DNA of 64,000 bases, taken from Stutzerimonas stutzeri. Its GTDB lineage: Bacteria; Pseudomonadota; Gammaproteobacteria; Pseudomonadales; Pseudomonadaceae. Both the position numbers and the translations under genes were made by a program. The stretch lies in NCBI RefSeq assembly GCF_019090095.1, contig NZ_JAGQFP010000002.1, positions 558,001 through 622,000 on the forward strand. The letters are read 5' to 3'. This document shows, one piece after another, positions 1-64,000 of this stretch. The notes beneath the pieces are model-generated. The model did not search any database and had not been told where the DNA came from. It saw nothing but the letters and a program-made list of their open reading frames with translations. Numbering within the stretch: position 1 is the first letter of the stretch; each line of letters begins with the position of its first letter.

Positions 1-1638
1 CGCATCCTCGGTCGTGGCAAGCTGGGCGTCAGCCTCGACGAGACGTGCAGCGAGCAGACCGTCGAACAACTGCTGGCAGTGTTCCTCGGCGCCGATCACG
101 GGTTGGACATCGCGACGCTGGATGCCGGCGACATCGTCAGCGGCATCCCCACCGAGCTGCAGCGTAGCAGCGGCTACCTGAGCCACCCGGTGTTCAACAG
201 CCATCACAGTGAAACCGAGATGCTGCGCTACCTCAAGCAGCTGGAAAACAAGGACCTGGCTTTGAACCAGGCCATGATTCCGCTCGGCTCATGCACCATG
301 AAGCTCAACGCCACCAGCGAGATGATTCCGATCACCTGGCCGGAATTCGCCAACCTGCACCCCTTCGCACCGCAAGAGCAGGCCCACGGCTACAAGTTGA
401 TGATCGACGAGCTGGAAGCCTGGTTGTGTGCGATCACCGGTTTCGATGCGATTTCCATGCAGCCCAACTCCGGTGCGCAGGGTGAATATGCCGGCCTGGT
501 TGCGATCCGCAAGTATCACGAAAGCCGCGGCGAAGGGCAGCGCGACATCTGCCTGATTCCGTCCTCGGCGCATGGCACCAACCCGGCGTCGGCGCAGATG
601 GTCAGCATGCGTGTGGTCATCGTCGAGTGCGACAAGGCGGGCAACGTCGACCTCGAGGACCTCAAGCGCAAGGCTGCCGAGGCCGGCGACAAGCTGTCGT
701 GCCTGATGATCACCTACCCGTCGACCCATGGCGTCTACGAAGAGGGCATTCGCGAGATCTGCGAGGCGATTCACGCCCAGGGCGGCCAGGTCTACATGGA
801 CGGTGCCAATCTCAACGCTCAGGTCGGCCTGGCACGGCCCGCGGACATTGGTGCGGACGTCTCGCACATGAACCTGCACAAGACCTTCTGTATTCCTCAT
901 GGCGGCGGCGGCCCTGGCATGGGCCCGATCGGCATCAAGGCGCATCTGCAGCCGTTCGTCTCGAACCATCCGGTGATCGAGCTGCAGGGCCCGAATCCCG
1001 AGAACGGCGCGGTCAGTGCCGCGCCCTGGGGCAGCGCCAGCATTCTACCGATCAGCTGGATGTACATCGCCATGATGGGGCCGCAGCTGCGTGACGCTAC
1101 CGAGGTCGCGATTCTTAGCGCCAACTACCTGGCAATGCGTCTGGGTGACGCCTTCCCGGTGCTTTACAGCGGTCGCAACGGTCGGGTCGCGCACGAATGC
1201 ATCATCGACCTGCGACCTTTGAAGGCGCAGACCGGCATCACCGAAGAGGATGTTGCCAAGCGTCTGATTGACTACGGTTTTCATGCGCCGACCATGTCCT
1301 TCCCGGTACCGGGCACGCTGATGATCGAGCCGACCGAGAGCGAGTCGAAGGCCGAGCTGGATCGTTTCGTCGAGGCGATGCTGAGCATTCGCGCGGAGAT
1401 TGCCAAGGTCGAGGACGGTGCATGGTCGGCCGAGGACAACCCCTTGGTACACGCGCCCCATACCCTGGCTGACGTGACCCACCCATGGGATCGCCCATAC
1501 AGCATTGCCGAAGGGGTCACGCCAAGCGCGCACACCCAGGCGCATAAATACTGGCCGGCGGTGAATCGGGTGGACAACGTGTTCGGCGACCGCAACCTGT
1601 TCTGCGCTTGCGTGCCGGTCGACGACTACCGCGAGTAA
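1..1638 (+). CDS. gcvP: Glycine dehydrogenase (P-protein), C-terminal part
   Basis: This is the C-terminal 545 residues of the P-protein of the glycine cleavage system, which decarboxylates glycine and passes the aminomethyl group to lipoyl-GcvH in the cytoplasm. The frame is open from base 1 with no start in view, so the gene begins upstream; full-length bacterial proteins are about 950 residues. The pyridoxal-phosphate lysine is visible in the motif [16 protein letters not shown] (lysine codon 880-882), and the conserved stretch [11 protein letters not shown] lies near 275-310. The reading frame ends in TAA, and a GC-rich hairpin follows before convergent engB. The other gcv genes are not in the window. 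Identification is firm; only the paralogue number (gcvP1 or gcvP2) is open. Confidence 0.97.
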
Positions 1639-1645
1639 TGCTGCG

Positions 1646-1679
1646 CCGCCCGGTCTGATGCTAGTGTCAGGTCGGGCGG
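1646..1679. terminator. Hairpin between convergent gcvP and engB
   Basis: CCGCCCG at 1646-1652 pairs with CGGGCGG at 1673-1679, and the inner CTGA/TCAG can extend the stem. It lies 8 bases after the gcvP stop and about 15 bases from the end of the opposing gene. There is no clear U-tract, so intrinsic termination is inferred mainly from position. Confidence 0.4.
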
Positions 1680-1694
1680 TCTCCCTCCGAAGGT

Positions 1695-2357
1695 TCAGCC
1701 TTCGTGCGAAGGCTCGTCGGGCAATTCGTCGCCTTCTTCGCCAATCATTCCCAGCAACTGTGCCAGCACCAGCTGTGCTTCCTCGACGCCCTGACGTTTC
1801 GGCGCCGAGAACAGTTGCACGCTGACGCCGTCTCCCCAGCCCTTGCGGATGTCGCGCTGGATCGCCAGCAAGGCATTCTTCGCCGCGCCGAAGGCGAGTT
1901 TGTCGGATTTGGTCAGCAGAATATGCAGCGGCATCTCGCTGGCGCTCGACCAGTCGAGCATCATTCGGTCGAACTCGGTCAGCGGATGGCGGATGTCCAT
2001 CATCAGGAACACCCCGGCCAGGCTTTCGCGGCTGCTCAGATAGGCTTCCAGGTGGCGCTGCCAGTGCTGCTTCAGCGGAATCGGCACTTTGGCGTAGCCG
2101 TACCCGGGCAAGTCGACCAGACGCAGATGTTCGTCGAGGCGGAAGAAGTTGAGCAGCTGGGTGCGCCCCGGGGTTTTCGAGGTGCGCGCCAGGCTGGCAT
2201 GGGTCAGGGTATTGAGCGCGCTGGACTTGCCCGCGTTCGACCGACCGGCGAAGGCGACTTCAAGCCCCTCGTCAGCCGGGCACTGGTCCACCTTGGCGGC
2301 GCTGGTCATGAAGGTGGCTTGCTGGCAGAGGCCGAGAATCGGGTTTTTGGGAGGCAT
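1695..2357 (-). CDS. engB: Ribosome biogenesis GTPase EngB/YsxC
   Basis: This 220-residue TrmE-Era-EngA-EngB-Septin family GTPase is needed for assembly of the 50S subunit. G1 is [10 protein letters not shown]3 is [10 protein letters not shown]4 is LTKSDK and G5 is FSAPK, all in the right order. I chose the ATG at 2357 (protein begins [16 protein letters not shown]), because this matches the N-terminus I know for Pseudomonas EngB. An in-frame ATG lies two codons upstream (2363) and another at 2399; neither has a strong ribosome binding site. A frame open to 2510 upstream adds basic, low-complexity residues that do not look like the family. It is divergent from the cytochrome c4 gene, as in P. 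aeruginosa. Confidence 0.95.
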
Positions 2358-2621
2358 GGGCATTCCGGTAGGTGCGCGAGGGGTGCGGCAATGGTTCATT
2401 TCCGTTTCAAGAACGCCAGTATATAATGCCGCAGATTTTGTGTGCGCTTTGGTCTTGATCGAGCCCGGATCGCGGTCGTACCGGCATCGACATGACGCCG
2501 GAGATAGCACCGCCCGGACGCCGGATCAGTTGCCACTTCTAACGAGCAATTGCCATGACCCACGCGCTTGGCTTGCCGAATAAGATTGTCTTTTAACCCT
2601 TAGCCGTAGTTGGATGAGCTG

Positions 2622-3254
2622 ATGAACAAAGTACTCGTGAGTCTGCTGTTGACCCTTGGCATCACCGGTATCGCCCATGCGGCTGGTAATGCCGAAGCCG
2701 GTCAGGAGAAGGTTGCAGTCTGTGGCGCTTGCCATGGTGCCGACGGCAACAGCGCCGCCCCGAACTTCCCGAAACTGGCAGGCCAGGGTGAGCGCTACCT
2801 GTTCAAGCAGCTACAGGACATCAAGGCCGGATCCAGTCCGACCGCCGAGCCAGGCGTTGGCCGCAAGGTGCTGGAAATGACCGGTATCCTCGAGCCCTAC
2901 AGCGATCAGGACCTGCAAGACATCGCCGCCTATTTCTCTAGCCAGAAGATGACCGTCGGCATGGCCGATCCGGCGCTGGTCGCGCAAGGCGAAAAGCTGT
3001 TCCGCGGCGGCAAGGTGGAAGAGGGCATGCCAGCCTGCACCGGTTGCCACTCGCCGAATGGCGTGGGTAACAACCTGGCCGGCTTCCCGCATCTGGGTGG
3101 CCAGCATGCGGCCTACACGGCCAAGCAGCTGACGGCCTTCCGCGAAGGCGAGCGCACCAACGACGGCGACGCCATGATCATGCGCACCATCGCCTCGAAG
3201 CTGAGCAACAAGGATATCGAAGCCCTGTCCAGCTACATCCAGGGCCTACACTGA
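2622..3254 (+). CDS. cc4: Cytochrome c4, dihaem periplasmic electron carrier
   Basis: A 210-residue dihaem c-type cytochrome that carries electrons in the periplasm, typically to terminal oxidases. An Sec signal peptide covers about residues 1-20 (ending GIAHA). Two haem-binding motifs are visible: CGACH at residues 34-38 and CTGCH at 139-143. The protein is an internal duplication of two class I cytochrome domains, and its length is normal for the family. I chose the ATG at 2622 rather than the in-frame ATG at 2610, because the hydrophobic signal sequence starts there. A strong intrinsic terminator follows. The neighbours engB and dsbA are in the same order in P. aeruginosa. Confidence 0.95.
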   Translation: MNKVLVSLLLTLGITGIAHAAGNAEAGQEKVAVCGACHGADGNSAAPNFPKLAGQGERYLFKQLQDIKAGSSPTAEPGVGRKVLEMTGILEPYSDQDLQDIAAYFSSQKMTVGMADPALVAQGEKLFRGGKVEEGMPACTGCHSPNGVGNNLAGFPHLGGQHAAYTAKQLTAFREGERTNDGDAMIMRTIASKLSNKDIEALSSYIQGLH

Positions 3255-3280
3255 CAGCGTCGGCTGCGGCCGGCTAGAGA

Positions 3281-3316
3281 AGGCGTTCAGGTCGCGTACC
3301 TGAACGCCTTTTTTGT
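3281..3316 (+). terminator. Rho-independent terminator after cytochrome c4
   Basis: A perfect 12-bp stem is formed by 3281-3292 and 3298-3309 with a 5-base loop, followed directly by a T-rich run (3309-3320). This is a textbook intrinsic terminator separating the cytochrome gene from dsbA. Confidence 0.93.
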
Positions 3317-3437
3317 TTTCCCGCCGCTACAATGATTGTCAAGATATTGAAAAGCGTCGAAAAGCGCTGGCGAGCGGGCGCCATATGCTGCAGCCTGTGG
3401 CGCTTTCGGTCAGTTGTTCCAAGCCAAGGGAGTCCAC

Positions 3438-4067
3438 ATGCGCAAACTCATTCTCAGTGCTGTTCTCGTTACCGCCAGTCTGTTCGGCTTTGCCGCCAAC
3501 GCAGCCGAGTTTCAGGCGGGCAAGGAATACGTCGAACTGAAGAATCCGGTCCCGGTGTCCGAGCCCGGCAAGATCGAGGTCGTTGAGCTGTTCTGGTATG
3601 GCTGCCCGCACTGCTACCAGTTCGAGCCAACGATCAATCCGTGGATCAAGCAACTGCCGGATGATGTCGACTTCAAGCGCATCCCGGCGATGTTCGGTGG
3701 CGTGTGGAACGCGCACGGCCAGATGTTCCTGGCGCTCGAGTCGATGAACGTCGAGCAGAAGGTGCACGACGCGATATTCAACGCGTATCACCGCGAGGGC
3801 AACAAGCTGGATACGCCGGAAAAGATGGCCGAATTCCTGGCTGGACAGGGTGTTGATGCCGATGCATTCCTGAAGGCGTACAACTCGTTCGGGGTCAAGA
3901 GCCGCGCCGAGCAGGCCAAGAAGCTGGCCATGGCCTATCAGATCACCGGTGTTCCGGTGATGATCGTCAACGGCAAGTATCGCTTCGATATCGGTTCTGC
4001 CGGCGGTCCGCAGCGCGCGCTGGAAGTGGCCGACTACCTGATCGAAAAAGAACGCGCTGCGCAGTAA
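3438..4067 (+). CDS. dsbA: Thiol:disulfide interchange protein DsbA
   Basis: A 209-residue periplasmic oxidoreductase that introduces disulfide bonds into exported proteins. A signal peptide spans about residues 1-22. The active site is FWYGCPHC with cysteines 56 and 59, the DsbA-type CPHC. The cis-proline loop is GVPVMIVNG near the C-terminus. The ATG at 3438 is preceded by AAGGGA at 3425-3430; an in-frame ATG at 3414 would only add residues before the signal peptide. The next gene starts 3 bases after the stop, so the two are probably cotranscribed. Confidence 0.96.
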   Translation: MRKLILSAVLVTASLFGFAANAAEFQAGKEYVELKNPVPVSEPGKIEVVELFWYGCPHCYQFEPTINPWIKQLPDDVDFKRIPAMFGGVWNAHGQMFLALESMNVEQKVHDAIFNAYHREGNKLDTPEKMAEFLAGQGVDADAFLKAYNSFGVKSRAEQAKKLAMAYQITGVPVMIVNGKYRFDIGSAGGPQRALEVADYLIEKERAAQ

Positions 4068-4070
4068 GCC

Positions 4071-4937
4071 ATGTTGCGGCGTTGGAGCTCACCGCGCCTG
4101 GCCGGACCCCGCCAGGCGCGAGTCAACCCGCTCTGCCTCGACGCCAGCGGGCTTCCCTGCGATGGCCGTCTGCGGCTGTTGAGCTTCAACATCCAGGTCG
4201 GCATCAGTACCGAGCGTTACCACCATTACCTGACTCGCAGCTGGCAGCACCTGCTGCCGCATGCCGGGCGCGCCAGCAACCTGCAGCGTATCGGTGAGCT
4301 GCTCGGCAGCTACGATCTGGTCGCCTTGCAGGAGGCCGATGGCGGCAGCTTGCGCTCAGGCTATGTCAACCAAGTCGAGCAACTCGCTCAGCTCGGCGCC
4401 TTCCCCTACTGGTATCAACAACTGAACCGTAACCTCGGCCGCTTTGCCCAGCACAGCAACGGCGTGCTCAGCCGCCTGGAGCCGCAGGGGTTGGAGGATC
4501 ACCCGCTACCCGGGCCATCCGGGCGCGGGGCCATCCTGCTGCGGTTCGGCGAGGGGAAGGATGCGTTGGTGGTGGTGGTCATGCATCTTGCGCTGGGGGG
4601 CGGGGTGCGGACGCGCCAGCTGGCCTACATCCGCGAGCTGATCGGCGGCTACAAGCATCAGGTGCTGATGGGCGACATGAACACCCATGCCAGCGATCTG
4701 CTGGAATATTCACCGCTACGCGACCTGGGCCTGCAGGCACCACAGATCCAGGCGACGTTCCCTAGTTGGCGCCCGCAGCGCTGCCTCGATCATATCTTGC
4801 TGAGCCCCAGCCTGACGCTCGAACGCGTCGAGGTGCTGAGTCAGGCCAGTTCTGATCACCTGCCAGTGGCTGTGGAGATTCGCTTGCCCGACACCCTGCA
4901 CACTGACGCATTGCCGGTACCTACGGACAGGATTTGA
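4071..4937 (+). CDS. Endonuclease/exonuclease/phosphatase family protein
   Basis: A 288-residue protein of the EEP (DNase I-like) superfamily. Recognisable motifs are LLSFNIQVG near the N-terminus, the metal-binding glutamate in VALQEADGG, the MGDMNTH motif, and SSDHLPVAVEI at the end. These fit a metal-dependent phosphodiesterase; the substrate cannot be read from sequence. No clear signal peptide is present. The gene begins 3 bases after dsbA and its TGA shares one base with the ATG of the downstream diguanylate cyclase, implying translational coupling. The equivalent gene has the same place beside dsbA and a GGDEF gene in P. aeruginosa. Confidence 0.85.
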   Translation: MLRRWSSPRLAGPRQARVNPLCLDASGLPCDGRLRLLSFNIQVGISTERYHHYLTRSWQHLLPHAGRASNLQRIGELLGSYDLVALQEADGGSLRSGYVNQVEQLAQLGAFPYWYQQLNRNLGRFAQHSNGVLSRLEPQGLEDHPLPGPSGRGAILLRFGEGKDALVVVVMHLALGGGVRTRQLAYIRELIGGYKHQVLMGDMNTHASDLLEYSPLRDLGLQAPQIQATFPSWRPQRCLDHILLSPSLTLERVEVLSQASSDHLPVAVEIRLPDTLHTDALPVPTDRI

Positions 4938-6769
4938 TGAGCGACGATACGCAGCGCTGGAAAGAGAAATACCTGCATTCCCTGGAACAGCAGGAGCAGC
5001 TTGAACACCGTTGGAATGCCCGGTTGGACCTGCTTCGGCGCAGCCTGGTACGCAGCAGTTTCGCCGTTGACGACGCCGATCCCGCCGTCACGCAGTGCAT
5101 GCGCGAGCTGCGCGACGTGCTGCGCGACGACGTGCAGGACGACCGCCTGGATGCATTGGTTCCGCAGCTCGAGCGGGCCGTATTGGCGACCGAGCGCAGC
5201 AAGCAGGAGCGCTTGAAACGGTTGACCGAGGCGCTTGATCGGCTGGCATTGCAACTCCTCGACCTGCCACTGCCCAGCGAAATTCGAAAGCCACTGAAGA
5301 AATTCTCACGTCAGGTCGGCGAGCGCGCGGCTCAATCGGGTGAGTTGCCCGGACTCCTGAGAGAGCTCGGGACGCTCCAGCAGCAGGCCCTGGCCGCGCA
5401 AAAGGGAAGCGCACCCTCCTCCGTAGGGCTGTTTGGCCGCTTCTTCGGCCAGCGCGAACGTACCGTGGAAACCGTCGCGACGACCGCAAGCGATCCGCTA
5501 CCGTCGCAGCCGGCCGAGCAACAATCGCTTGCGCAGCCCCTGCCGGAGGCGCCTCTCGACGTCGCTCAACAGGCGCTGCCTGCCGCAGAGCTGAAGGCTC
5601 AGCCCGATGCAACAGCGGAGCCTGTAGAGCATCGCGATGCAATGGATGCTCCGTCAGGCGAAGAAGCGACGACACCGGAGCAAGCGGCAGATCCTTATTC
5701 GCTGCCGCCTTCTCCGGAGCAGGCCTACAGTGCCATCGCCGAGCGGGTGGAAGCGACCCTGGTGGGGCTGCTCGAAGACCTCCAGCTGCCCGAGCACCAC
5801 AAGCTGCAGGCGACTGTCTTGCGTGAGCGGATCGAGAAAGGCTTGAACTGGTACGAGCTGGTGCCCGTGCTGGACGATCTGGCTCAGTTGATGATCGCGG
5901 TCGCGAATCAGGGCCAGCGGGAGTTCGAAAGCTATCTGACGTTGCTGAACGAGCGCCTGGCGACCATGCAGCACAGCCTCGGCGCCGCCAAGGAAGGGCA
6001 CGTACAGAGCAAGGAGGCGGCCCAGGCGCTGGATGAGGAGTTGCGCCAGCAGGTGGGCGGCTTGCAGCACAGCATGCTCGAAGCCACCGATCTGCCCAGC
6101 CTGAAGCAAGCGGTCCAGGCCCGCCTGGATGGGCTGTTGGAAACCGTCGATACCTACGAGCGGCAACGTGGCGAGCACGAGCAGCAGCTGGCCGAGCGGC
6201 TCAGCACCTTGGTCGGCCGCGTTGCGAGCCTGGAACAGGCGGCCACCGGCATGCGCGAGCATCTCGAGGAGCAGCGGCAAAAGGCGCTGCGCGACCCACT
6301 GACCACTCTGCCCAATCGGACCGCCTGGAACGAGCGCCTGGAACTGGAAGTGGCGCGTCAGCAGCGATATGGCGGCCAGCTCCTGCTCGCGGTCCTGGAT
6401 ATCGACCATTTCAAGCGCATCAATGACAGCTTTGGCCACCTGGCCGGCGATCGGGTGCTCAAGATCATCGCTAACGAGCTGAGCAAGCGGCTGCGCAAAA
6501 CCGATTTCATCGCACGTTTCGGTGGAGAGGAGTTCGTCCTGCTGTTGCCCGAGACCCCGCTCGACGCCGGCCAGCGGTTGCTCGACAGCCTGAGAGCGGG
6601 CGTGGAGAGCTGCCCGTTCCACTTCAAGGGCGCGCGGATACAGGTCACTCTCTCGGCCGGCATTGCCAGCTTTACTGCCCAGGAGGACGCCGAGCAGGTA
6701 TTCGAGCGTGCCGACCAGGCGCTCTATCGGGCGAAACAGGGCGGTCGTAACCGCATCGAGGTGGGCTGA
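4937..6769 (+). CDS. dgcH: Diguanylate cyclase with long N-terminal region (DgcH-like)
   Basis: A 610-residue protein with a C-terminal GGDEF domain (about residues 450-608) that makes cyclic di-GMP from two GTP. The active-site motif is GGEEF at residues 529-533. The inhibitory site RKTD lies exactly five residues before it, so product inhibition is expected. There is no membrane segment; the N-terminal part is acidic and rich in glutamine and leucine, with predicted helices and coiled coil around 340-440 and a Pro/Ala-rich linker around 175-260. The start ATG overlaps the previous stop (TGATG). By position it matches PA5487 (DgcH), a symbol assigned on synteny as well as domain content. Confidence 0.88.
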   Translation: MSDDTQRWKEKYLHSLEQQEQLEHRWNARLDLLRRSLVRSSFAVDDADPAVTQCMRELRDVLRDDVQDDRLDALVPQLERAVLATERSKQERLKRLTEALDRLALQLLDLPLPSEIRKPLKKFSRQVGERAAQSGELPGLLRELGTLQQQALAAQKGSAPSSVGLFGRFFGQRERTVETVATTASDPLPSQPAEQQSLAQPLPEAPLDVAQQALPAAELKAQPDATAEPVEHRDAMDAPSGEEATTPEQAADPYSLPPSPEQAYSAIAERVEATLVGLLEDLQLPEHHKLQATVLRERIEKGLNWYELVPVLDDLAQLMIAVANQGQREFESYLTLLNERLATMQHSLGAAKEGHVQSKEAAQALDEELRQQVGGLQHSMLEATDLPSLKQAVQARLDGLLETVDTYERQRGEHEQQLAERLSTLVGRVASLEQAATGMREHLEEQRQKALRDPLTTLPNRTAWNERLELEVARQQRYGGQLLLAVLDIDHFKRINDSFGHLAGDRVLKIIANELSKRLRKTDFIARFGGEEFVLLLPETPLDAGQRLLDSLRAGVESCPFHFKGARIQVTLSAGIASFTAQEDAEQVFERADQALYRAKQGGRNRIEVG

Positions 6770-6908
6770 CCAAACGGTCTGGGACCGTCCGCAGCGTCTC
6801 GCTATACTTTTCCATCATTCTGCCCAGCGCCATCTGCAGGTTTGGTGCACGTGCGTCGCACAGCCAAGCCGCAGTCTGCGTCATTTCGCTGTCGACCCAG
6901 AGGTGCCA

Positions 6909-7682
6909 ATGAGAGCTTTGATCCTGATCGCGATGATCGTCCTGGCCGGTTGTGCCAGTGGCCCGCGTATCGACACCCGTTACACCTCGCTGGGCCAGGA
7001 CAGCCGGGCGCAGTACATCGTCATTCACTACACCTCCAGCGACCTGCAGCGCTCGCTGGATATCCTCAAGGGTCACGATGTCAGCAGCCATTACCTGATT
7101 GGCGAGGCGCCAGCGACTATCTACCGGCTCGTGGACGAGAATCGACGCGCCTGGCACGCCGGCGAAAGCGAATGGGATGGGCGAACCTGGCTCAATTCCA
7201 GCTCCATCGGCATCGAACTGGTCAATCGCGGCTATGTCGAGACGGAGCGCGGAAGGCTCTGGTATCCCTATTCCAACGAGCAGATCGACGCCCTGATCGT
7301 GCTGCTCAAGGACATCATGCAGCGCCATGGCTTGAAGCCAGGTGCCATCGTTGGACATAGCGATATCGCGCCACAGCGCAAGGTAGACCCGGGCCCGCTG
7401 TTCCCCTGGAAGCGCCTGGCCGATGCCGGCCTGATCCGTTGGCCGGACGCCGCTACCGTTGCGCATCAGCGAAGCCTGTTCGCGGTCAGGCTGCCGGATA
7501 TTGCCTGGTTTCAGGCACAGCTCGCCAAACAGGGCTACAAGGTTCCCGTCCATGGCCACCTGGACCTGGAAACCCGCAATGTGATCGCCGCGTTTCAGAT
7601 GAAATACCGTCCGGGACGCTTCGATGGTGAGCCGGATGCTGAAACCGCGGCCATTCTGGCCGCCCTGGCGAACCCGTCCTGA
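6909..7682 (+). CDS. ampDh2: Lipoprotein N-acetylmuramoyl-L-alanine amidase (AmpDh2/AmiD type)
   Basis: A 257-residue zinc amidase that cleaves the N-acetylmuramic acid to L-alanine bond of peptidoglycan, anchored in the envelope. The signal sequence ends in lipobox LAGC with Cys15. Amidase_2 zinc ligands are visible as His40 (VIHYTSS), His150 (VGHSDIAP) and Asp160 (KVDPGP), with Glu103 in GIELVN. A C-terminal peptidoglycan-binding domain (about 200-255) follows. The ATG at 6909 has AGAGGTG just upstream and starts the signal peptide; the frame is open further upstream but without a signal. In P. aeruginosa the ampDh2 gene lies in the same place next to kinB. Confidence 0.92.
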   Translation: MRALILIAMIVLAGCASGPRIDTRYTSLGQDSRAQYIVIHYTSSDLQRSLDILKGHDVSSHYLIGEAPATIYRLVDENRRAWHAGESEWDGRTWLNSSSIGIELVNRGYVETERGRLWYPYSNEQIDALIVLLKDIMQRHGLKPGAIVGHSDIAPQRKVDPGPLFPWKRLADAGLIRWPDAATVAHQRSLFAVRLPDIAWFQAQLAKQGYKVPVHGHLDLETRNVIAAFQMKYRPGRFDGEPDAETAAILAALANPS

Positions 7683-7689
7683 CGCGACG

Positions 7690-8097
7690 TCAGCGGCGAG
7701 ACGAGCAGGCGATCAGCCGCGAATCGGCCAGCGCGGCGGTGCGGTGCACGGTGGCGGCGCGGTATTCCTCGTCGGCCAGCATGGCGAGAAACGCCTCGGG
7801 CGAGGGGTAACGCACCAGCAGCATGTCGTCCCAGGATTCCTGCTCCGGTGCTATCAGGGCCAGCTGTACACCCGCGGCCACCTGCACATCACCGCCGGCG
7901 GCCCGGACCTTGTGCAAGGCGGTGCGGCTATAGCGGCTGTAGGCTTCCTGCCCGCTGCAGGGCGTATGGCCGCTGTCGGCCGGGTAGTCGGCTTGCTGGT
8001 TGAAACGCAGCAGGTTGAGCATCAGGATCGGTTCGCCGGCCGGCATTCGTTCGGCGAAGCGTTTCAGTTGGTCGGCGCTGGGGTTGAGGCTGGGCAT
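7690..8097 (-). CDS. DUF1330-like small protein
   Basis: A 135-residue cytoplasmic protein of the dimeric alpha/beta-barrel type. It looks like the DUF1330 family: LMLNLLRFN near the N-terminus, a central YSRYS region, and VRYPSPEAFLAML with an EYRAATVHRTAAL segment near the C-terminus. Function is unknown; related proteins resemble small monooxygenase folds. The ATG at 8097 has a near-perfect AAGGAG ribosome binding site 5-6 bases upstream. It lies 34 bases downstream of kinB on the same strand, so it may be the third gene of an algB-kinB transcript. It is convergent with the amidase gene. Confidence 0.75.
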   Translation of the reverse strand: MPSLNPSADQLKRFAERMPAGEPILMLNLLRFNQQADYPADSGHTPCSGQEAYSRYSRTALHKVRAAGGDVQVAAGVQLALIAPEQESWDDMLLVRYPSPEAFLAMLADEEYRAATVHRTAALADSRLIACSSRR

Positions 8098-8131
8098 CGG
8101 GGCTCCTTGTTGTTCTTCTGGCCCCGCAGGC

Positions 8132-9925
8132 TCAAATCGGCAGGGCGATATAGAAGATGGTGCCGTGACCGATTCGCGAATGCACGCCGATACGACCACC
8201 ATGCAGCTGCGCAATCTCCTTGCATAAGGCCAGGCCCAGTCCGGCCCCACCTCGGCGGCGACCGATCTGCACGAAGGGTTCGAAAATGCGCGCCTGCTGG
8301 CTGTAGGGAATGCCTTCGCCGTTGTCTTCGACGCTCAAGATCACGCGTTCGCCATGATGCCGCGCCAGCAAACGGATCTCGCCGCCATCGGGCGTATGGC
8401 GCAGCGCGTTGCTGAGCAGGTTGTCGAGCATCCGCTCCATCTGCTGCCGGTCGAGCAGCAGGCTGGGTAGCGGCGGCTGCAATTCCAGCTTGATGTCGAT
8501 GTCGCTCTGCGCGGCGATGGGCTGGAAGCGCTGGCGTGCCTGTTCCAGCAGTTCGGCCGGATCGCAGGGCTCTCGTTCGAGCTTCTGTTGGCCGCTCTGG
8601 TAGCGCGAGAAGTTCAGCAGGTCGTTGATCAGGGTGACCAGACGCTGCATTTCCTCGTAAACGGTACTGAACAGATCGGCTTCGCGGCTGTTTTCCGGGT
8701 AATGCGTCCGCTCCCGGAGCAGGCTGAACGCCATCTGCATGCCGGTCACGGGGGTGCGCAGCTCGTGCGAGGCCCGCAGCACGAATTCGTTGCGTACGCG
8801 TTCGAAAGTCCGCTGGTCGGTGACATCGTGGAGCACCATGACCGCGCCACTGATGCGTCCATCGTGATGATTGACCGGGCTCATGCGCCACGACAGCAGC
8901 CGACGCTCACCGTCAGCCTCGATCACCAGGTCCTCGGGCGGGCCGGACAGCGGCTTGTCATCCAGCACCTGGCGGGCAGCTTCGTCCAGCTCCGGATAGC
9001 CGAGCGCCTGCCCGAGCGTCGAGCCCAGGTGCTCGCTTTCCCAGGCCAGTTGCCGTTGCGCGACCGGGTTGGCGTGCTCCAGTCGGCCCTGGCGGTCGAT
9101 GATCAGCAGGCCGTCGTCGATGCTGTCCAGCAGCGCCTGCAAGCGTTGCTGGCCATTGACTAGCGCCTCGACGTTGGTCTGTTTGAAGTCGTGCAGGGCT
9201 TGCGCCATCAGGCCGAAACGCCGAATCAGGGACGACAGTTCGGCGATCGGGGAGGCGGGCAGGTTGATGTTGAAGTCACCGCGGCCAATCTGGTCGGCCA
9301 CGCTGGACAGCTGCTCGATGGGGTCGCCGAAGCGGCGGGCGAAGCTGTGCGCGGTAATGAAACCGATCAGCAGTACCGCCATGCCGGTCAAACCGAGCAG
9401 TCCGGCGAGCAATTGCGCCCGTTCCCGGCTGCGTGTCTCGGTGTCGCGGATCTGGTCATAGGCGTTTTGCTGCATGTCGACCATCAGCTCGCGCACATGG
9501 TTGAAGGCCTGGCTGAGCGCGTTGTCTTCGAGCAGCGACCGCGACCATTGAGGGTCGGACGGCGCGTCCAGCTCGTCGGTGAAGCGCGCATAGGCCTCGC
9601 CGATGGCCTGATAGGCATGGCGGTCATCGGGACGCGCCGCCTGCGACAGGCCTTGGGCCAGCGCCGCCTGAAAGCTGCTGCGGGCGTCGGCCAGCGCGGC
9701 ATCGTCGCGCTGGCCGCGCACCAGCAGCAACAGATGGTTGCTTAACGACTGCCGCAGTTGCTGATTGACCTCGATGACGCCGAAGTTCTCGCGGATGAGC
9801 TTTTCCTGGCTCTTGGCCATTTGCACGACGCTGACGAGTGCCAGTAGCAGCCCCAGCAGCGCTACCGTCATCAGCGCCGAGAAGCCCAGAAAAAGTCGGG
9901 TTCTCAGCTTCATCTGGAGTTTCAT
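8132..9925 (-). CDS. kinB: Alginate biosynthesis sensor histidine kinase KinB
   Basis: A 597-residue inner-membrane sensor kinase, partner of AlgB. The order is TM1 (about 10-32), a periplasmic helical sensor region, TM2 (about 165-190), HAMP, PAS, HisKA with phospho-acceptor His387 in ASHELRTPVTG, and HATPase_c ending GGAGLGLALCKEI. In P. aeruginosa KinB acts largely as a phosphatase that restrains AlgB-driven alginate production; that role is inferred here from orthology. Its ATG overlaps the algB stop (ATGA), so the two are translationally coupled. An alternative start four codons inside (9913, beginning MKLRTR) is possible. Confidence 0.93.
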   Translation of the reverse strand: MKLQMKLRTRLFLGFSALMTVALLGLLLALVSVVQMAKSQEKLIRENFGVIEVNQQLRQSLSNHLLLLVRGQRDDAALADARSSFQAALAQGLSQAARPDDRHAYQAIGEAYARFTDELDAPSDPQWSRSLLEDNALSQAFNHVRELMVDMQQNAYDQIRDTETRSRERAQLLAGLLGLTGMAVLLIGFITAHSFARRFGDPIEQLSSVADQIGRGDFNINLPASPIAELSSLIRRFGLMAQALHDFKQTNVEALVNGQQRLQALLDSIDDGLLIIDRQGRLEHANPVAQRQLAWESEHLGSTLGQALGYPELDEAARQVLDDKPLSGPPEDLVIEADGERRLLSWRMSPVNHHDGRISGAVMVLHDVTDQRTFERVRNEFVLRASHELRTPVTGMQMAFSLLRERTHYPENSREADLFSTVYEEMQRLVTLINDLLNFSRYQSGQQKLEREPCDPAELLEQARQRFQPIAAQSDIDIKLELQPPLPSLLLDRQQMERMLDNLLSNALRHTPDGGEIRLLARHHGERVILSVEDNGEGIPYSQQARIFEPFVQIGRRRGGAGLGLALCKEIAQLHGGRIGVHSRIGHGTIFYIALPI

Positions 9926-11268
9926 AGGCCGTATTGCTTGCGTTTTCGGTACAGCGTCGAGGCGTCGATGCCGAGAATTCGCGCGGCCTGTTCGAGGGTG
10001 TCGCTGGTGCTCAGAACACCTGAAATGTGTGCTTTTTCCAGCTCTTCCAGGCTGAGCGCTTCACCGATGCGCGGGGCGTTGTTGATGTTCTGATCGGCCA
10101 GGCCGAGGTGACTGACCTCGATCATCGCCTGTGGGCAGATGATGCTGGCGCGCTCGACCACGTTACGCAGCTCTCGTACGTTGCCAGGCCAGCGATAGGA
10201 GCGCAGCGCCGAGACCGCCGCGTCGCTGAAGCCTCGCGCGGGGCGGCCGTAGCTCTTGACGAAGAAGGCCAGGAAACGCTCGGCGAGGGCCACGACGTCT
10301 TCGGGGCGCTCGCGCATCGGTGGCAGGTTCAGCGTGATGACGTTCAGGCGGTACAGCAGATCCTCGCGAAAACGGCCTTCGCGCACCATTTCCTCGAGGT
10401 TCAAATTGGTGGCAGCAAGGATCCGGACATCGGCCCGGCGTGTGACGGGGTCGCCGACGCGCTCGTACTCCTTGTCCTGGATGAATCTCAGCAGCTTCGG
10501 CTGCAAGGCCAGGGGGAAGTCGCCGATCTCGTCGAGAAAGAGCGTCCCGCCATCGGCCTGGTTGACGCGGCCGAGGGTGCTTTCCGTGGCGCCGGTGAAG
10601 GCGCCGCGGTTGTGTCCGAACAGCTCGCTTTCCATCAGGTCAGCCGACAGCGACGGACAGTTGATGGTGATGAAGGCCTTCTTCGCCCGTCGGCTCCAGT
10701 TGTGAATGGCCCGCGCCAACTCGCCCTTGCCCGTACCGGACTCGCCGAGGATGAGGATGTTGGCATCGGTGTCGGCCACCTGCCGGGCGGTTTCCAGCAC
10801 GTTCATCATCGCCGGGCTATAGGAGCCGAGCGCGTCGCTGCGCTTCTGCACCTCGCCTTCCAGGGCCTCCAGGCGCGCGGCCATCTGCCGGACTTCCAGT
10901 TGCTTGGCCGCCGACAACCGCAACTGCTCCGGGCTGCACGGCTTGACCAGATAGTCCGCGGCGCCGGCCTGCATGGCGTCCACCGCGGTGTCGACCGCCG
11001 AATGCGCGGTCACGATCACCACGCGCATCCAGGGCGCCAGCACACGCATCTGCTGCAGGACGTCGAGACCGTTGTCTTCGCCCAGACGCAGGTCGAGAAA
11101 GCACAGGTCGAAAACCTGGCGTTGCAGTATCGCTTCAGCCTGAGAGGCGCTGGCAGCCGTTACCACCGTATAGCCGCGATCTTCGAGGCAATAACGAAAA
11201 GTACGCAGGATCGCGGCCTCGTCATCCACCAGGAGAATGCGGCCACCAGCGTCGGTCGTTTGGTCCAT
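9922..11268 (-). CDS. algB: NtrC-family response regulator AlgB
   Basis: A 448-residue bacterial enhancer-binding protein. It has a receiver domain with phospho-acceptor Asp59 (CFLDLRLG), a sigma-54 AAA+ domain with Walker A GESGTGKG and an intact GAFTGA loop, and a Fis-type helix-turn-helix at the C-terminus (AARILGIDASTLYRKRKQ). In P. aeruginosa AlgB activates alginate and virulence genes together with KinB. The start ATG at 11268 has TGGAG upstream. It is divergent from the DUF2383 gene. Because GAFTGA is intact, sigma-54 contact is possible, which is relevant to the -24/-12 promoters that follow at 11.5 and 12.1 kb. Confidence 0.95.
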   Translation of the reverse strand: MDQTTDAGGRILLVDDEAAILRTFRYCLEDRGYTVVTAASASQAEAILQRQVFDLCFLDLRLGEDNGLDVLQQMRVLAPWMRVVIVTAHSAVDTAVDAMQAGAADYLVKPCSPEQLRLSAAKQLEVRQMAARLEALEGEVQKRSDALGSYSPAMMNVLETARQVADTDANILILGESGTGKGELARAIHNWSRRAKKAFITINCPSLSADLMESELFGHNRGAFTGATESTLGRVNQADGGTLFLDEIGDFPLALQPKLLRFIQDKEYERVGDPVTRRADVRILAATNLNLEEMVREGRFREDLLYRLNVITLNLPPMRERPEDVVALAERFLAFFVKSYGRPARGFSDAAVSALRSYRWPGNVRELRNVVERASIICPQAMIEVSHLGLADQNINNAPRIGEALSLEELEKAHISGVLSTSDTLEQAARILGIDASTLYRKRKQYGL

Positions 11269-11492
11269 GAATGCTCCATCAGGTAAAGGCTGTGTTGGCG
11301 ACGGTTCGAATAAAGACGGGTCGAACCCCGGCAGTTCGGCATGCCGAGTCAGGTTGGCGACTGCTTTAGTCTACGGAAAGTCTTGCAAGTTGCACGGTGA
11401 CCATGGCCATTTCCTGCACCCTGCAATCTTCCCCTAGCCGAAACGGCAATTTAAGACGCTGATTATAAAAGCAATTTCTGATCCTTGAGGGC

Positions 11493-11507
11493 TGGCACGT
11501 GGCTTGC
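11493..11507 (+). promoter_or_regulatory. Sigma-54 (-24/-12) promoter upstream of the DUF2383 gene
   Basis: TGGCACG at 11493-11499, four bases, then TTGC at 11504-11507 matches the RpoN consensus TGGCACG-N4-TTGC essentially exactly. It lies 66 bases before the start codon at 11574. The 304-base stretch between algB and this gene (11269-11573) holds nothing else I can call a gene; an A/T-rich run precedes the promoter. Confidence 0.82.
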
Positions 11508-11573
11508 GGCGATGACCGCGAACGCGCTAGATCGGCTGTCAGCCGAGCGCATCGCAGCCGTACCGGAGGACCC

Positions 11574-12017
11574 ATGAACCAGACCATGAACCAACTCAAC
11601 GAGCTGATCGAAATTACCCGAGACGGTCAGCACTTCTATCAGCATGCGCTCGATGTGGTGAAGGACGTCGAGCTGCAGCATCTGTTTCGAGATATGGCCC
11701 AGGCCAAGACCCACGTCATCCAGGCCCTTTCGGTGAAAGTCGCCGCGCATCATGAGCGACCGGCCGGCGGCGGTACCGCGGCCGGCAAGCTGCGCGAGAT
11801 GTACGCCGACGCCAAGGCACGGCTCGGCCACGCAGATGCGGTTTACATCGATCAGCTTGACCAGACCGAGGAACGGATTCTCGCCGCGTTCGAAGATGCG
11901 GTGAAGACCGCCGAGCCCGATGTCAGGGCGCTGCTTGCGATCGAGTTGCCCAAGCTGCGGGCCTGCCATGAGCGTATCCATGCGCTCAATCATGGCGCGG
12001 CCAAGCGCAAGGATTAG
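11574..12017 (+). CDS. PA2169-family four-helix-bundle protein (DUF2383)
   Basis: A 147-residue all-helical protein of the ferritin-like DUF2383/PA2169 family. Characteristic features are the N-terminal LNELIEITRDGQHFYQHAL helix with Glu/His positions, and a C-terminal LPKLRACHERI helix. Members are linked to stress and stationary-phase responses, but no reaction is known. The ATG at 11574 is preceded by CCGGAGGA. A near-perfect sigma-54 promoter lies upstream, and the adjacent algB encodes an enhancer-binding protein. Downstream are two more small genes on the same strand, each with its own leader. Confidence 0.85.
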   Translation: MNQTMNQLNELIEITRDGQHFYQHALDVVKDVELQHLFRDMAQAKTHVIQALSVKVAAHHERPAGGGTAAGKLREMYADAKARLGHADAVYIDQLDQTEERILAAFEDAVKTAEPDVRALLAIELPKLRACHERIHALNHGAAKRKD

Positions 12018-12132
12018 TCCGTCGTGCAAATCGCCCGGTGCGACGTATGGGCATCGTGCAATATAAACTGACACCCCGAAAGTTATGGCTCATAAGTTGT
12101 TGTTTTTGAAGGAAAAAATTATTAAGCAAGGC

Positions 12133-12148
12133 TGGCATGCGGCCTGCA
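12133..12148 (+). promoter_or_regulatory. Second sigma-54 type promoter
   Basis: TGGCATG at 12133-12139, four bases, then CTGCA at 12144-12148 fits the -24/-12 consensus with one change in each element and exact spacing. It sits 50 bases before the start codon at 12198. An A/T-rich stretch (12085-12127) just upstream resembles the bendable DNA often found at such promoters. Confidence 0.65.
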
Positions 12149-12197
12149 ATGTATCCCTCAAGAACGATATGCGCCGCACGCTTAGAAGGAGTTGAGG

Positions 12198-12434
12198 ATG
12201 AATCGTCAAGCACGCTTCTCACTGGTTAGCAAAGGTTTCCTTACTGCCGCTGTGGTCACTCTGATCGTTGGCGCGGAGCGGCCGATGTCGCAACCGCTCA
12301 GCCAGGCGCAGCATGAAGCAGCGGAACGAATCCATATGTATGACGCTCAACCAGTAGGGATCGTGCAGACCGGCCCTGCCCCGAAGACGATTGATTACGT
12401 GCAGGAGCGATCGGAGCAGCGCTGGGTTTTCTAA
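12198..12434 (+). CDS. Hypothetical 78-residue protein
   Basis: I do not recognise this protein. It begins with a basic stretch (MNRQARFSLVSKG) and a hydrophobic segment (FLTAAVVTLIVGA), so it may be exported or membrane-anchored. The rest is hydrophilic and ends WVF. The start is well supported: GAAGGAG and GAGG lie just before the ATG at 12198, and a sigma-54 type promoter lies 50 bases upstream. It sits between the DUF2383 gene and the DUF1328 gene and may share their stress regulation. Confidence 0.6.
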   Translation: MNRQARFSLVSKGFLTAAVVTLIVGAERPMSQPLSQAQHEAAERIHMYDAQPVGIVQTGPAPKTIDYVQERSEQRWVF

Positions 12435-12509
12435 GCCGTGAATCCGCGACTGATAGGTGGCTGGTATCGGTCCCGCTGAAGATGTCCTGAACCGAAGAGG
12501 AGTAACACC

Positions 12510-12680
12510 ATGCTGAGTTGGGCTATTACGTTCCTGATCATTGCCATCATCGCTGCGGTATTGGGCTTCGGTGGTATTGCTGGTACCGCAACAGGCATCG
12601 CCAAGATCCTGTTCGTGGTGTTCCTGGTGCTGTTCGTTGCCTCGCTGATTTTCGGTCGTGGCCGCGGTCCGCGCGTTTGA
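12510..12680 (+). CDS. DUF1328 small membrane protein (YtjA-like)
   Basis: A 56-residue protein made almost entirely of two hydrophobic segments: [20 protein letters not shown], a glycine/alanine turn, then [16 protein letters not shown] with a short basic tail (GRGRGPRV). This is the pattern of the DUF1328/YtjA family of small inner-membrane proteins. A clear AGAGGAG ribosome binding site lies about 7 bases before the ATG. Upstream, GG-N10-GC around 12461-12475 is a very weak possible -24/-12 element. Function is unknown; relatives are often stress-induced. Confidence 0.85.
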
Positions 12681-12688
12681 CGCTATAA

Positions 12689-12708
12689 CGCCGCCCGCGA
12701 GGGCGGCG
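12689..12708 (+). terminator. Hairpin after the DUF1328 gene
   Basis: CGCCGCCC at 12689-12696 pairs perfectly with GGGCGGCG at 12701-12708 around loop GCGA, 8 bases after the stop codon. There is no U-tract, so it is a probable but not textbook terminator. Confidence 0.45.
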
Positions 12709-12962
12709 GCAACCCAAGGAGGCGACACGGGCCGGATGCCGATATTCATGAGGCTTCGCAGAACGTAGCGAAGGCTCGCAGCAGAATTGGGCAGTCATTG
12801 GCGACTTCCCATCAGCCCGCGCATCGCGGGAGAACCAAGGGGTCGGGACGCTCTGTTACAGGGGAGCGACCTAGGGGTACAAGGAGTACCTCCTTCAAGG
12901 ACCAGGTTCGGCGAAGGCAACCAAAGGTGGCGCTGCCACCTTTGGCTTGTGATTCTGGTGTG

Positions 12963-12986
12963 CGACGTCCCCGGCCGGGGACGTCG
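12963..12986. repeat. Perfect 24-bp palindrome
   Basis: Bases 12963-12974 are the exact reverse complement of 12975-12986, with no spacer, centred on CCGGCCGG and flanked by ACGT. It can be a cruciform or a dimeric protein site rather than a normal hairpin terminator, because it has no loop and no T-run. Confidence 0.7.
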
Positions 12987-13143
12987 ACCTAAAAACTCCG
13001 AAGGCCATTTCGTTCCGCGCCGTGCCGATGGCTCGCGTGCGGCTTCGTCGTGCTCGTCCGTTGCGTGAGCGCTTCTCGCCGTTTCATGGCTGTTCTCCTG
13101 CTGCACCGCTATCATCGCGCGCAGTCACTCGTTGGAGAATCAC

Positions 13144-14373
13144 ATGCTCAACGGCCTCTGGCTGGGCTTTTTTCTGGTCGCTGCGGTGGCTGCCCTGGGG
13201 CGCTGGCTGCTCGGCGGCGATGCGGCGGTATTCGCGGCGCTGGTGGAAAGCCTGTTCGCCATGGCCAAGCTGGCCGTGGAAATCATGATCGTGCTGTTCG
13301 GCACCCTGACGCTCTGGCTGGGCTTTCTGCGCATCGCCGAAAAAGCCGGTCTGATCGAGCTGCTGGCGCGTCTGTTAGGCCCGCTGTTCCGCCGCCTGAT
13401 GCCGGAGGTGCCGCCTGGTCATCCGGCCCTGGGGCTGATCACCCTGAACTTCGCTGCCAACGGCCTGGGCCTGGACAACGCCGCCACGCCCATCGGCCTG
13501 CGTGCCATGCGGGCCTTGCAGGAGCTCAATCCCAACAAGGCGGTGGCCAGCAACGCGCAGATCCTCTTCCTCGTGCTCAACACCTCATCGCTGACGCTGC
13601 TGCCGGTGTCGATCTTCATGTACCGCGTCCAGCAGGGCGCCCAGGACCCGACGCTGGTGTTCCTGCCGATCCTGCTCGCCACGTCCGCGTCCTCGTTGGC
13701 CGGCCTGCTGGCGGTGGCGCTGGTGCAACGGCTGCGCATCTGGGATCCGGTGGTGCTGGCCTATTTCGTACCCGGCGCGCTGCTGCTCGGCGGCTTCATG
13801 GCTGTGCTCGCCGGGCTGTCGGCCACCGCGCTGGCGTCCTTGTCGTCGCTGCTGGGCAACCTGACCCTGTTCGGCCTGATCATCACCTTCATCGTCGTGG
13901 GTGCGCTGCGCAAGGTGCCAGTCTATGAAAGCTTCGTCGAAGGGGCGCAGGAGGGCTTCGACGTGGCCAAGAGCCTGCTGCCCTATCTGATCGCCATGCT
14001 CTGTGCGATCGGTGTGCTGCGCGCCTCCGGCGCCCTGGATTTCGGGCTGGACGGCATTCGCTGGCTGGTCGAGGCGCTGGGTTGGGACAGCCGTTTCGTC
14101 GACGCCTTGCCCACCGCGCTGGTCAAGCCATTCTCCGGCAGCGCGGCGCGGGCGCTGCTGATCGAGACCATGCAGAGCCAAGGTGTCGACAGCTTTCCCG
14201 CGCTGGTGGCTGCGACGGTGCAGGGCAGCACCGAGACGACGTTCTACGTGCTGGCGGTCTACTTCGGGGCGGTCGGCATCCAGCGTGCCCGGCATGCGGT
14301 GGGCTGCGCGCTCGCGGCGGATTTCGCCGGTATCCTGGCGGCGATCCTGGTGTGCTACTGGTTCTTCGGCTGA
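13144..14373 (+). CDS. Nucleoside recognition (Gate) domain membrane protein, SpmA/SpmB-like fusion
   Basis: A 409-residue polytopic inner-membrane protein with two Gate (nucleoside recognition) domains, one at about residues 45-165 and one at about 270-390. This is the arrangement of fused spore maturation proteins SpmA and SpmB in non-sporulating bacteria. Conserved stretches include LNFAANGLGLDNAATPIGLRA in the first half and a phenylalanine/serine-rich PFSGSAARALL plus QGSTETTFY in the second. Substrate is unknown. The ATG at 13144 has TTGGAGAA upstream and was preferred to an in-frame ATG at 13132. It is convergent with the tct operon. Confidence 0.85.
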   Translation: MLNGLWLGFFLVAAVAALGRWLLGGDAAVFAALVESLFAMAKLAVEIMIVLFGTLTLWLGFLRIAEKAGLIELLARLLGPLFRRLMPEVPPGHPALGLITLNFAANGLGLDNAATPIGLRAMRALQELNPNKAVASNAQILFLVLNTSSLTLLPVSIFMYRVQQGAQDPTLVFLPILLATSASSLAGLLAVALVQRLRIWDPVVLAYFVPGALLLGGFMAVLAGLSATALASLSSLLGNLTLFGLIITFIVVGALRKVPVYESFVEGAQEGFDVAKSLLPYLIAMLCAIGVLRASGALDFGLDGIRWLVEALGWDSRFVDALPTALVKPFSGSAARALLIETMQSQGVDSFPALVAATVQGSTETTFYVLAVYFGAVGIQRARHAVGCALAADFAGILAAILVCYWFFG

Positions 14374-14420
14374 GTCGGCCGGCAAGGGTTCAGCGCAGCG
14401 CCTTGGCTCGGCGGGATGCT

Positions 14421-14449
14421 TGAAAAAAGAACCCGCCAATCGGCGGGTT
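14421..14449 (-). terminator. Terminator of the tct-abrB operon
   Basis: On the minus strand AACCCGCC (14449-14442) pairs with GGCGGGTT (14437-14430) around a 4-base loop, followed by a T-rich run (TTCTTTTTTC). The stem starts within the stop codon of the AbrB-like gene, so stop codon and terminator overlap. Confidence 0.85.
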
Positions 14450-15470
14450 AAGACGTGGTCCGTTGCCAGAGCCGGAATATCGGCTCGGCCAGGAACATGA
14501 CCAGGAACAATCGCAACACCTGCAGCGCAGTGACCAGGGCAACCGACAGTTGCAGCGCCTCGGCCGTCAGGCACAGCTCGGTGATTCCACCCGGCATCAT
14601 CCCCAGCATCAGCGAGGTCTGGTTCAGTGTCGCCGCCCAGCCCAGCATCTTGGCCAGTCCAGCCGCGGCGAGCATCGCCAGCAGGGTGAACAGCAGGATT
14701 CGCAGCATGAATCGCGGAGCGCTGCGGAAAAACGGCCGATCGAAGTGACAGCCCAGCGAGCAACCGATCAGCCATTGGCCGAACTGGCCGACGCCTGGCG
14801 GCATGCCCAGATGCAGGTCGAACAACGCGCTGGCGGCGGCGCAGACCGTCAAGGGGCCGAGCATCCAGGGATTGGGCTGGTCCAGTCGCTTCCAGACCAG
14901 CGCCAGCAGCCCGCCGGCCGGTAGCAGCACGGCCAGCCAGGGCCAGCTGACCGGTGCCGGAGGCGGGGCGTCGACCGGTGGCAGACTCCAGGTGAACAGG
15001 GCCGGGATGATCAGCACCACCAGCAGCAGGCGCATGCTGTGCGCCGCGGCGACCATGGCCGGCTGTGCATCGTGGCGGCTGGCCAGATTGACCATTTCGC
15101 TGGCACCGCCGGGCATGCTGGCGAAGAACGCCGTGGCGCGATCGCTGCCACTGCGCAACAGAATGAAGATGCCGATCAGGCTCAGCAGCAGGGTACAGAG
15201 GGCGCCGGCGAGGATCACGCCGAAGTGGCTCAACACCTGCTCCATCACCTCACTGGTGAAATGCAGGCCGATGGCGCTGGCGATCAACCACTGGCCGGTC
15301 TGGCGGCCGCGGGGCACTTCCTTGACCAGCCAGCCGCTGCAGCGCACGGCAATCACCGCCAGCAGCGAACCGACCATCCAGGGCAGCGGCCAGTTCGCCA
15401 GGCTTGCCAGCCAGCCGCCGAGCGCGCCGATCAGCGGCGTCGCCCACCATCCTGGCAGCTGGCGTGGCAT
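14448..15470 (-). CDS. AbrB-family membrane protein (putative transporter)
   Basis: A 340-residue polytopic membrane protein of the AbrB family (PF05145), named after ammonia monooxygenase regulation but probably a transporter or membrane regulator. It has two similar halves, each with a glycine-rich MPGG motif: SMPGGASEMV near residue 118 and MMPGGITELC near 295. Its start lies 1 base past the tctA stop, so it is the last gene of the opdH-tctCBA operon. AbrB proteins are often encoded with tripartite tricarboxylate transporters; a role in the same uptake is inferred from that context only. Confidence 0.85.
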   Translation of the reverse strand: MPRQLPGWWATPLIGALGGWLASLANWPLPWMVGSLLAVIAVRCSGWLVKEVPRGRQTGQWLIASAIGLHFTSEVMEQVLSHFGVILAGALCTLLLSLIGIFILLRSGSDRATAFFASMPGGASEMVNLASRHDAQPAMVAAAHSMRLLLVVLIIPALFTWSLPPVDAPPPAPVSWPWLAVLLPAGGLLALVWKRLDQPNPWMLGPLTVCAAASALFDLHLGMPPGVGQFGQWLIGCSLGCHFDRPFFRSAPRFMLRILLFTLLAMLAAAGLAKMLGWAATLNQTSLMLGMMPGGITELCLTAEALQLSVALVTALQVLRLFLVMFLAEPIFRLWQRTTS

Positions 15471-15471
15471 A

Positions 15472-16986
15472 TCAGGCCTGCGCTTCGTTCAGCGTGGCGC
15501 GGCGGCGCTGACGCCACCAGCGCAGGCCCGGCAGGGCCAGCATCAGCGCGGCCAGCGCCCAGAGCACCAGCGTGATCGGGCTGCCCCAGAGGATGCCCAG
15601 ATCGCCCGCGGAGATCGACAGCGCGCGGCGCAGGTTGTCTTCCATCATCTCGCCGAGCACGAAGCCGAGAATCAGCGATGACAGCGGAAACTCCAGCTTG
15701 CGCAGCAGATAGCCGAAGACACCGAGCCCGACCATCAGCACCAGGTCGAAGGTGGTGCTGTGCACTGAGTAGACGCCGACCAGGCTGATCGCCGTGATCG
15801 CCGGCACCAGGACCCAGTTGGGCACGCTGAGCATCTTGGAGAACAGGCCGACCAGCGGGATGTTCATCACCAGCAGGATCACGTTGCCGATGAACAGCGA
15901 GGCGATCAGGCCCCAGACCACGTCGGGTTGCTGTTCGAACAGCAGCGGACCGGGGGTGATGTTGTACAGCGTCAGCGCGCCGATCATCACCGCAGTGGTA
16001 CCAGAGCCGGGAACGCCAAGCGTCAGCATCGGGATCAGCGAGCCGCAGGCCGAGGCGTTGTTGGCGGCTTCCGGTGCGGCCAGGCCGCGCAGGTCACCCT
16101 CGCCGAACTTGCCGCTGTCACCCGCCATGCGCTTCTCGCTCATGTAGGTCATGGCGCTGGCGATGGTGGCGCCGGCCCCTGGCAGGGTACCGATGACGAA
16201 GCCGGCCAGGGCGCTGCGCACCATGGTCCAGAAGGTCATGCAGAACTCTTTGAAGTTGAACAGCAGACGGCCGCTGGCCTTGACCGCTTTTTGCCCACTG
16301 TGGGTCTTTTCCAGCATCAGCAGCACTTCACTGACGCTGAAGAAGCCGATCACCACGATGACGAACTGGATGCCGTCCGACAGGCTCACGCTGCCGAAGG
16401 TGAAGCGGTAGACGCCGGTGGTCGCGTCGACGCCGACCGTGGCCAGGCCCAGGCCGATCAGGGCGGCCATCAGCGTCTTCACCGGCTTGTCGCCGACCAT
16501 GCCGCCAAGGCAGGCGATGGCGAAGATCATCAGCACGAAGTATTCGGCCGGACCGAAGGCCACGGCCCATTTCGCCAGCAACGGGGCGAACAACACCACG
16601 CCGCAGGTGGCGATGATGCTGCCAATGAACGAGCTGACCGCCGACAGCGACAGGGCGATGCCCGCCTTGCCCTGGCGCGCCAGCGGGTAGCCGTCGAGGG
16701 TGGTCATCACGGCCGCGGCATCGCCGGGGACGTTGAGCAGGATCGCCGAGATGCGTCCGCCGTACTCGCAGCCGAGGTAGACGGCCGCCAGCAGAATCAG
16801 TGCCGTTTCCGGCGGCAGGCCGAGGGCGAAGGCCAGCGGCAGCAACAGCGCTACGCCATTGATCGGGCCCAGGCCGGGCAGCAGGCCGACGATGGTGCCG
16901 ACGAAGGCGCCGAACAGCGCCACCAGCAGGTTCGTCGGCCGTGTGGCGACGTCGAAGCCCTGCATCAAGAAATTCAAGGTTTCCAT
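15472..16986 (-). CDS. tctA: Tripartite tricarboxylate transporter, large permease TctA
   Basis: A 504-residue inner-membrane permease with about 11-12 hydrophobic segments. It provides the ion-coupled translocation path for tricarboxylates captured by TctC. Typical family stretches are GLLPGLGPINGVALLLP near the N-terminus, LNVPGDAAAVMTTLDGYPLA, and LGVPGSGTTAVMIGAL in the second half. It starts 2 bases after the end of tctB and is followed at once by the AbrB-like gene, so the operon is tightly packed. Length is normal for the family. Confidence 0.94.
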   Translation of the reverse strand: METLNFLMQGFDVATRPTNLLVALFGAFVGTIVGLLPGLGPINGVALLLPLAFALGLPPETALILLAAVYLGCEYGGRISAILLNVPGDAAAVMTTLDGYPLARQGKAGIALSLSAVSSFIGSIIATCGVVLFAPLLAKWAVAFGPAEYFVLMIFAIACLGGMVGDKPVKTLMAALIGLGLATVGVDATTGVYRFTFGSVSLSDGIQFVIVVIGFFSVSEVLLMLEKTHSGQKAVKASGRLLFNFKEFCMTFWTMVRSALAGFVIGTLPGAGATIASAMTYMSEKRMAGDSGKFGEGDLRGLAAPEAANNASACGSLIPMLTLGVPGSGTTAVMIGALTLYNITPGPLLFEQQPDVVWGLIASLFIGNVILLVMNIPLVGLFSKMLSVPNWVLVPAITAISLVGVYSVHSTTFDLVLMVGLGVFGYLLRKLEFPLSSLILGFVLGEMMEDNLRRALSISAGDLGILWGSPITLVLWALAALMLALPGLRWWRQRRRATLNEAQA

Positions 16987-16988
16987 TT

Positions 16989-17432
16989 TCAGCTCTCCAG
17001 CAAGCGCAGCACGCCGAGTGGCAGCGGCACATCAAGCAACAGGTCGAACAGGCCGTAGAGCAGCGCGCCCATCAGCACACCGCTGAGCAGGCTGGGCCAT
17101 AGGCGGCCGTTGAACAGCAGCCCCAGGGCAAACGCGGCCAGCGCCGTGGTAATGACGAAGCCGAGCGGCTCGAACAGCAGGGCGTAGGCCAGCAGGACCA
17201 GCACGCACAGGACCGCTCGCCGGGCCTTCGCCCAATCGAACGGCGGCGTAGGGTCGCCGTGTGGTTTGCAGAGCAGCCAGAGCGCGCCGCAGGCCATCAG
17301 AAACAACAACAGCAGCGGGTAGGCACGCGGGCCGACCGGGTCGTAGGCGAACGGCGCCTCGAAGCCCCAGGCGAGCAGCGCAAGGCCGGCGCAGGCGAGC
17401 AGCCAGGCCGCAGCAAAAACACGAACGTACAT
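16989..17432 (-). CDS. tctB: Tripartite tricarboxylate transporter, small permease TctB
   Basis: A 147-residue protein with four hydrophobic segments, the usual TctB architecture, including LLFEPLGFVITTALAAF in the second half. It pairs with TctA in the membrane. The ATG at 17432 has GAGGTAA about 6 bases upstream; the frame remains open to 17468 but without a better site. Spacing to tctA is 2 bases. Confidence 0.9.
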   Translation of the reverse strand: MYVRVFAAAWLLACAGLALLAWGFEAPFAYDPVGPRAYPLLLLFLMACGALWLLCKPHGDPTPPFDWAKARRAVLCVLVLLAYALLFEPLGFVITTALAAFALGLLFNGRLWPSLLSGVLMGALLYGLFDLLLDVPLPLGVLRLLES

Positions 17433-17492
17433 GGTGGTTACCTCGAGCGGAGCGGGCCTGGGTCCCATCCGGAACCCGCGGCCCGCAGGGTG

Positions 17493-18467
17493 TTACTTGA
17501 CCAGACCGAACTCGGTGGCGAGTGCCTTGTAGTCGGCGACCTGCTTGTTGACGAACGCGGTGAGCTCGTCGCCGGTCATCGACAGCGGGAACAGGTCACG
17601 CTGCTCGCGCAGCTTGGCGAAGTCCTCGTCGGCCAGCAGGGTGTCGAACTGGGTCTTCCACCAGTTGAAGTCCTCGTCGCTGACCTCCGGGCCCATGTAG
17701 AAGCCGCGGATCACCGGCCAGCTGATGTCGTACCCCTGTTCCTTGGCGGTCGGGATGTCGTGAAGCTTGCCCGGCAGGCGGTCGTCGGAGAGCACGGCGA
17801 GGATGCGGATCTTGCCGGCCTCGAGCTGTGGCGCGACTTCACCCAGGCCGCTGCTGGTGACCTGTACATGGCCGCCGAGCATGGCGGTAAGGGTCTCGCC
17901 GCCGCCTTCGAAGGCCACGTAGCGCAGCTTCTTCGGATCCACGCCAGCGGCGCGGGCGATCAGTGCGGTCTGCATCCAGTCCTGCCCGCCGATGGTCGCG
18001 CCGGCGCCGAACACCACGCTGCTGGGGTCCTTCTTCACCGCGGCGATCAGCTCGTCGAGGTTCTGGTAGGGCGCGTCGGCGCGTACCGAGATGGCGCCGT
18101 AGTCGGTGCCGATGCCGGCCAGCCAGCGCACCGCCGTCTCGTCGTAACGGCCGAACTTGCCCTGGGCCAGGTTCAGCAGCGAGCCGCTGGAGAAGGCAGT
18201 GATGGTCGAGGGGTCGTCAGCGCGCTGGGCGACCACCGCGTTGTAGGCGACCGCACCGACACCGCCCGGCATGTAGGTCACGCGCATCGGCGCCTTGAGC
18301 AGGCCGGAATCTTTCAGGCCGCTCTGGGCCAGCTTGCAGGTCAGGTCGAAGCCGCCGCCGGGCTTGGCCGGGGCGATGCATTCGGGGCGTTTGGGTTCGG
18401 CCAGCAACTGGCTCGAGAGCACCAGGCAGGTCGAGAGCAGGGCGAAACGACGAATTGCGTTCTTCAT
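17493..18467 (-). CDS. tctC: Tripartite tricarboxylate transporter, solute-binding protein TctC
   Basis: A 324-residue periplasmic binding protein with a signal peptide of about 23 residues (ending SSQLLA). The family ligand loop APAKPGGGFDLTCK follows, as in citrate/tricarboxylate binders. The start ATG has AGAGGAAA upstream. The leader between opdH and tctC also carries AATAAGAA on the minus strand (18490-18483), a perfect AAnAAnAA motif of the kind bound by Hfq/Crc in pseudomonads, so catabolite repression of translation is plausible. tctD and tctE nearby suggest citrate or a related tricarboxylate as ligand. Confidence 0.94.
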   Translation of the reverse strand: MKNAIRRFALLSTCLVLSSQLLAEPKRPECIAPAKPGGGFDLTCKLAQSGLKDSGLLKAPMRVTYMPGGVGAVAYNAVVAQRADDPSTITAFSSGSLLNLAQGKFGRYDETAVRWLAGIGTDYGAISVRADAPYQNLDELIAAVKKDPSSVVFGAGATIGGQDWMQTALIARAAGVDPKKLRYVAFEGGGETLTAMLGGHVQVTSSGLGEVAPQLEAGKIRILAVLSDDRLPGKLHDIPTAKEQGYDISWPVIRGFYMGPEVSDEDFNWWKTQFDTLLADEDFAKLREQRDLFPLSMTGDELTAFVNKQVADYKALATEFGLVK

Positions 18468-18482
18468 GATGTTTCCTCTGTT

Positions 18483-18490
18483 TTCTTATT
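18483..18490 (-). promoter_or_regulatory. AAnAAnAA (Hfq/Crc-type) motif before tctC
   Basis: Minus-strand AATAAGAA matches the Pseudomonas catabolite-repression motif exactly. It lies 16 bases before the tctC start, a few bases from the ribosome binding site. Function is inferred from motif and position. Confidence 0.5.
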
Positions 18491-18500
18491 GTGGACGGCG

Positions 18501-19763
18501 TTACCAGATGGGCAGGCTGTAGCTGACGATCAGGCGGTTTTCATCGGCGTCACGGGCGAAGTCGGAGCGGAACATGGCGTTGCGCATACGCACCGCGACA
18601 TTCTTCAGCGGACCGCTCTGCACCACGTACTTGAGTTCGACGTCGCGTTCCCACTCGCTGCCATTGCTGCCGCCGCTGTATTCGGCGTTGTCGCCAGACA
18701 CGTAGCGTGTAAGGAAGGTTAGGCCAGGGATGCCGATGGAGGCGAAGTTGTAGTCGTAACGCGCTTGCCAGGAGCGCTCGTCGGCGTTGGCGAAGTCATT
18801 GATCTGGACGAAGTTGACCAGGTAGGGGTCGCCGCCATCGATGTAGGCGTAGCCGGTGTCGCCGCGCATCTGCTGATACGCCAGGCTGATCTTGTGGCCG
18901 CCCAGCGAGTAGCCGACCACGCCGTTCCAGGCCTGGTTGTCGATCTTGCCGCCATTCGCCGCGCCGGTGTCGTCGCTGATCATCAGGCGCAGGTCGGCCG
19001 ACAGCGCCGAGCCTTCGCCGAGGGGCTGCACGGCCTTGAGGTTGAAGAAATGCTGACGGTAGATGTCGTCCAGCTCGGCGGTGTAGTAGGTGCCGGTGAC
19101 CTGCTCATTGAAGTCGTACTCGGCGCCTGCAAAGGCGAGGAAATCGGCTTCGGCGGCGCTGGCGAAGCGCTTGTTCTTGTTGTTCAGCTGCAGGTCTTGC
19201 GAGTTCGTCGAGGCCCGGTCGATGACCTGGTCGAAGCGCCCGCCGATGAGGGTCAGGCCATCGATGTCGCGCGAGGTGAGCGTGGCGCCTTCGAACAGCT
19301 GTGGCAGCGTGCGGCTGTCGCTGGCCTTGACCACCGGGGTTTCCGGCATATGGCTGCCGTAGCGCAGTTCGGTCTCGGAGATCTTCGCCTTGGCCGTCAG
19401 CCCGAGGCGGCTGAATTCGTCCGGCGTGCTGCCGTCGTCGTGCACCGGAAGCAGGTCGGTGCCGGTGCGACCGCCGCCCGAGTCGAGCTTGATCCCCAGC
19501 ATGCCCATGGCATCGAGGCCGAAGCCGACGGTGCCTTCGGTAAAGCCCGATTCGATGTTGAGCAGAAAGCCCTGCGACCATTCTTCGCGTTTCGATTGGC
19601 CGGTGCCTTCGCGAAAGTCGCGATTGAGGTAGATGTTCTGGGTTTGCAGGGTCGCGTGGCTGTCTTCGATGAAATCAGCCTGGGCCAGCGGTGCCAACGA
19701 GGCGGCTGCTACGGCGAGGGCGAGACGAGCCTGTGCGGGGTTGGTTCTGACGGCAGTCAGCAT
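18501..19763 (-). CDS. opdH: OprD-family outer-membrane porin, probable tricarboxylate channel OpdH
   Basis: A 420-residue OprD-family porin with a signal peptide of about 29 residues (ending PLAQA), alternating beta-strand pattern and a C-terminal aromatic strand (SYSLPIW). Features of the family include the N-terminal FIEDSHATLQTQNIYLNRDF and a central YTAELDDIYRQHF. In P. aeruginosa, OpdH admits tricarboxylates and lies beside tctCBA; the same order here supports that call. The ATG at 19763 has GGAG upstream. It is divergent from tctD, and the leader contains overlapping AAnAAnAA motifs. Confidence 0.9.
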   Translation of the reverse strand: MLTAVRTNPAQARLALAVAAASLAPLAQADFIEDSHATLQTQNIYLNRDFREGTGQSKREEWSQGFLLNIESGFTEGTVGFGLDAMGMLGIKLDSGGGRTGTDLLPVHDDGSTPDEFSRLGLTAKAKISETELRYGSHMPETPVVKASDSRTLPQLFEGATLTSRDIDGLTLIGGRFDQVIDRASTNSQDLQLNNKNKRFASAAEADFLAFAGAEYDFNEQVTGTYYTAELDDIYRQHFFNLKAVQPLGEGSALSADLRLMISDDTGAANGGKIDNQAWNGVVGYSLGGHKISLAYQQMRGDTGYAYIDGGDPYLVNFVQINDFANADERSWQARYDYNFASIGIPGLTFLTRYVSGDNAEYSGGSNGSEWERDVELKYVVQSGPLKNVAVRMRNAMFRSDFARDADENRLIVSYSLPIW

Positions 19764-19779
19764 CCTTGTATCTCCACTA

Positions 19780-19790
19780 TTGTTCTTGTT
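19780..19790 (-). promoter_or_regulatory. Double AAnAAnAA (Hfq/Crc-type) motif before opdH
   Basis: Minus-strand AACAAGAACAA contains two overlapping perfect AAnAAnAA matches, ending 16 bases from the opdH start codon and just before GGAG. In Pseudomonas such motifs let Hfq/Crc block translation when preferred carbon sources are present. Confidence 0.6.
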
Positions 19791-19942
19791 GTAGCGGCGT
19801 TGTGCCGCACCTGGTGGATCGAGCCACCTGATGGCGATCCTAGGCGGCGAAACTTTCGCCAGGCTTTCAGGGGTGAGAGCAGCGTGCGGCGTGCCTTGCC
19901 GCTACACTGGCGCCCCGCTCCGTGAGTGGCAGAGGACAGGCA

Positions 19943-20617
19943 ATGCGGATACTTCTGGTCGAGGATCACCCCCAGCTGGCTGAAAGCGTGGCGCAGGCGC
20001 TGCGGGCAGCCGGCTGGACGCTGGATCTGCTCAATGACGGCGTGGCGGCGGACCTGGCGCTGGCCACCGAGGATTACGCACTGGCGATTCTCGATGTCGG
20101 GCTGCCGCGGCTGGACGGCTTTCAGGTGCTGGCGCGCCTGCGCGAGCGCGGCAAGACGCTGCCGGTGCTGATGCTCACCGCGCGCGGTGAGGTGACCGAC
20201 CGCGTCCATGGGCTCAACCTTGGCGCGGATGACTACCTGGCCAAGCCGTTCGAGCTGTCCGAACTCGAAGCGCGGGTCAAGGCGTTGCTACGGCGCAGCG
20301 TGGCGGGCGGCGAACGCCAGCAGAGCTGCGGCGCATTGGTGTACGACCTGGATGCCCGGCGATTCAGCCTCGACAGGCAACCCCTGACCCTGACGTCGCG
20401 CGAGCAGGCGGTGCTGGAAGCGCTGATTGCCCGGCCCGGGCGGGTCATGAGCAAGGACCAGCTGGCGGCGCAGGTGTTCGGTCTGGACGAGGACGCCAGT
20501 GCCGATGCCATCGAGATCTACATCCATCGCCTGCGCAAGAAACTCGAGGGCAGTGCCGTGCGCATCGTGACCTTCCGCGGCCTGGGCTATATGCTGGAGG
20601 CCGCCGCCGATGCCTGA
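19943..20617 (+). CDS. tctD: Response regulator TctD
   Basis: A 224-residue OmpR/PhoB-type regulator: receiver domain with phospho-acceptor Asp51 (AILDVGLPRLDG), conserved Lys in LAKPFELSELE, and a C-terminal winged helix (AIEIYIHRLRKKL). It is divergent from opdH-tctCBA and overlaps tctE by 8 bases, the arrangement of the tricarboxylate-responsive tctDE system, so it very likely activates opdH-tctCBA. The ATG at 19943 follows AGAGGACAGG; a start at 19922 is less likely because MRILLVEDHP is the usual N-terminus. Confidence 0.92.
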   Translation: MRILLVEDHPQLAESVAQALRAAGWTLDLLNDGVAADLALATEDYALAILDVGLPRLDGFQVLARLRERGKTLPVLMLTARGEVTDRVHGLNLGADDYLAKPFELSELEARVKALLRRSVAGGERQQSCGALVYDLDARRFSLDRQPLTLTSREQAVLEALIARPGRVMSKDQLAAQVFGLDEDASADAIEIYIHRLRKKLEGSAVRIVTFRGLGYMLEAAADA

Positions 20618-22016
20618 CGCGGCGCCGCTGCGCGCCGGCAGTCTGCGCACCGGACTGCTGCGCCGCCTGGCGATACTGCTGGCGCTGCTGCTGGTCCTCA
20701 GCGGTTGGAGCGCGTACTGGAACGGGCGTGCGGCCGCCGACTCCGCCTACGACCGCACCCTGCTGGCTTCGGCCCGAGCCATCGCCGAGGGGCTGGTGGC
20801 CAGCGACGGCAAGCTGCGTGCGAATGTCCCCTATGTGGCGCTCGACACCTTCGCCTACGACAGTGCCGGGCGCATCTACTACCAGGTGCTGGACACCGCA
20901 GGCCGGCTGATCAGCGGCTATGAAGACCTGCCAGCGCCGGGCGCGGGCGTGCCTCGCACCGATGATTACCCGGCGCTGGCGCGGTTCTACGACGGCCAGT
21001 TCCGCGGCGAGGGCGTGCGCCTGGTCAGTCTGCTGCAGCCGGTCAGCGAGCCGGAGCTCAACGGCATCGCCGAAATCCGCGTTGCCGAAACCCTGGGCGC
21101 CCGCGAGCGCATGGCGCGCAGTCTGCTGACCGATACGCTCTGGCGGGTGGGGTTGCTGGCGATCACCGCGCTGCTGCTGGTCTGGCTGGCGGTCAGCGCG
21201 GCGCTGCGGCCGCTGGGCAAGCTCAGCGAGGCGGTGGAACTGCGCCAGCCGGACGACCTGCGCCCGTTGCCGCTGGTCACCGTCCAGCAGGAGCTGCGGC
21301 CATTGGTGGCCGCGCTCAATCATTTCACCGAACGCCTGCGAGGCCAGTTCGAGCGCCAGGCACAGTTCATCGCCGATGCCGCGCACGAGCTGCGCACGCC
21401 GCTGGCTGCGCTCAAGGCGCGCATCGAGCTGGGCCTGCGGGAGCAACAGCCGCAACGCTGGCAGGAAACGCTGGAGGAGGCCGGGGCGCATACCGACCGG
21501 GTCATTCATCTGGCCAACCAGCTGCTGTCGCTGGCGCGCATCGAAAGCGGCGCGCAGGCAATCGCCGAGGGCGGCGCGCAGCGACTCGATCTGAGCCGGC
21601 TGGCCCGTGAGCTGGGGCTGGCGATGGCGGCGCTGGCCCACAAGCGCGGCGTGGCGCTTGCCCTGGAAGCGGACCAGCCGGTCTGGATTCAGGGCGAGCC
21701 GACCTTGCTGAGCGAGCTGCTGAACAATCTGCTCGACAACGCCCTGGCGCATACACCGAGCGGCGGCAACGTGGTGCTGCGCGTGCGCGAGGAGGGCGTG
21801 CTGGAGGTCGAGGATGATGGTCCCGGCATTGCGCCGCAGGAACGCGAGAAGGTCTTCGCTCGTTTCTACCGTGTGCAACAACAAGGGCAGGGCGCCGGCC
21901 TCGGGTTGGCCATCGTCGGGGAGATCAGCCGGGCTCACCGTGCGACCATCGAACTGGGTCAGGGCGACCTGGGCGGCCTGCTGGTCAGGCTGCGCTTCCC
22001 GCCAAGCACCGATTGA
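20610..22016 (+). CDS. tctE: Sensor histidine kinase TctE
   Basis: A 468-residue inner-membrane kinase. TM1 is at about residues 18-38, followed by a periplasmic 2CSK_N-type sensor domain, TM2 at about 175-195, then HisKA with phospho-acceptor His259 (AAHELRTPLAALKA) and HATPase_c with DDGPGIAP and GAGLGLAIV. It senses tricarboxylates in characterised systems. The ATG lies inside the tctD gene (8-base overlap), so translation is coupled. It ends 1 base from the stop of the convergent diguanylate cyclase gene. Confidence 0.92.
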   Translation: MPDAAPLRAGSLRTGLLRRLAILLALLLVLSGWSAYWNGRAAADSAYDRTLLASARAIAEGLVASDGKLRANVPYVALDTFAYDSAGRIYYQVLDTAGRLISGYEDLPAPGAGVPRTDDYPALARFYDGQFRGEGVRLVSLLQPVSEPELNGIAEIRVAETLGARERMARSLLTDTLWRVGLLAITALLLVWLAVSAALRPLGKLSEAVELRQPDDLRPLPLVTVQQELRPLVAALNHFTERLRGQFERQAQFIADAAHELRTPLAALKARIELGLREQQPQRWQETLEEAGAHTDRVIHLANQLLSLARIESGAQAIAEGGAQRLDLSRLARELGLAMAALAHKRGVALALEADQPVWIQGEPTLLSELLNNLLDNALAHTPSGGNVVLRVREEGVLEVEDDGPGIAPQEREKVFARFYRVQQQGQGAGLGLAIVGEISRAHRATIELGQGDLGGLLVRLRFPPSTD

Positions 22017-22017
22017 A

Positions 22018-23919
22018 TCAGAGCGGCTGGCCCGGCGCCGTGACCACCACCTGGTTGCGGCCGTTGCGCTTGGCGCGGTAGAGCGCTGCGTCGGCAGCGG
22101 CAAGTAGCTCCGCCGGCGTATGGGCGATCGGCGGTTGCAGCGTGGCCACGCCGATGCTGATGGTCAGATCGAGCCGGTGGTCGCCATAGCTGGGATGCAA
22201 CTCGGCGACCGCCTGGCGAATCCGCTCGGCCTGTTGCTGGGCCTTGTGGCTGTCGATGCCGGGCAGTGCGATGACGAACTCCTCCCCGCCATAGCGCGCC
22301 ACCAGCTCGCCGGCGCGCTGTACGCGCTGCTTGAGCGTGGCGGCCACCAGCCGCAGGCACTCGTCGCCGAACGGGTGCCCGTAGGTGTCGTTGACCTGCT
22401 TGAAATGATCGATATCCAGCAGCAGCACCGACAGTGGCTGCTCGAGGCGCTGCGCGCGCCGGACTTCCTCGTCGAGGGTCAGATCGAAGTGCCCACGGTT
22501 GGCCAGCTGGGTCAGGGCGTCGGTGGTGCTCATCCGCTTGAGCTGCGCATTGACCGCTTCCAGGCCGCGCTTGGCGTCTTCCAGCGCCCGGGTGCGCTCG
22601 GATACGCGCTGCTCCAGCACCTCGTTGGCGCGCATCTGCAGCTGCAGCGCTTCCTGCTGAGCCCGCAGGCGCGACTCGCGCTCCTGGGCCAGTGCCTCCG
22701 ACGTCCGCAGCGCGTTGTGCTGTGCCTCGATGCGGCGCTCACGCTCATGGTTGATGCGCTCGGCCAGCGCCATCGACAGCAGCACGAATTCGACGAACAT
22801 GCCGATCAACTGGCCGTTGAGGGTCCAGATATTCAGCGGCAGTACGCCCTCCAGGGCGAGCAGATGGGCGACGGTGAAGACCAGTAGCGTCGCCCAGGCA
22901 ATGGTGAATCGGCGCGCCGAAGCATTGCCGCGGATCCACAGCGTGACGGTCACCGCGATGGTCAGGCCGCAGTGGATCAGCGCCATCGTTTCGATCGCCA
23001 GGTAGCGCGTCAGCGCCGGTGCGAACAGGATCGCCAGCAGCACCGTGGCCCAATAGGTGATCAGCAGCAGGGTGACCTGCCAGACCCAGCCACCGTAGCG
23101 GCGGATATCCAGGAAGCGACTGGCGAACACCAGCGGCGTGAAGAAACACAGCGCCGCCGACAGGCCGTAGAAGCGATGCGAGAACTTCGGCGCCTCTGGC
23201 CAGAGAAACAGTTGGCCGAAGCCGGTGATGGTCAGCACGTAGAATAACGCGCTGAGCAGATAGGTGACATACAGCAGGTAGCTGAGGTCGCGGGTAAACA
23301 CGAACAGGCTGCAGTTGTAGAGCAGGATCACCAGCATGCCGCCGAAGAACAGGTTGATCATGGCGACGTCGGCGATCTTTCCGGCGAGAAAGCCGGTTTC
23401 GTCGGCAATCGCCAAGGGCAGCGCGATCAGCTCGCGCGACTGCACATGGACGTAAACCACTGCGCCTTCTTCGGCATGCAGGAGCAGCGGGAACACGTAA
23501 TTGTGATCGGGCTGTGGCCGCTCACGCATCGGCAGGGTATCGCCGGCTCGCATCGGTGGGCCCCAGCGGTCGCGTTCCGGGTAGTAGAGCTGCACCCGAA
23601 CGTCATCCAGCACCGGCCATTTGAGACTGAAATACCAGGTGCCCGCCCGAGCGGAGGGATTGCGCAGGGCAAAGCGCAGCCAGGCGCCGTCCGGTTGTCG
23701 CTGCAGGTTGGGCCGCTCGAGGGGCTGCCAGTCCCCGGTCGCGCCACGGACGGTGTCGAAGTCGGCCGCCGGGTGCCCGGACAGGTATTCGATGGCGCCG
23801 ACTTGAAGGCCATGAATGCTTTGGGTGGCCAGCGTTGGTTTGACCTCCGCCGCGGTCAGTCCACAAACGCTCATCAGCAGCGAAAACAACACAACGACCG
23901 ACCAAGGCTGGCAACCCAT
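22018..23919 (-). CDS. 7TM-DISM membrane diguanylate cyclase
   Basis: A 633-residue protein with a signal peptide (about 1-23), a periplasmic 7TMR-DISM extracellular domain (about 40-180, all-beta), seven transmembrane segments (about 190-390), a coiled coil (about 395-470) and a C-terminal GGDEF domain. The active site is GGEEF at residues 544-548, so it should make cyclic di-GMP. The inhibitory site is absent: the position five residues upstream reads RAGE, not RxxD. DISM domains are thought to sense periplasmic small molecules, often carbohydrates; the ligand here is unknown. It is convergent with tctE. Confidence 0.9.
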   Translation of the reverse strand: MGCQPWSVVVLFSLLMSVCGLTAAEVKPTLATQSIHGLQVGAIEYLSGHPAADFDTVRGATGDWQPLERPNLQRQPDGAWLRFALRNPSARAGTWYFSLKWPVLDDVRVQLYYPERDRWGPPMRAGDTLPMRERPQPDHNYVFPLLLHAEEGAVVYVHVQSRELIALPLAIADETGFLAGKIADVAMINLFFGGMLVILLYNCSLFVFTRDLSYLLYVTYLLSALFYVLTITGFGQLFLWPEAPKFSHRFYGLSAALCFFTPLVFASRFLDIRRYGGWVWQVTLLLITYWATVLLAILFAPALTRYLAIETMALIHCGLTIAVTVTLWIRGNASARRFTIAWATLLVFTVAHLLALEGVLPLNIWTLNGQLIGMFVEFVLLSMALAERINHERERRIEAQHNALRTSEALAQERESRLRAQQEALQLQMRANEVLEQRVSERTRALEDAKRGLEAVNAQLKRMSTTDALTQLANRGHFDLTLDEEVRRAQRLEQPLSVLLLDIDHFKQVNDTYGHPFGDECLRLVAATLKQRVQRAGELVARYGGEEFVIALPGIDSHKAQQQAERIRQAVAELHPSYGDHRLDLTISIGVATLQPPIAHTPAELLAAADAALYRAKRNGRNQVVVTAPGQPL

Positions 23920-24289
23920 TCGCTAAACCCTACTTAGTTCAGTGGCGCCCGCGGCGGGCGCCGTTGGTAAGAATGTCGCGCTTCTGACGTCAAAAACGAT
24001 ACGGTGAATACCGCCGCGATGCCAGCGCCAGGCGTGGCGGCGAGGGAGCCGGTTGATCGCCATCATGACGCCATCTCGGCGCGTGCTGGATGCTATGAGC
24101 CGGAACGCTCGCTTGACGGGCGAGTCAGATAGCAAGCGGCAACTGACGCGGCCGGCCAGAGGCGCTTTTTCGCAAGTGATTGCAGCCGCCGTGACTCGCG
24201 ATTCCGATGGCCTGCTAGACTCCCAACTTCTCGCCAATGCTCACGAGGCCGCGCGAGACAATCCAAAACAACCAATAAGGAGTGAATCC
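23920..24289. other. Intergenic stretch without a gene
   Basis: These 370 bases separate divergent genes and must hold both promoters. GGCGCCCG (23944-23951) pairs with CGGGCGCC (23955-23962) just upstream of the diguanylate cyclase start. Before the TRAP gene the A-rich AACAACCA (24267-24274) matches the AAnAAnAA motif at 5 of 6 fixed positions, next to AAGGAG. An open frame runs through much of the region but shows no recognisable protein character. Confidence 0.5.
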
Positions 24290-25255
24290 ATGAAAGGCAA
24301 ATCCTTGGCATGGATATTTTCCGCCGCTTTGGCGGGAACTGGGCTGGGCGGTGTGGCTCAGGCGCAAGAACAATTCGTGACCATCGGCACCGGTGGCCAG
24401 ACGGGCGTCTACTACGTCGCTGGTCAGTCGATCTGCCGTTTCGTCAACCGTAACGCCGAGGATCTGAAGTGCAATGCGCCCGCCAGCGGTGGCGGTGTGG
24501 CCAACGTCAATGGCCTGCGCAGCGGCGAGTTCAATTTCGGCATCATGCAGTCGGACCATCAATACAAGGCGATGAAAGGCCTGGAGCCGTTCAAGAGCGA
24601 AGGCGCGATGGACGACATCCGTGCGGTGTTCTCGCTGCAGAGCGAAGTCTTCACCGTGCTGGCGCGTCGCGACGCCAACATCAAGGGGCTGGACGACCTG
24701 AAAGGCAAGCGCGTCAACATCGGCAACCCCGGTTCCGGCCAGCGTGACACCCTCGAGGAGATCATGGCCGAGAAGGGTTGGGACAAGTCGGTCTTCGCCC
24801 TCGCCGCCGAGCTCAAGCCGGCCGAGCAGGCCAGCGCCCTGGGCGACAACAACATCGATGCGATGACCTACTTCGTCGGTCACCCCAACGGTGCGATCCA
24901 GGAAGCCACCACCACCGTCGACGCCGTACTGGTGCCCATCTCCGGCCCGGAGATCGACAAGCTGTTGTCCGAGAAGAGCTACTACACCAAGGCCGAGATT
25001 CCGGGTGGCATGTACAAGGGCAACGACAGCGCTACTCAATCGATCGGCGGCAAAGCCGTGCTGTCGACCACCTCCAAGGTGGATGCGGACGTGGTCTACA
25101 AGCTGGTCAAATCGGTGTTCGAGAACATCGAGCGCTTCCAGCGTCTGCACCCTGCCTTCAAGGATCTGAAGCCTGAAGACATGATCAAGGTCGGTCTGTC
25201 CGCACCCTTGCATGAAGGTGCCGAGCGTTACTACAAGGAACGTGGCTGGATGTAA
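24290..25255 (+). CDS. TAXI-family TRAP transporter solute-binding protein
   Basis: A 321-residue periplasmic binding protein of the TAXI (TRAP-associated extracytoplasmic immunogenic) family. A signal peptide covers about residues 1-25 (ending GVAQA). Family motifs include TIGTGGQTGVYY just after it and the loop VNIGNPGSGQRDT. It delivers a substrate to the fused permease encoded 122 bases downstream. The substrate is not evident; characterised relatives bind glutamate or other organic acids. The ATG at 24290 has AAGGAG upstream and starts the signal peptide; an in-frame upstream extension was rejected. Confidence 0.92.
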   Translation: MKGKSLAWIFSAALAGTGLGGVAQAQEQFVTIGTGGQTGVYYVAGQSICRFVNRNAEDLKCNAPASGGGVANVNGLRSGEFNFGIMQSDHQYKAMKGLEPFKSEGAMDDIRAVFSLQSEVFTVLARRDANIKGLDDLKGKRVNIGNPGSGQRDTLEEIMAEKGWDKSVFALAAELKPAEQASALGDNNIDAMTYFVGHPNGAIQEATTTVDAVLVPISGPEIDKLLSEKSYYTKAEIPGGMYKGNDSATQSIGGKAVLSTTSKVDADVVYKLVKSVFENIERFQRLHPAFKDLKPEDMIKVGLSAPLHEGAERYYKERGWM

Positions 25256-25377
25256 CGGCCGCTAGGCTTGCTGCACCGATGCGGCACGTCTGCCGTATGC
25301 GGCTTTCGCCTGAGAACCCGTGAGCGTATGCCACGGGTTCTCGCGGTTTCCGTTACCTGAAAAACAGGCCTCATTTC

Positions 25378-27930
<2,553 letters not shown>

Positions 27931-27951
27931 TCGCTTCGCCTCGCTAACCCG

Positions 27952-27990
27952 ACCCCGGCCATGCCCAGCATGGCCGGGGTTTTTCGTTTT
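27952..27990 (+). terminator. Rho-independent terminator after the TRAP permease
   Basis: A perfect 13-bp stem (27952-27964 with 27968-27980) closes a 3-base loop and is followed by TTTTTCGTTTT. It separates the TRAP genes from the convergent Na/Pi cotransporter gene. Confidence 0.92.
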
Positions 27991-28013
27991 GAGGTGCCAG
28001 TGCGCGGTAGGGT

Positions 28014-29708
28014 TCAGGCCGGTTTGCCGGGCGGCAAGTGCGGGTCCGCCAGTCGCGGGTCGCGCGCGGTCGGGTTCTCGTCCGTCGCCCGTGCACGGCC
28101 ACCGCTGGCGCTCTCCAGCGCTGCGTAGGCCGCGCTGCAGAACAGCGAGTTCAGGCGTTTCATGTCCGCGATCAGCTCCAGGTGAGCGGCGCTGGTCTCG
28201 ATGCTTTCCACCACCTGCTGATGCAGGCGATGCACATGGGCATGAGCCAGCTCGCGCTCGCGCTTGCGGAACTGGCGCTTCTGCTGCAACAGCTGGCGCG
28301 CACTGTGCGAATCGCCGGAAAGGAACACCGACAGTCCCAGGCTCAGGTTGGCGCTGAGCAGCGCATGCAGTTGGCTGAGTTCGTCCAGGCCACGATCGGA
28401 AAACGAGCGCCGCTTGGAGGTCTTCAGGTTCTGCACCTTGCCGAGCATGTGCTCGATGATGTCGCCAGCCTGCTCCAGGTTGATCGCCAGTTCGATGATC
28501 TCCGCCCAGCGCCGGCTTTCCTGCTCGGCCAGGTCCTCGCGTGGCATGCGCGCCAGGTAGAGCTTGACCCCGCTGTAGAGCGCGTCGACGTCGTCGTCCA
28601 GGCGGCGGATCTCTTCACCCGGCTCGGGGCGATTCTCGTGCAGGGTTTCGAGCAGGCGCGCCAGCATGGTTTCTACCAGGTCGCCGATGCGCAGCGTTTC
28701 GCGCGTGGCGTTGGCCAGTGCCAAGGTCGGCGTGTCCAGCGCCGTGGGGTCGAGATGACGCGGCTGGGCGATACCGCTGTCGAACACGCGCTCGGGCAGC
28801 AGGCGTTCGCACAGCCTGGCCATCGGGCCCACCGTCGGAAGCAACAGCAGGCAACGCAGCAGGTTGTAGGACAGGTGGAAGGCGATGACATGGGCCTGCC
28901 CGCTGAAGCCGAACGCAGTCATCGCCTCGACCAGCATCGGCAGAAACGGCAGCACACTCAGCCCGGCGAGCTTGTACAGCAGATTGCCCAGTGCCACCCG
29001 GCGCGCGGGCACCGGCTGCGGCGTCGCGTTGAGCCAGGCGAGCAGGCCGCTGCCGACGTTGGCGCCGATGACCACGCCAAGCGCCACGGGCAGGCTGATC
29101 AGGCCGGCGCTGGCCAGCGTCGCCGTGAGCAACACGGCGGCGAGGCTGGAGTAGGAGAGCACCGCGAACACCGCGCCCACGACAACCGCGAGCAGGGTGT
29201 CGCCGGCAAGAGAGGAGAACAGCACGCGCATGCCGCGCGCCTCGGTGATGGGCTCGGCGGTCGCGACGATCAGCTGCAGCGCCAGGATGATCAGGCCGAG
29301 ACCGATCAGCACGCGCCCCAGCTGGCCGGCGCGGGTCTGCTTGCGCGACAGGAACAGGCAGACTCCGACCAGGGTAAACAATGGCGACAGCCAGGACAGG
29401 TCCAGGGTCAGTACGCGGGCCATCAGCGCGGTACCGACATCGGCACCGAGCATGATCGCCAGCGCGGTGGGCAGCCCCATCAATCCCTGGGCGACGAACG
29501 AGATGGCCAGCAGCGCGGTGGCGTTGCTGCTTTGCACCAGCGCGGTGACGCCGAGCCCCGCCGTGAACGCCAGCGGCGGATTGGCCATGCTGCGGCCCAG
29601 CAACCGGCGCAGGTGCGAGCCATACACCCGCATGATGCCGGTGCGCACGATATGCGTGCCCCACACCAGCAGGGCGATGGAGGACAGCAAGTGCAACAGC
29701 GTCAGCAT
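28014..29708 (-). CDS. Na/Pi cotransporter family protein with PhoU-like tail
   Basis: A 564-residue protein. The N-terminal half has two Na/Pi cotransporter repeats (PF02690) with characteristic glutamine/serine signatures: ALVQSSNATALLAISF near residue 60 and SYSSLAAVLLTATLAS near 190. The C-terminal part (about 330-530) is helical and PhoU-like. This is the NptA/YjbB type, which moves phosphate across the inner membrane; direction is not certain, since E. coli YjbB exports. The ATG at 29708 has CGGAGG about 10 bases upstream. I see no Pho box in front of it. Confidence 0.88.
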   Translation of the reverse strand: MLTLLHLLSSIALLVWGTHIVRTGIMRVYGSHLRRLLGRSMANPPLAFTAGLGVTALVQSSNATALLAISFVAQGLMGLPTALAIMLGADVGTALMARVLTLDLSWLSPLFTLVGVCLFLSRKQTRAGQLGRVLIGLGLIILALQLIVATAEPITEARGMRVLFSSLAGDTLLAVVVGAVFAVLSYSSLAAVLLTATLASAGLISLPVALGVVIGANVGSGLLAWLNATPQPVPARRVALGNLLYKLAGLSVLPFLPMLVEAMTAFGFSGQAHVIAFHLSYNLLRCLLLLPTVGPMARLCERLLPERVFDSGIAQPRHLDPTALDTPTLALANATRETLRIGDLVETMLARLLETLHENRPEPGEEIRRLDDDVDALYSGVKLYLARMPREDLAEQESRRWAEIIELAINLEQAGDIIEHMLGKVQNLKTSKRRSFSDRGLDELSQLHALLSANLSLGLSVFLSGDSHSARQLLQQKRQFRKRERELAHAHVHRLHQQVVESIETSAAHLELIADMKRLNSLFCSAAYAALESASGGRARATDENPTARDPRLADPHLPPGKPA

Positions 29709-29866
29709 CAGGCACGGCCTCCGACGAATGAATGATCCCGATGTCCACGATCCTCGCAGTACCCGCGGCAACGCAAGCGGTGGACTATATCTGGTGGACC
29801 ATCGCCGGCAGCCGGCCGTTCACGAGGCTGACACCCGCGGCGACACCGCGGTTGCCGTGGCCCGCC

Positions 29867-30754
29867 TCAGTTCGACGAGTAGTAGCCGACGCCGAGCACT
29901 ACGTCGTTCACGCGGCGAATCAAGGTGTGTTTCTTCTCGACCGCGTTGGTGGCCGGGTTGCGCCAGACGTAATCGACCGTGCCGGTGCCTTTGTCCTTGG
30001 CCAGCGCGATCATCTGCTTGAACAGCGGCGTACCGGCGGCATCGGTGATGTCGCGCACGTCGACGCCGACCAGGTTGGGCGATGCGCCGCTGGCGCGGTA
30101 TTTACCGTCCTCCAGGCCGATGGCGAAGACGTACTCGTCATTCATCACGAAGCCACCCTGCGGGTCGTTGAACGCCTTGAATGCCGCCTCGGCACCGGAA
30201 CGTTTGACCAGCGCAACCGCCTCGTCGAGCATCTTTTGCGCCTGTTCGGCGGAGGAGCGCGGGATGTAATAGCCCACCGCGATGATCCGGTCACCCACCT
30301 TGCGGTACAGGCTGGTCTTGTTCTCTACCTTGTTGTCGGCCGGGTTGCGCCAGTGGTAATTGACCTGGCCGCTGTCAGCCGTCTTGGCACCCTCGACGAT
30401 CTGCTGAATGAAGGGTGCGCCGGCGGCGTCCTTGAGGCTCATCACGTTGAGTCCGACCAGCGCCCGAGACGCGCCGTTGGCCAGCATGGTGCCGGCGCTG
30501 TCCAGTACGAAGACATAGTGCTGACCATCGACGAAGCCACCCTGATCGTCGTTGAACGCGGCGAGCGCCCGGTCCGGCCCCTCGGCCTGCAGGTGGGCGG
30601 CGGCGCGGTCGAGCAGGGCGCTGGCCTGGCGCACGTGGCTACGCTCGACCGATCCCTTGGCCGGGGCGTTGTCGCTGGCGGCATAGCTCAGCGGGCTGGC
30701 GCAAAGGGCTGCGCCCAGTGAAAGGATCAGCAGGTTCCGGTTGTTCAGCTTCAT
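29867..30754 (-). CDS. Secreted protein with two tandem Cache domains
   Basis: A 295-residue exported protein: signal peptide about residues 1-25 (ending PLSYA), then two homologous Cache-type modules of about 130 residues each. Repeated landmarks are FNDDQGGFVDGQHYVFVLD / FNDPQGGFVMNDEYVFAIG and NYHWRNPADNKVENK / DYVWRNPATNAVEKK. No membrane or signalling domain follows, so it is a free periplasmic ligand-binding protein, unlike most Cache sensors. The ATG has AGGAG upstream. An ANR-type box lies about 90 bases upstream, suggesting anaerobic control. Ligand and partner are unknown. Confidence 0.85.
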   Translation of the reverse strand: MKLNNRNLLILSLGAALCASPLSYAASDNAPAKGSVERSHVRQASALLDRAAAHLQAEGPDRALAAFNDDQGGFVDGQHYVFVLDSAGTMLANGASRALVGLNVMSLKDAAGAPFIQQIVEGAKTADSGQVNYHWRNPADNKVENKTSLYRKVGDRIIAVGYYIPRSSAEQAQKMLDEAVALVKRSGAEAAFKAFNDPQGGFVMNDEYVFAIGLEDGKYRASGASPNLVGVDVRDITDAAGTPLFKQMIALAKDKGTGTVDYVWRNPATNAVEKKHTLIRRVNDVVLGVGYYSSN

Positions 30755-30841
30755 TGATCTACTCCTGGCCTGAGGCCGGCGAAAGGCCGCAAAGGTGCTT
30801 GGGTCTGCCTGCTATGGAATATCCTATGGCGAGTAAGGGAA

Positions 30842-30855
30842 TTGATATTGATCAC
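30842..30855 (-). promoter_or_regulatory. ANR/FNR-type box upstream of the double-Cache gene
   Basis: TTGAT at 30842-30846, four bases, then ATCAC at 30851-30855 matches TTGAT-N4-ATCAA at 9 of 10 positions. It is 88 bases from the Cache gene start on the minus strand and about 125 bases before recC. The 225-base region 30755-30979 has no gene. Assignment to the Cache gene is by distance. Confidence 0.55.
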
Positions 30856-30979
30856 AAGGACCGTTGGGGACCTGCGAAAGGAGTAGGAAAAAACGCCGCA
30901 CCAGCGATCTGCTGCACGTCCCGCGAGCGCGCCGGAACTTGCTACCCTCTGCCGCTGATCCAGCCGAAGCCGCCCGCCC

Positions 30980-33900
30980 ATGCTCAGCCTCTACCACGCT
31001 CCTGACCTCGAAACCCTCGGCGAACTGGCCACACGCCTGCTTGCCCAGCCGCTCGCCGATCCCTTTGCGCCGGCGCAGGTGGTGGTGCCGAGCCAGGGCA
31101 TGGGGCGCTGGCTGACCCTGGAGCTGGCGCGCAAGCAGGGCATCGCCATGCAGCTGGAGATTCAATTGCCGGCCAAATTCGTCTGGGACCTGAGCCGCAC
31201 CGTGCTGGGCAGCCTGCCGGAGCAATCGGCGTTCTCCCCGACGACCCTGACCTGGCGTCTGTATGGCTGGCTGTGCGAAGCGTCCAGCCTCGAACTGGCG
31301 CCACGTCTGGCGCAATACCTCGACGGCGGTGACGAGCGCCGACGCTTGTCGCTGGCGGCCAAGATCGCCGACGTCTTCGACCAATACCTGCTCTATCGCG
31401 ACGACTGGCTGGCCGCCTGGGAGCGCGGCGAAACCCTCGACCTCGGCCCCGACGAAGCCTGGCAGGCGCTGCTCTGGCGTGAACTGACCAAGGACGGCCA
31501 CCCGCACCGCGCACGGCTGCTCGGCGACCTGCTGCAACGCCTTTACAGCGACGAACCCTTGCCCGGCCTGCCCGAGCGCTTGCTGGTGTTCGGCATCAGC
31601 AGCCTGCCACCGCACCACCTGCGCGTGCTCGACGGCCTGGCGCGGCATATCGACGTGGTGGTCTGCGCGCTCAACCCGAGCCGCGAGGCCTGGGGCGAGA
31701 TCCGCGACATTCGCGAGCTGGCCAGGCAACCGGAGAGCGGGGCTGACGATTGGTATCTCGACGTGGGCCATCCGTTGCTGGCAAGCCTTGGCAAGCAGGG
31801 CCGCGACTTCTTCGATTCGTTGTTCAGCCTGACCGCCAGCGAAGGCAGCCAGGAGTTCGGCCTCTATTCCGAAGACGAAGACCTGCGTGACGACAGCCTG
31901 CTGCACGCGTTGCAGAACGACATCCTGCGCCTGCGCACCCGGCAGCCCGATGAGCGCGTCACGTTTGGCGAGAATGATCGCTCGCTGGAAGTGCACATTG
32001 CGCACTCGCCGCTGCGCGAGGTCGAGATCCTGCATGATCAGCTCCTGGCGCGGTTCGCCGCCGACCCCGAGCTGAGCCCGGATCAGGTGGTGGTGCTGAC
32101 CCCGGACATCGAGCGCTACGCGCCCTTCATCGAAGCCGTCTTCGCCCCGCGCGAGGGCAGCCCGCGGATTCCCTACAGCCTTGCCGACCGCAGCCTGCGC
32201 GCCGAAATGCCGCTGATCGAAGCCTTTCTCGAATTGCTGATGCTGGCGCAGAGCCGCTTCGCCGCCGAGGAAATCCTCGCCTGGCTGGAGCAGCCGGCCA
32301 TTGCCCGACGCGCCGGAATCGAAAGCGAAGACCTGCCGCTGCTGCGCGACTGGTTGCGCGACGCCGGCGTGCGCTGGGGGCGCGACGGCAGCCAGCGGGC
32401 CCGCCTGGGGCTGCCGGACGAATCGGCCTTTACCTGGCGCCAGGGGCTGGACCGCCTACTGCTGGGCTTTGCCGCGCCGCCGCAGCTGGCCGGAGACAGT
32501 GCGCCATTGCTCGGCGAACACTGGCCACTGGATGCGCTGGAAGGCGCGCGTGGGCAGTTGCTCGGTCGCCTGGTGGAGTTTGTCGAGCGCCTCGGCAACC
32601 TCGCCGATCAGCTGGCGCGACCACGACCGTTGGCCGAATGGGCCGACGATCTGCAGGTGCTGATCGACACCCTGTTCGATGAGCGCGAAGCCGGCGACAC
32701 GTTGCTCTTGCTCTCCCAGGCCTGCGCGGCGTTGCGCGAACAGGCGCTGGCGGCCGACCTGACCCGGCCCATCGACCTGGAGCTGGTGCACCAGCAGCTC
32801 AGCGCCGCGCTGCAGCAGGGCGGTGGCGCCTCGGGCTTTCTCACCGGCGCCGTGACCTTCTGCACCATGGTGCCGATGCGCAGCCTGCCGTTCCGCGTGG
32901 TCTGCCTGCTGGGCCTGGACGATGGCGCCTTTCCGCGGCGCACGCCGCCGTCGGGCTTCGACCTGATCGGGCGCCACCCGCGCCGTGGCGACCGGGCGCG
33001 GCGCCTCGACGACCGCTATCTGCTGCTGGAAACCCTGCTGTCGGCGCGCGAAGCGCTGTACCTGTCCTATGTCGGCCGCGACCCGCGCGACAACGCCGTG
33101 CTGCCGCCTTCGGTGCTGCTCAGTGAGGTGCTCGAAGCCGTCGATATGACCGCCACGCTGACGCCTGCTGATCCGGCATCCGGGGGCGCTGACGAGCCCG
33201 CGGCCAAGACGGTCAGCCAGAAGATCCTTGTCGCCCACCCGTTGCAGCCGTTTTCGCCACGGAATTTCCGCGATGCGCCTTGCGCCGGCTTCTCGCTACC
33301 CTGGTATCGCGCCGCCCAGCGCCTCGCCGAGCCGCCGCAGACCCAGCCGCAGCCGTTCGCCAGCTTGCTCGCGGAACCCGACGAGGCGTGGCTGACCATC
33401 GAGCCGTCGCAGCTGTTGCAGTGCTTCCGTCATCCGGCGCGCTTCCTGCTCGAGCAGCGTCTCGGTCTGCGCCTGGCCGACGACCAGGAATCGCTCGCCA
33501 GCGACGAGCCTTTCGACCTGGAAATGCCGGCCTGGAACGGCCTGCGGCGGCTATCCCTACAAGCGGTGGAACACGGCTGGAGCGATGACGACGAGCGGCG
33601 CATGGCCTGTGCCGCTGGCTGGCTGCCCACCGGCGAGCTGGGCCAGGCGCTGTGGGGCAAGCTGCGCGGGCCGGTGCGTGCCTTCGCGCCGCGGCTGTTC
33701 GAGCTGCGCCCGGACGCCGTGCCCGAGCCGCTGCCGGTGGACATCACCCTGGCCGGTATCCGTGTGCATGGCTGGCTCGACGGCGTGACGCCGGCCGGCT
33801 TGTTCGGCTGGAAGCTCGGCAAGCTGGGCGAGTGGGATCTGCCGCCGTTCTGGCTGCGCCACTTGCTGCTCAACCTGTCCGCCACGCCCGGTATCGAACG

Positions 33901-34291
33901 CAACAGCCTGATGCTGTCGCCTGCCGGCGATTGGCAGCTGGGGCCGCTGGCCAATGCCGCCGAGCTGCTCGAACCCTGGCTCGCGGCCTATCGCTGCGCC
34001 ATTCGCGAGCCGCTGCCGCTGCTGCCGCGCAGCAGCCACGCCTTTGCCAAGGGCTACCGCAAACCGGCGCGCGGCAGCGAACCCATCGAGACGGCCCGCA
34101 AGCGGGCGCGGGAGGCCTGGGTGGGGGCTGAGTTCAGCCCCATCGCCGCCGAGTCCGAAGACCCCTGGAATGCCTTGGCCTTCCGTGATCGCGATCCGCT
34201 CGACGAGCGATTCGAAACCCTGGCCCAACGGCTGATAGGCCCGGCGCTGGATGCATTGGCGAATGGAGAGGAGCAGAGCGATGACGTCTGA
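30980..34291 (+). CDS. recC: Exodeoxyribonuclease V gamma subunit RecC
   Basis: A 1103-residue subunit of RecBCD, which processes double-strand breaks for RecA-dependent recombination and degrades linear DNA. RecC holds the complex together and recognises Chi-type sites. Family features are the N-terminal VVVPSQGMGRWLTLELA, VFGISSLPPHHL, and LLGLDDGAFPRRTPPSGFDL. Its helicase-like folds lack functional Walker motifs, as expected for RecC. The ATG at 30980 has only a weak ribosome binding site. The usual close junction with recB is replaced here by a 633-base gap holding a long inverted repeat. Confidence 0.96.
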   Translation: MLSLYHAPDLETLGELATRLLAQPLADPFAPAQVVVPSQGMGRWLTLELARKQGIAMQLEIQLPAKFVWDLSRTVLGSLPEQSAFSPTTLTWRLYGWLCEASSLELAPRLAQYLDGGDERRRLSLAAKIADVFDQYLLYRDDWLAAWERGETLDLGPDEAWQALLWRELTKDGHPHRARLLGDLLQRLYSDEPLPGLPERLLVFGISSLPPHHLRVLDGLARHIDVVVCALNPSREAWGEIRDIRELARQPESGADDWYLDVGHPLLASLGKQGRDFFDSLFSLTASEGSQEFGLYSEDEDLRDDSLLHALQNDILRLRTRQPDERVTFGENDRSLEVHIAHSPLREVEILHDQLLARFAADPELSPDQVVVLTPDIERYAPFIEAVFAPREGSPRIPYSLADRSLRAEMPLIEAFLELLMLAQSRFAAEEILAWLEQPAIARRAGIESEDLPLLRDWLRDAGVRWGRDGSQRARLGLPDESAFTWRQGLDRLLLGFAAPPQLAGDSAPLLGEHWPLDALEGARGQLLGRLVEFVERLGNLADQLARPRPLAEWADDLQVLIDTLFDEREAGDTLLLLSQACAALREQALAADLTRPIDLELVHQQLSAALQQGGGASGFLTGAVTFCTMVPMRSLPFRVVCLLGLDDGAFPRRTPPSGFDLIGRHPRRGDRARRLDDRYLLLETLLSAREALYLSYVGRDPRDNAVLPPSVLLSEVLEAVDMTATLTPADPASGGADEPAAKTVSQKILVAHPLQPFSPRNFRDAPCAGFSLPWYRAAQRLAEPPQTQPQPFASLLAEPDEAWLTIEPSQLLQCFRHPARFLLEQRLGLRLADDQESLASDEPFDLEMPAWNGLRRLSLQAVEHGWSDDDERRMACAAGWLPTGELGQALWGKLRGPVRAFAPRLFELRPDAVPEPLPVDITLAGIRVHGWLDGVTPAGLFGWKLGKLGEWDLPPFWLRHLLLNLSATPGIERNSLMLSPAGDWQLGPLANAAELLEPWLAAYRCAIREPLPLLPRSSHAFAKGYRKPARGSEPIETARKRAREAWVGAEFSPIAAESEDPWNALAFRDRDPLDERFETLAQRLIGPALDALANGEEQSDDV

Positions 34292-34330
34292 AGCATTGTG
34301 TCTCCACTTGCTGCCGTGCCTGTTCGGCGG

Positions 34331-34880
34331 TCAGGGTTTCGCCCCTGACGGGCGAGTCACTTTCTCTTTGCTTGTGCAAAGAGAAAGTAACCAAAGAGAA
34401 AGCACACCCCGCATCCGGCCCCGGCTGCGCCGGGGTTCCCTCGCTCCATCCCTGCTCCGGCGGCACGCAGCGAAGGGCCATCCCTGGCCCATCGCTGCTC
34501 TCGCGGCATCCATGCCGCTCGACCGCCTGCGCAGCGATTCCACTCGGCCTCCTGAGGGGCCCCGGTCCGCGGCGCCAGCTTATTTCCGTATCCGTGTCTC
34601 CGGTGTTGGCATCACCCGCACGCACTGTCAGGCCCCGCATGAATCCCCTTCAGGAGGCCGAGCGCAGGCGTTGTGTAGGGGGACGCGAGGCATGGATGCC
34701 GAGCGAGGAATGACGGGGCAGGGACGCCCCGTCATGACGTGCCCCCGGAGCAGCGCCGGAGCGAGGGAAGTCTGGCCGCGCAGCGGCCAGACCCGGATGT
34801 TGGGGCGCGCTTTCTTTTGCTTACTTTTCTTTGCGCGGGCAAAGAAAAGTAAGGCGCCCAGCGGGGCGCAACCCGAGGGT
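34331..34880. repeat. Long imperfect inverted-repeat element between recC and recB
   Basis: The 633 bases between recC and recB contain two arms of about 235 bases, 34331-34560 and 34644-34880, that are imperfect reverse complements around an 83-base centre. Matching landmarks are spaced alike in each arm: A/T-rich hairpins at 34359-34388 (13-bp stem) and 34820-34853 (15-bp stem); GC hairpins at 34416-34434 and 34772-34791; TCCCTCGCT at 34437-34445 with AGCGAGGGA at 34760-34768; CGGCATCCATGCC at 34504-34516 with GGCATGGATGCCG at 34689-34701; and GGCCTCCTGAGGGG at 34546-34559 with CCCCTTCAGGAGGCC. Weak similarity continues outward to about 34312 and 34895. I have an impression of similar long palindromes elsewhere in pseudomonad and xanthomonad genomes, which I cannot check here. 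No transposase is present. Confidence 0.85.
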
Positions 34881-34924
34881 GTGGCCAGCACTGCAAAGTC
34901 GGCTTTGGCTCGGAGGATCATGCC

Positions 34925-37900
34925 ATGAAACTCGACCTGCTCGACTCCCCCTTCGATGGCCGCTCGCTGATCGAGGCCAGCGCCGGCACCGGCAAGACCT
35001 GGACGCTCACCGCGCTCTATGCGCGTTTGCTGCTGGAGCGGCAGCTGTCGGTGGGGCAGATCCTCGTGGTGACCTACACCACCGCCGCCACCGCCGAGCT
35101 GCGCGAGCGCATCCGTGCGCGGCTGGCCGACCTGTTGGCGGTCTATGACGGCACACCCAGCGATGACGACTTCCTCAATCGGCTGCATGCGCGCTACCCG
35201 GACGAAGCCTCGCGGCGGCGCCTGTTGCTGGCCGTGCACGGCTTCGACGAGGCGGCGATCTTCACCATCCATGGCTTCTGTCAGCGCGCGCTGCAGGACG
35301 CGGCGTTCGAGGCCGGTGGCGATTTCGACAGCGAGCTGACCGCCGACGACCGCGAGATCATCGATGCGTTGCTCGCCGACGCCTGGCGCAGCGAGCTGGC
35401 CGACGCCGATCCGGCCTGGGCGCGCTTCCTGGCCAAGAGCCGGATCACACCCCAGTGGTTACGCCAGCGGCTGCGCAGCCATCTGGGCAAGCCCTATCTG
35501 CGGGTCGAACCCCAGGGCGCACCGGTCGCCGCTGATTTGCGCCCGGTGGAGGCTGCCTGGCAGCGCGCGGCTGAATTGTGGAAAAGCGCCGGCACCGCCT
35601 GGGTTGCCGAACTGCTGGCCCATGGCGGCCTGAGCCAGAGCACCCACAAGAGCATCAAGTTTGCCCCCTGGCAGGCGGAACTGGACGCCTATTTCGCCGA
35701 CCCGGCCGTGATGTTCGACCTGCCCGAGGGGGCCGCCAAGTTCGGTGTCCGTGCGCTGAGCAAGGCCTGCAAGAAGGGGCATGACGCGCCCGTGTGTGAG
35801 CTTGCCCATGCACTGGACGCGCTGGCCGATCAGGTTGCCGAGGCGTTGCCAGCGGGCAAGCAGCGACTGATCGCGCTACAGGTCGCGCTACTGGAACGGC
35901 TCAACCGAGAGCTGCCCGAGCGCAAGGCGGCGCAGCGGCTGCTGGCTTTCGATGATCTGCTCAACCGTCTGGATCAGGCGTTGCAAGGCCCGGTCGGCGA
36001 AGACCTGGCCGCTTCGTTGCGTGCGACCTATCCACTGGCGCTGATCGACGAATTCCAGGACACCGACCCGATCCAGTACGCCATCTTCGACCGTATCTAT
36101 GCCAACGCCAGCGAGGCGTCGCTGTGCTTCGTCGGCGATCCCAAGCAGGCGATCTACGCCTTCCGCGGTGCGGACCTGGCGACCTACATGACCGCCAAGC
36201 AACAGGCCGACCGCGAGCCCTTCAACCTGCCGACCAACTACCGCTCGACGCCCGCGCTGATCGCCGCCCTGAACCAGCTGTTCAAGCACCCTCAACCTTT
36301 TGCCCAACCGGATCTCCGCTATCCGGCCGTCGGCGCGGCCGACAAGCCGCGCGCCACGCTGCGTCTGGTGGAAGAGGGCGAGGCGGCGCCGCTGTCGCTG
36401 GTCTGGCTCGGCGACGATCCGCTGGGCAAGGGCGAGGCCGCGCAACTGGCGGCGAGCGACACCGCACGACGCATCGCCCTGCAGCTGGCGGCTGCCGCCG
36501 AAGGCCGGGCAGGCTTCGACAAGGACGGCCGGTTCACCCCGCTCAAGGGCGGCGATATCGCCGTGCTGGTGGCCAACCATCGCCAGGCCGGGATGATCGC
36601 CGATGAGCTGGCCGCCCGCGGCGTGCCCAGCGTACGGCGTGGGCGCGACAGCGTCTGGCGCAGCGAAGAGGCCGGTGAGCTGGCCGCGGTGCTGGCCGCC
36701 TACGCCGAGCCCGGTCGCGAAGGCTTGCTGCGTTATGCCCTGGCCACCCGATTGCTGGGCCGCAGCGCCGCCGATCTGGCCCGCTGCCAGGACGATCAGC
36801 AGCAGTGGGATGCCGAGCGCGAAGCCGCCGAGCGCTATCACCAGCTCTGGCAGCAGCAGGGCTTTATGCGCGTGTTCCGTGCCTGGCTCGACGAGCAGGC
36901 GGTTGCCGAACGGCTGCTGGCGCGGGTCGATGGCGAGCGGCGGCTGACCAACCTGCTGCACCTGGGTGAGCTGCTCCAGGCCGAAAGCCTGTTGCGCCCC
37001 GGGCTGGAGCCGCTGCTCGCCTGGTTCAACGCGCAACGCGGCAGCGAAGGCGCTGGCGAGGAAGCCCTGCTGCGCCTGGAAAGCGATGCCGAGCGGGTGC
37101 AGATCGTCACCATCCACACCAGCAAGGGCCTGGAATACCCGTTGGTGTTCTGCCCGTTCCTGTGGGACGGCAAGCTGCTCGGCAAAAACCGCGACAGCGC
37201 TCGCTGCCACGGCGCTGATGGCCAGCCGTTGCTGGATCTTGGCAGTGATGAATTGGAGGACAACCTCGACCGCGCTCGTGAGGAAGTCTTTGCCGAACAG
37301 CTGCGACTGGCCTACGTCGCGCTGACCCGCGCCCGTGACAGGCTTTGGCTGCATTGGGGGCCAGTGTGCCTGTGCAAGCCGAAGAAGGACGGCACGCTCG
37401 CCGACGAAGGCCTGCACACCAGTGCACTGGCCTGGCTGCTGCACGGCCGCGAGCTGCCGGGTGAGCATCCGCTGAGTGAGCTGGGCATCCATCTGGCGGA
37501 CCTCAACGGCGGCAGCCTGCGCCAGGCCATCGAGCGACTGGCGCAGGGAAGCGACGGTCATATGGCCTGCCTGCCGCTGGAATCACGCGAGGCCAGCGCG
37601 CAGGGCCCCGGCCGGGCCGCGCCACCGCAGCAGCTGTCGCAGCTCAATCGCAGCCTGCACAGTGCCTGGCGGATCGGCAGTTTTTCCGGCCTTGCCGCCG
37701 GCATGCACATGGAGGCGCCCGACCGCGACGCCCTGGCCATCCCCGATGCTGGCGAGCCGGGCAGTGGCTTCTTCGCCTTTCCCCGCGGTGCACGGGCCGG
37801 GACCTGCCTGCACGCGATCCTCGAAGATTGGGCGCGCGGCAAAGGGGCATTGCCTGATTTGGTCGAACCTGCGCTGCAAGCCTACGGCCTGCCACTGGAA

Positions 37901-38473
37901 TGGAAGCTGATCGCCACCGAACATCTGCAACGGGTGCTCGACACCGATCTGGACGATACCGGCCTGACGCTCGCCGCGTTGCAATCGGCCCGACGCCTGC
38001 CGGAACTGGGCTTCACCTTTCCCGTACGGGATCTGGACGTGGCGCGGCTGCGCACTCTGTTGGTCGATCCGGCCAACGGCCTCGCCGCCCCCTTGCGTGA
38101 GGCGGCGGCGCGGCTGGAGTTCGACAGCCTCAAGGGCTTTCTCAAGGGCTTTATCGACCTGACCTTCGAGCACGACGGCCGCTGGTACATCGCCGACTAC
38201 AAATCCAACTGGCTCGGCCCGGATGCCAGCTACTACGGTGGCGAGCGGCTGCTGCAGGCGCTGGCAGGCGAGCATTACTACCTGCAATACCTGATCTACC
38301 TGGTAGCGCTGCGCCGCTTCCTGCGTCAGCGCCTGGCCGATTTCCGCGACGAGCAGCTGGGTGGAGCCTTCTACCTGTTCCTGCGCGGGATGCCCGAGGC
38401 GGGTGTGTATTTCGCACGGCCCGATGATGCCTTGCTCGATGCGCTGGATCGCCTGTTCGAGGAGGGGCGATGA
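34925..38473 (+). CDS. recB: Exodeoxyribonuclease V beta subunit RecB
   Basis: A 1182-residue helicase-nuclease subunit of RecBCD. The UvrD-type 3'-5' helicase has Walker A EASAGTGKTWTL (Lys24), the DEFQDTDPIQY motif, LPTNYRSTPALI and TIHTSKGLEYP. The C-terminal PD-(D/E)XK nuclease shows GFIDLTF and IADYKSNWLG with Asp1091 and Lys1093. The ATG at 34925 is preceded by GGAGG at 34912-34916. It starts just downstream of the inverted-repeat element, so its expression depends on read-through from recC or on a promoter in or after that element. Confidence 0.97.
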   Translation: MKLDLLDSPFDGRSLIEASAGTGKTWTLTALYARLLLERQLSVGQILVVTYTTAATAELRERIRARLADLLAVYDGTPSDDDFLNRLHARYPDEASRRRLLLAVHGFDEAAIFTIHGFCQRALQDAAFEAGGDFDSELTADDREIIDALLADAWRSELADADPAWARFLAKSRITPQWLRQRLRSHLGKPYLRVEPQGAPVAADLRPVEAAWQRAAELWKSAGTAWVAELLAHGGLSQSTHKSIKFAPWQAELDAYFADPAVMFDLPEGAAKFGVRALSKACKKGHDAPVCELAHALDALADQVAEALPAGKQRLIALQVALLERLNRELPERKAAQRLLAFDDLLNRLDQALQGPVGEDLAASLRATYPLALIDEFQDTDPIQYAIFDRIYANASEASLCFVGDPKQAIYAFRGADLATYMTAKQQADREPFNLPTNYRSTPALIAALNQLFKHPQPFAQPDLRYPAVGAADKPRATLRLVEEGEAAPLSLVWLGDDPLGKGEAAQLAASDTARRIALQLAAAAEGRAGFDKDGRFTPLKGGDIAVLVANHRQAGMIADELAARGVPSVRRGRDSVWRSEEAGELAAVLAAYAEPGREGLLRYALATRLLGRSAADLARCQDDQQQWDAEREAAERYHQLWQQQGFMRVFRAWLDEQAVAERLLARVDGERRLTNLLHLGELLQAESLLRPGLEPLLAWFNAQRGSEGAGEEALLRLESDAERVQIVTIHTSKGLEYPLVFCPFLWDGKLLGKNRDSARCHGADGQPLLDLGSDELEDNLDRAREEVFAEQLRLAYVALTRARDRLWLHWGPVCLCKPKKDGTLADEGLHTSALAWLLHGRELPGEHPLSELGIHLADLNGGSLRQAIERLAQGSDGHMACLPLESREASAQGPGRAAPPQQLSQLNRSLHSAWRIGSFSGLAAGMHMEAPDRDALAIPDAGEPGSGFFAFPRGARAGTCLHAILEDWARGKGALPDLVEPALQAYGLPLEWKLIATEHLQRVLDTDLDDTGLTLAALQSARRLPELGFTFPVRDLDVARLRTLLVDPANGLAAPLREAAARLEFDSLKGFLKGFIDLTFEHDGRWYIADYKSNWLGPDASYYGGERLLQALAGEHYYLQYLIYLVALRRFLRQRLADFRDEQLGGAFYLFLRGMPEAGVYFARPDDALLDALDRLFEEGR

Positions 38474-38516
38474 GTGCCTGCACGGCCCTTTGGTCATTAT
38501 TTTTTAGGAGCGTCCG

Positions 38517-40364
38517 ATGACCTTCGCTGATCTGCCGCTTGGCCCGCTGGAGCGTGCGTTCGTTGCGAGCCTTCAGCGCCTCGAACCGCTGACGCCAGAT
38601 GAGGTGCTGGTCGCCGCGGCACTGTGCTGTGAGGCGCTGGCAGCCGGAGATGTCTGCCTGCCGCTTCAGCGATTCGCCGGCCAACGTCCCTGGCCGGAGG
38701 TCGATCTCAGCCTGCCGTCGCTGGAGAAATGGCGGGCCCAGCTGGAGGCCTCGCCGCTGGTCGGCAGGGCGGACGACTACTCGCCGCTGACCCTGGTCGG
38801 TGACCGGCTCTATCTCGCCCGTTACCAAGCCTACGAACAACAGCTGGCCGAGCAATTGCTGACCCGCGCCGCAGACGCACCGGACGTCGACGAAGCGCGG
38901 CTGAGCGACAGCCTGGCGCGCTTGTTTGCCTTCAACCAGCAACGCCCCGACTGGCAGCGATTAGCGGCGGCCCAGGCGGTACGTCGGCGCCTTGCGGTGA
39001 TCTCCGGCGGCCCCGGCACCGGCAAGACCACCACCGTGGTGCGCCTGCTGGCAGCGCTGCTGGAGCAGCCGGGCGGCGAGCGCCTGGCCATCGGCCTCGC
39101 CGCCCCCACCGGCAAGGCGGCGGCGCGTATGGCCGAAGCGATCCGTAACGCCAAGGCCGAGTTGCCAGTCAGCGATGCCATAAAGGAAGCCTTGCCGGAC
39201 GACGCACGGACCCTGCACCGCCTGCTCGGCAGCCGCGGCGACAGCCCGAAAGTACGCCACGACGCGGCCAACCCGTTGGCGCTGGATGTGTTGGTCGTCG
39301 ATGAAGCCTCGATGGTCGACCTGGCGCTAATGGCCAAGCTGGTCGCCGCGCTGCCACCGAAGGCGCGGCTGATCCTGCTCGGCGACAAGGATCAGCTGGC
39401 GGCGGTAGAGGCCGGCGCGGTGTTCGCCGAACTCTGCGAAGGGCGCGGTTTCGATGCCGAGGCGGCCGCGGATCTCGAGCGCATCACCGGCCAGCCCGTA
39501 GCGGTCGAGACGCCGCGCTCGCGCCTTGGCGATGCGGTGGTGTTGCTGACCCACAGCCACCGTTTCGCCGGCGACAGCGGCATCGGCGAACTGGCGCGGC
39601 GGATCAATGCTGGCGACGCCAAGGGTACGGTTGCGCTGCTGCAGGAGGGGCGCGCAGATCTCGCCTGGAACGAGGCGCCCAGCCCCGCGGCGCTGATCGA
39701 ACGGCTCGAGCAGGGCTATTCGCCCTATCTGCAGGCCGCGCGGCAGGCTGATCCATCCGCTGCGTTCGAGGTCTTCAACGGCTTCCGTGCGCTGACCGCC
39801 CAGCGTGAAGGCGCCTTTGGCGTCAGCGGCATCAACGAAGCGCTGGAGGCGCGCTTCAAGCGCCGCTTCGGAGTGGCGAGCCGCGAGCGCTGGTATCCCG
39901 GCCGCGCGGTGATGGTGCGGCAGAACGATTACGCGCTGGGCCTGTTCAACGGCGACATCGGTCTGTGTCTGAAAACCGAACAGGGCCTGCGGGTGTTCTT
40001 CGAGGGCGACGAGGGCTTTCGCGGCTTCGCACCGGCGCGGCTGCCGAGCCATGACAGTGCCTTTGCCATGACGGTGCACAAGAGCCAGGGCTCGGAGTTC
40101 GCCGAGGTGTTGCTGGCGCTGCCCGAGCAACCCAGCCCGTTGCTGACGCGTTCGCTGTTGTACACCGGCATCACCCGGGCCAAGCGCAAGGTGGAGATCT
40201 GGGCACTGCCGGCACGGCTGGCCGAAGCGGTCATCACCCGCGCCGAGCGGGCTGCTGGGCTCGCCGAACGACTAAGCTTGGGGGAGGTAACGCGCACGCC
40301 CACGCCGCCCGGCATGCCGACGCCCGCCGGTGCGCCAGCCGGTGATCAACTCAGTTTGTTCTGA
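38517..40364 (+). CDS. recD: Exodeoxyribonuclease V alpha subunit RecD
   Basis: A 615-residue 5'-3' helicase of RecBCD. Walker A is SGGPGTGKTTTVV (Lys170); Walker B is VLVVDEASMVDL; later motifs are LLGDKDQLAAVEAG and the C-terminal AMTVHKSQGSEF with YTGITRAK. Length is normal. The ATG has AGGAG 6 bases upstream and lies 43 bases after the recB stop, so the gene belongs to the same operon. A hairpin without a T-run follows at 40382-40401. Confidence 0.96.
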   Translation: MTFADLPLGPLERAFVASLQRLEPLTPDEVLVAAALCCEALAAGDVCLPLQRFAGQRPWPEVDLSLPSLEKWRAQLEASPLVGRADDYSPLTLVGDRLYLARYQAYEQQLAEQLLTRAADAPDVDEARLSDSLARLFAFNQQRPDWQRLAAAQAVRRRLAVISGGPGTGKTTTVVRLLAALLEQPGGERLAIGLAAPTGKAAARMAEAIRNAKAELPVSDAIKEALPDDARTLHRLLGSRGDSPKVRHDAANPLALDVLVVDEASMVDLALMAKLVAALPPKARLILLGDKDQLAAVEAGAVFAELCEGRGFDAEAAADLERITGQPVAVETPRSRLGDAVVLLTHSHRFAGDSGIGELARRINAGDAKGTVALLQEGRADLAWNEAPSPAALIERLEQGYSPYLQAARQADPSAAFEVFNGFRALTAQREGAFGVSGINEALEARFKRRFGVASRERWYPGRAVMVRQNDYALGLFNGDIGLCLKTEQGLRVFFEGDEGFRGFAPARLPSHDSAFAMTVHKSQGSEFAEVLLALPEQPSPLLTRSLLYTGITRAKRKVEIWALPARLAEAVITRAERAAGLAERLSLGEVTRTPTPPGMPTPAGAPAGDQLSLF

Positions 40365-40502
40365 TGAACGCGGCTACCCGAGGCCGGCGCTTGCTCCGGC
40401 CGCAAACCTGCCGCTTGCGGGGTTCCGATTGCGCGAAGGCCGCCGCAGACGCATGCGGCGGGTTCGGGTAGGGTGCATCAGCCGTTCAGGGGGAGATCGA
40501 TC

Positions 40503-41294
40503 GTGTCGATGACGGGACACTGGAGCCTTGGGTTGCTGCTGAGTGTGGCGCTCAGCCTCGGCGCTCATGGTGCGGACGTGCGGCTGGTGACCGGCGACGA
40601 TTATGCCCCGCTCACGGGAAAGTCGCTCGCGGGGTCCGGCGTGTTGTCGGAGGTGGTGCAAGCGGCCTTCGCCCGTAGCGCCATGCCCTCGACGCTGGCC
40701 TGGCAGCCCTGGAATCGGGGCTACCTGATGACGCTTCGCGGTGAATACGACGCCACCTTCCCCTATATCCATACCGAGCAGCGCGAGCGTGATTTTCTTT
40801 ACTCGGCGCCCCTCTATGTATCCCGGCAACACCTGTTCAGCCGTGCGGAGGATGCCTTCGAGGAGGAGCGGCTCACCCACGGAGGCCGGCTGAGGCTGTG
40901 CCACCCGCTGGGTTGGCAGCTGCCACGCAACATACAGGCGCAGGTCGAGCAGGGGAGACTGATCCGCCATTCGCCGCCTGGCCTGGCCAGCTGCGCGCAG
41001 CTGTTGCTGCTCGGACGCGACGACCTGTTCGTCGCGGACCTGCTGCTGGGGCGCTACGCGCTGGCGGCGACCGGCGCCCCTCGCCAGCGTTTTCATGTCT
41101 CTCGCTCGGTAGTGGGCCGGCAGACGATGCATCTCATCGTGCCGCGTAGCCGTGCGGGCGCCGAAGGGTTGATCGAGCGGTTCAACCAGGGGTTGGCTGA
41201 CTTGCGTGCCAGCGGGGACTATCAGCAGCTGGTCGACGCCATCCTGGCGGACGGTGCGCTGGCGGACGCGCAACCGTCCGAGGAGGCACGCTAG
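40503..41294 (+). CDS. Periplasmic solute-binding protein, family 3 type
   Basis: A 263-residue exported protein that resembles the amino-acid/SBP_bac_3 binding fold: a signal peptide (about 1-24, ending LGAHG), then VRLVTGDDYAPLTGKSL, and WNRGYLMTLRGEYDATFPY. No permease or ATPase genes are adjacent, so it is either an orphan binding protein or a signalling component. I chose the GTG at 40503 because GGAG at 40492-40495 lies 7 bases before it; the ATG two codons later (40509) would be 13 bases away. It follows recD by 138 bases and may be a separate transcription unit. Confidence 0.72.
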   Translation: MSMTGHWSLGLLLSVALSLGAHGADVRLVTGDDYAPLTGKSLAGSGVLSEVVQAAFARSAMPSTLAWQPWNRGYLMTLRGEYDATFPYIHTEQRERDFLYSAPLYVSRQHLFSRAEDAFEEERLTHGGRLRLCHPLGWQLPRNIQAQVEQGRLIRHSPPGLASCAQLLLLGRDDLFVADLLLGRYALAATGAPRQRFHVSRSVVGRQTMHLIVPRSRAGAEGLIERFNQGLADLRASGDYQQLVDAILADGALADAQPSEEAR

Positions 41295-41373
41295 TGGCGG
41301 TGAGCGGCCCGGGCGAGCCGTACTCGATTTACCTTTGGCCAAGGTTCGCCTGGCTGGCGTGGCGAATCGGGCC

Positions 41374-42291
41374 TCAGCCGTCGAGTAGCGTCAGCACCAG
41401 CGGCAAACTGGCGGCGGCCAGCAAGGTCTGCAGGGTGATGATGCCCGCCATCAGGTGGCTGTCGCCGCCAAGCTGGCGAGTCAGAACGTAGGCGGTCGGC
41501 GCGGTGGGCAGGGCGAAAAACAGCACCAGAATAGTGGTCTCCATCGCCGGCAAGCCGATCAGCCGTGCCACGCCATACGCCAGCAGCGGAACGCCCAGCA
41601 GCCGCGCGGCGCTGTTCCAGCCCAGTGCCGGGACTTCCCCTCCGAGCTCCTTGGGCTTCAGCGCCGCGCCCACGCACAGCAGGCCCAGCGGCAGGCTGGC
41701 CGCTGCGAGCAGGCCAAGCAGGCGGTCGGTACCGCCAGGCAGGCCCAGCCCGGAGACGTTCACCAGCGCGCCCGTCACGCAGGCCAGGATTAGCGGGTTC
41801 TTCGCGATCGGCAGCAGCAGGCCGCGCAGGCTGACGCCACGCTCGGCGGTCAGCGCCCAGACCGACATCACATTCACGGTTGGCACCATCAAGGCCAGCA
41901 TCAGCGCCGCCATGGCCAGCCCTTCCTTGCCGAACAGACTGCCTACTGCGGCGAGGCCCAGATAGGTATTGAAGCGCAAAGCGCCCTGGGCGAAGGCACC
42001 GAAGCGCGCCGCCGGCCAGCCTCGCAGCCGCTTCAACAGCAGCAAGCCCACCCATGCCAGCCCCAGTCCGAGCATGACTGCGCCGGCCAGGCGCGGCAGC
42101 GCGGGATTGCCTAGAGGCGCGGTGGCCAGGCTGCTGAACAGCAACGCTGGAAACAGCACGAAGTAGTTGATCCGTTCGGCGCCCGGCCAGAAGGCCTCGC
42201 TGGGAAACTCCCGCAGACGCAGGAAATAGCCGGCAACGATCAGGGCGAACAGGGGCCAGAGGGCGAGCAGTAGAGCAGTCACGCGATACAT
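41374..42291 (-). CDS. AEC (auxin efflux carrier) family transporter
   Basis: A 305-residue inner-membrane protein with about 10 hydrophobic segments in two halves. Family features are LFALIVAGYFLR at the N-terminus, NPLILACVTGALVNVSGLGLP in the middle, and LFFALPTAPTAYVLTRQLGG near the C-terminus. Bacterial AEC proteins carry small organic acids such as malate or malonate; the substrate here cannot be told. The ribosome binding site is weak, so the start is less certain. It is divergent from the following GGDEF gene. Confidence 0.87.
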   Translation of the reverse strand: MYRVTALLLALWPLFALIVAGYFLRLREFPSEAFWPGAERINYFVLFPALLFSSLATAPLGNPALPRLAGAVMLGLGLAWVGLLLLKRLRGWPAARFGAFAQGALRFNTYLGLAAVGSLFGKEGLAMAALMLALMVPTVNVMSVWALTAERGVSLRGLLLPIAKNPLILACVTGALVNVSGLGLPGGTDRLLGLLAAASLPLGLLCVGAALKPKELGGEVPALGWNSAARLLGVPLLAYGVARLIGLPAMETTILVLFFALPTAPTAYVLTRQLGGDSHLMAGIITLQTLLAAASLPLVLTLLDG

Positions 42292-42456
42292 CCAACTGTG
42301 TAGGTGACCCGATAGTGGAGCGTCCCGACGGCATCGGCAAGCGAACCGTCACCGTCGCGGCCTGGACGACCGCTACCGCCCTTCACGTTCATCGGGAAAA
42401 CGGTTGGTGTGATGTCCAAGTGATATCATGGCGGTGCCAGTACACGAGCGACGACG

Positions 42457-43647
42457 ATGCAAAGCCTAGAACAGCAATCCGCCGAGGATTTCCGCGACAC
42501 GCCTTACGGCAGGCAGCTGCTCGCGGGGTTTCGTCGCCTGCTGTTCGTGCCGGAGCTGGAGCGCGAATTTCGCCGTTATCTGCATCGCCAGGCACGCTTG
42601 GCACAGCGCCTCGGCGCCTGCCTGCTGATCGCCGTGGTCGGCGGTTATCTGTATGCCGAGCGGCAGCTGATACCCCACCCGGATGCGAGCTGGCTGCGCG
42701 AGCTCACGCTGCTTCGGTTGCTGGAGATGGTGCCGGGTTTCGCCGTGCTCGCCATCTCGCTGTTCCACAGGCGTTTGCGCGTCGCCGCCAATCGGTTGTT
42801 TCCGCTGTTCCTTGTCATGGTGGGGACCGTGGCGGCACGAATCGACATCCAGTACGAGATCATGCAGCCGGATATGACCTTTCGTTATGGCGCCGGCCTG
42901 CTGATCGTCTGTTCGTTCTTCTTCCTGGGCATCACCTTCTGGCGGGCCCTGGTCAGCGCCACCGCCATCGTGCTGATCGATGTGCTGATGGCCACGCTGA
43001 TTCTGTCGCCTGCCGCGATGAAGGTGCACTGGATCGCGGTCAGCTATTACCTGCTGCTGCTGATGGTCGGCGCGGTCAGTCGCTATGTCCACGAATACTC
43101 GCAGCGCGAGCAGTTTCTGGTTCGGCAACTGCTCGGCTGGGTCGCGCAGCACGATGCGCTGACTGGCCTGGCCAACCGCCGCAGCTTCGATGTTGCACTC
43201 AGGCAGACGCTGTTGCAGGCACGCCGTGATGGCCAGCCGCTGGCGTTGTTGCTACTCGATCTGGATAACTTCAAGGCGTACAACGACAGCCTGGGGCATC
43301 CGGCCGGCGATGCGCTGATTCGGGTCTTCGCCGATGTGCTAGGGCGCTTCGCGCGGCGGCCGATGGATCTGGCCGCACGTGTGGGTGGGGAGGAGTTCGC
43401 CTTGCTGTTGCTCGATTGCGATGCGCAGGCCGCACAGGTCATAGCCGGCCAGCTTTTGCACGCCCTCGCCGAGCGTGCGGTGCCGCACCCGGCATCGCCC
43501 CGGAGTGCTTACGTCACCACCAGCATCGGGATCGCCATGTGGGGCGCGGGCCAGAGTGCCGAGCAGTTGTATCAAGCGGCCGATGCGGCCCTGTACACAG
43601 CCAAGCAGGCCGGCAAGAACTGCTACCGGCTCAATATCGCCGCTTAG
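42457..43647 (+). CDS. Membrane-bound diguanylate cyclase
   Basis: A 396-residue protein with about six transmembrane segments (about residues 50-210) and a C-terminal GGDEF domain (about 230-395). The active site is GGEEF at residues 310-314. The inhibitory site RPMD lies five residues before it, so feedback inhibition is expected. The N-terminal 45 residues are cytoplasmic and charged. The sensor part is a plain membrane bundle with no recognised periplasmic domain. It is divergent from the AEC gene and convergent with the thioesterase gene. Confidence 0.9.
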   Translation: MQSLEQQSAEDFRDTPYGRQLLAGFRRLLFVPELEREFRRYLHRQARLAQRLGACLLIAVVGGYLYAERQLIPHPDASWLRELTLLRLLEMVPGFAVLAISLFHRRLRVAANRLFPLFLVMVGTVAARIDIQYEIMQPDMTFRYGAGLLIVCSFFFLGITFWRALVSATAIVLIDVLMATLILSPAAMKVHWIAVSYYLLLLMVGAVSRYVHEYSQREQFLVRQLLGWVAQHDALTGLANRRSFDVALRQTLLQARRDGQPLALLLLDLDNFKAYNDSLGHPAGDALIRVFADVLGRFARRPMDLAARVGGEEFALLLLDCDAQAAQVIAGQLLHALAERAVPHPASPRSAYVTTSIGIAMWGAGQSAEQLYQAADAALYTAKQAGKNCYRLNIAA

Positions 43648-43663
43648 CCGGTGGCCGCGAGGC

Positions 43664-44065
43664 TCAGCGGCGTGGCGTCACCGGGCGGGTACGGCCACTG
43701 CCGTCGATCGCCACGAAGACGAATACCGCTTCAGTAACCTTGCGCCACTCGCTGGACAAGGGGTCATCGCTCCAAACTTCCACCAGCATGCGAATCGAGC
43801 TGCGTCCGACTTCCAGCGTCTGGGTATAGAACGAAAGTTGGGCACCCACCGCCACCGGAACCATGAACGCCATCCGGTCGATGGACACCGTCGCGACGCG
43901 CCCGGCGGCCACGCGACTGGCCATGGCGGTGCCGGCCAGATCCATCTGCGAAACCAACCAGCCACCGAAAATATCGCCGAAGCCATTGGTTTCGCGCGGC
44001 AAGGCGGTCAGTTGCAGGGCCAGGTCGCCCTGTGGGATCGGATCTTCCTGTTCGTATTCTTTCAT
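43664..44065 (-). CDS. YciA-type acyl-CoA thioesterase
   Basis: A 133-residue hot-dog fold thioesterase. The family signature is TNGFGDIFGGWLVSQMDLAG, with the catalytic Asp in QMD, followed by TVSIDRMAFMVPVAVGAQL. YciA-type enzymes hydrolyse a broad range of acyl-CoAs in the cytoplasm. Length is normal. The ribosome binding site is weak. It is divergent from pstS, with the Pho box region between them. Confidence 0.9.
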   Translation of the reverse strand: MKEYEQEDPIPQGDLALQLTALPRETNGFGDIFGGWLVSQMDLAGTAMASRVAAGRVATVSIDRMAFMVPVAVGAQLSFYTQTLEVGRSSIRMLVEVWSDDPLSSEWRKVTEAVFVFVAIDGSGRTRPVTPRR

Positions 44066-44182
44066 CGGGTCGACTCGCGGCGCGTTTGTTGTTCTAGCGC
44101 GAAAGGTCCGCGGTAGTGCGGGCCGGGGCGAGTATAACGGCTGTCGAGGGTGGCAGCGACTAAGGTGGCCTAAAGTTCAGTT

Positions 44183-44216
44183 TCGTCACCAGATTGTCAT
44201 ATTCGGTTCATAGAGT
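44183..44216 (+). promoter_or_regulatory. Pho box and -10 element for pstS
   Basis: TCGTCAC (44183-44189) and TTGTCAT (44194-44200) are half-sites spaced 11 bases apart, as in the PhoB consensus CTGTCAT-N4-CTGTCAT. A third, weaker half-site starts at 44205. Ten bases after the second half-site, TAGAGT (44211-44216) can serve as the -10 element, the same geometry as the box upstream of pstC. Confidence 0.65.
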
Positions 44217-44283
44217 GTTCACACGGCCTGCAGACAATGGCCACCGTTGCAAACACCGACACACCCCCTGCTAGGAGCATGGA

Positions 44284-45252
44284 ATGAAACTGAATCGTTT
44301 GATGGCGGCCCTGACTTTCGTTGCCGCTGGTGTAGGCGCAGCGAGCGCAATCGCCGCGGTCGACCCGGCGCTGCCGAGCTATGAAAAGACCTCCGGCGTT
44401 TCCGGCAACCTGTCCAGCGTCGGTTCCGACTCCCTGGCCAACCTGATGACCCTGTGGGCCGAAGACTTCAAGCGTAACTACCCGAACGTCAACATCCAGA
44501 TTCAGGCTGCCGGTTCTTCCACCGCGCCGCCGGCACTCACCGAAGGCACCGCCAATCTTGGCCCGATGAGCCGTCCGATGAAGGACAACGAGATCCAGGC
44601 CTTCGAAGAAAAATACGGCTACAAGCCGACTGCGGTTCCGGTCGCCATCGACGCCCTGGCGGTGTTCGTCCACAAGGACAACCCGATCAAGAGCCTCGAC
44701 ATCGAGCAGGTCGACGCCATCTTCTCCAGCACCCGTCTGTGCGGCGGCGAGCAGGACATCAAGACCTGGGGCGACGTCGGTCTGACCGGCGAGTGGGCTG
44801 GTAAGCCGATCCAGCTGTTCGGTCGTAACTCGGTATCCGGTACCTACGGTTACTTCAAGGAAGAAGCCCTGTGTAAAGGTGACTTCAAGTCCAACGTGAA
44901 CGAGCAGCCGGGTTCCGCTTCGGTGGTGCAGTCGATCTCCAGCACGCTGAACGCCATCGGCTATTCGGGCATCGGTTACAAGACCTCCAGCGTACGCGCC
45001 GTGCCTCTGTCCAAGGGCGGCGAAGCCTTCGAGGCCAATGAAGAGAACGCACTGGCTGGCAAGTTCCCGCTGGCTCGCTTCTTCTACGTCTACGTCAACA
45101 AGGCGCCGAACAAGCCGCTGAGCCCGATCGACGCCGAGTTCCTGAAGTTGGTGCTGTCCAAGCAGGGTCAGGAAGTGGTGGTCAAGGACGGTTACATCCC
45201 GCTGCCGAAGAAAGTGGTCGACAAGACCATGCAAGAGCTGGGTCTGAACTAA
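44284..45252 (+). CDS. pstS: Phosphate ABC transporter substrate-binding protein PstS
   Basis: A 322-residue periplasmic high-affinity phosphate-binding protein. The signal peptide ends near residue 24. Phosphate-loop motifs include [24 protein letters not shown], and [12 protein letters not shown]. Two cysteines (CGGEQ and LCKGDF) could form a disulfide. The ATG has AGGAG upstream. A Pho box precedes it, so PhoB induction under phosphate limitation is expected. It is the first gene of pstS-C-A-B-phoU, and a hairpin at 45269-45284 after its stop may favour separate, higher pstS expression. Confidence 0.96.
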
Positions 45253-45268
45253 GGCCTGAAGCCTTGCG

Positions 45269-45284
45269 TGCGGCACCCGCCGCA
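45269..45284 (+). terminator. Hairpin after pstS
   Basis: TGCGGC (45269-45274) pairs with GCCGCA (45279-45284) around loop ACCC, 16 bases after the pstS stop. With no T-run it is more likely an attenuator or mRNA-stability structure than a full terminator. Confidence 0.4.
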
Positions 45285-45331
45285 TGCCTGAACGCCACGC
45301 CCGCCACGCTTCTCGCGCTGGTGGGCGTCGT

Positions 45332-45376
45332 TGCGTCACGCCGTTGTAATTTTTCTGTCACACAGCTTGGTTAGAT
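45332..45376 (+). promoter_or_regulatory. Pho box and -10 element for pstC
   Basis: Three half-sites start exactly 11 bases apart: GCGTCAC (45332), TTGTAAT (45343) and CTGTCAC (45354-45360). Ten bases later TAGATT (45371-45376) fits a -10 element, the usual arrangement of PhoB class promoters. This gives pstC-A-B-phoU its own phosphate-responsive promoter. Confidence 0.72.
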
Positions 45377-45468
45377 TAGGCGCCCAACCGGCCCCCCGGC
45401 AGTCAGTGAAACGACTCTCGCCAGATGGCGCTGCAGTTTTGACGGCCTGAGCGGCCAGGACCCTTCGC

Positions 45469-47745
45469 ATGAACGATATAGAGACCATGAGCGCGAATTC
45501 CGATGTGCAACGGCTGGACTTCAACACCCCGGCTCTGCAGCGCAAGCGTCGCATCCGCGCGCTGAAAGACAACCTGGCGCGTTGGTACGTTTCCATTGGT
45601 GGCCTCGCCGTGCTCGGCGCGATCACCCTGATCTTCTTCTATCTCGGCCAGGTCGTTGTGCCCATGTTCCAGGGCGCCGAACTGCAGGCGCGCGATGCGC
45701 AGCAGCCTGCCTGGCTGGCCGATGCAGGCGAGCCATTGCTGTTGGCGGTGGAAGAGCAGAACAAGGTCGCCATGCGCCTCGGTGCGGATGGTCAGGTACG
45801 CTTCTTCAGCGTCCGAACCGGCGAGTCGCTGCGCAGCATCGCACTGCCGTTGCCTGCTGACAGCCACATCGTTTCGGTTGGCCAAGACACGCCGGGCAAT
45901 CGCCGGATCATCCTCGGCCTGAGCAACGGCCAGGTATTGGTCGCCGAGCACAATTACAAGGTCAGCTACCCCAACGGTCAGAAAACCATCACGCCCCAGC
46001 TGGACTACCCCTTTGGCGAGGAGCCGCTCAACCTCGACCCGCAAGGCCGGCCCATCGAGCACGCGGCCATCAGCCTGAACGGCAAGACACTGATGATCGC
46101 CGGCGCCACCGCCGGCGTCCTTCATGCCCTGAGCATCTCCAGCACCGAGAACCTGCTGACAGGCGAGACCAGCCTGGAACAGACGCGTCTGGACTTGCCG
46201 CAGCTGTCCGAGCCGATCAAGGCGCTGCGCATCGACCCGCGGCACATGTGGCTGTTCGCCATCAGCGGCCGCGCCAGTGTCGACGTCTTCGATCTGCGTC
46301 GCAAGCAGCTCAATGGGCGTTATAAGCTGCTCGGCGGCAAGGGAGAAATCACCACGGTGGCCTCGCTGCTCGGCGGTATTTCGCTGATGGTCGGTGATTC
46401 GACGGGTGGCATCGGCCAGTGGTTCATGGTCCGTGGCAATGACGGCCAGGCTGAACTGAAGAACGTGCGCAGCTTCCAGCTGGACGGGCAACCGATCAGC
46501 CAGATCATTCCCGAGGAGCGGCGCAAGGGTTTTCTCGCGCTCGATAGCGCCGGCACGCTGGGGATTTTCCACAGCACCGCGCACCGCACCCTGCTGACCG
46601 AGCAGGTCGCTGACGGCGCCGCAATGGCGGCCATGTCGCCACGGGCCACTCGCCTGCTGGTGGAGTCGGGCGACCAGCTGCAACGCTTCGTGATCGACAA
46701 CCCGCACCCGGAGATTTCCTGGAGCGCGCTGTGGGGCAAGGTCTGGTACGAGAGCTATCCGGAGCCCGATTACGTCTGGCAGTCGACCTCGGCGACCGGC
46801 GACTTCGAGCCCAAGCTGAGCCTTTCGCCGCTGGCGTTCGGCACCCTCAAGGCGGCCTTCTACGCGATGCTGCTGGCCGCACCGCTGGCCATCTGCGCGG
46901 CTTTCTACACGGCCTACTTCATGGCCCCGACGCTGCGGCGCAAGGTCAAGCCGGTCATCGAGCTGATGGAGGCGCTGCCGACGGTGATCCTCGGCTTCTT
47001 TGCCGGGTTGTTCCTCGCGCCTTACCTGGAAAACCACCTGCCCGGCATTTTCAGTCTGTTGCTGCTGATGCCGCTGGGCATCCTGCTGGCCGGCTGGTGC
47101 TGGAGCCGGCTGCCCGAGAGCGTCCGCCTGAGCGTGCCGGACGGCTGGGAAGCGGTGCTGCTGATTCCGGTGATCCTGCTGGTGGGCTGGGGCTCGCTGG
47201 CGGTCAGCGGGCATCTGGAAAACTGGCTGTTCGACGGTGACATGCGCCACTGGCTGTCGCATGAGATGGGCATCCCCTTCGATCAGCGCAACGCCTTGGT
47301 GATCGGCTTGGCGATGGGCTTCGCGGTGATCCCGACCATCTACTCGATTGCCGAAGACGCCGTGTTCAGCGTGCCGAAAAGCCTCACGCTGGGCTCGCTG
47401 GCGCTCGGCGCCACGCCCTGGCAGACGCTGACCCGCGTGGTGCTGCTGACCGCCAGCCCAGGTATTTTCTCGGCGCTGATGATCGGCATGGGCCGTGCCG
47501 TGGGCGAGACGATGATCGTGCTCATGGCCACCGGCAACACGCCGATCATGGACGCCAACATCTTCGAGGGCATGCGCACCCTGGCGGCCAACGTCGCGGT
47601 GGAAATGCCCGAATCGGAAGTGGGCAGCACTCACTACCGCGTGCTGTTCCTCGCCGCGATGGTGCTGCTGATGTTCACCTTCGTGATGAACACCCTGGCC
47701 GAGCTGATCCGCCAACGCCTGCGTCGCAAGTACGCCAGCCTGTAA
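45469..47745 (+). CDS. pstC: Phosphate ABC transporter permease PstC, enlarged
   Basis: A 758-residue permease, far longer than the roughly 320 residues of E. coli PstC. TM1 is at about 39-65. Residues about 70-450 form a large periplasmic insertion with repeated short beta-type segments (ADGQVRFFSVRTGESLRS, RIILGLSNGQVLVAEH, AISLNGKTLMIAGATAGVL), which looks like a beta-propeller. The canonical permease core begins near 455, with EALPTVILGFFAG and the EAA-loop region GSLALGATPWQTL. The ATG at 45469 follows CCAGGA. Long PstC proteins of this kind occur in Pseudomonas. Confidence 0.92.
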   Translation: MNDIETMSANSDVQRLDFNTPALQRKRRIRALKDNLARWYVSIGGLAVLGAITLIFFYLGQVVVPMFQGAELQARDAQQPAWLADAGEPLLLAVEEQNKVAMRLGADGQVRFFSVRTGESLRSIALPLPADSHIVSVGQDTPGNRRIILGLSNGQVLVAEHNYKVSYPNGQKTITPQLDYPFGEEPLNLDPQGRPIEHAAISLNGKTLMIAGATAGVLHALSISSTENLLTGETSLEQTRLDLPQLSEPIKALRIDPRHMWLFAISGRASVDVFDLRRKQLNGRYKLLGGKGEITTVASLLGGISLMVGDSTGGIGQWFMVRGNDGQAELKNVRSFQLDGQPISQIIPEERRKGFLALDSAGTLGIFHSTAHRTLLTEQVADGAAMAAMSPRATRLLVESGDQLQRFVIDNPHPEISWSALWGKVWYESYPEPDYVWQSTSATGDFEPKLSLSPLAFGTLKAAFYAMLLAAPLAICAAFYTAYFMAPTLRRKVKPVIELMEALPTVILGFFAGLFLAPYLENHLPGIFSLLLLMPLGILLAGWCWSRLPESVRLSVPDGWEAVLLIPVILLVGWGSLAVSGHLENWLFDGDMRHWLSHEMGIPFDQRNALVIGLAMGFAVIPTIYSIAEDAVFSVPKSLTLGSLALGATPWQTLTRVVLLTASPGIFSALMIGMGRAVGETMIVLMATGNTPIMDANIFEGMRTLAANVAVEMPESEVGSTHYRVLFLAAMVLLMFTFVMNTLAELIRQRLRRKYASL

Positions 47746-47751
47746 GACAAG

Positions 47752-47769
47752 GCGCGCCCGTGGGCGCGC
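47752..47769 (+). repeat. Hairpin in the pstC-pstA junction
   Basis: GCGCGCCC (47752-47759) is the exact reverse complement of GGGCGCGC (47762-47769) with two bases between, 7 bases after the pstC stop. Confidence 0.7.
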
Positions 47770-47821
47770 AGAAACGTAGCCGCGAGTGGCTGCGACAAGA
47801 TTTCGACAAAGGTATCGATCC

Positions 47822-49492
47822 GTGAAAAAGGATTCGCTGAAAACCTGGATCAAGAGCGGCACCCCCTGGGTCTGGATGAACGCGGGCGCCGTGTCCATCG
47901 CCGTGATCATGACGCTCGGCCTGCTGGCGGTGATCGCCGTGCGCGGCCTCGAGCATTTCTGGCCGGCCGACGTGGTGGTCGCCGACTACAAGGTGCCCGG
48001 TGCCGAGCCACGGGTGCTGGCCGGTGAGGTGGTGCAGGCCGAAGAGGTGCCCCGTGCACGCCTGGCCGCCAGCGGTCTGCCGGTGGATGTCGAGGGCGGC
48101 GAATTCATGACCCGCGAGTTGCTCAAGGTCGGCAACCGCGAGGTCTACGGCGCCGATTTCTCCTGGGTCATCGGCGAGTGGCTGAGCGATACGCGTACGC
48201 CGGCCGATCTGGTCGCGCTGGAGCGCCGCGAGTGGGGCAACTTCTATGGCGAACTGCTGAACGTCAAGGAAGCGGGCCAGCTGGTGGCCGAAGGTGATGC
48301 TGCCTGGGCCGAGCTGCTGCAGCGGATCGACCGCGTCAACGACCTGCACGAGCAGATTGCGAAGCTGGAGCAGGTCGACATCGGCCGCATCAATTACGGC
48401 CTCGAACGCCTGCGGCTCAAGACCCGCAAGCTCGAGCTCGACGACAAGCTCGATGCGGCCGCTCAGGCTGAGCTCGATGCCGAACGTGCCCAGTGGGACG
48501 GCGAATACAAGGCCCTGGAGGGCGAGCTGACGGCGCTCTACCAGGACTTCAACCGCGACAGCATCACCATGCGCACCATGGACGGTCAGGAGAAGGACAT
48601 CAGCCTCGGCAAGATTGTCCGCGCCTATCGCCCGAACGCCATGTCGACGGTCGACAAGCTGGGCTTCTACTTCGCCAAGCTGTGGGAATTCGTCAGTGAC
48701 GAGCCGCGCGAGGCGAACACCGAGGGCGGCATCTTCCCGGCGATTTTCGGCACCGTGCTGATGACCCTCATCATGGCCGTGATCGTCACCCCGTTCGGCG
48801 TGATCGCCGCGGTCTACCTGCGCGAGTATGCCAAGCAGGGCATCCTGACCCGCATCATCCGCATCGCGGTGAACAACCTCGCCGGCGTGCCGTCGATCGT
48901 TTACGGCGTGTTCGGCCTGGGCTTCTTCGTCTATGTCCTGGGTGGCTCGCTCGATCGCATCTTTTATCCCGAAGCGGCGCCGGCGCCAGTGTTCGGTACG
49001 CCCGGCCTGATGTGGGCCTCGCTGACGCTGGCGATCCTGACGCTGCCCGTGGTTATCGTGGCCACCGAGGAAGGCCTGGCACGTATCCCGCGCATTCTCC
49101 GCGAGGGTTCGCTGGCACTGGGCGCAACCAAGTCCGAGACGCTGTGGAAGGTGGTCCTGCCGATGGCCAGCCCGGCCATGATGACCGGCCTGATCCTCGC
49201 GGTGGCGCGCGCCGCTGGCGAAGTCGCGCCGCTGATGCTGGTGGGCGTGGTCAAGCTGGCACCGAGCCTGCCGCTCAACGGCAACTACCCCTACCTGCAC
49301 CTCGACCAGAAGATCATGCACCTGGGCTTTCATATCTATGACGTCGGCTTCCAGAGCCCCAACGTCGAGGCGGCGCGGCCACTGGTTTACGCAACGGCGC
49401 TGCTGCTGGTGCTGGTGATCGCGATCCTCAACCTCAGTGCCGTCGTGATTCGTAACCATCTGCGCGAAAAATACAAAGCGCTCGACCACTAA
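47822..49492 (+). CDS. pstA: Phosphate ABC transporter permease PstA, enlarged
   Basis: A 556-residue permease, against about 300 in E. coli. TM1 is at about residues 14-38. A periplasmic insertion of about 250 residues (45-300) follows, ending in a charged helical, coiled-coil-like stretch (about 165-240). The canonical core then resumes with FGTVLMTLIMAVIVTPFGV, NNLAGVPSIVYGVFGLGFF and the EAA-type GSLALGATKSETLWKV. I chose the GTG at 47822 because AAAGG lies 9 bases before it; another GTG at 47786 has no such site. It pairs with PstC in the membrane. Confidence 0.91.
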   Translation: MKKDSLKTWIKSGTPWVWMNAGAVSIAVIMTLGLLAVIAVRGLEHFWPADVVVADYKVPGAEPRVLAGEVVQAEEVPRARLAASGLPVDVEGGEFMTRELLKVGNREVYGADFSWVIGEWLSDTRTPADLVALERREWGNFYGELLNVKEAGQLVAEGDAAWAELLQRIDRVNDLHEQIAKLEQVDIGRINYGLERLRLKTRKLELDDKLDAAAQAELDAERAQWDGEYKALEGELTALYQDFNRDSITMRTMDGQEKDISLGKIVRAYRPNAMSTVDKLGFYFAKLWEFVSDEPREANTEGGIFPAIFGTVLMTLIMAVIVTPFGVIAAVYLREYAKQGILTRIIRIAVNNLAGVPSIVYGVFGLGFFVYVLGGSLDRIFYPEAAPAPVFGTPGLMWASLTLAILTLPVVIVATEEGLARIPRILREGSLALGATKSETLWKVVLPMASPAMMTGLILAVARAAGEVAPLMLVGVVKLAPSLPLNGNYPYLHLDQKIMHLGFHIYDVGFQSPNVEAARPLVYATALLLVLVIAILNLSAVVIRNHLREKYKALDH

Positions 49493-49505
49493 TAGCCGAC
49501 AGACA

Positions 49506-49556
49506 CGCTGGAGGCCGGCGCTGCACGGGTGCAGCCCGCGCTTCTAGCCTCCAGCG
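49506..49556 (+). repeat. Long hairpin in the pstA-pstB junction
   Basis: A 10-bp perfect outer stem (49506-49515 with 49547-49556) encloses a second perfect 6-bp stem (49521-49526 with 49529-49534). It fills most of the 79-base gap. Confidence 0.8.
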
Positions 49557-49571
49557 ATACGGAGACATCCC

Positions 49572-50402
49572 ATGTCACAAGCAAAGACGCATTCCATCGA
49601 TATATCGGCGCTGGGTCGCGACAAGCGCGCGCTGAATCTGGCCAGCGAAGCCGTGGCCATCGAAGTGCCGGACCTGAGCCTCTACTACGGCGAAAAGCAG
49701 GCGCTCCACAACGTCAGCATGAACATCCCGCGTCAGCGCGTGACGGCCTTCATCGGCCCGTCCGGTTGCGGTAAATCCACCCTGCTGCGCTGCTTCAACC
49801 GGATGAACGATCTGGTCGATGGTTGCCGCATCGAAGGCGCCATCAACCTCGACGGCCGCAATATCTACCGCAAGGGCGAAGACGTCGCCGACCTGCGTCG
49901 TCGCGTCGGCATGGTGTTCCAGAAGCCCAACCCGTTCCCCAAGAGCATCTACGAGAACGTGGTCTACGGCCTGCGCATCCAGGGCATCAAGCAGAAGCGC
50001 GTGCTCGACGAGACCGTCGAATGGGCGCTCAAGGGTGCGGCGCTGTGGGAAGAAGTGAAGGATCGTCTGCACGAGTCGGCACTCGGCCTTTCCGGCGGCC
50101 AGCAGCAGCGCCTGGTCATCGCCCGCACCATCGCCGTGCAGCCCGAAGTGTTGCTGCTCGACGAGCCCAGCTCAGCGCTCGACCCGATTTCCTCGTTGAA
50201 AGTCGAAGAGCTGATCTACGAGCTCAAGGCCAAGTACACCATCGTCATCGTCACCCACAACATGCAGCAGGCCGCGCGGGTGTCCGATTACACCGCCTTC
50301 ATGTACATGGGCAAGCTGATCGAGTACGGCGATACCGATACCCTGTTCACCAATCCCGACAAGAAGCAGACGGAAGACTACATCACCGGCCGCTACGGTT
50401 GA
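49572..50402 (+). CDS. pstB: Phosphate ABC transporter ATPase PstB
   Basis: A 276-residue ABC ATPase that powers phosphate import through PstCA. Walker A is [12 protein letters not shown] (Lys68), the signature is LSGGQQQRL, Walker B is [12 protein letters not shown] and the switch histidine is in IVTHNMQQ. The N-terminal 30 residues before the core are a short extension common in Pseudomonas. The ATG has CGGAGA upstream. Hairpins lie on both sides of the gene. Confidence 0.97.
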
Positions 50403-50404
50403 TG

Positions 50405-50498
50405 CCATGGGAAATCTCCTCTGGCTTTGTCGGGCGCGCTTGCCGTACTACTCGTACTGTCAGCGCGCGCCCTCCGCACCAGTGAAGATTTCCCAAGG
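50405..50498 (+). repeat. 94-base imperfect hairpin between pstB and phoU
   Basis: Bases 50405-50424 pair with 50479-50498 at 17 of 20 positions, beginning CC-TGGGAAATCT. Inside, GGGCGCGC (50432-50439) pairs with GCGCGCCC (50465-50472), and two GTAC copies face each other at the tip. It starts 2 bases after the pstB stop and occupies over half of the 176-base gap. Confidence 0.75.
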
Positions 50499-50578
50499 GC
50501 CTCAACGTTAACTCGACAATTTTCCAGGTGCGCTGCGCACCAGAGCCGCCTAGCGGCAGCCTCCTCGGAGCGAGAACA

Positions 50579-51304
50579 ATGATCAGCAAAGACAGCCACA
50601 CGCAACACATCTCCCAGCAGTTCAACGCCGAGCTGGAAGAGGTGCGCAGCCATCTTCTGGCCATGGGCGGCCTGGTGGAGAAGCAGGTCAACGACGCGGT
50701 CACCGCGCTGATCGAGGCCGATTCCGGGCTGGCGCAGCAGGTGCGTGACGTCGATGACCAGATCAACCACATGGAGCGCGACATCGACGAGGAGTGCATT
50801 CGTATCCTCGCTCGGCGCCAGCCAGCGGCGTCCGACCTGCGGCTGATCATCAGCATCTCCAAGTCGGTGATCGATCTGGAGCGCATCGGTGACGAGGCGA
50901 CCAAGATTGCCCGCCGTGCCATCGAGCTGTGCGAAGACGGCGAGTCGCCGCGCGGCTACGTCGAGGTCCGTCATATCGGCGACCAGGTGCGCCGCATGGT
51001 GCAGGAAGCGCTGGATGCCTTCGCCCGTTTCGACGCCGAACTGGCGTTGTCGGTGGCGCAGTACGACAAGACCGTCGATCGCGAGTACAAGACTGCGCTG
51101 CGCGAGCTGGTCACCTACATGATGGAAGACCCGCGCTCGATCTCCCGTGTGCTCAGCGTGATCTGGGTATTGCGTTCGCTGGAGCGGATCGGCGACCACG
51201 CGCGCAACATCGCCGAAATGGTGATCTACCTGGTGCGCGGCACCGACGTGCGCCACCTGGGCTTGACGCGGATGGCCGAGGAAGTCGCCAACAAGCGCGA
51301 CTGA
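50579..51304 (+). CDS. phoU: Phosphate signalling regulator PhoU
   Basis: A 241-residue cytoplasmic helical protein with two PhoU repeats (about 20-110 and 120-215). Metal-binding type acidic signatures are visible, such as ERIGDEATKIARRA and ERIGDHARNIAEMV. PhoU links the Pst transporter to the PhoR kinase and represses the Pho regulon when phosphate is plentiful. The ATG at 50579 has GGAG upstream. It is the last gene of the operon and is convergent with a LysR gene. phoB and phoR are not in the window. Confidence 0.96.
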   Translation: MISKDSHTQHISQQFNAELEEVRSHLLAMGGLVEKQVNDAVTALIEADSGLAQQVRDVDDQINHMERDIDEECIRILARRQPAASDLRLIISISKSVIDLERIGDEATKIARRAIELCEDGESPRGYVEVRHIGDQVRRMVQEALDAFARFDAELALSVAQYDKTVDREYKTALRELVTYMMEDPRSISRVLSVIWVLRSLERIGDHARNIAEMVIYLVRGTDVRHLGLTRMAEEVANKRD

Positions 51305-51331
51305 TCCCTCGTCGGGCGCCTGGCTCAGCGA

Positions 51332-52246
51332 TCAGCGCTGCGCCAGCGCTTCGCTGAGGTAATCGATCAGCACCCGCTGCTTGGGCGGCAGGTGCTGGTT
51401 CTGCCGCCACAGCAGCCAGGCCGCGCCCTGGTAAGAGCCGGTGTAACGCCATTGCGGCAGCACTTCGCGCAAGCGTCCTTCGGCCAGCGCTTGCGCCGCG
51501 GTGAACTGCGGCAGGACGCTGATACCCAGGTCCGCCAGCACCGCTTCCAGCCGCGCTTCGCTGTGGTTGCAGACATAGCGCCCGCGCACCGTCACCACGT
51601 CCTGTCGCTCGCCATCGCTGAAGTGCCAGCGATTGTCGCCGGCCTGTTCGCCCAGGTACACGCAATTGTGCCGGAGCAGATCCTGCGGATGCTGCGGCGT
51701 CCCCTGCTGCTCGAGATAAGCCGGGCTGGCGCAGAGCAACTGACGCACCGGTCCCAATGGTTTGCCGGCCAGGCCCTCGGGCGGTTGCTCGGTGACCTTT
51801 ACCAGCAGGTCGAAGCCGTCTTCGATCAGGTCCGGGCTCTGGTCACTGATCTGCAGCTGCACGTCGACGTCGGCGTAGCGGCGCAAAAAGCCTGGCATCA
51901 ACGGGCTGATCACGAACTTGCCATAGGCCTTGGGCACGCTCAGGCGCACCAGCCCGCGCGGACTGCTCATCAGGCGCTCGCCGATGGCCAGTGCCTGGTC
52001 GGCGGCGTCGAGCATGCTCCGGCAATGGGCGTAGAACTCGCTGCCGGCTTCATTGAGCCGCAGTTGCCGCGTGGTGCGTTCCATCAGCCGGAGCGACAGC
52101 GCTTGCTCCAGGCGCGCCACCTGGCGGCTTACCGCCGAAGCGGTCATGCCCAGCTGGCGGGCTGCTGCGGAGAAGCTGCCGGTCTCGACCACCTGTACGA
52201 ACACCGCCATGCCAGGCAGCAACGCGGTTCGCTCATTCGTTCTCAT
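51332..52246 (-). CDS. LysR-family transcriptional regulator
   Basis: A 304-residue regulator with a winged helix-turn-helix at about residues 10-68 (TGSFSAAARQLGMTASAVSRQ) and a LysR substrate-binding domain after it. It belongs by appearance to the DNA-binding CrgA/PA-like subgroup (LRLMERTTRQLRLNEAG). It is divergent from a DMT transporter gene with 88 bases between starts, so it probably controls that gene. I chose the ATG at 52246, with AAAGGAC upstream; a TTG at 52255 is a possible alternative. The effector is unknown. Confidence 0.9.
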   Translation of the reverse strand: MRTNERTALLPGMAVFVQVVETGSFSAAARQLGMTASAVSRQVARLEQALSLRLMERTTRQLRLNEAGSEFYAHCRSMLDAADQALAIGERLMSSPRGLVRLSVPKAYGKFVISPLMPGFLRRYADVDVQLQISDQSPDLIEDGFDLLVKVTEQPPEGLAGKPLGPVRQLLCASPAYLEQQGTPQHPQDLLRHNCVYLGEQAGDNRWHFSDGERQDVVTVRGRYVCNHSEARLEAVLADLGISVLPQFTAAQALAEGRLREVLPQWRYTGSYQGAAWLLWRQNQHLPPKQRVLIDYLSEALAQR

Positions 52247-52334
52247 GCTGAACAAGTCCTTTGCTGGATCGCTGGATTATCAGATGCAGCGCATCAATGG
52301 ACAATCGATGCATTCAGCTACGAGGCGCTTCGGC

Positions 52335-53270
52335 ATGGGATTCGGGGAAGGTGTAACGCGACGCAACCTCTGGCTGGCTGACGCCATGCTGCTGACGGTG
52401 GCGGTGATATGGGGCAGCAGTTATACGGTGGCCAAGGAGGCGCTCGGGTACTACCCGGTCGTGGGATTTCTCGCGGTTCGCTTCGGGTTGACCTTCATCC
52501 TGTTACTGCCGCAGCTGCGAGGTGACGGTTGGCGCGCCGTTCGGCCGGGCGTGCCGCTGGGGCTGGTGATGCTGGGAATCTTTCTCTGCGAAACCTGGGG
52601 CGTGATGCTGACCAGCGCCAGCAACGCGGCCTTTCTCATCAGCCTGTGCGTGGTGATCACGCCGTTCATGGAATGGCTCTTGCTGCGCCAGCGGCCGGAC
52701 AACAGGCTGTTCCTCGCCTGCGCGCTGTCGCTGGCGGGCGTCTGGCTGCTGACTGGCGGGCCGCAGCTGTCGCTCAATCTCGGCGATGCGCTGATGCTGG
52801 CCGCCGCGTTGCTGCGTGCGCTGCTGGTCTGCCTGACCCGGCGATTGACGGCCGGCCGGGAAATTCCGGCACTGGCGCTGACCGCGGTGCAGAGCGGAGT
52901 CGTCGCGGCGGGCTGCATCCTGCTCGGCGTGTCGCTGCCCGGCGGACTGCCGGCGCTGCCGGTGGAACCGGAATTCTGGTTTGGCACCCTGTATCTGGTG
53001 CTCTTCGCCACGTTGTTCGCCATGTTCGCGCAGAACCGCGCGCTGGCGCGCAGCAGTGCCACGCGGGTATCGCTGCTGATGGGCTGCGAACCGCTGTTCG
53101 GTGCCCTTATCGCCGGGTTCTGGCTGGGGGAGCGGCTGGGTTTGCAGGGCTGGATCGGCGGGCTGCTGATTATGATTGCGGCGCTGGGGACCTTGCGTCT
53201 CGGTCGTCAGGATTCGTCGGGCGTCGAGGTGCAGCACCAGCGCATTGCTGGACGCGAGGCGGTGGGCTGA
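52335..53270 (+). CDS. EamA-family (DMT) transporter
   Basis: A 311-residue inner-membrane protein with ten hydrophobic segments in two EamA repeats (about 12-140 and 155-290). The typical start DAMLLTVAVIWGSSYTVAKEAL and the end-of-repeat CEPLFGALIAGFWLGERL are visible. Such proteins export metabolites or amino acids; the substrate is unknown. The ATG at 52335 follows GAGGCG, and earlier in-frame ATGs exist. The last two codons and the TGA lie inside one copy of an inverted-repeat pair, so the C-terminal tail is partly repeat-encoded. Confidence 0.87.
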   Translation: MGFGEGVTRRNLWLADAMLLTVAVIWGSSYTVAKEALGYYPVVGFLAVRFGLTFILLLPQLRGDGWRAVRPGVPLGLVMLGIFLCETWGVMLTSASNAAFLISLCVVITPFMEWLLLRQRPDNRLFLACALSLAGVWLLTGGPQLSLNLGDALMLAAALLRALLVCLTRRLTAGREIPALALTAVQSGVVAAGCILLGVSLPGGLPALPVEPEFWFGTLYLVLFATLFAMFAQNRALARSSATRVSLLMGCEPLFGALIAGFWLGERLGLQGWIGGLLIMIAALGTLRLGRQDSSGVEVQHQRIAGREAVG

Positions 53271-53393
53271 AGCCCACCCTACGCCGAGATCGGTGATGTG
53301 CAACTCGACGTGATGGCACCTGGGCTTGCAGGGCCTCGACCGTGGTTTGTCCTCGGCATTCTCCAGTTTCCGTAGGGTGGGCTTCAGCCCACC
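53261..53393. repeat. Inverted pair of 23-bp REP-like sequences
   Basis: Bases 53261-53283 are the exact reverse complement of 53371-53393; each contains its own small palindrome (GTGGGCT..AGCCCAC). The pair is separated by 87 bases and lies between the convergent DMT transporter and GTPase genes. This looks like a REP/BIME arrangement and could also serve as a bidirectional terminator. Confidence 0.8.
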
Positions 53394-53421
53394 ATGAACT
53401 ACTGCCACGCCGAAAAGGTTT

Positions 53422-54795
53422 TCAGCCCTTGCGCAGTTCGGCTTGCAGCGCGTCGAGGGCCGCCTGGCGCTCTACGTCCTGCGGCAGGGCGCCGGGATTG
53501 AGCGATGACCACCGCGGGTGTGCGCGGCAGCGGTGCAGCGCCTCGGGCAGTTTGCCCTCGCGCCAGGCCTTGTCGTCCGGTGCCTCGAGGCGAATCGCTT
53601 CCATCGCGGCATGGCCACGGGCGGCGAGGGCGATCAGCAACTGCCGCTGACGCAGCGCAAGCAGCCGCAGCACGGCATCGTCGACGGTGAGTTCGCGTTG
53701 GCCCTTGAGCTTGCCCAGCAGGCGGTTGCCGTAGTGCCTGGCGGTCTGGGCACCGCCGCCGGCCAGGGCTCCGAGCAGGGCTGCGGCGCCCATGGTGATC
53801 CCGCCGACCATGAGGTCGACCCCGGCACCGGCGGCTGCGCCGGCCGCCATCCCGCCGCCGATCTTTACGCCCAGCTGCCTGAGCGTCTCCGGGTTGAACA
53901 GGTTGTCACCCCAGCGGCCGTCGAGCAGCGGCAGATCGGCAGCCGCAGCGTCCTGCGGGCGGAAGCCGTAGAGCCGCAGCAGCGCTTCGACGCATCGTTG
54001 CTCGCGCGCACGCACTGCGTCGTGCAGTTCCCGGATGGCGCCGCGCTCGAGTTCGGGCTGCGCGGCAACGCTACGGCGGCAGGCGGCGACGTCGATCAGC
54101 AGGTCGGCAATGAGCCGATTGCCCTCGCTCAGCCGCGCCGCGGCCTGGGCTTCATGATCGTCGATCAGGCGCTGCAGCTTGGGCCGCGACTGTTCCAGCA
54201 GCAGGGCCAGGCTTTCATAGAGTCGCCGCTCGCCATCGATCGGCGGCGCCACGCTGTCGAAGCGCACCAGTGCATGCAGGCCCAGCCGCGCCAGGGCTTC
54301 GCGCCACTGCTCCTCGCGATGTCCAGGCTGCGCCACGAAGTTGAGCACCGGCAGCAGCGGTTTGCCGCAGCCGGCCAGCACCGCCAGCTCATCCTTGTAC
54401 TTGGCCAGCACCGGCTCGCGCGCGTCGATCACGTAAAGCCCGGCATCGCTGGCGAGCAGCTGGCGCAGCACCTTGGCTTCCTGCTCGAAACGCTGGCGCG
54501 CCTCGCTGCCCTCGAGAAACCGCGCGGTGCGGGCCGGGCCGTCGAGGCGCTCGCCGGGCCGCTCGATCCGTTCCAGATGCTCGAGCAGGGCAATGGCGTC
54601 TTCCAGGCCGGGCGTGTCGTAGAGCTCCAGCAGCGGTTCGCCGTCCACCGACAATCGCGCGCCTTCGACGTGGCGGGTGGTACTGGGCCGGTGCGAGACC
54701 TCGCCGAAGCCGACATCGCGGGTCAGGGTGCGCAACAGCGAGGTCTTGCCGACGTTGGTGTGGCCGACCAGGGCAAGTTTCAGCGGTGCGCTCAT
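53422..54795 (-). CDS. GTPase with DUF3482 domain
   Basis: A 457-residue protein: N-terminal TRAFAC GTPase domain with G1 GHTNVGKTS (residues 11-19), G3 YDTPGLED and a VLNFVAQPGH segment in the G4 region, then a DUF3482 region with a glycine/alanine-rich hydrophobic stretch (GGGMAAGAAAGAGVDLMVGG, about 325-345) that could insert in membrane. Function is unknown. It follows a DUF2868 gene by 75 bases; the two families are habitually paired, so they probably act together. The ATG at 54795 has a G-rich upstream run. Confidence 0.85.
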   Translation of the reverse strand: MSAPLKLALVGHTNVGKTSLLRTLTRDVGFGEVSHRPSTTRHVEGARLSVDGEPLLELYDTPGLEDAIALLEHLERIERPGERLDGPARTARFLEGSEARQRFEQEAKVLRQLLASDAGLYVIDAREPVLAKYKDELAVLAGCGKPLLPVLNFVAQPGHREEQWREALARLGLHALVRFDSVAPPIDGERRLYESLALLLEQSRPKLQRLIDDHEAQAAARLSEGNRLIADLLIDVAACRRSVAAQPELERGAIRELHDAVRAREQRCVEALLRLYGFRPQDAAAADLPLLDGRWGDNLFNPETLRQLGVKIGGGMAAGAAAGAGVDLMVGGITMGAAALLGALAGGGAQTARHYGNRLLGKLKGQRELTVDDAVLRLLALRQRQLLIALAARGHAAMEAIRLEAPDDKAWREGKLPEALHRCRAHPRWSSLNPGALPQDVERQAALDALQAELRKG

Positions 54796-54870
54796 GGCAG
54801 AACCCCCGGCCGGGTGTTGGCGAAGCCTTGGCGGCACCGGAGGGCGCCGCCTGGAACCGAGCCGATCGCA

Positions 54871-56292
54871 TCAGTCATGGCCAGTCTCCAACCAGGTCAG
54901 GGGGGCGCTACCGGAATGGGGCAGCCCAACGCTGTCCAGGGCCCGATGCCAATCCTGCAGCCGGTGGCTGTCCAGCGCTTCGCCTGCGGGCGGCTGCAGC
55001 AGCCAGACGCGGCTTTGCGCAGCGCAACGGCTCAGCTCGCCGATCAGCGCCAGTGTGCCGCGATCGGGCGAGCGCCGCGGGTCGCAGGCGATGGCCAGGC
55101 GTTCGGGCGGAAAGCGGGTCAGCTGCTCGAGCAGCCGGCGGCGTTGTTCGCGGTCGTCCAGCACGCCGGCATCGGCCACCGACCGGGGCAGCTTCGGCGG
55201 CCAGGGGTGGCTCGGGTCGAGCTCGACGGCAACCAGCACGGCGCCTTCGCTGCCGTCCAGTTGGGCGCCGGCGCTGGGCGCGTGCAGCTGCTGCGGCGCG
55301 GCATCGCTGACGCCGAGGCGCTCGCTGGGCGGTTGCAGGCGCTCGCGCAGCAGACGGTAGGCGGGCAGCTGCAGGTTCAGCCCCAGCCGGGCGCGACCCT
55401 GCCGCCAGCGCCATAGGCACAGCAATGCCAGCAGCAGGCGCGGCAAGAGGCCGTAGACCAGCACCACGCCGACCAGCCAGCCCGCCCAGCTTTGCCGCGC
55501 GGTGTCGGCGCTGCCGGCCAAGGTGCTGTCGAGCGCGCCACTGGCACGGATCTGCTCGATATCCGGCACGCTGAAACCCAGCCATGAAGGCAGCACGCCG
55601 AGCGCCTGGGTCAGGTTGATAAAGGTAGCGTCGCCTAGGATGGTGGTTTCCCAAACGAAGCCGTAGCGGCGCGTGGCGAGCAGCATCAGCAGCGTCAAGA
55701 GGGCGCTGCTCATCGCCACCAGCCACAGCCCGTGGACGCCGAAGCCGAGCAGCCAGCGACCCAGGCGGCGCTGGTCGAGTACCGCCAGCAATGCCGGCGC
55801 CAGCTGCACGGCGCGCGCGTCACGGGCGAGCTTCTGGCTGAGCCACAGCCACAGCCGGCCTAGTGCGGCGCCGCTGTCGCCGGCAAGGAAAAATCCCAGC
55901 AGCCAGCCGAGCAAGGTCAGCAGGTTCAACCCCAGCAGGCTGCCCAGCGCCCAGAATACGTTGACCGGCCGCACGCCATCCCCCAGCGCTGCCAGGGCAA
56001 GCCCGGCGCCGGTGAACAACGCCAGCAGCACCAGCGCAATGCCGGCCAGCTTCGCGCCTTGTCGCCGGTGCCGCAGCGCTTCGACCAGCCCGTCTCGGCG
56101 CGCCAGCCACAGCGCGCGATGCTCGATCAGCGCGGGCAGCTCGCCGCCTTGCGCGCGCGCCTGGCGGTTGGCTTCGGCATCGTCCAGCGGGCCGGCATGT
56201 TCTTCACGCAGGCGCACGGCTTCGGTCAGCCAGAGGCGGTCGAGTGGGTCGAGTGGCGGCAGGGGAGGTTGGGGCACGCGGATTCTCGTCAA
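54871..56292 (-). CDS. DUF2868 membrane protein
   Basis: A 473-residue protein with about five hydrophobic segments: two near residues 80-140, a pair at about 180-215, and one at about 275-300, and a soluble C-terminal domain (about 330-470) ending in a possible nucleotide-fold-like region. I recognise it as a DUF2868 family member, always found with a DUF3482 GTPase. No function is established. The start is ATG at 56292, beginning MTRIRVPQPPLPPLDPLDR. Confidence 0.82.
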   Translation of the reverse strand: MTRIRVPQPPLPPLDPLDRLWLTEAVRLREEHAGPLDDAEANRQARAQGGELPALIEHRALWLARRDGLVEALRHRRQGAKLAGIALVLLALFTGAGLALAALGDGVRPVNVFWALGSLLGLNLLTLLGWLLGFFLAGDSGAALGRLWLWLSQKLARDARAVQLAPALLAVLDQRRLGRWLLGFGVHGLWLVAMSSALLTLLMLLATRRYGFVWETTILGDATFINLTQALGVLPSWLGFSVPDIEQIRASGALDSTLAGSADTARQSWAGWLVGVVLVYGLLPRLLLALLCLWRWRQGRARLGLNLQLPAYRLLRERLQPPSERLGVSDAAPQQLHAPSAGAQLDGSEGAVLVAVELDPSHPWPPKLPRSVADAGVLDDREQRRRLLEQLTRFPPERLAIACDPRRSPDRGTLALIGELSRCAAQSRVWLLQPPAGEALDSHRLQDWHRALDSVGLPHSGSAPLTWLETGHD

Positions 56293-56552
56293 GGGGCTCG
56301 GTCCAGAGCATAACCGCTGCCGGTCGGACGCGTGAACGACCGAGCCCGCTCATGCGCCCTGGCGGCGTCTTCCTCTTCGACTCCAGGCTGACGCCGAAGA
56401 TCGATGCCCCGACTGGCTCGCCTGATCGGCACGCGGGTCTGGCACGAGCTGCTGAGCGTGTTCAAGGTCAGCAAGAACCCTGCAGACCATCGCCAACCGC
56501 CCGGGCGCGGCCGGCGTGCCGCCCCGCTTAGGTGCAGAACGCCCGCCCGCGG

Positions 56553-58031
56553 TCAGGCGGCCCTGATGCGCTCCTGCCAGTAGCGGCGCACGGCGAAGAT
56601 CAACGACAGCGCCGTCAGCAGGATAAAGAGCCAGGTGATCGGCCCACGGAAAAAGATCATCGGGTCGCCGCGGCCGATCAGCAGGGTGCGCCGGAGGTTG
56701 TCCTCGAACATCGGCCCGAGGATGAAGCCGAGCAGGAAGGGCGCGGTGGCGAAGCCGGTGCGGTTGAAGACGTAGCCGACCACCCCGAACAGCAGCATCA
56801 GGCCGATATCGAAGGTGCTGTTGTTCACCGCGAACGAGCCGTAGACGCAGAACATCAGCACGATCGGCAGCAGGATCGCCTTCGGGATGTCAGCGACCAG
56901 TGAGAAGTACTTGATCACCCCGTGACCGACGAACAGCAGCACCGCCGAACTCAGCATGATCCCGCAGAACAGCGCGTAGACCAGCGTCAGGTTTTCCTGG
57001 AACAGCACCGGGCCCGGTGTCAGGCCGTGGATCATGAAGGCGCCGAGGATGATCGCCGTGATCACGTCGCCCGGAATGCCCAGCGACAGCAGCGGAATCA
57101 GCGTGGCGCCGGCCACGCCGTTGTTGCCCGACTCCGAGGCTGCCACGCCCTCCAGCTCGCCTTTGCCGAAGTTGCCGCGGTTGGGTGAACGGCGCTTGGC
57201 TTCGCTATAGGAGATGAACGCCGCCGCGGTCGCGCCGGTGCCGGGCACGGCGCCGATGATCACGCCAATGAACGAGCCACGGACGATGGTCTTCAGGCTG
57301 GCCTTGAGCTCCTTGAGCGTCAGTCCGGCGCCGCTCGACGCCGCCTTGATGTGCGGTGCCGCCTTCTTCAGGTAGAAGTCGATGACCTCTGGCACGGCGA
57401 ACAGGCCGATCAGCAACGGCACGAAATTCACCCGGTCCATCAGGTTGTAGTTGCCGAACGTCAACCGCTGGCTGCCGTAGACCACATCCATGCCGATGGA
57501 GGCCACGATCACGCCCAGCGCGGCGGCGATCAGCCCCTTGACCGCCGATTCGCCGGCAATCGAGATGATGATGGTCAGCGAGAAGCAGATCAGCCAGAAG
57601 AACTCCGGCGGGCCGAAATTCAGGGCGATCTTGGCCAGGTAGGAAGCGAACAGGATCAACGCCAGGTTGGACAGCACGTCGGCGATGCAGGACGAGTAGA
57701 GCGCCATCTGCAGCGCCTTCTTCGCCTTGCCTTGCTGCGCCAGCGGATAGCCGTCGAGCAGGGTGCAGGCCGCGGCGGGCGAGCCGGGCGTATGGATCAG
57801 GATGGCGGTGATCGAACCGCCATACATGCCGCCCTTGTAGATGCCCACCAGCAGCAGGATGGCGGTCACCGGTTCGAGGGAAAAGGTGAACGGCAGCGCC
57901 AGGGCGACGGCCATGGTGGCGGTCAGCCCGGGAATCGCGCCCACTACCACGCCGATCAGCACGCCGATGCCGATCGCGATGAAGTTGTCGACGCTGAGGA
58001 ACAGGCTCAGGACTTCGGAAAAGTGTTCCAT
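56553..58031 (-). CDS. Tripartite tricarboxylate transporter permease TctA (second system)
   Basis: A 492-residue TctA-family permease with the motifs GAIPGLTATMAVALALPFTF, LIHTPGSPAAACTLLDGYPL and SLGIPGDVITAIILGAF. It is clearly related to but distinct from the TctA at 15.5-17 kb. It is the last gene of a tctC-tctB-tctA operon and provides the transport channel. The intergenic stretch before the next gene downstream (56293-56552) shows no gene I can support, only a short open frame discussed elsewhere. Confidence 0.92.
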   Translation of the reverse strand: MEHFSEVLSLFLSVDNFIAIGIGVLIGVVVGAIPGLTATMAVALALPFTFSLEPVTAILLLVGIYKGGMYGGSITAILIHTPGSPAAACTLLDGYPLAQQGKAKKALQMALYSSCIADVLSNLALILFASYLAKIALNFGPPEFFWLICFSLTIIISIAGESAVKGLIAAALGVIVASIGMDVVYGSQRLTFGNYNLMDRVNFVPLLIGLFAVPEVIDFYLKKAAPHIKAASSGAGLTLKELKASLKTIVRGSFIGVIIGAVPGTGATAAAFISYSEAKRRSPNRGNFGKGELEGVAASESGNNGVAGATLIPLLSLGIPGDVITAIILGAFMIHGLTPGPVLFQENLTLVYALFCGIMLSSAVLLFVGHGVIKYFSLVADIPKAILLPIVLMFCVYGSFAVNNSTFDIGLMLLFGVVGYVFNRTGFATAPFLLGFILGPMFEDNLRRTLLIGRGDPMIFFRGPITWLFILLTALSLIFAVRRYWQERIRAA

Positions 58032-58055
58032 GCGGTCACTCGCGAAAGGGGCGGG

Positions 58056-58547
58056 TCAGTCCCACAGCGTGCCGGACGGCAGCGGGACGTTGAGGATGTG
58101 GATGAACAGCAGGCTCACCAGCCACGGCAACGCGATCGCCAGCAGATACAACCAGGGCTTGCGTACCGGATGCGCGGCGAACAGCAGCAGGGTGCCGAGA
58201 ATGCCGGCGACGATGGCGCCCAGCGGCTCGAACAGCAGCCAGTAGACGGCCAGCCCGGCGAGCATCAGCAACGGGCGCTGCAGCGGTGCGCGCTCGTCGG
58301 CGGTCGTTTGGCGGGGCGGGCGCAGGCAGCCTTCGATGATCAGCGCCAGCGACAGCACCGCCACCAGCCAGCCGGCCACGCTGGGCAACCAGCGTGGCGA
58401 CTGCATGGGGTTCTCGACCATCGGCGCCTCGTCGATGTAGTTCGGCACCAGGTAGAACAGGAACACCAGCGCGGCCGCCAGCCAGAATGCGCCGAGCAGG
58501 GTGTTGACGTTGGCCCAGCGCGGGCGGCGGGCGGCGGCAGCAGTCAT
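58056..58547 (-). CDS. Tripartite tricarboxylate transporter small permease TctB (second system)
   Basis: A 163-residue protein with four hydrophobic segments, including FEPLGAIVAGILGTLLLF, the TctB signature region. It has an excellent ribosome binding site (GGAGGTGA) 5 bases before the ATG. It lies 24 bases before tctA and 14 bases after tctC of the same operon. Confidence 0.88.
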   Translation of the reverse strand: MTAAAARRPRWANVNTLLGAFWLAAALVFLFYLVPNYIDEAPMVENPMQSPRWLPSVAGWLVAVLSLALIIEGCLRPPRQTTADERAPLQRPLLMLAGLAVYWLLFEPLGAIVAGILGTLLLFAAHPVRKPWLYLLAIALPWLVSLLFIHILNVPLPSGTLWD

Positions 58548-58561
58548 GGTTCACCTCCGCC

Positions 58562-59539
58562 TTACTTGAGCTCGGCCTGGCCGGCAACGCGCTGCCAGCG
58601 CTCGACGTCGTGCGCGACATACTCGCGGAAGGCGTCGCCTTCTTCGCTGGCCGGCTCGCCACCGATCTGCGCGACGAAGTCTTTGAAGCTCGGATCATCC
58701 ATTGCCTTGTCGAGGGCGCTCTGCAAGGTCTTGACCGCCTCATCCGGCAGGCTGTCATCGCCGATCAGGCCGAACCAGGCGGTGGTGACGAAATCGCCGA
58801 GGCCCATGTCGGCGCCGATTTTCGACAGCGGCTCGACGCCGGGCAGGTAAGGCGAGGGCTCGGCCGAGGTGACCGCCAGCGCCCGCAGCTTGCCGGATTT
58901 GATGTGCGGCAGGACGGTGGGCATGTTCTCGAAGGAGACGTCGACGTCGCCGCTGAGCAGCGCCGGCAGGGCTTCGCCGCTGCCACGGAAGGGCACGTGG
59001 GTCATCTTGGTGCCGGTCATGTTCTTGAACAGCTCGCCGGACATGTGGATCGAGCTGCCGACGCCAGAGGAGCTGAAGGTCATCTCCTTGTCCTTGGCGG
59101 CATCGATGAAGGCCTGCACCGTCTTGTAGGGGCTGTCAGCCGGCACCACCATCACGTTGGGAATCTCGATGACGTTGCGGATGAATTTGAAATCCTTGAC
59201 CGGATCGTAGGGCAGGTTCTTGTAGATCACCGGGCCGATGGTGTGCCCGGGCGAGGCCATGAGAATGGTGTGGTCGGCGCCGCGACCGCCGCGAGCCAGC
59301 TGCCCGGTGGCCATGGTCGAGCCGGCGCCGGCGCGGTTTTCCACCACCACGGTGCCGATCTCCTTCTGCAACAGGTCGGCGACCTTGCGCGAGAGGATGT
59401 CGGTGGTGCCGCCGGGTGCGTAAGGCACCACCAGGCGTACGTTATCGGTGGGCCAATCCGCGGCGTGGACGAAGGAGGCGAGCGGGAGCGTGGCACTCAG
59501 GGCTAGCAGGCGAACGGCGCGCTTGAACATCGAGGTCAT
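58562..59539 (-). CDS. Tripartite tricarboxylate transporter solute-binding protein (second system)
   Basis: A 325-residue periplasmic TctC-family (Bug) protein with a signal peptide of about 26 residues (ending SFVHA) and the ligand loop VVPYAPGGTTDILSR. Bug proteins bind carboxylates, usually dicarboxylates or tricarboxylates. The ATG at 59539 follows AAGGA. The leader carries AACAATTA on the minus strand (59565-59558), matching the AAnAAnAA motif at 5 of 6 fixed positions. The divergent CoA-transferase suggests the imported acid is activated to a CoA thioester. Confidence 0.92.
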   Translation of the reverse strand: MTSMFKRAVRLLALSATLPLASFVHAADWPTDNVRLVVPYAPGGTTDILSRKVADLLQKEIGTVVVENRAGAGSTMATGQLARGGRGADHTILMASPGHTIGPVIYKNLPYDPVKDFKFIRNVIEIPNVMVVPADSPYKTVQAFIDAAKDKEMTFSSSGVGSSIHMSGELFKNMTGTKMTHVPFRGSGEALPALLSGDVDVSFENMPTVLPHIKSGKLRALAVTSAEPSPYLPGVEPLSKIGADMGLGDFVTTAWFGLIGDDSLPDEAVKTLQSALDKAMDDPSFKDFVAQIGGEPASEEGDAFREYVAHDVERWQRVAGQAELK

Positions 59540-59778
59540 GGGAAATCCTTCCGTTTGTAATTGTTGTAGGGCCGCGAGCGGCAAGGCGGACGGGGCATCA
59601 GCCTGTTGATCGACCGCCGGTTCGACATCCGCACCTTAATGGATGGCGTTGCCTTGGTTATCGCTCTACACCAAATCCTGTGCGGTAATCGAACACTTGG
59701 TCGGGGGTCACCGGTTGTGGTTTGCAACGGCTTGGGCCACCTTCGGCTGCGTCCCATCAACCCGAAAAGGAGACGCCG

Positions 59779-60972
59779 GTGAGCGTTCTGCAAGGCATCA
59801 AGGTTCTCGATCTCACGCGCATCCTTGCCGGCCCCTGGTCGACCATGGCCCTGGCCGACCTCGGTGCGGAAGTCTGGAAGATCGAAAGCCTGGACGGCGG
59901 CGACGACACCCGCAGCTGGATGCCGCCGGCCGTGCAGGGCGTCTCGACCTATTACCTCACCGCCAATCGCAACAAGCAGAGCCTGGCGGTGGACATGCGC
60001 ACGCCGGCGGGCCGGCAACTGGTGCTCGACCTGGCCGCCGAAGCCGATGTCGTGGTGGACAACTTCCTGCCAGCCAGCCTCAAGCGCCTGGGCCTGGACT
60101 ACGCGACGTTGTCGGCAATCAACCCCCGATTGATCCATTGCTCGATCACCGGCTACGGGCAGAACAACCCGCTGGAGAATCGCCCCGGCTACGACTTCAT
60201 CATCCAGGCCGAGAGCGGTTTCATGTCCATCACCGGTGATAAGGACGGTGAACCGATGCGCCTGGGCGTGGCCTTCATCGACTTGGTCACCGGCATGAAT
60301 GCGGTGCAGGGCATTCTCGCCGCGCTGTACGAGCGGGAAAAATCGGGTCGTGGCCAGGCGGTGGACGTGGCGCTGTCCGACAGCGCGTTGCATTTTCTCG
60401 CCAATATCGCCACTGGTTACCTCAACACCGGCAAGGTGCCGCAGCGCTTCGGCAATGCGCATCCCAGCATCGTGCCCTATCAGCTGTTCAATACCGCCGA
60501 CGGCCGGATTGCCCTGGCGGTGGGCAATGACGAGCAGTACCGGCGTTTGTGCGAAGAGGTGCTGGAGCGGCCGGCGCTGTGCCGCGACCCGCGCTTCACC
60601 CAGAACAAGGGCCGCACCGAGCACCGCGAGGAACTCCTGCCGCAGCTGCAGGCGGCGTTCGATAGTTGGACCAGCGAGGCGCTGATCGCCGCGCTGCGCG
60701 AGCGCAACATCCCGGTGGGTGAGGTGAAGACCGTGGCGCAGGCGTTCGACTCCGAGGCGGCGCGCTACCGCGACCTGGTCATCAGCGCCGAGCATCCGCT
60801 GGCCGCTGAGGTGCGCATGGTGCGCAGCCCGCTGCGGCTGTCGCGCACCCCGACCGTGCCGCCGACGGCCCCGCCGTTGCATGGTCAGCACACCGAGAGC
60901 GTGCTCCGGCGGGTGCTCGGCAAGGGCGAAGCCGAGCTGGCCGAGCTGCGTCAGGCAGGTGCGATCGGCTGA
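59779..60972 (+). CDS. Family III CoA-transferase (CaiB/BaiF)
   Basis: A 397-residue CoA-transferase that moves CoA between carboxylic acids. The N-terminal IKVLDLTRILAGPWSTMALADLGAEV is diagnostic, and the catalytic aspartate is Asp168 in AFIDLVTGM. I chose GTG at 59779 because AAGGAG lies 7-8 bases before it; an upstream in-frame ATG at 59722 has no such site. It is divergent from tctC of the second tripartite system (239 bases between starts), a context that fits catabolism of the transported acid, such as succinate, itaconate or a related compound. The substrate is not determined. Confidence 0.9.
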   Translation: MSVLQGIKVLDLTRILAGPWSTMALADLGAEVWKIESLDGGDDTRSWMPPAVQGVSTYYLTANRNKQSLAVDMRTPAGRQLVLDLAAEADVVVDNFLPASLKRLGLDYATLSAINPRLIHCSITGYGQNNPLENRPGYDFIIQAESGFMSITGDKDGEPMRLGVAFIDLVTGMNAVQGILAALYEREKSGRGQAVDVALSDSALHFLANIATGYLNTGKVPQRFGNAHPSIVPYQLFNTADGRIALAVGNDEQYRRLCEEVLERPALCRDPRFTQNKGRTEHREELLPQLQAAFDSWTSEALIAALRERNIPVGEVKTVAQAFDSEAARYRDLVISAEHPLAAEVRMVRSPLRLSRTPTVPPTAPPLHGQHTESVLRRVLGKGEAELAELRQAGAIG

Positions 60973-61022
60973 GGCGCTCGATCTAGCGGCCATCGTCGCT
61001 TGTAGCCAGCCGGGATGCCGAA

Positions 61023-61044
61023 CGCCCGGCCTTTTGGCCGGGCG
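61023..61044. terminator. Hairpin between convergent CoA-transferase and glpQ
   Basis: CGCCCGGCC (61023-61031) pairs with GGCCGGGCG (61036-61044) around loop TTTT, 50 bases after the CoA-transferase stop and 15 bases from the glpQ stop. No T-run follows on either strand. Confidence 0.55.
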
Positions 61045-61059
61045 CGATGGCGCTGGACG

Positions 61060-62172
61060 TCAGTCTTCGCGAACCTTCACCGCGATATCCGGCTGATCGA
61101 TGAACAGCCCGTCGATGCCGGCGTCGAGGAAGGCCTCGATGTCGGCCTCGACATTGCCGCGCGCGGCGGGCGAGTCGCCCTGGCGCAGGTTGGTCGGCAG
61201 GAACGCGTTCTCGGCGCGGAAGGTGTAGGGGTGCACTTTCAGGCCCGCTGCATGGGCATTCGGCACGAAGTCGGTGGGCTGGCCGAGGTTGCCATTGGCG
61301 TCACGCGGGATGATGTAGCCCTTTTCCGGGCCGACGCCCGCCGCGTAGCGCGCAATGGCCTTGAGCCCGCTGGCGGTGGCCATCTGTGCGTAGGTCAGGT
61401 CGCTGCCACGCACCTGCTGGTCGTAGGGCTGACCGCCGCCGAACAGCTGGACCAGCCGCAGTTGCGTCAAACCGCTGAGGGTCTTGAGGTTGTCCACTTC
61501 GAACGACTGGATGTACACCGGCGCGTTGCGGCCGGCATAGCCGTTGCGATGGAGGATACGCACCAGCGGTTTTTCCATCGCCAGGCCGAGCTTCTGGAAG
61601 TGCGTCGGGTGCTTGGTTTCCGGATACAGGCCGATGCGACGGTGCTCGCTCAGCTGCAGGGTTTTCACCAGATCGATGATTTCCTGGAGCGTCGGAATCT
61701 CCAGACTTCCGTCCAGCCGTGCATTACCGGGGCGGATCGCCGGGATGCGCTCGATGGCGCGCAGTGTTTTCAGCTCGGCCAGGGTGAAGTCTTCGCTGAA
61801 CCAGCCGGTGAGCTTCACGCCGTCGACCAGTTGCGTGCGCTTGCGGTCGGCGAATTCGGGATGTTGCGACACATCGGTGGTCAGCCCCAGCTCGTTGTCG
61901 TGACGGGCCACCAGCTGGCCGTCGCGGGTCATGACCAGGTCCGGCTCGATGTAATCGGCACCCTGGAGGATCGCCAGCGCATAGGAGGCGAGGGTGTGCT
62001 CGGGCACGTAACCGCTGGCGCCGCGGTGGGCGATGATCAGCGGCTGGGGTTCGTCGCGGCCGTTCTTGGCGGCGAGCGAGGCATCGGGCGTGGCGGCAAA
62101 CGCGGCGATCGGCAGCAGCAGGCTGCAGGCGGCGAACAGGTGGCGCAGGGTTGTGCGGCTGTGGCGGGCCAT
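61060..62172 (-). CDS. glpQ: Periplasmic glycerophosphodiester phosphodiesterase
   Basis: A 370-residue exported enzyme that hydrolyses glycerophosphodiesters to glycerol 3-phosphate and an alcohol. A signal peptide covers about residues 1-26. Catalytic motifs are IIAHRGASGYVPEHT (His49, Arg50), YIEPDLVMTRDG (Glu76, Asp78) and VARHD (His91). I chose the ATG at 62172, which has GGAG nine bases upstream; an in-frame ATG at 62187 lacks a site. The frame stays open far upstream across folA, which is not plausible as coding. A weak candidate Pho box lies in front, at 62219-62236. Confidence 0.92.
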   Translation of the reverse strand: MARHSRTTLRHLFAACSLLLPIAAFAATPDASLAAKNGRDEPQPLIIAHRGASGYVPEHTLASYALAILQGADYIEPDLVMTRDGQLVARHDNELGLTTDVSQHPEFADRKRTQLVDGVKLTGWFSEDFTLAELKTLRAIERIPAIRPGNARLDGSLEIPTLQEIIDLVKTLQLSEHRRIGLYPETKHPTHFQKLGLAMEKPLVRILHRNGYAGRNAPVYIQSFEVDNLKTLSGLTQLRLVQLFGGGQPYDQQVRGSDLTYAQMATASGLKAIARYAAGVGPEKGYIIPRDANGNLGQPTDFVPNAHAAGLKVHPYTFRAENAFLPTNLRQGDSPAARGNVEADIEAFLDAGIDGLFIDQPDIAVKVRED

Positions 62173-62218
62173 TGCGGGCGTCTCCATGGAAGGGGAGCGG
62201 TTAGCCTGAAGCCTGACG

Positions 62219-62236
62219 ATGACGACAGCTTGACGC
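62219..62236 (-). promoter_or_regulatory. Weak candidate Pho box upstream of glpQ
   Basis: On the minus strand GCGTCAA and TCGTCAT are spaced 11 bases apart, matching the PhoB half-site CTGTCAT at 4 and 5 of 7 positions. The match is poor and no good -10 element follows. Confidence 0.3.
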
Positions 62237-62325
62237 TTCGGTAAAGCCAATATGACCGTTCGATGATGCCGACGTGTATCTGGCGGCGCTGACTGCTGCT
62301 CCGGCGCTCTGGTATTCTCGCTGCC

Positions 62326-62841
62326 ATGAATCAGACCTCTCTTCCCCTGGCGATGATCGCGGCGCTTGCCGACAACCGGGTCATCGGCCTCGACAACAAG
62401 ATGCCCTGGCATCTGCCAGCCGATCTCAAGCACTTCAAGGCCATGACCCTCGGCAAGCCGATCATCATGGGCCGCAAGACCTGGGATTCGCTCGGCCGGC
62501 CTTTGCCGGGGCGACTGAACCTGGTGGTCAGCCGTCAGCCGGACCTGCAGCTCGAAGGTGCCGAGACCTTCACCTCGCTCGACGCCGCGCTGCTGCGCGC
62601 CGAGCAATGGGCGCGCGAGCAGGGTGTCGATGAGCTGATGTTGATCGGCGGTGCGCAGCTCTATGCCCAGGCGCTGCCCCGGGCGCAGCGGCTCTACCTG
62701 ACCCGCATCGAAGCCAGCCCTGAGGGCGATGCCTTCTTCCCGGCCTATGACGAAGCCGAATGGGCGCGCATCGACAGCCAGGCCCACCCCGCCGAGGGCG
62801 CCGCACCGGCGTATCGGTTCGAGACCTGGCAGCGGCGCTGA
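62326..62841 (+). CDS. folA: Dihydrofolate reductase
   Basis: A 171-residue enzyme that reduces dihydrofolate to tetrahydrofolate with NADPH and is the target of trimethoprim. The active-site stretch is NKMPWHLPADLKHF, with Asp33 in the place of E. coli Asp27. The NADPH-binding region GRKTWDSLGRPLPGR and the later IGGAQLYAQAL are intact. The ribosome binding site is weak. It is divergent from glpQ. Length and motifs are those of a normal chromosomal enzyme, with no sign of a transferred dfr gene. Confidence 0.96.
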   Translation: MNQTSLPLAMIAALADNRVIGLDNKMPWHLPADLKHFKAMTLGKPIIMGRKTWDSLGRPLPGRLNLVVSRQPDLQLEGAETFTSLDAALLRAEQWAREQGVDELMLIGGAQLYAQALPRAQRLYLTRIEASPEGDAFFPAYDEAEWARIDSQAHPAEGAAPAYRFETWQRR

Positions 62842-62934
62842 GCCGAGCCTTCCCCACCTGATCTTGACCGGCGCCAAGTCTTCACCTGGCGCCAGCGCCT
62901 ATGCTTTCCCTCCGCTCGCCACGAGACAGATGTC

Positions 62935-63612
62935 ATGCAGGACCCCAGAACCGACGCGGTGCTGACCGATGTCGAACGCGACGATGCCGAGCCGGCCGAA
63001 CGCATTGCCGCGATCTTCGTACGCCATCCGCTGTGGGAGGATGCGTTGGCGATGCTGCTCGGCACCGCCATGGTGGCGCTCGGCGTCGCCTTCTACAGCC
63101 ATGCCGGCCTGCTCACGGGCGGTACGGTCGGGCTGGCCTTCCTGCTCAAATATGTCGCCGGCTGGCCCTTCGGCCTGGTGTTCTTCACCCTGAACATCCC
63201 CTTCTACCTGCTGGCGATCTGGCGCATGGGCTGGGGCTTCACCCTGCGCACCGTGATCGCGGTAGGGCTGGTGTCGCTGCTGGCGGAGCTGACCCCGCAG
63301 TGGATCCGCTTCGCTGAACTGAACATCTACTACGCGGCGCTGTTCGGCGGCTTCGCCATGGGCGTCGGGCTGCTGATGCTGTTCCGTCACAAGGCCAGCC
63401 TGGGCGGGGTGAACATCCTGGCGCTCTATCTGCAGGCGCGCATTGGCCTGCGTGCCGGGACCTTTCAGATGGGCATCGATGCGTTGATCGTGCTCGCCGC
63501 CGTGTTCATCGTGCCGCCGGAGAAGGTCGCGCTGTCGGTGCTCGGCGCGGTGGCGCTGAACCTGGTGCTGGCGGTCAACCACCGGGCCGACCGCTACATG
63601 GGCGTCAGCTGA
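62935..63612 (+). CDS. YitT-family membrane protein
   Basis: A 225-residue protein with five to six transmembrane segments (from about residue 40) after a cytoplasmic acidic N-terminus. Family features are SHAGLLTGGTVGLAFLLKY, YYAALFGGFAMGVGLLMLFRH and GGVNILALYLQ. The YitT group is of unknown function. The ATG has only weak ribosome binding signals. It lies 93 bases after folA and is convergent, by 3 bases, with the phosphoesterase gene. Confidence 0.84.
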   Translation: MQDPRTDAVLTDVERDDAEPAERIAAIFVRHPLWEDALAMLLGTAMVALGVAFYSHAGLLTGGTVGLAFLLKYVAGWPFGLVFFTLNIPFYLLAIWRMGWGFTLRTVIAVGLVSLLAELTPQWIRFAELNIYYAALFGGFAMGVGLLMLFRHKASLGGVNILALYLQARIGLRAGTFQMGIDALIVLAAVFIVPPEKVALSVLGAVALNLVLAVNHRADRYMGVS

Positions 63613-63615
63613 GGC

Positions 63616-64000
63616 TCAGCCGAGCGTGACCAGCTGCGCCCGTGGCTGGCCGTCCTCGATATCCAGCAGGGCCAGGCTGATCGGCAGCGTGAAGCGCCGG
63701 CGGCCGGCGCTGCCGGGGTTGAGGTAGAGCACGCCGTTGAGTTCCTCGATCTTCGGCTGGTGGGAATGCCCGGCGATCACCACGTCGATGCCGTCGGCAA
63801 CCGGATCGATCGCCATGGTCTTCACATCGTGCGTGACGTGGATGCGCAGCCCGCCGAGCTGCAGGTCGAGCTGCTCGGGAATGGCCGCGGCCCAGTCGCC
63901 GCTGTCGACATTGCCGCGTATCGCCTCGAGCGGCGCCAGCGCGCGCAGTCCTGCCAATACCTCCGGCTTGCCGATGTCGCCGGCATGAATGATGCGCTCG
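63616..64000 (-). CDS. YfcE/MJ0936-type metallophosphoesterase, C-terminal part
   Basis: The last 128 residues of a small calcineurin-like phosphoesterase; the start lies beyond the window. Visible metal-binding motifs are HAGDIG at the edge, IRGNVDSGDW (the GNCD-type block), VTHDVK and AGHSHQPK. YfcE-type enzymes hydrolyse phosphodiesters with Mn or similar metals. Full-length relatives are about 150-185 residues, so only a short N-terminal piece is missing. Confidence 0.88.
   Translation of the reverse strand, partial: ERIIHAGDIGKPEVLAGLRALAPLEAIRGNVDSGDWAAAIPEQLDLQLGGLRIHVTHDVKTMAIDPVADGIDVVIAGHSHQPKIEELNGVLYLNPGSAGRRRFTLPISLALLDIEDGQPRAQLVTLG

Follow-up and report, generated by a model that had tools for sequence, protein, structure and literature searches.

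The recC and recB genes of this Stutzerimonas stutzeri contig are separated by a long palindrome built of nested hairpins, which raises the question of what such an element is and what it may do to the operon that it interrupts. The initial annotation named a mobile non-autonomous element, a structured RNA and a regulator of recB level as candidates. All coordinates refer to the window, the whole stretch of 64,000 nucleotides that was analysed. Below, R1 is a covariance model built from 17 arms of the host genome, L031 is the locus that holds the window copy, and the element is laid out as follows.

34334..34878, no strand assigned: palindromic element, its outer limits set by the terminal hairpins and not by a target duplication
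34334..34575, minus strand: left arm, its outward (loop-showing) strand being minus (R1 match L031 2407-2560, fold)
34406-34559: model core (R1) of the left arm
34356..34391, no strand assigned: hairpin h1 of the left arm (inverted-repeat search)
34560..34645, no strand assigned: interior separating the two model cores, 86 nt
34630..34878, plus strand: right arm, its outward strand being plus (R1 match L031 2647-2806, fold)
34646-34805: model core (R1) of the right arm
34820..34853, no strand assigned: hairpin h1 of the right arm (inverted-repeat search)

When one arm was aligned to the other in inverted orientation (34334-34575 versus 34630-34878), 184 of 258 columns were identical (71%); with one arm shuffled 200 times, identity averaged 52% and never exceeded 57%. 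A repeat search also recovered an ungapped inverted repeat of 151 nt with 73% complementarity (34409-34559 versus 34646-34796). The arms are thus imperfect reverse complements, as first described, at an identity well clear of chance, and the repeat search and folds agree with the further statement that small hairpins are matched across the arms in the same order.

The genes on either side and the likely start region of recB are placed as follows.

30980..34291, plus strand: recC, left neighbour, an open reading frame of 1103 aa named from the initial annotation and the order recC-recB-recD
34925..38473, plus strand: recB, right neighbour, an open reading frame of 1182 aa whose start shares nucleotides with the recC stop in all 29 relatives read
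34912..34917, plus strand: GGAGGA, likely ribosome-binding site of recB, which contains GGA (read from the sequence, with a putative function)

Using the end of recC as an in-frame query in 58 genomes including the host, we found 32 relatives that match over most of the query and read the junction in 29 of them (30 loci including the host; G002, G026 and G029, with a long recC match, were left out). In all 29 relatives, recC ends within the start of recB, with 4 nt (ATGA) in common, whereas 633 nt lie between the recC stop (34291) and the recB start (34925) of the host genome. The palindromic element is therefore an insertion between recC and recB that is not common to the relatives and that also removed the overlap of the two genes, which bears out the claim that they are normally near-contiguous and are split here. 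Inspection by eye revealed no clear target-site duplication at recC-recB, and likewise left the exact ends of the element unsettled.

The insert belongs to a repeat family. BLAST of the element against the host genome gave 32 matches at nine loci, at which the arms are similar and the interiors different. Across 97 paired elements, among which L032 is wrongly paired through a 22-bit match, interior length ranged from 58 to 1457 nt and was under 500 nt in 94. Matches to R1 were present in 52 of 56 genomes of the same genus, host included, at 0 to 48 arms per genome, and in 14 of 299 genomes across the phylum: 12 from the same family, one from the same order and one from the same class with weak scores. 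Copies thus occur both in the same genome and in other genomes, where the initial annotation had proposed to look for them. Scanning named GTDB contigs for the loop pattern identified at least 120 stretches, with Pseudomonas in 71 of 80 titles among the matches listed. R1 arm counts in 11 genomes chosen among the matches listed extended from 2 (Methylomonas) up to 122 (P. umsongensis), and two strains of P. putida had 44 and 21. The loop pattern was also present in 14 IMG/VR contigs. With one host copy as query, a plasmid search returned one matching record, a 4.9 Mb Aeromonas record, and phages gave no match.

Several observations on individual copies accompany this survey. In P. umsongensis (G375), 20 loci (L311-L330) share stretches that are 85-95% identical over up to about 1300 bp. 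The interiors of L032-L038, L313 and L323 often contain GTAG-type REP pairs, as if a repeat were nested in a repeat (by eye). Each of five viral contigs (L251, L253, L256, L257 and L258) has one arm, located at an almost equal offset in all of them (about 2800-2970) and with co-directional genes around it. In Methylomonas, one NYN-domain gene lies between two weak arm matches of 30 and 26 bits (L163 151-1729).

This distribution is what a selfish piece of non-autonomous DNA resembling a MITE or REPIN might leave behind; the hairpins and loops in single-stranded DNA would then be a signal for some transposase, and the RNA would have no role. The dispersal of the repeat, its variable number within the genus, its abundance and 85-95% identical stretches in P. 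umsongensis and the insertion at recC-recB all count for this explanation, as do interiors that often hold GTAG-type REPs by eye, RAYT mobilisation being discussed in the accessible text of PMC3733652. We nevertheless consider it unlikely, given a strand bias and a loop class that are set out below and given that the Y1 transposase genes of the host sit among different repeats. Of the mobile element first proposed, the repeat and the insertion stand (nine host loci, recC-recB); movement by some enzyme would be a presumption, and any particular way of spread a conjecture.

Two candidate partners were discarded. The two PF01797 genes of the host, considered as a transposase partner, lie among other, GTAG-type REPs and are not flanked by arms (by eye). 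As for a link to ISPpu8, no arm was found at 15 PF01609 (DDE_Tnp_1) loci of other strains, in 5 of the 12 genomes searched (best score, 11 bits).

The unit of the family is the arm. At many loci only one arm was detected, and in 52 paired elements the likeness of an arm to its own partner was 0.736, versus 0.753 between left and right arms of different elements, the own partner ranking at 0.56 (0.5 being random). In the same elements 95.6% of cells in local stems were Watson-Crick, as against 70.1% that would pair across the arms, and the local pair was retained in 93.9% of the 700 cells in which the arms differ. Local hairpins are kept and the long palindrome itself is not maintained, since being partners in one element does not make two arms more alike. 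These data do not support the palindrome as the point of the element. The same data bear on whether the palindrome could be a functional DNA feature in itself, for example a cruciform acted on by RecBCD or SbcCD. Its location within the recBCD operon invites that thought, and a further host copy (L033) adjoins an sbcD-type gene with an SbcD_C domain, which is only a curiosity. Set against partner arms that do not co-evolve, local pairs that persist where the arms diverge, and other host copies beside unrelated genes such as ureG/ureF and fliP/fliQ, this explanation seems to us very improbable.

Read outward, each arm consists of a P3 stem with hairpins P3b and P3a, followed by h2, h1 and a terminal hairpin. 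The P3 domains of the window copy are as follows.

34448..34538, minus strand: P3 domain of the left arm, a stem enclosing hairpins P3b and P3a
34667..34757, plus strand: P3 domain of the right arm, a stem enclosing hairpins P3b and P3a

These domains fold locally. The left arm (34444-34544, minus) reached -60.9 kcal/mol (z -5.09) outward and -53.7 kcal/mol (z -6.23) inward, and the right arm (34666-34766, plus) -58.2 kcal/mol (z -6.26) outward and -45.9 kcal/mol (z -4.20) inward, so that fold energy is lower outward in both arms while the shuffle z-scores are mixed on strand. Among 115 distinct arms, 95.6% of cells pair and 26 of 35 pairs show changes on both sides. The covariation score of these arms, in an alignment fitted to the covariance model, was 0.359, versus 0.141 when shuffled (0 of 500 shuffles reached 0.359) and at most 0.087 when slid. 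A MAFFT alignment of 17 arms likewise contained compensated changes in 15 of 35 pairs. For the entire element on the plus strand, the minimum-energy fold (-362 kcal/mol) joins the arms instead, with P3b buried and only P3a open, and folding during transcription would therefore matter. Folding the transcript, as had been suggested, thus gave two answers according to scale, local P3 domains and joined arms, and among the initial candidates the structured RNA is the one that covariation and the Rfam matches given below uphold, as a TwoAYGGAY-type module with two RsmA/CsrA-type loops.

The four loop-bearing hairpins of the window copy are these.

34505..34516, minus strand: left P3b, GGCATGGATGCC
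34475..34490, minus strand: left P3a, GGGCCAGGGATGGCCC
34689..34700, plus strand: right P3b, GGCATGGATGCC
34715..34730, plus strand: right P3a, GGGGCAGGGACGCCCC, a 10-bp stem with flanks

All four contain CANGGANG, a loop of the RsmA/CsrA type. The loops are AUGGAU and AGGGAC in the right arm and AUGGAU and AGGGAU in the left, that is, ANGGAY in every case and AYGGAY in one of the two per arm, and the window copy has GGA in a hairpin loop, the type that RsmA/CsrA prefers. Counting identical arms once (alignment A2, 115 of 120 rows), CANGGANG occurred on the outward strand in 112 of 115 distinct arms for P3a and 105 of 115 for P3b; as controls, the same arms gave 1 for h2 and 0 for P4, and on the inward strand 1 for P3a and 0 for P3b. 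In alignments A3 and A4 we left out the arms with the loop pattern that had been used to find them, which left 36 of 147 and 6 of 43 rows. These arms still had CANGGANG in P3a in 31 of 36 and 6 of 6 cases and in P3b in 21 of 36 and 2 of 6, and 11 of the 19 P3b misses are a five-base loop, AGGAC. ANGGA is constant and its N variable while the surrounding stems are exchanged, so the loops are more constant than their own stems. At two shared genomic sites, linked by flank similarity (14 and 10 loci; fliP/fliQ and WYL/sbcD in the host), both loops were retained in 48 of 48 arms. The pattern GGGNCANGGANGNCCC, which was derived from the family, occurs 14 times in the host genome, all 14 within elements, with 0 for the reversed control; the shorter GGCANGGANGCC gave 57 versus 12 in the host genome, with many occurrences outside elements. 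The host genome has one CsrA-family gene.

Base-pair exchanges show which strand of the outer P3 stem is favoured. Its seven pairs, read on the inward strand, gave 196 A-C versus 12 G-U, in 120 and 10 loci respectively and with kinship ignored; an inward A-C is an outward G-U, and all seven pairs lean to G-U on the outward strand. The bias fits what would be expected if the outward-strand RNA were under selection. The inner G-run of P3 leans the opposite way in A2 (25 G-U, 4 A-C), hairpin h2 is mixed for G-U and A-C, and pooling every pair in which Watson-Crick cells are the majority gives 242 and 146. A one-strand bias of the kind seen in the outer stem is not expected for DNA, which, together with loops of the class of RsmA sites, weighs against selfish DNA as the whole explanation; the element may be both selfish and active as RNA.

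A known RNA motif, TwoAYGGAY (Rfam RF01731), matches both arms.

34680..34744, plus strand: RF01731 TwoAYGGAY match, 38.4 bits, below the cut-off of 43
34462..34524, minus strand: RF01731 TwoAYGGAY match, 37.3 bits, below the cut-off of 43

At gathering cut-off no Rfam family was found in the element, and RF01731 appeared on both outward arms only at lower stringency, the window copy falling short of 43 bits. When 40 family loci were scanned, L031 with the window copy included, we obtained 31 RF01731 matches above cut-off in 24 of the 40 loci (4 of the 9 host loci), and all 31 lie on the outward strand of an R1 arm. Since other copies of the repeat pass the cut-off, the window element is a divergent TwoAYGGAY relative, deployed as an inverted pair inside recBCD. 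The sole Rfam match above cut-off in the window is an ivy-DE RNA (RF02999; 12832-12917, plus strand, 77.4 bits).

Taken together, we estimate a probability of about 0.68 that the element is an inserted inverted pair of TwoAYGGAY-type RNA modules whose outward-strand loops RsmA/CsrA would bind.

The copies were also placed in their genomic setting. Neighbours in the host genome include ureG/ureF, a WYL protein with an SbcD-type gene, fliP/fliQ, an MCP, a cation efflux gene, a GGDEF gene and a CAP12-type TIR gene, and the nine host elements lie seven in co-directional gaps, one in a divergent gap and one in a convergent gap with a weakly called gene. For the family as a whole we formed a set of 77 non-redundant elements, each with a called gene no more than 700 nt away on each side, from which 32 shared-site locus ids, k-mer duplicates and loci numbered L250 or higher had been removed. 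Of these, 37 were convergent, 33 co-directional and 7 divergent, compared to 22, 129 and 81 of 232 background gaps (gaps of 100-1500 nt from L130-L249 only, genes called by a simple codon model). Convergent gaps were enriched (Fisher, p 3e-12) and divergent gaps avoided (p 5e-6); the pattern fits transcription but also plain promoter avoidance. Single arms in co-directional gaps were oriented 6 with the mRNA and 9 against, which gives no clear orientation, and in such gaps under 300 nt, with no room for a partner arm, 5 with and 2 against.

Convergent enrichment (37/77 versus 22/232) and very stable local folds are also what one would look for in a passive hairpin block that protects or ends transcripts, a REP-like stabiliser or terminator in which the GGA loops are incidental. 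Such a block, however, gives no account of loops that are more constant than stems; the plus strand, moreover, has no terminator-like site and the minus strand a single one (1 versus 0.5 expected), and at least 7 of the 9 host copies lie between co-directional genes. We attach little weight to it, clearly less than to selfish DNA.

Defence cargo was entertained as an explanation for the family and dropped: the 7.7 kb arm-to-arm stretch of L264 consists of edd, glk, zwf, pgl and a rluB-type gene, with a weak third arm. Genes of defence type do lie in or beside arms at L150 3532-6369, L223 1534-3063, L224 4211-6049, L102 2205-3152 and L039 1076-1873, in a sample biased by the choice of open reading frames that the codon model had missed; the types are a PD-Lambda-2/RES-like cluster, a dGTPase, an anti-phage dCTP deaminase (395.5 bits, cut-off 400), GmrSD and a CAP12-type TIR.

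If the RsmA-binding reading is right, each arm read outward from the centre would form a stem around two CANGGANG hairpins bound by RsmA/CsrA, perhaps through a single dimer that spans the two. Given the inverted arms, an RNA transcribed through the element in either direction would present exactly one arm in the binding sense. No sigma-70-like promoter site was found in 34250-34960 with the sigma-70 consensus. In a recC-recB read-through mRNA the right arm, upstream of recB, would have the binding sense and the left arm the opposite one. The loops of the right arm lie about 200-230 nt before the recB start. Since the 4-nt overlap with recC is broken, we propose that translation of recB depends on its own start region, where an RsmA dimer held by the right arm could reach the GGA of GGAGGA at 34912-34917. 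Alternatively, the arm may simply titrate RsmA. That the element regulates recB, as first suggested, is possible.

A broader proposal, which we advance tentatively and would not favour at even odds, is that this spreading Pseudomonas RNA element serves both as a scattered RsmA/CsrA sponge and as a wiring module. Inverted two-site pairs inserted in or after operons would put mRNAs (recB, fliP/fliQ, ureG/ureF) under Gac/Rsm and, in high-copy genomes, would form a decoy pool beside RsmY/RsmZ; TwoAYGGAY would be its unit and the Rsm-bound palindromes of P. putida its copies. Were RsmA binding true, a repeat element would link single genes to a global post-transcriptional regulator, and the amount of free RsmA in a species would shift with its arm number, which runs from 0 to over 100.

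The proposed role can be set beside known Rsm targets. According to the accessible text of PMC7937890, CsrA/RsmA prefers RUACARGGAUGU in hairpin loops, and the high-affinity RsmE site SL2 of RsmZ is given as GGGCCATCAAGGACGATGGUCC in the available portion of a preprint (PMC12047976), a sequence that puts a CANGGANG loop on a stem closely similar to that of P3a. The sponge RNAs RsmY/RsmZ and those of CsrB type resemble the element in having several GGA hairpin loops per RNA, but our elements are multi-copy, lie inside or after other transcripts and have two GGA hairpins per arm. In P. putida KT2440, RNA from a "long palindromic region" downstream of PP_3547, a putative ISPpu8 insertion site, is enriched with RsmA, RsmE and RsmI, as is RNA from beside ISPpu8 copies; in the text available to us the authors leave the meaning of this palindromic RNA open (PMC7937890). 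ISPpu8 is described as an IS4-family element with six copies in KT2440 (PMC3056050, in part). The KT2440 region is described as long, palindromic and intergenic with Rsm-bound RNA, and the family is present in other P. putida strains; we would guess that the region is a copy of the repeat family.

Among dispersed repeats, the GTAG-type REP, REPIN and TIR sequences of RAYT/TIRYT genes are likewise palindromic, intergenic, present singly or as inverted pairs and enriched in convergent gaps (PMC3733652, in part). The arms differ in being about 240 nt long with no GTAG tag at their ends, and they are not 20-40 bp GTAG-tagged units beside a RAYT gene. R200 and R178 of P. fluorescens, also dispersed intergenic Pseudomonas repeats, of 100-350 bp, are similar as far as their description in the accessible text of PMC2718517 allows comparison. 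No description of the present repeat as Rsm-binding was found in searches of an open-access library.

The closest relative is TwoAYGGAY itself, an RNA from a computational screen (PMC2864571, in part) that Rfam lists under RF01731 as lacking an assigned function and as a predicted CsrA binder. In the consulted part of PMC4333381 CsrA binding is a prediction whose validation is called work in progress, and we found no test of it in the accessible text of open-access papers naming TwoAYGGAY. The family shares with it a domain of two hairpins with AYGGAY-type loops; the window copy differs in scoring below 43 bits and in having one AGGGAY loop per arm. In the literature, as far as it was accessible, TwoAYGGAY is a motif or possible sRNA and not the unit of a dispersed inverted-pair insert. 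The motif and its predicted CsrA binding were thus already known, and what is new is a variant that occurs as an inverted-pair insert with a concrete, testable function. For TwoAYGGAY, this adds a setting (a dispersed inverted-pair Pseudomonas repeat), a strand, a covariation-supported fold and a possible in vivo lead from published work.
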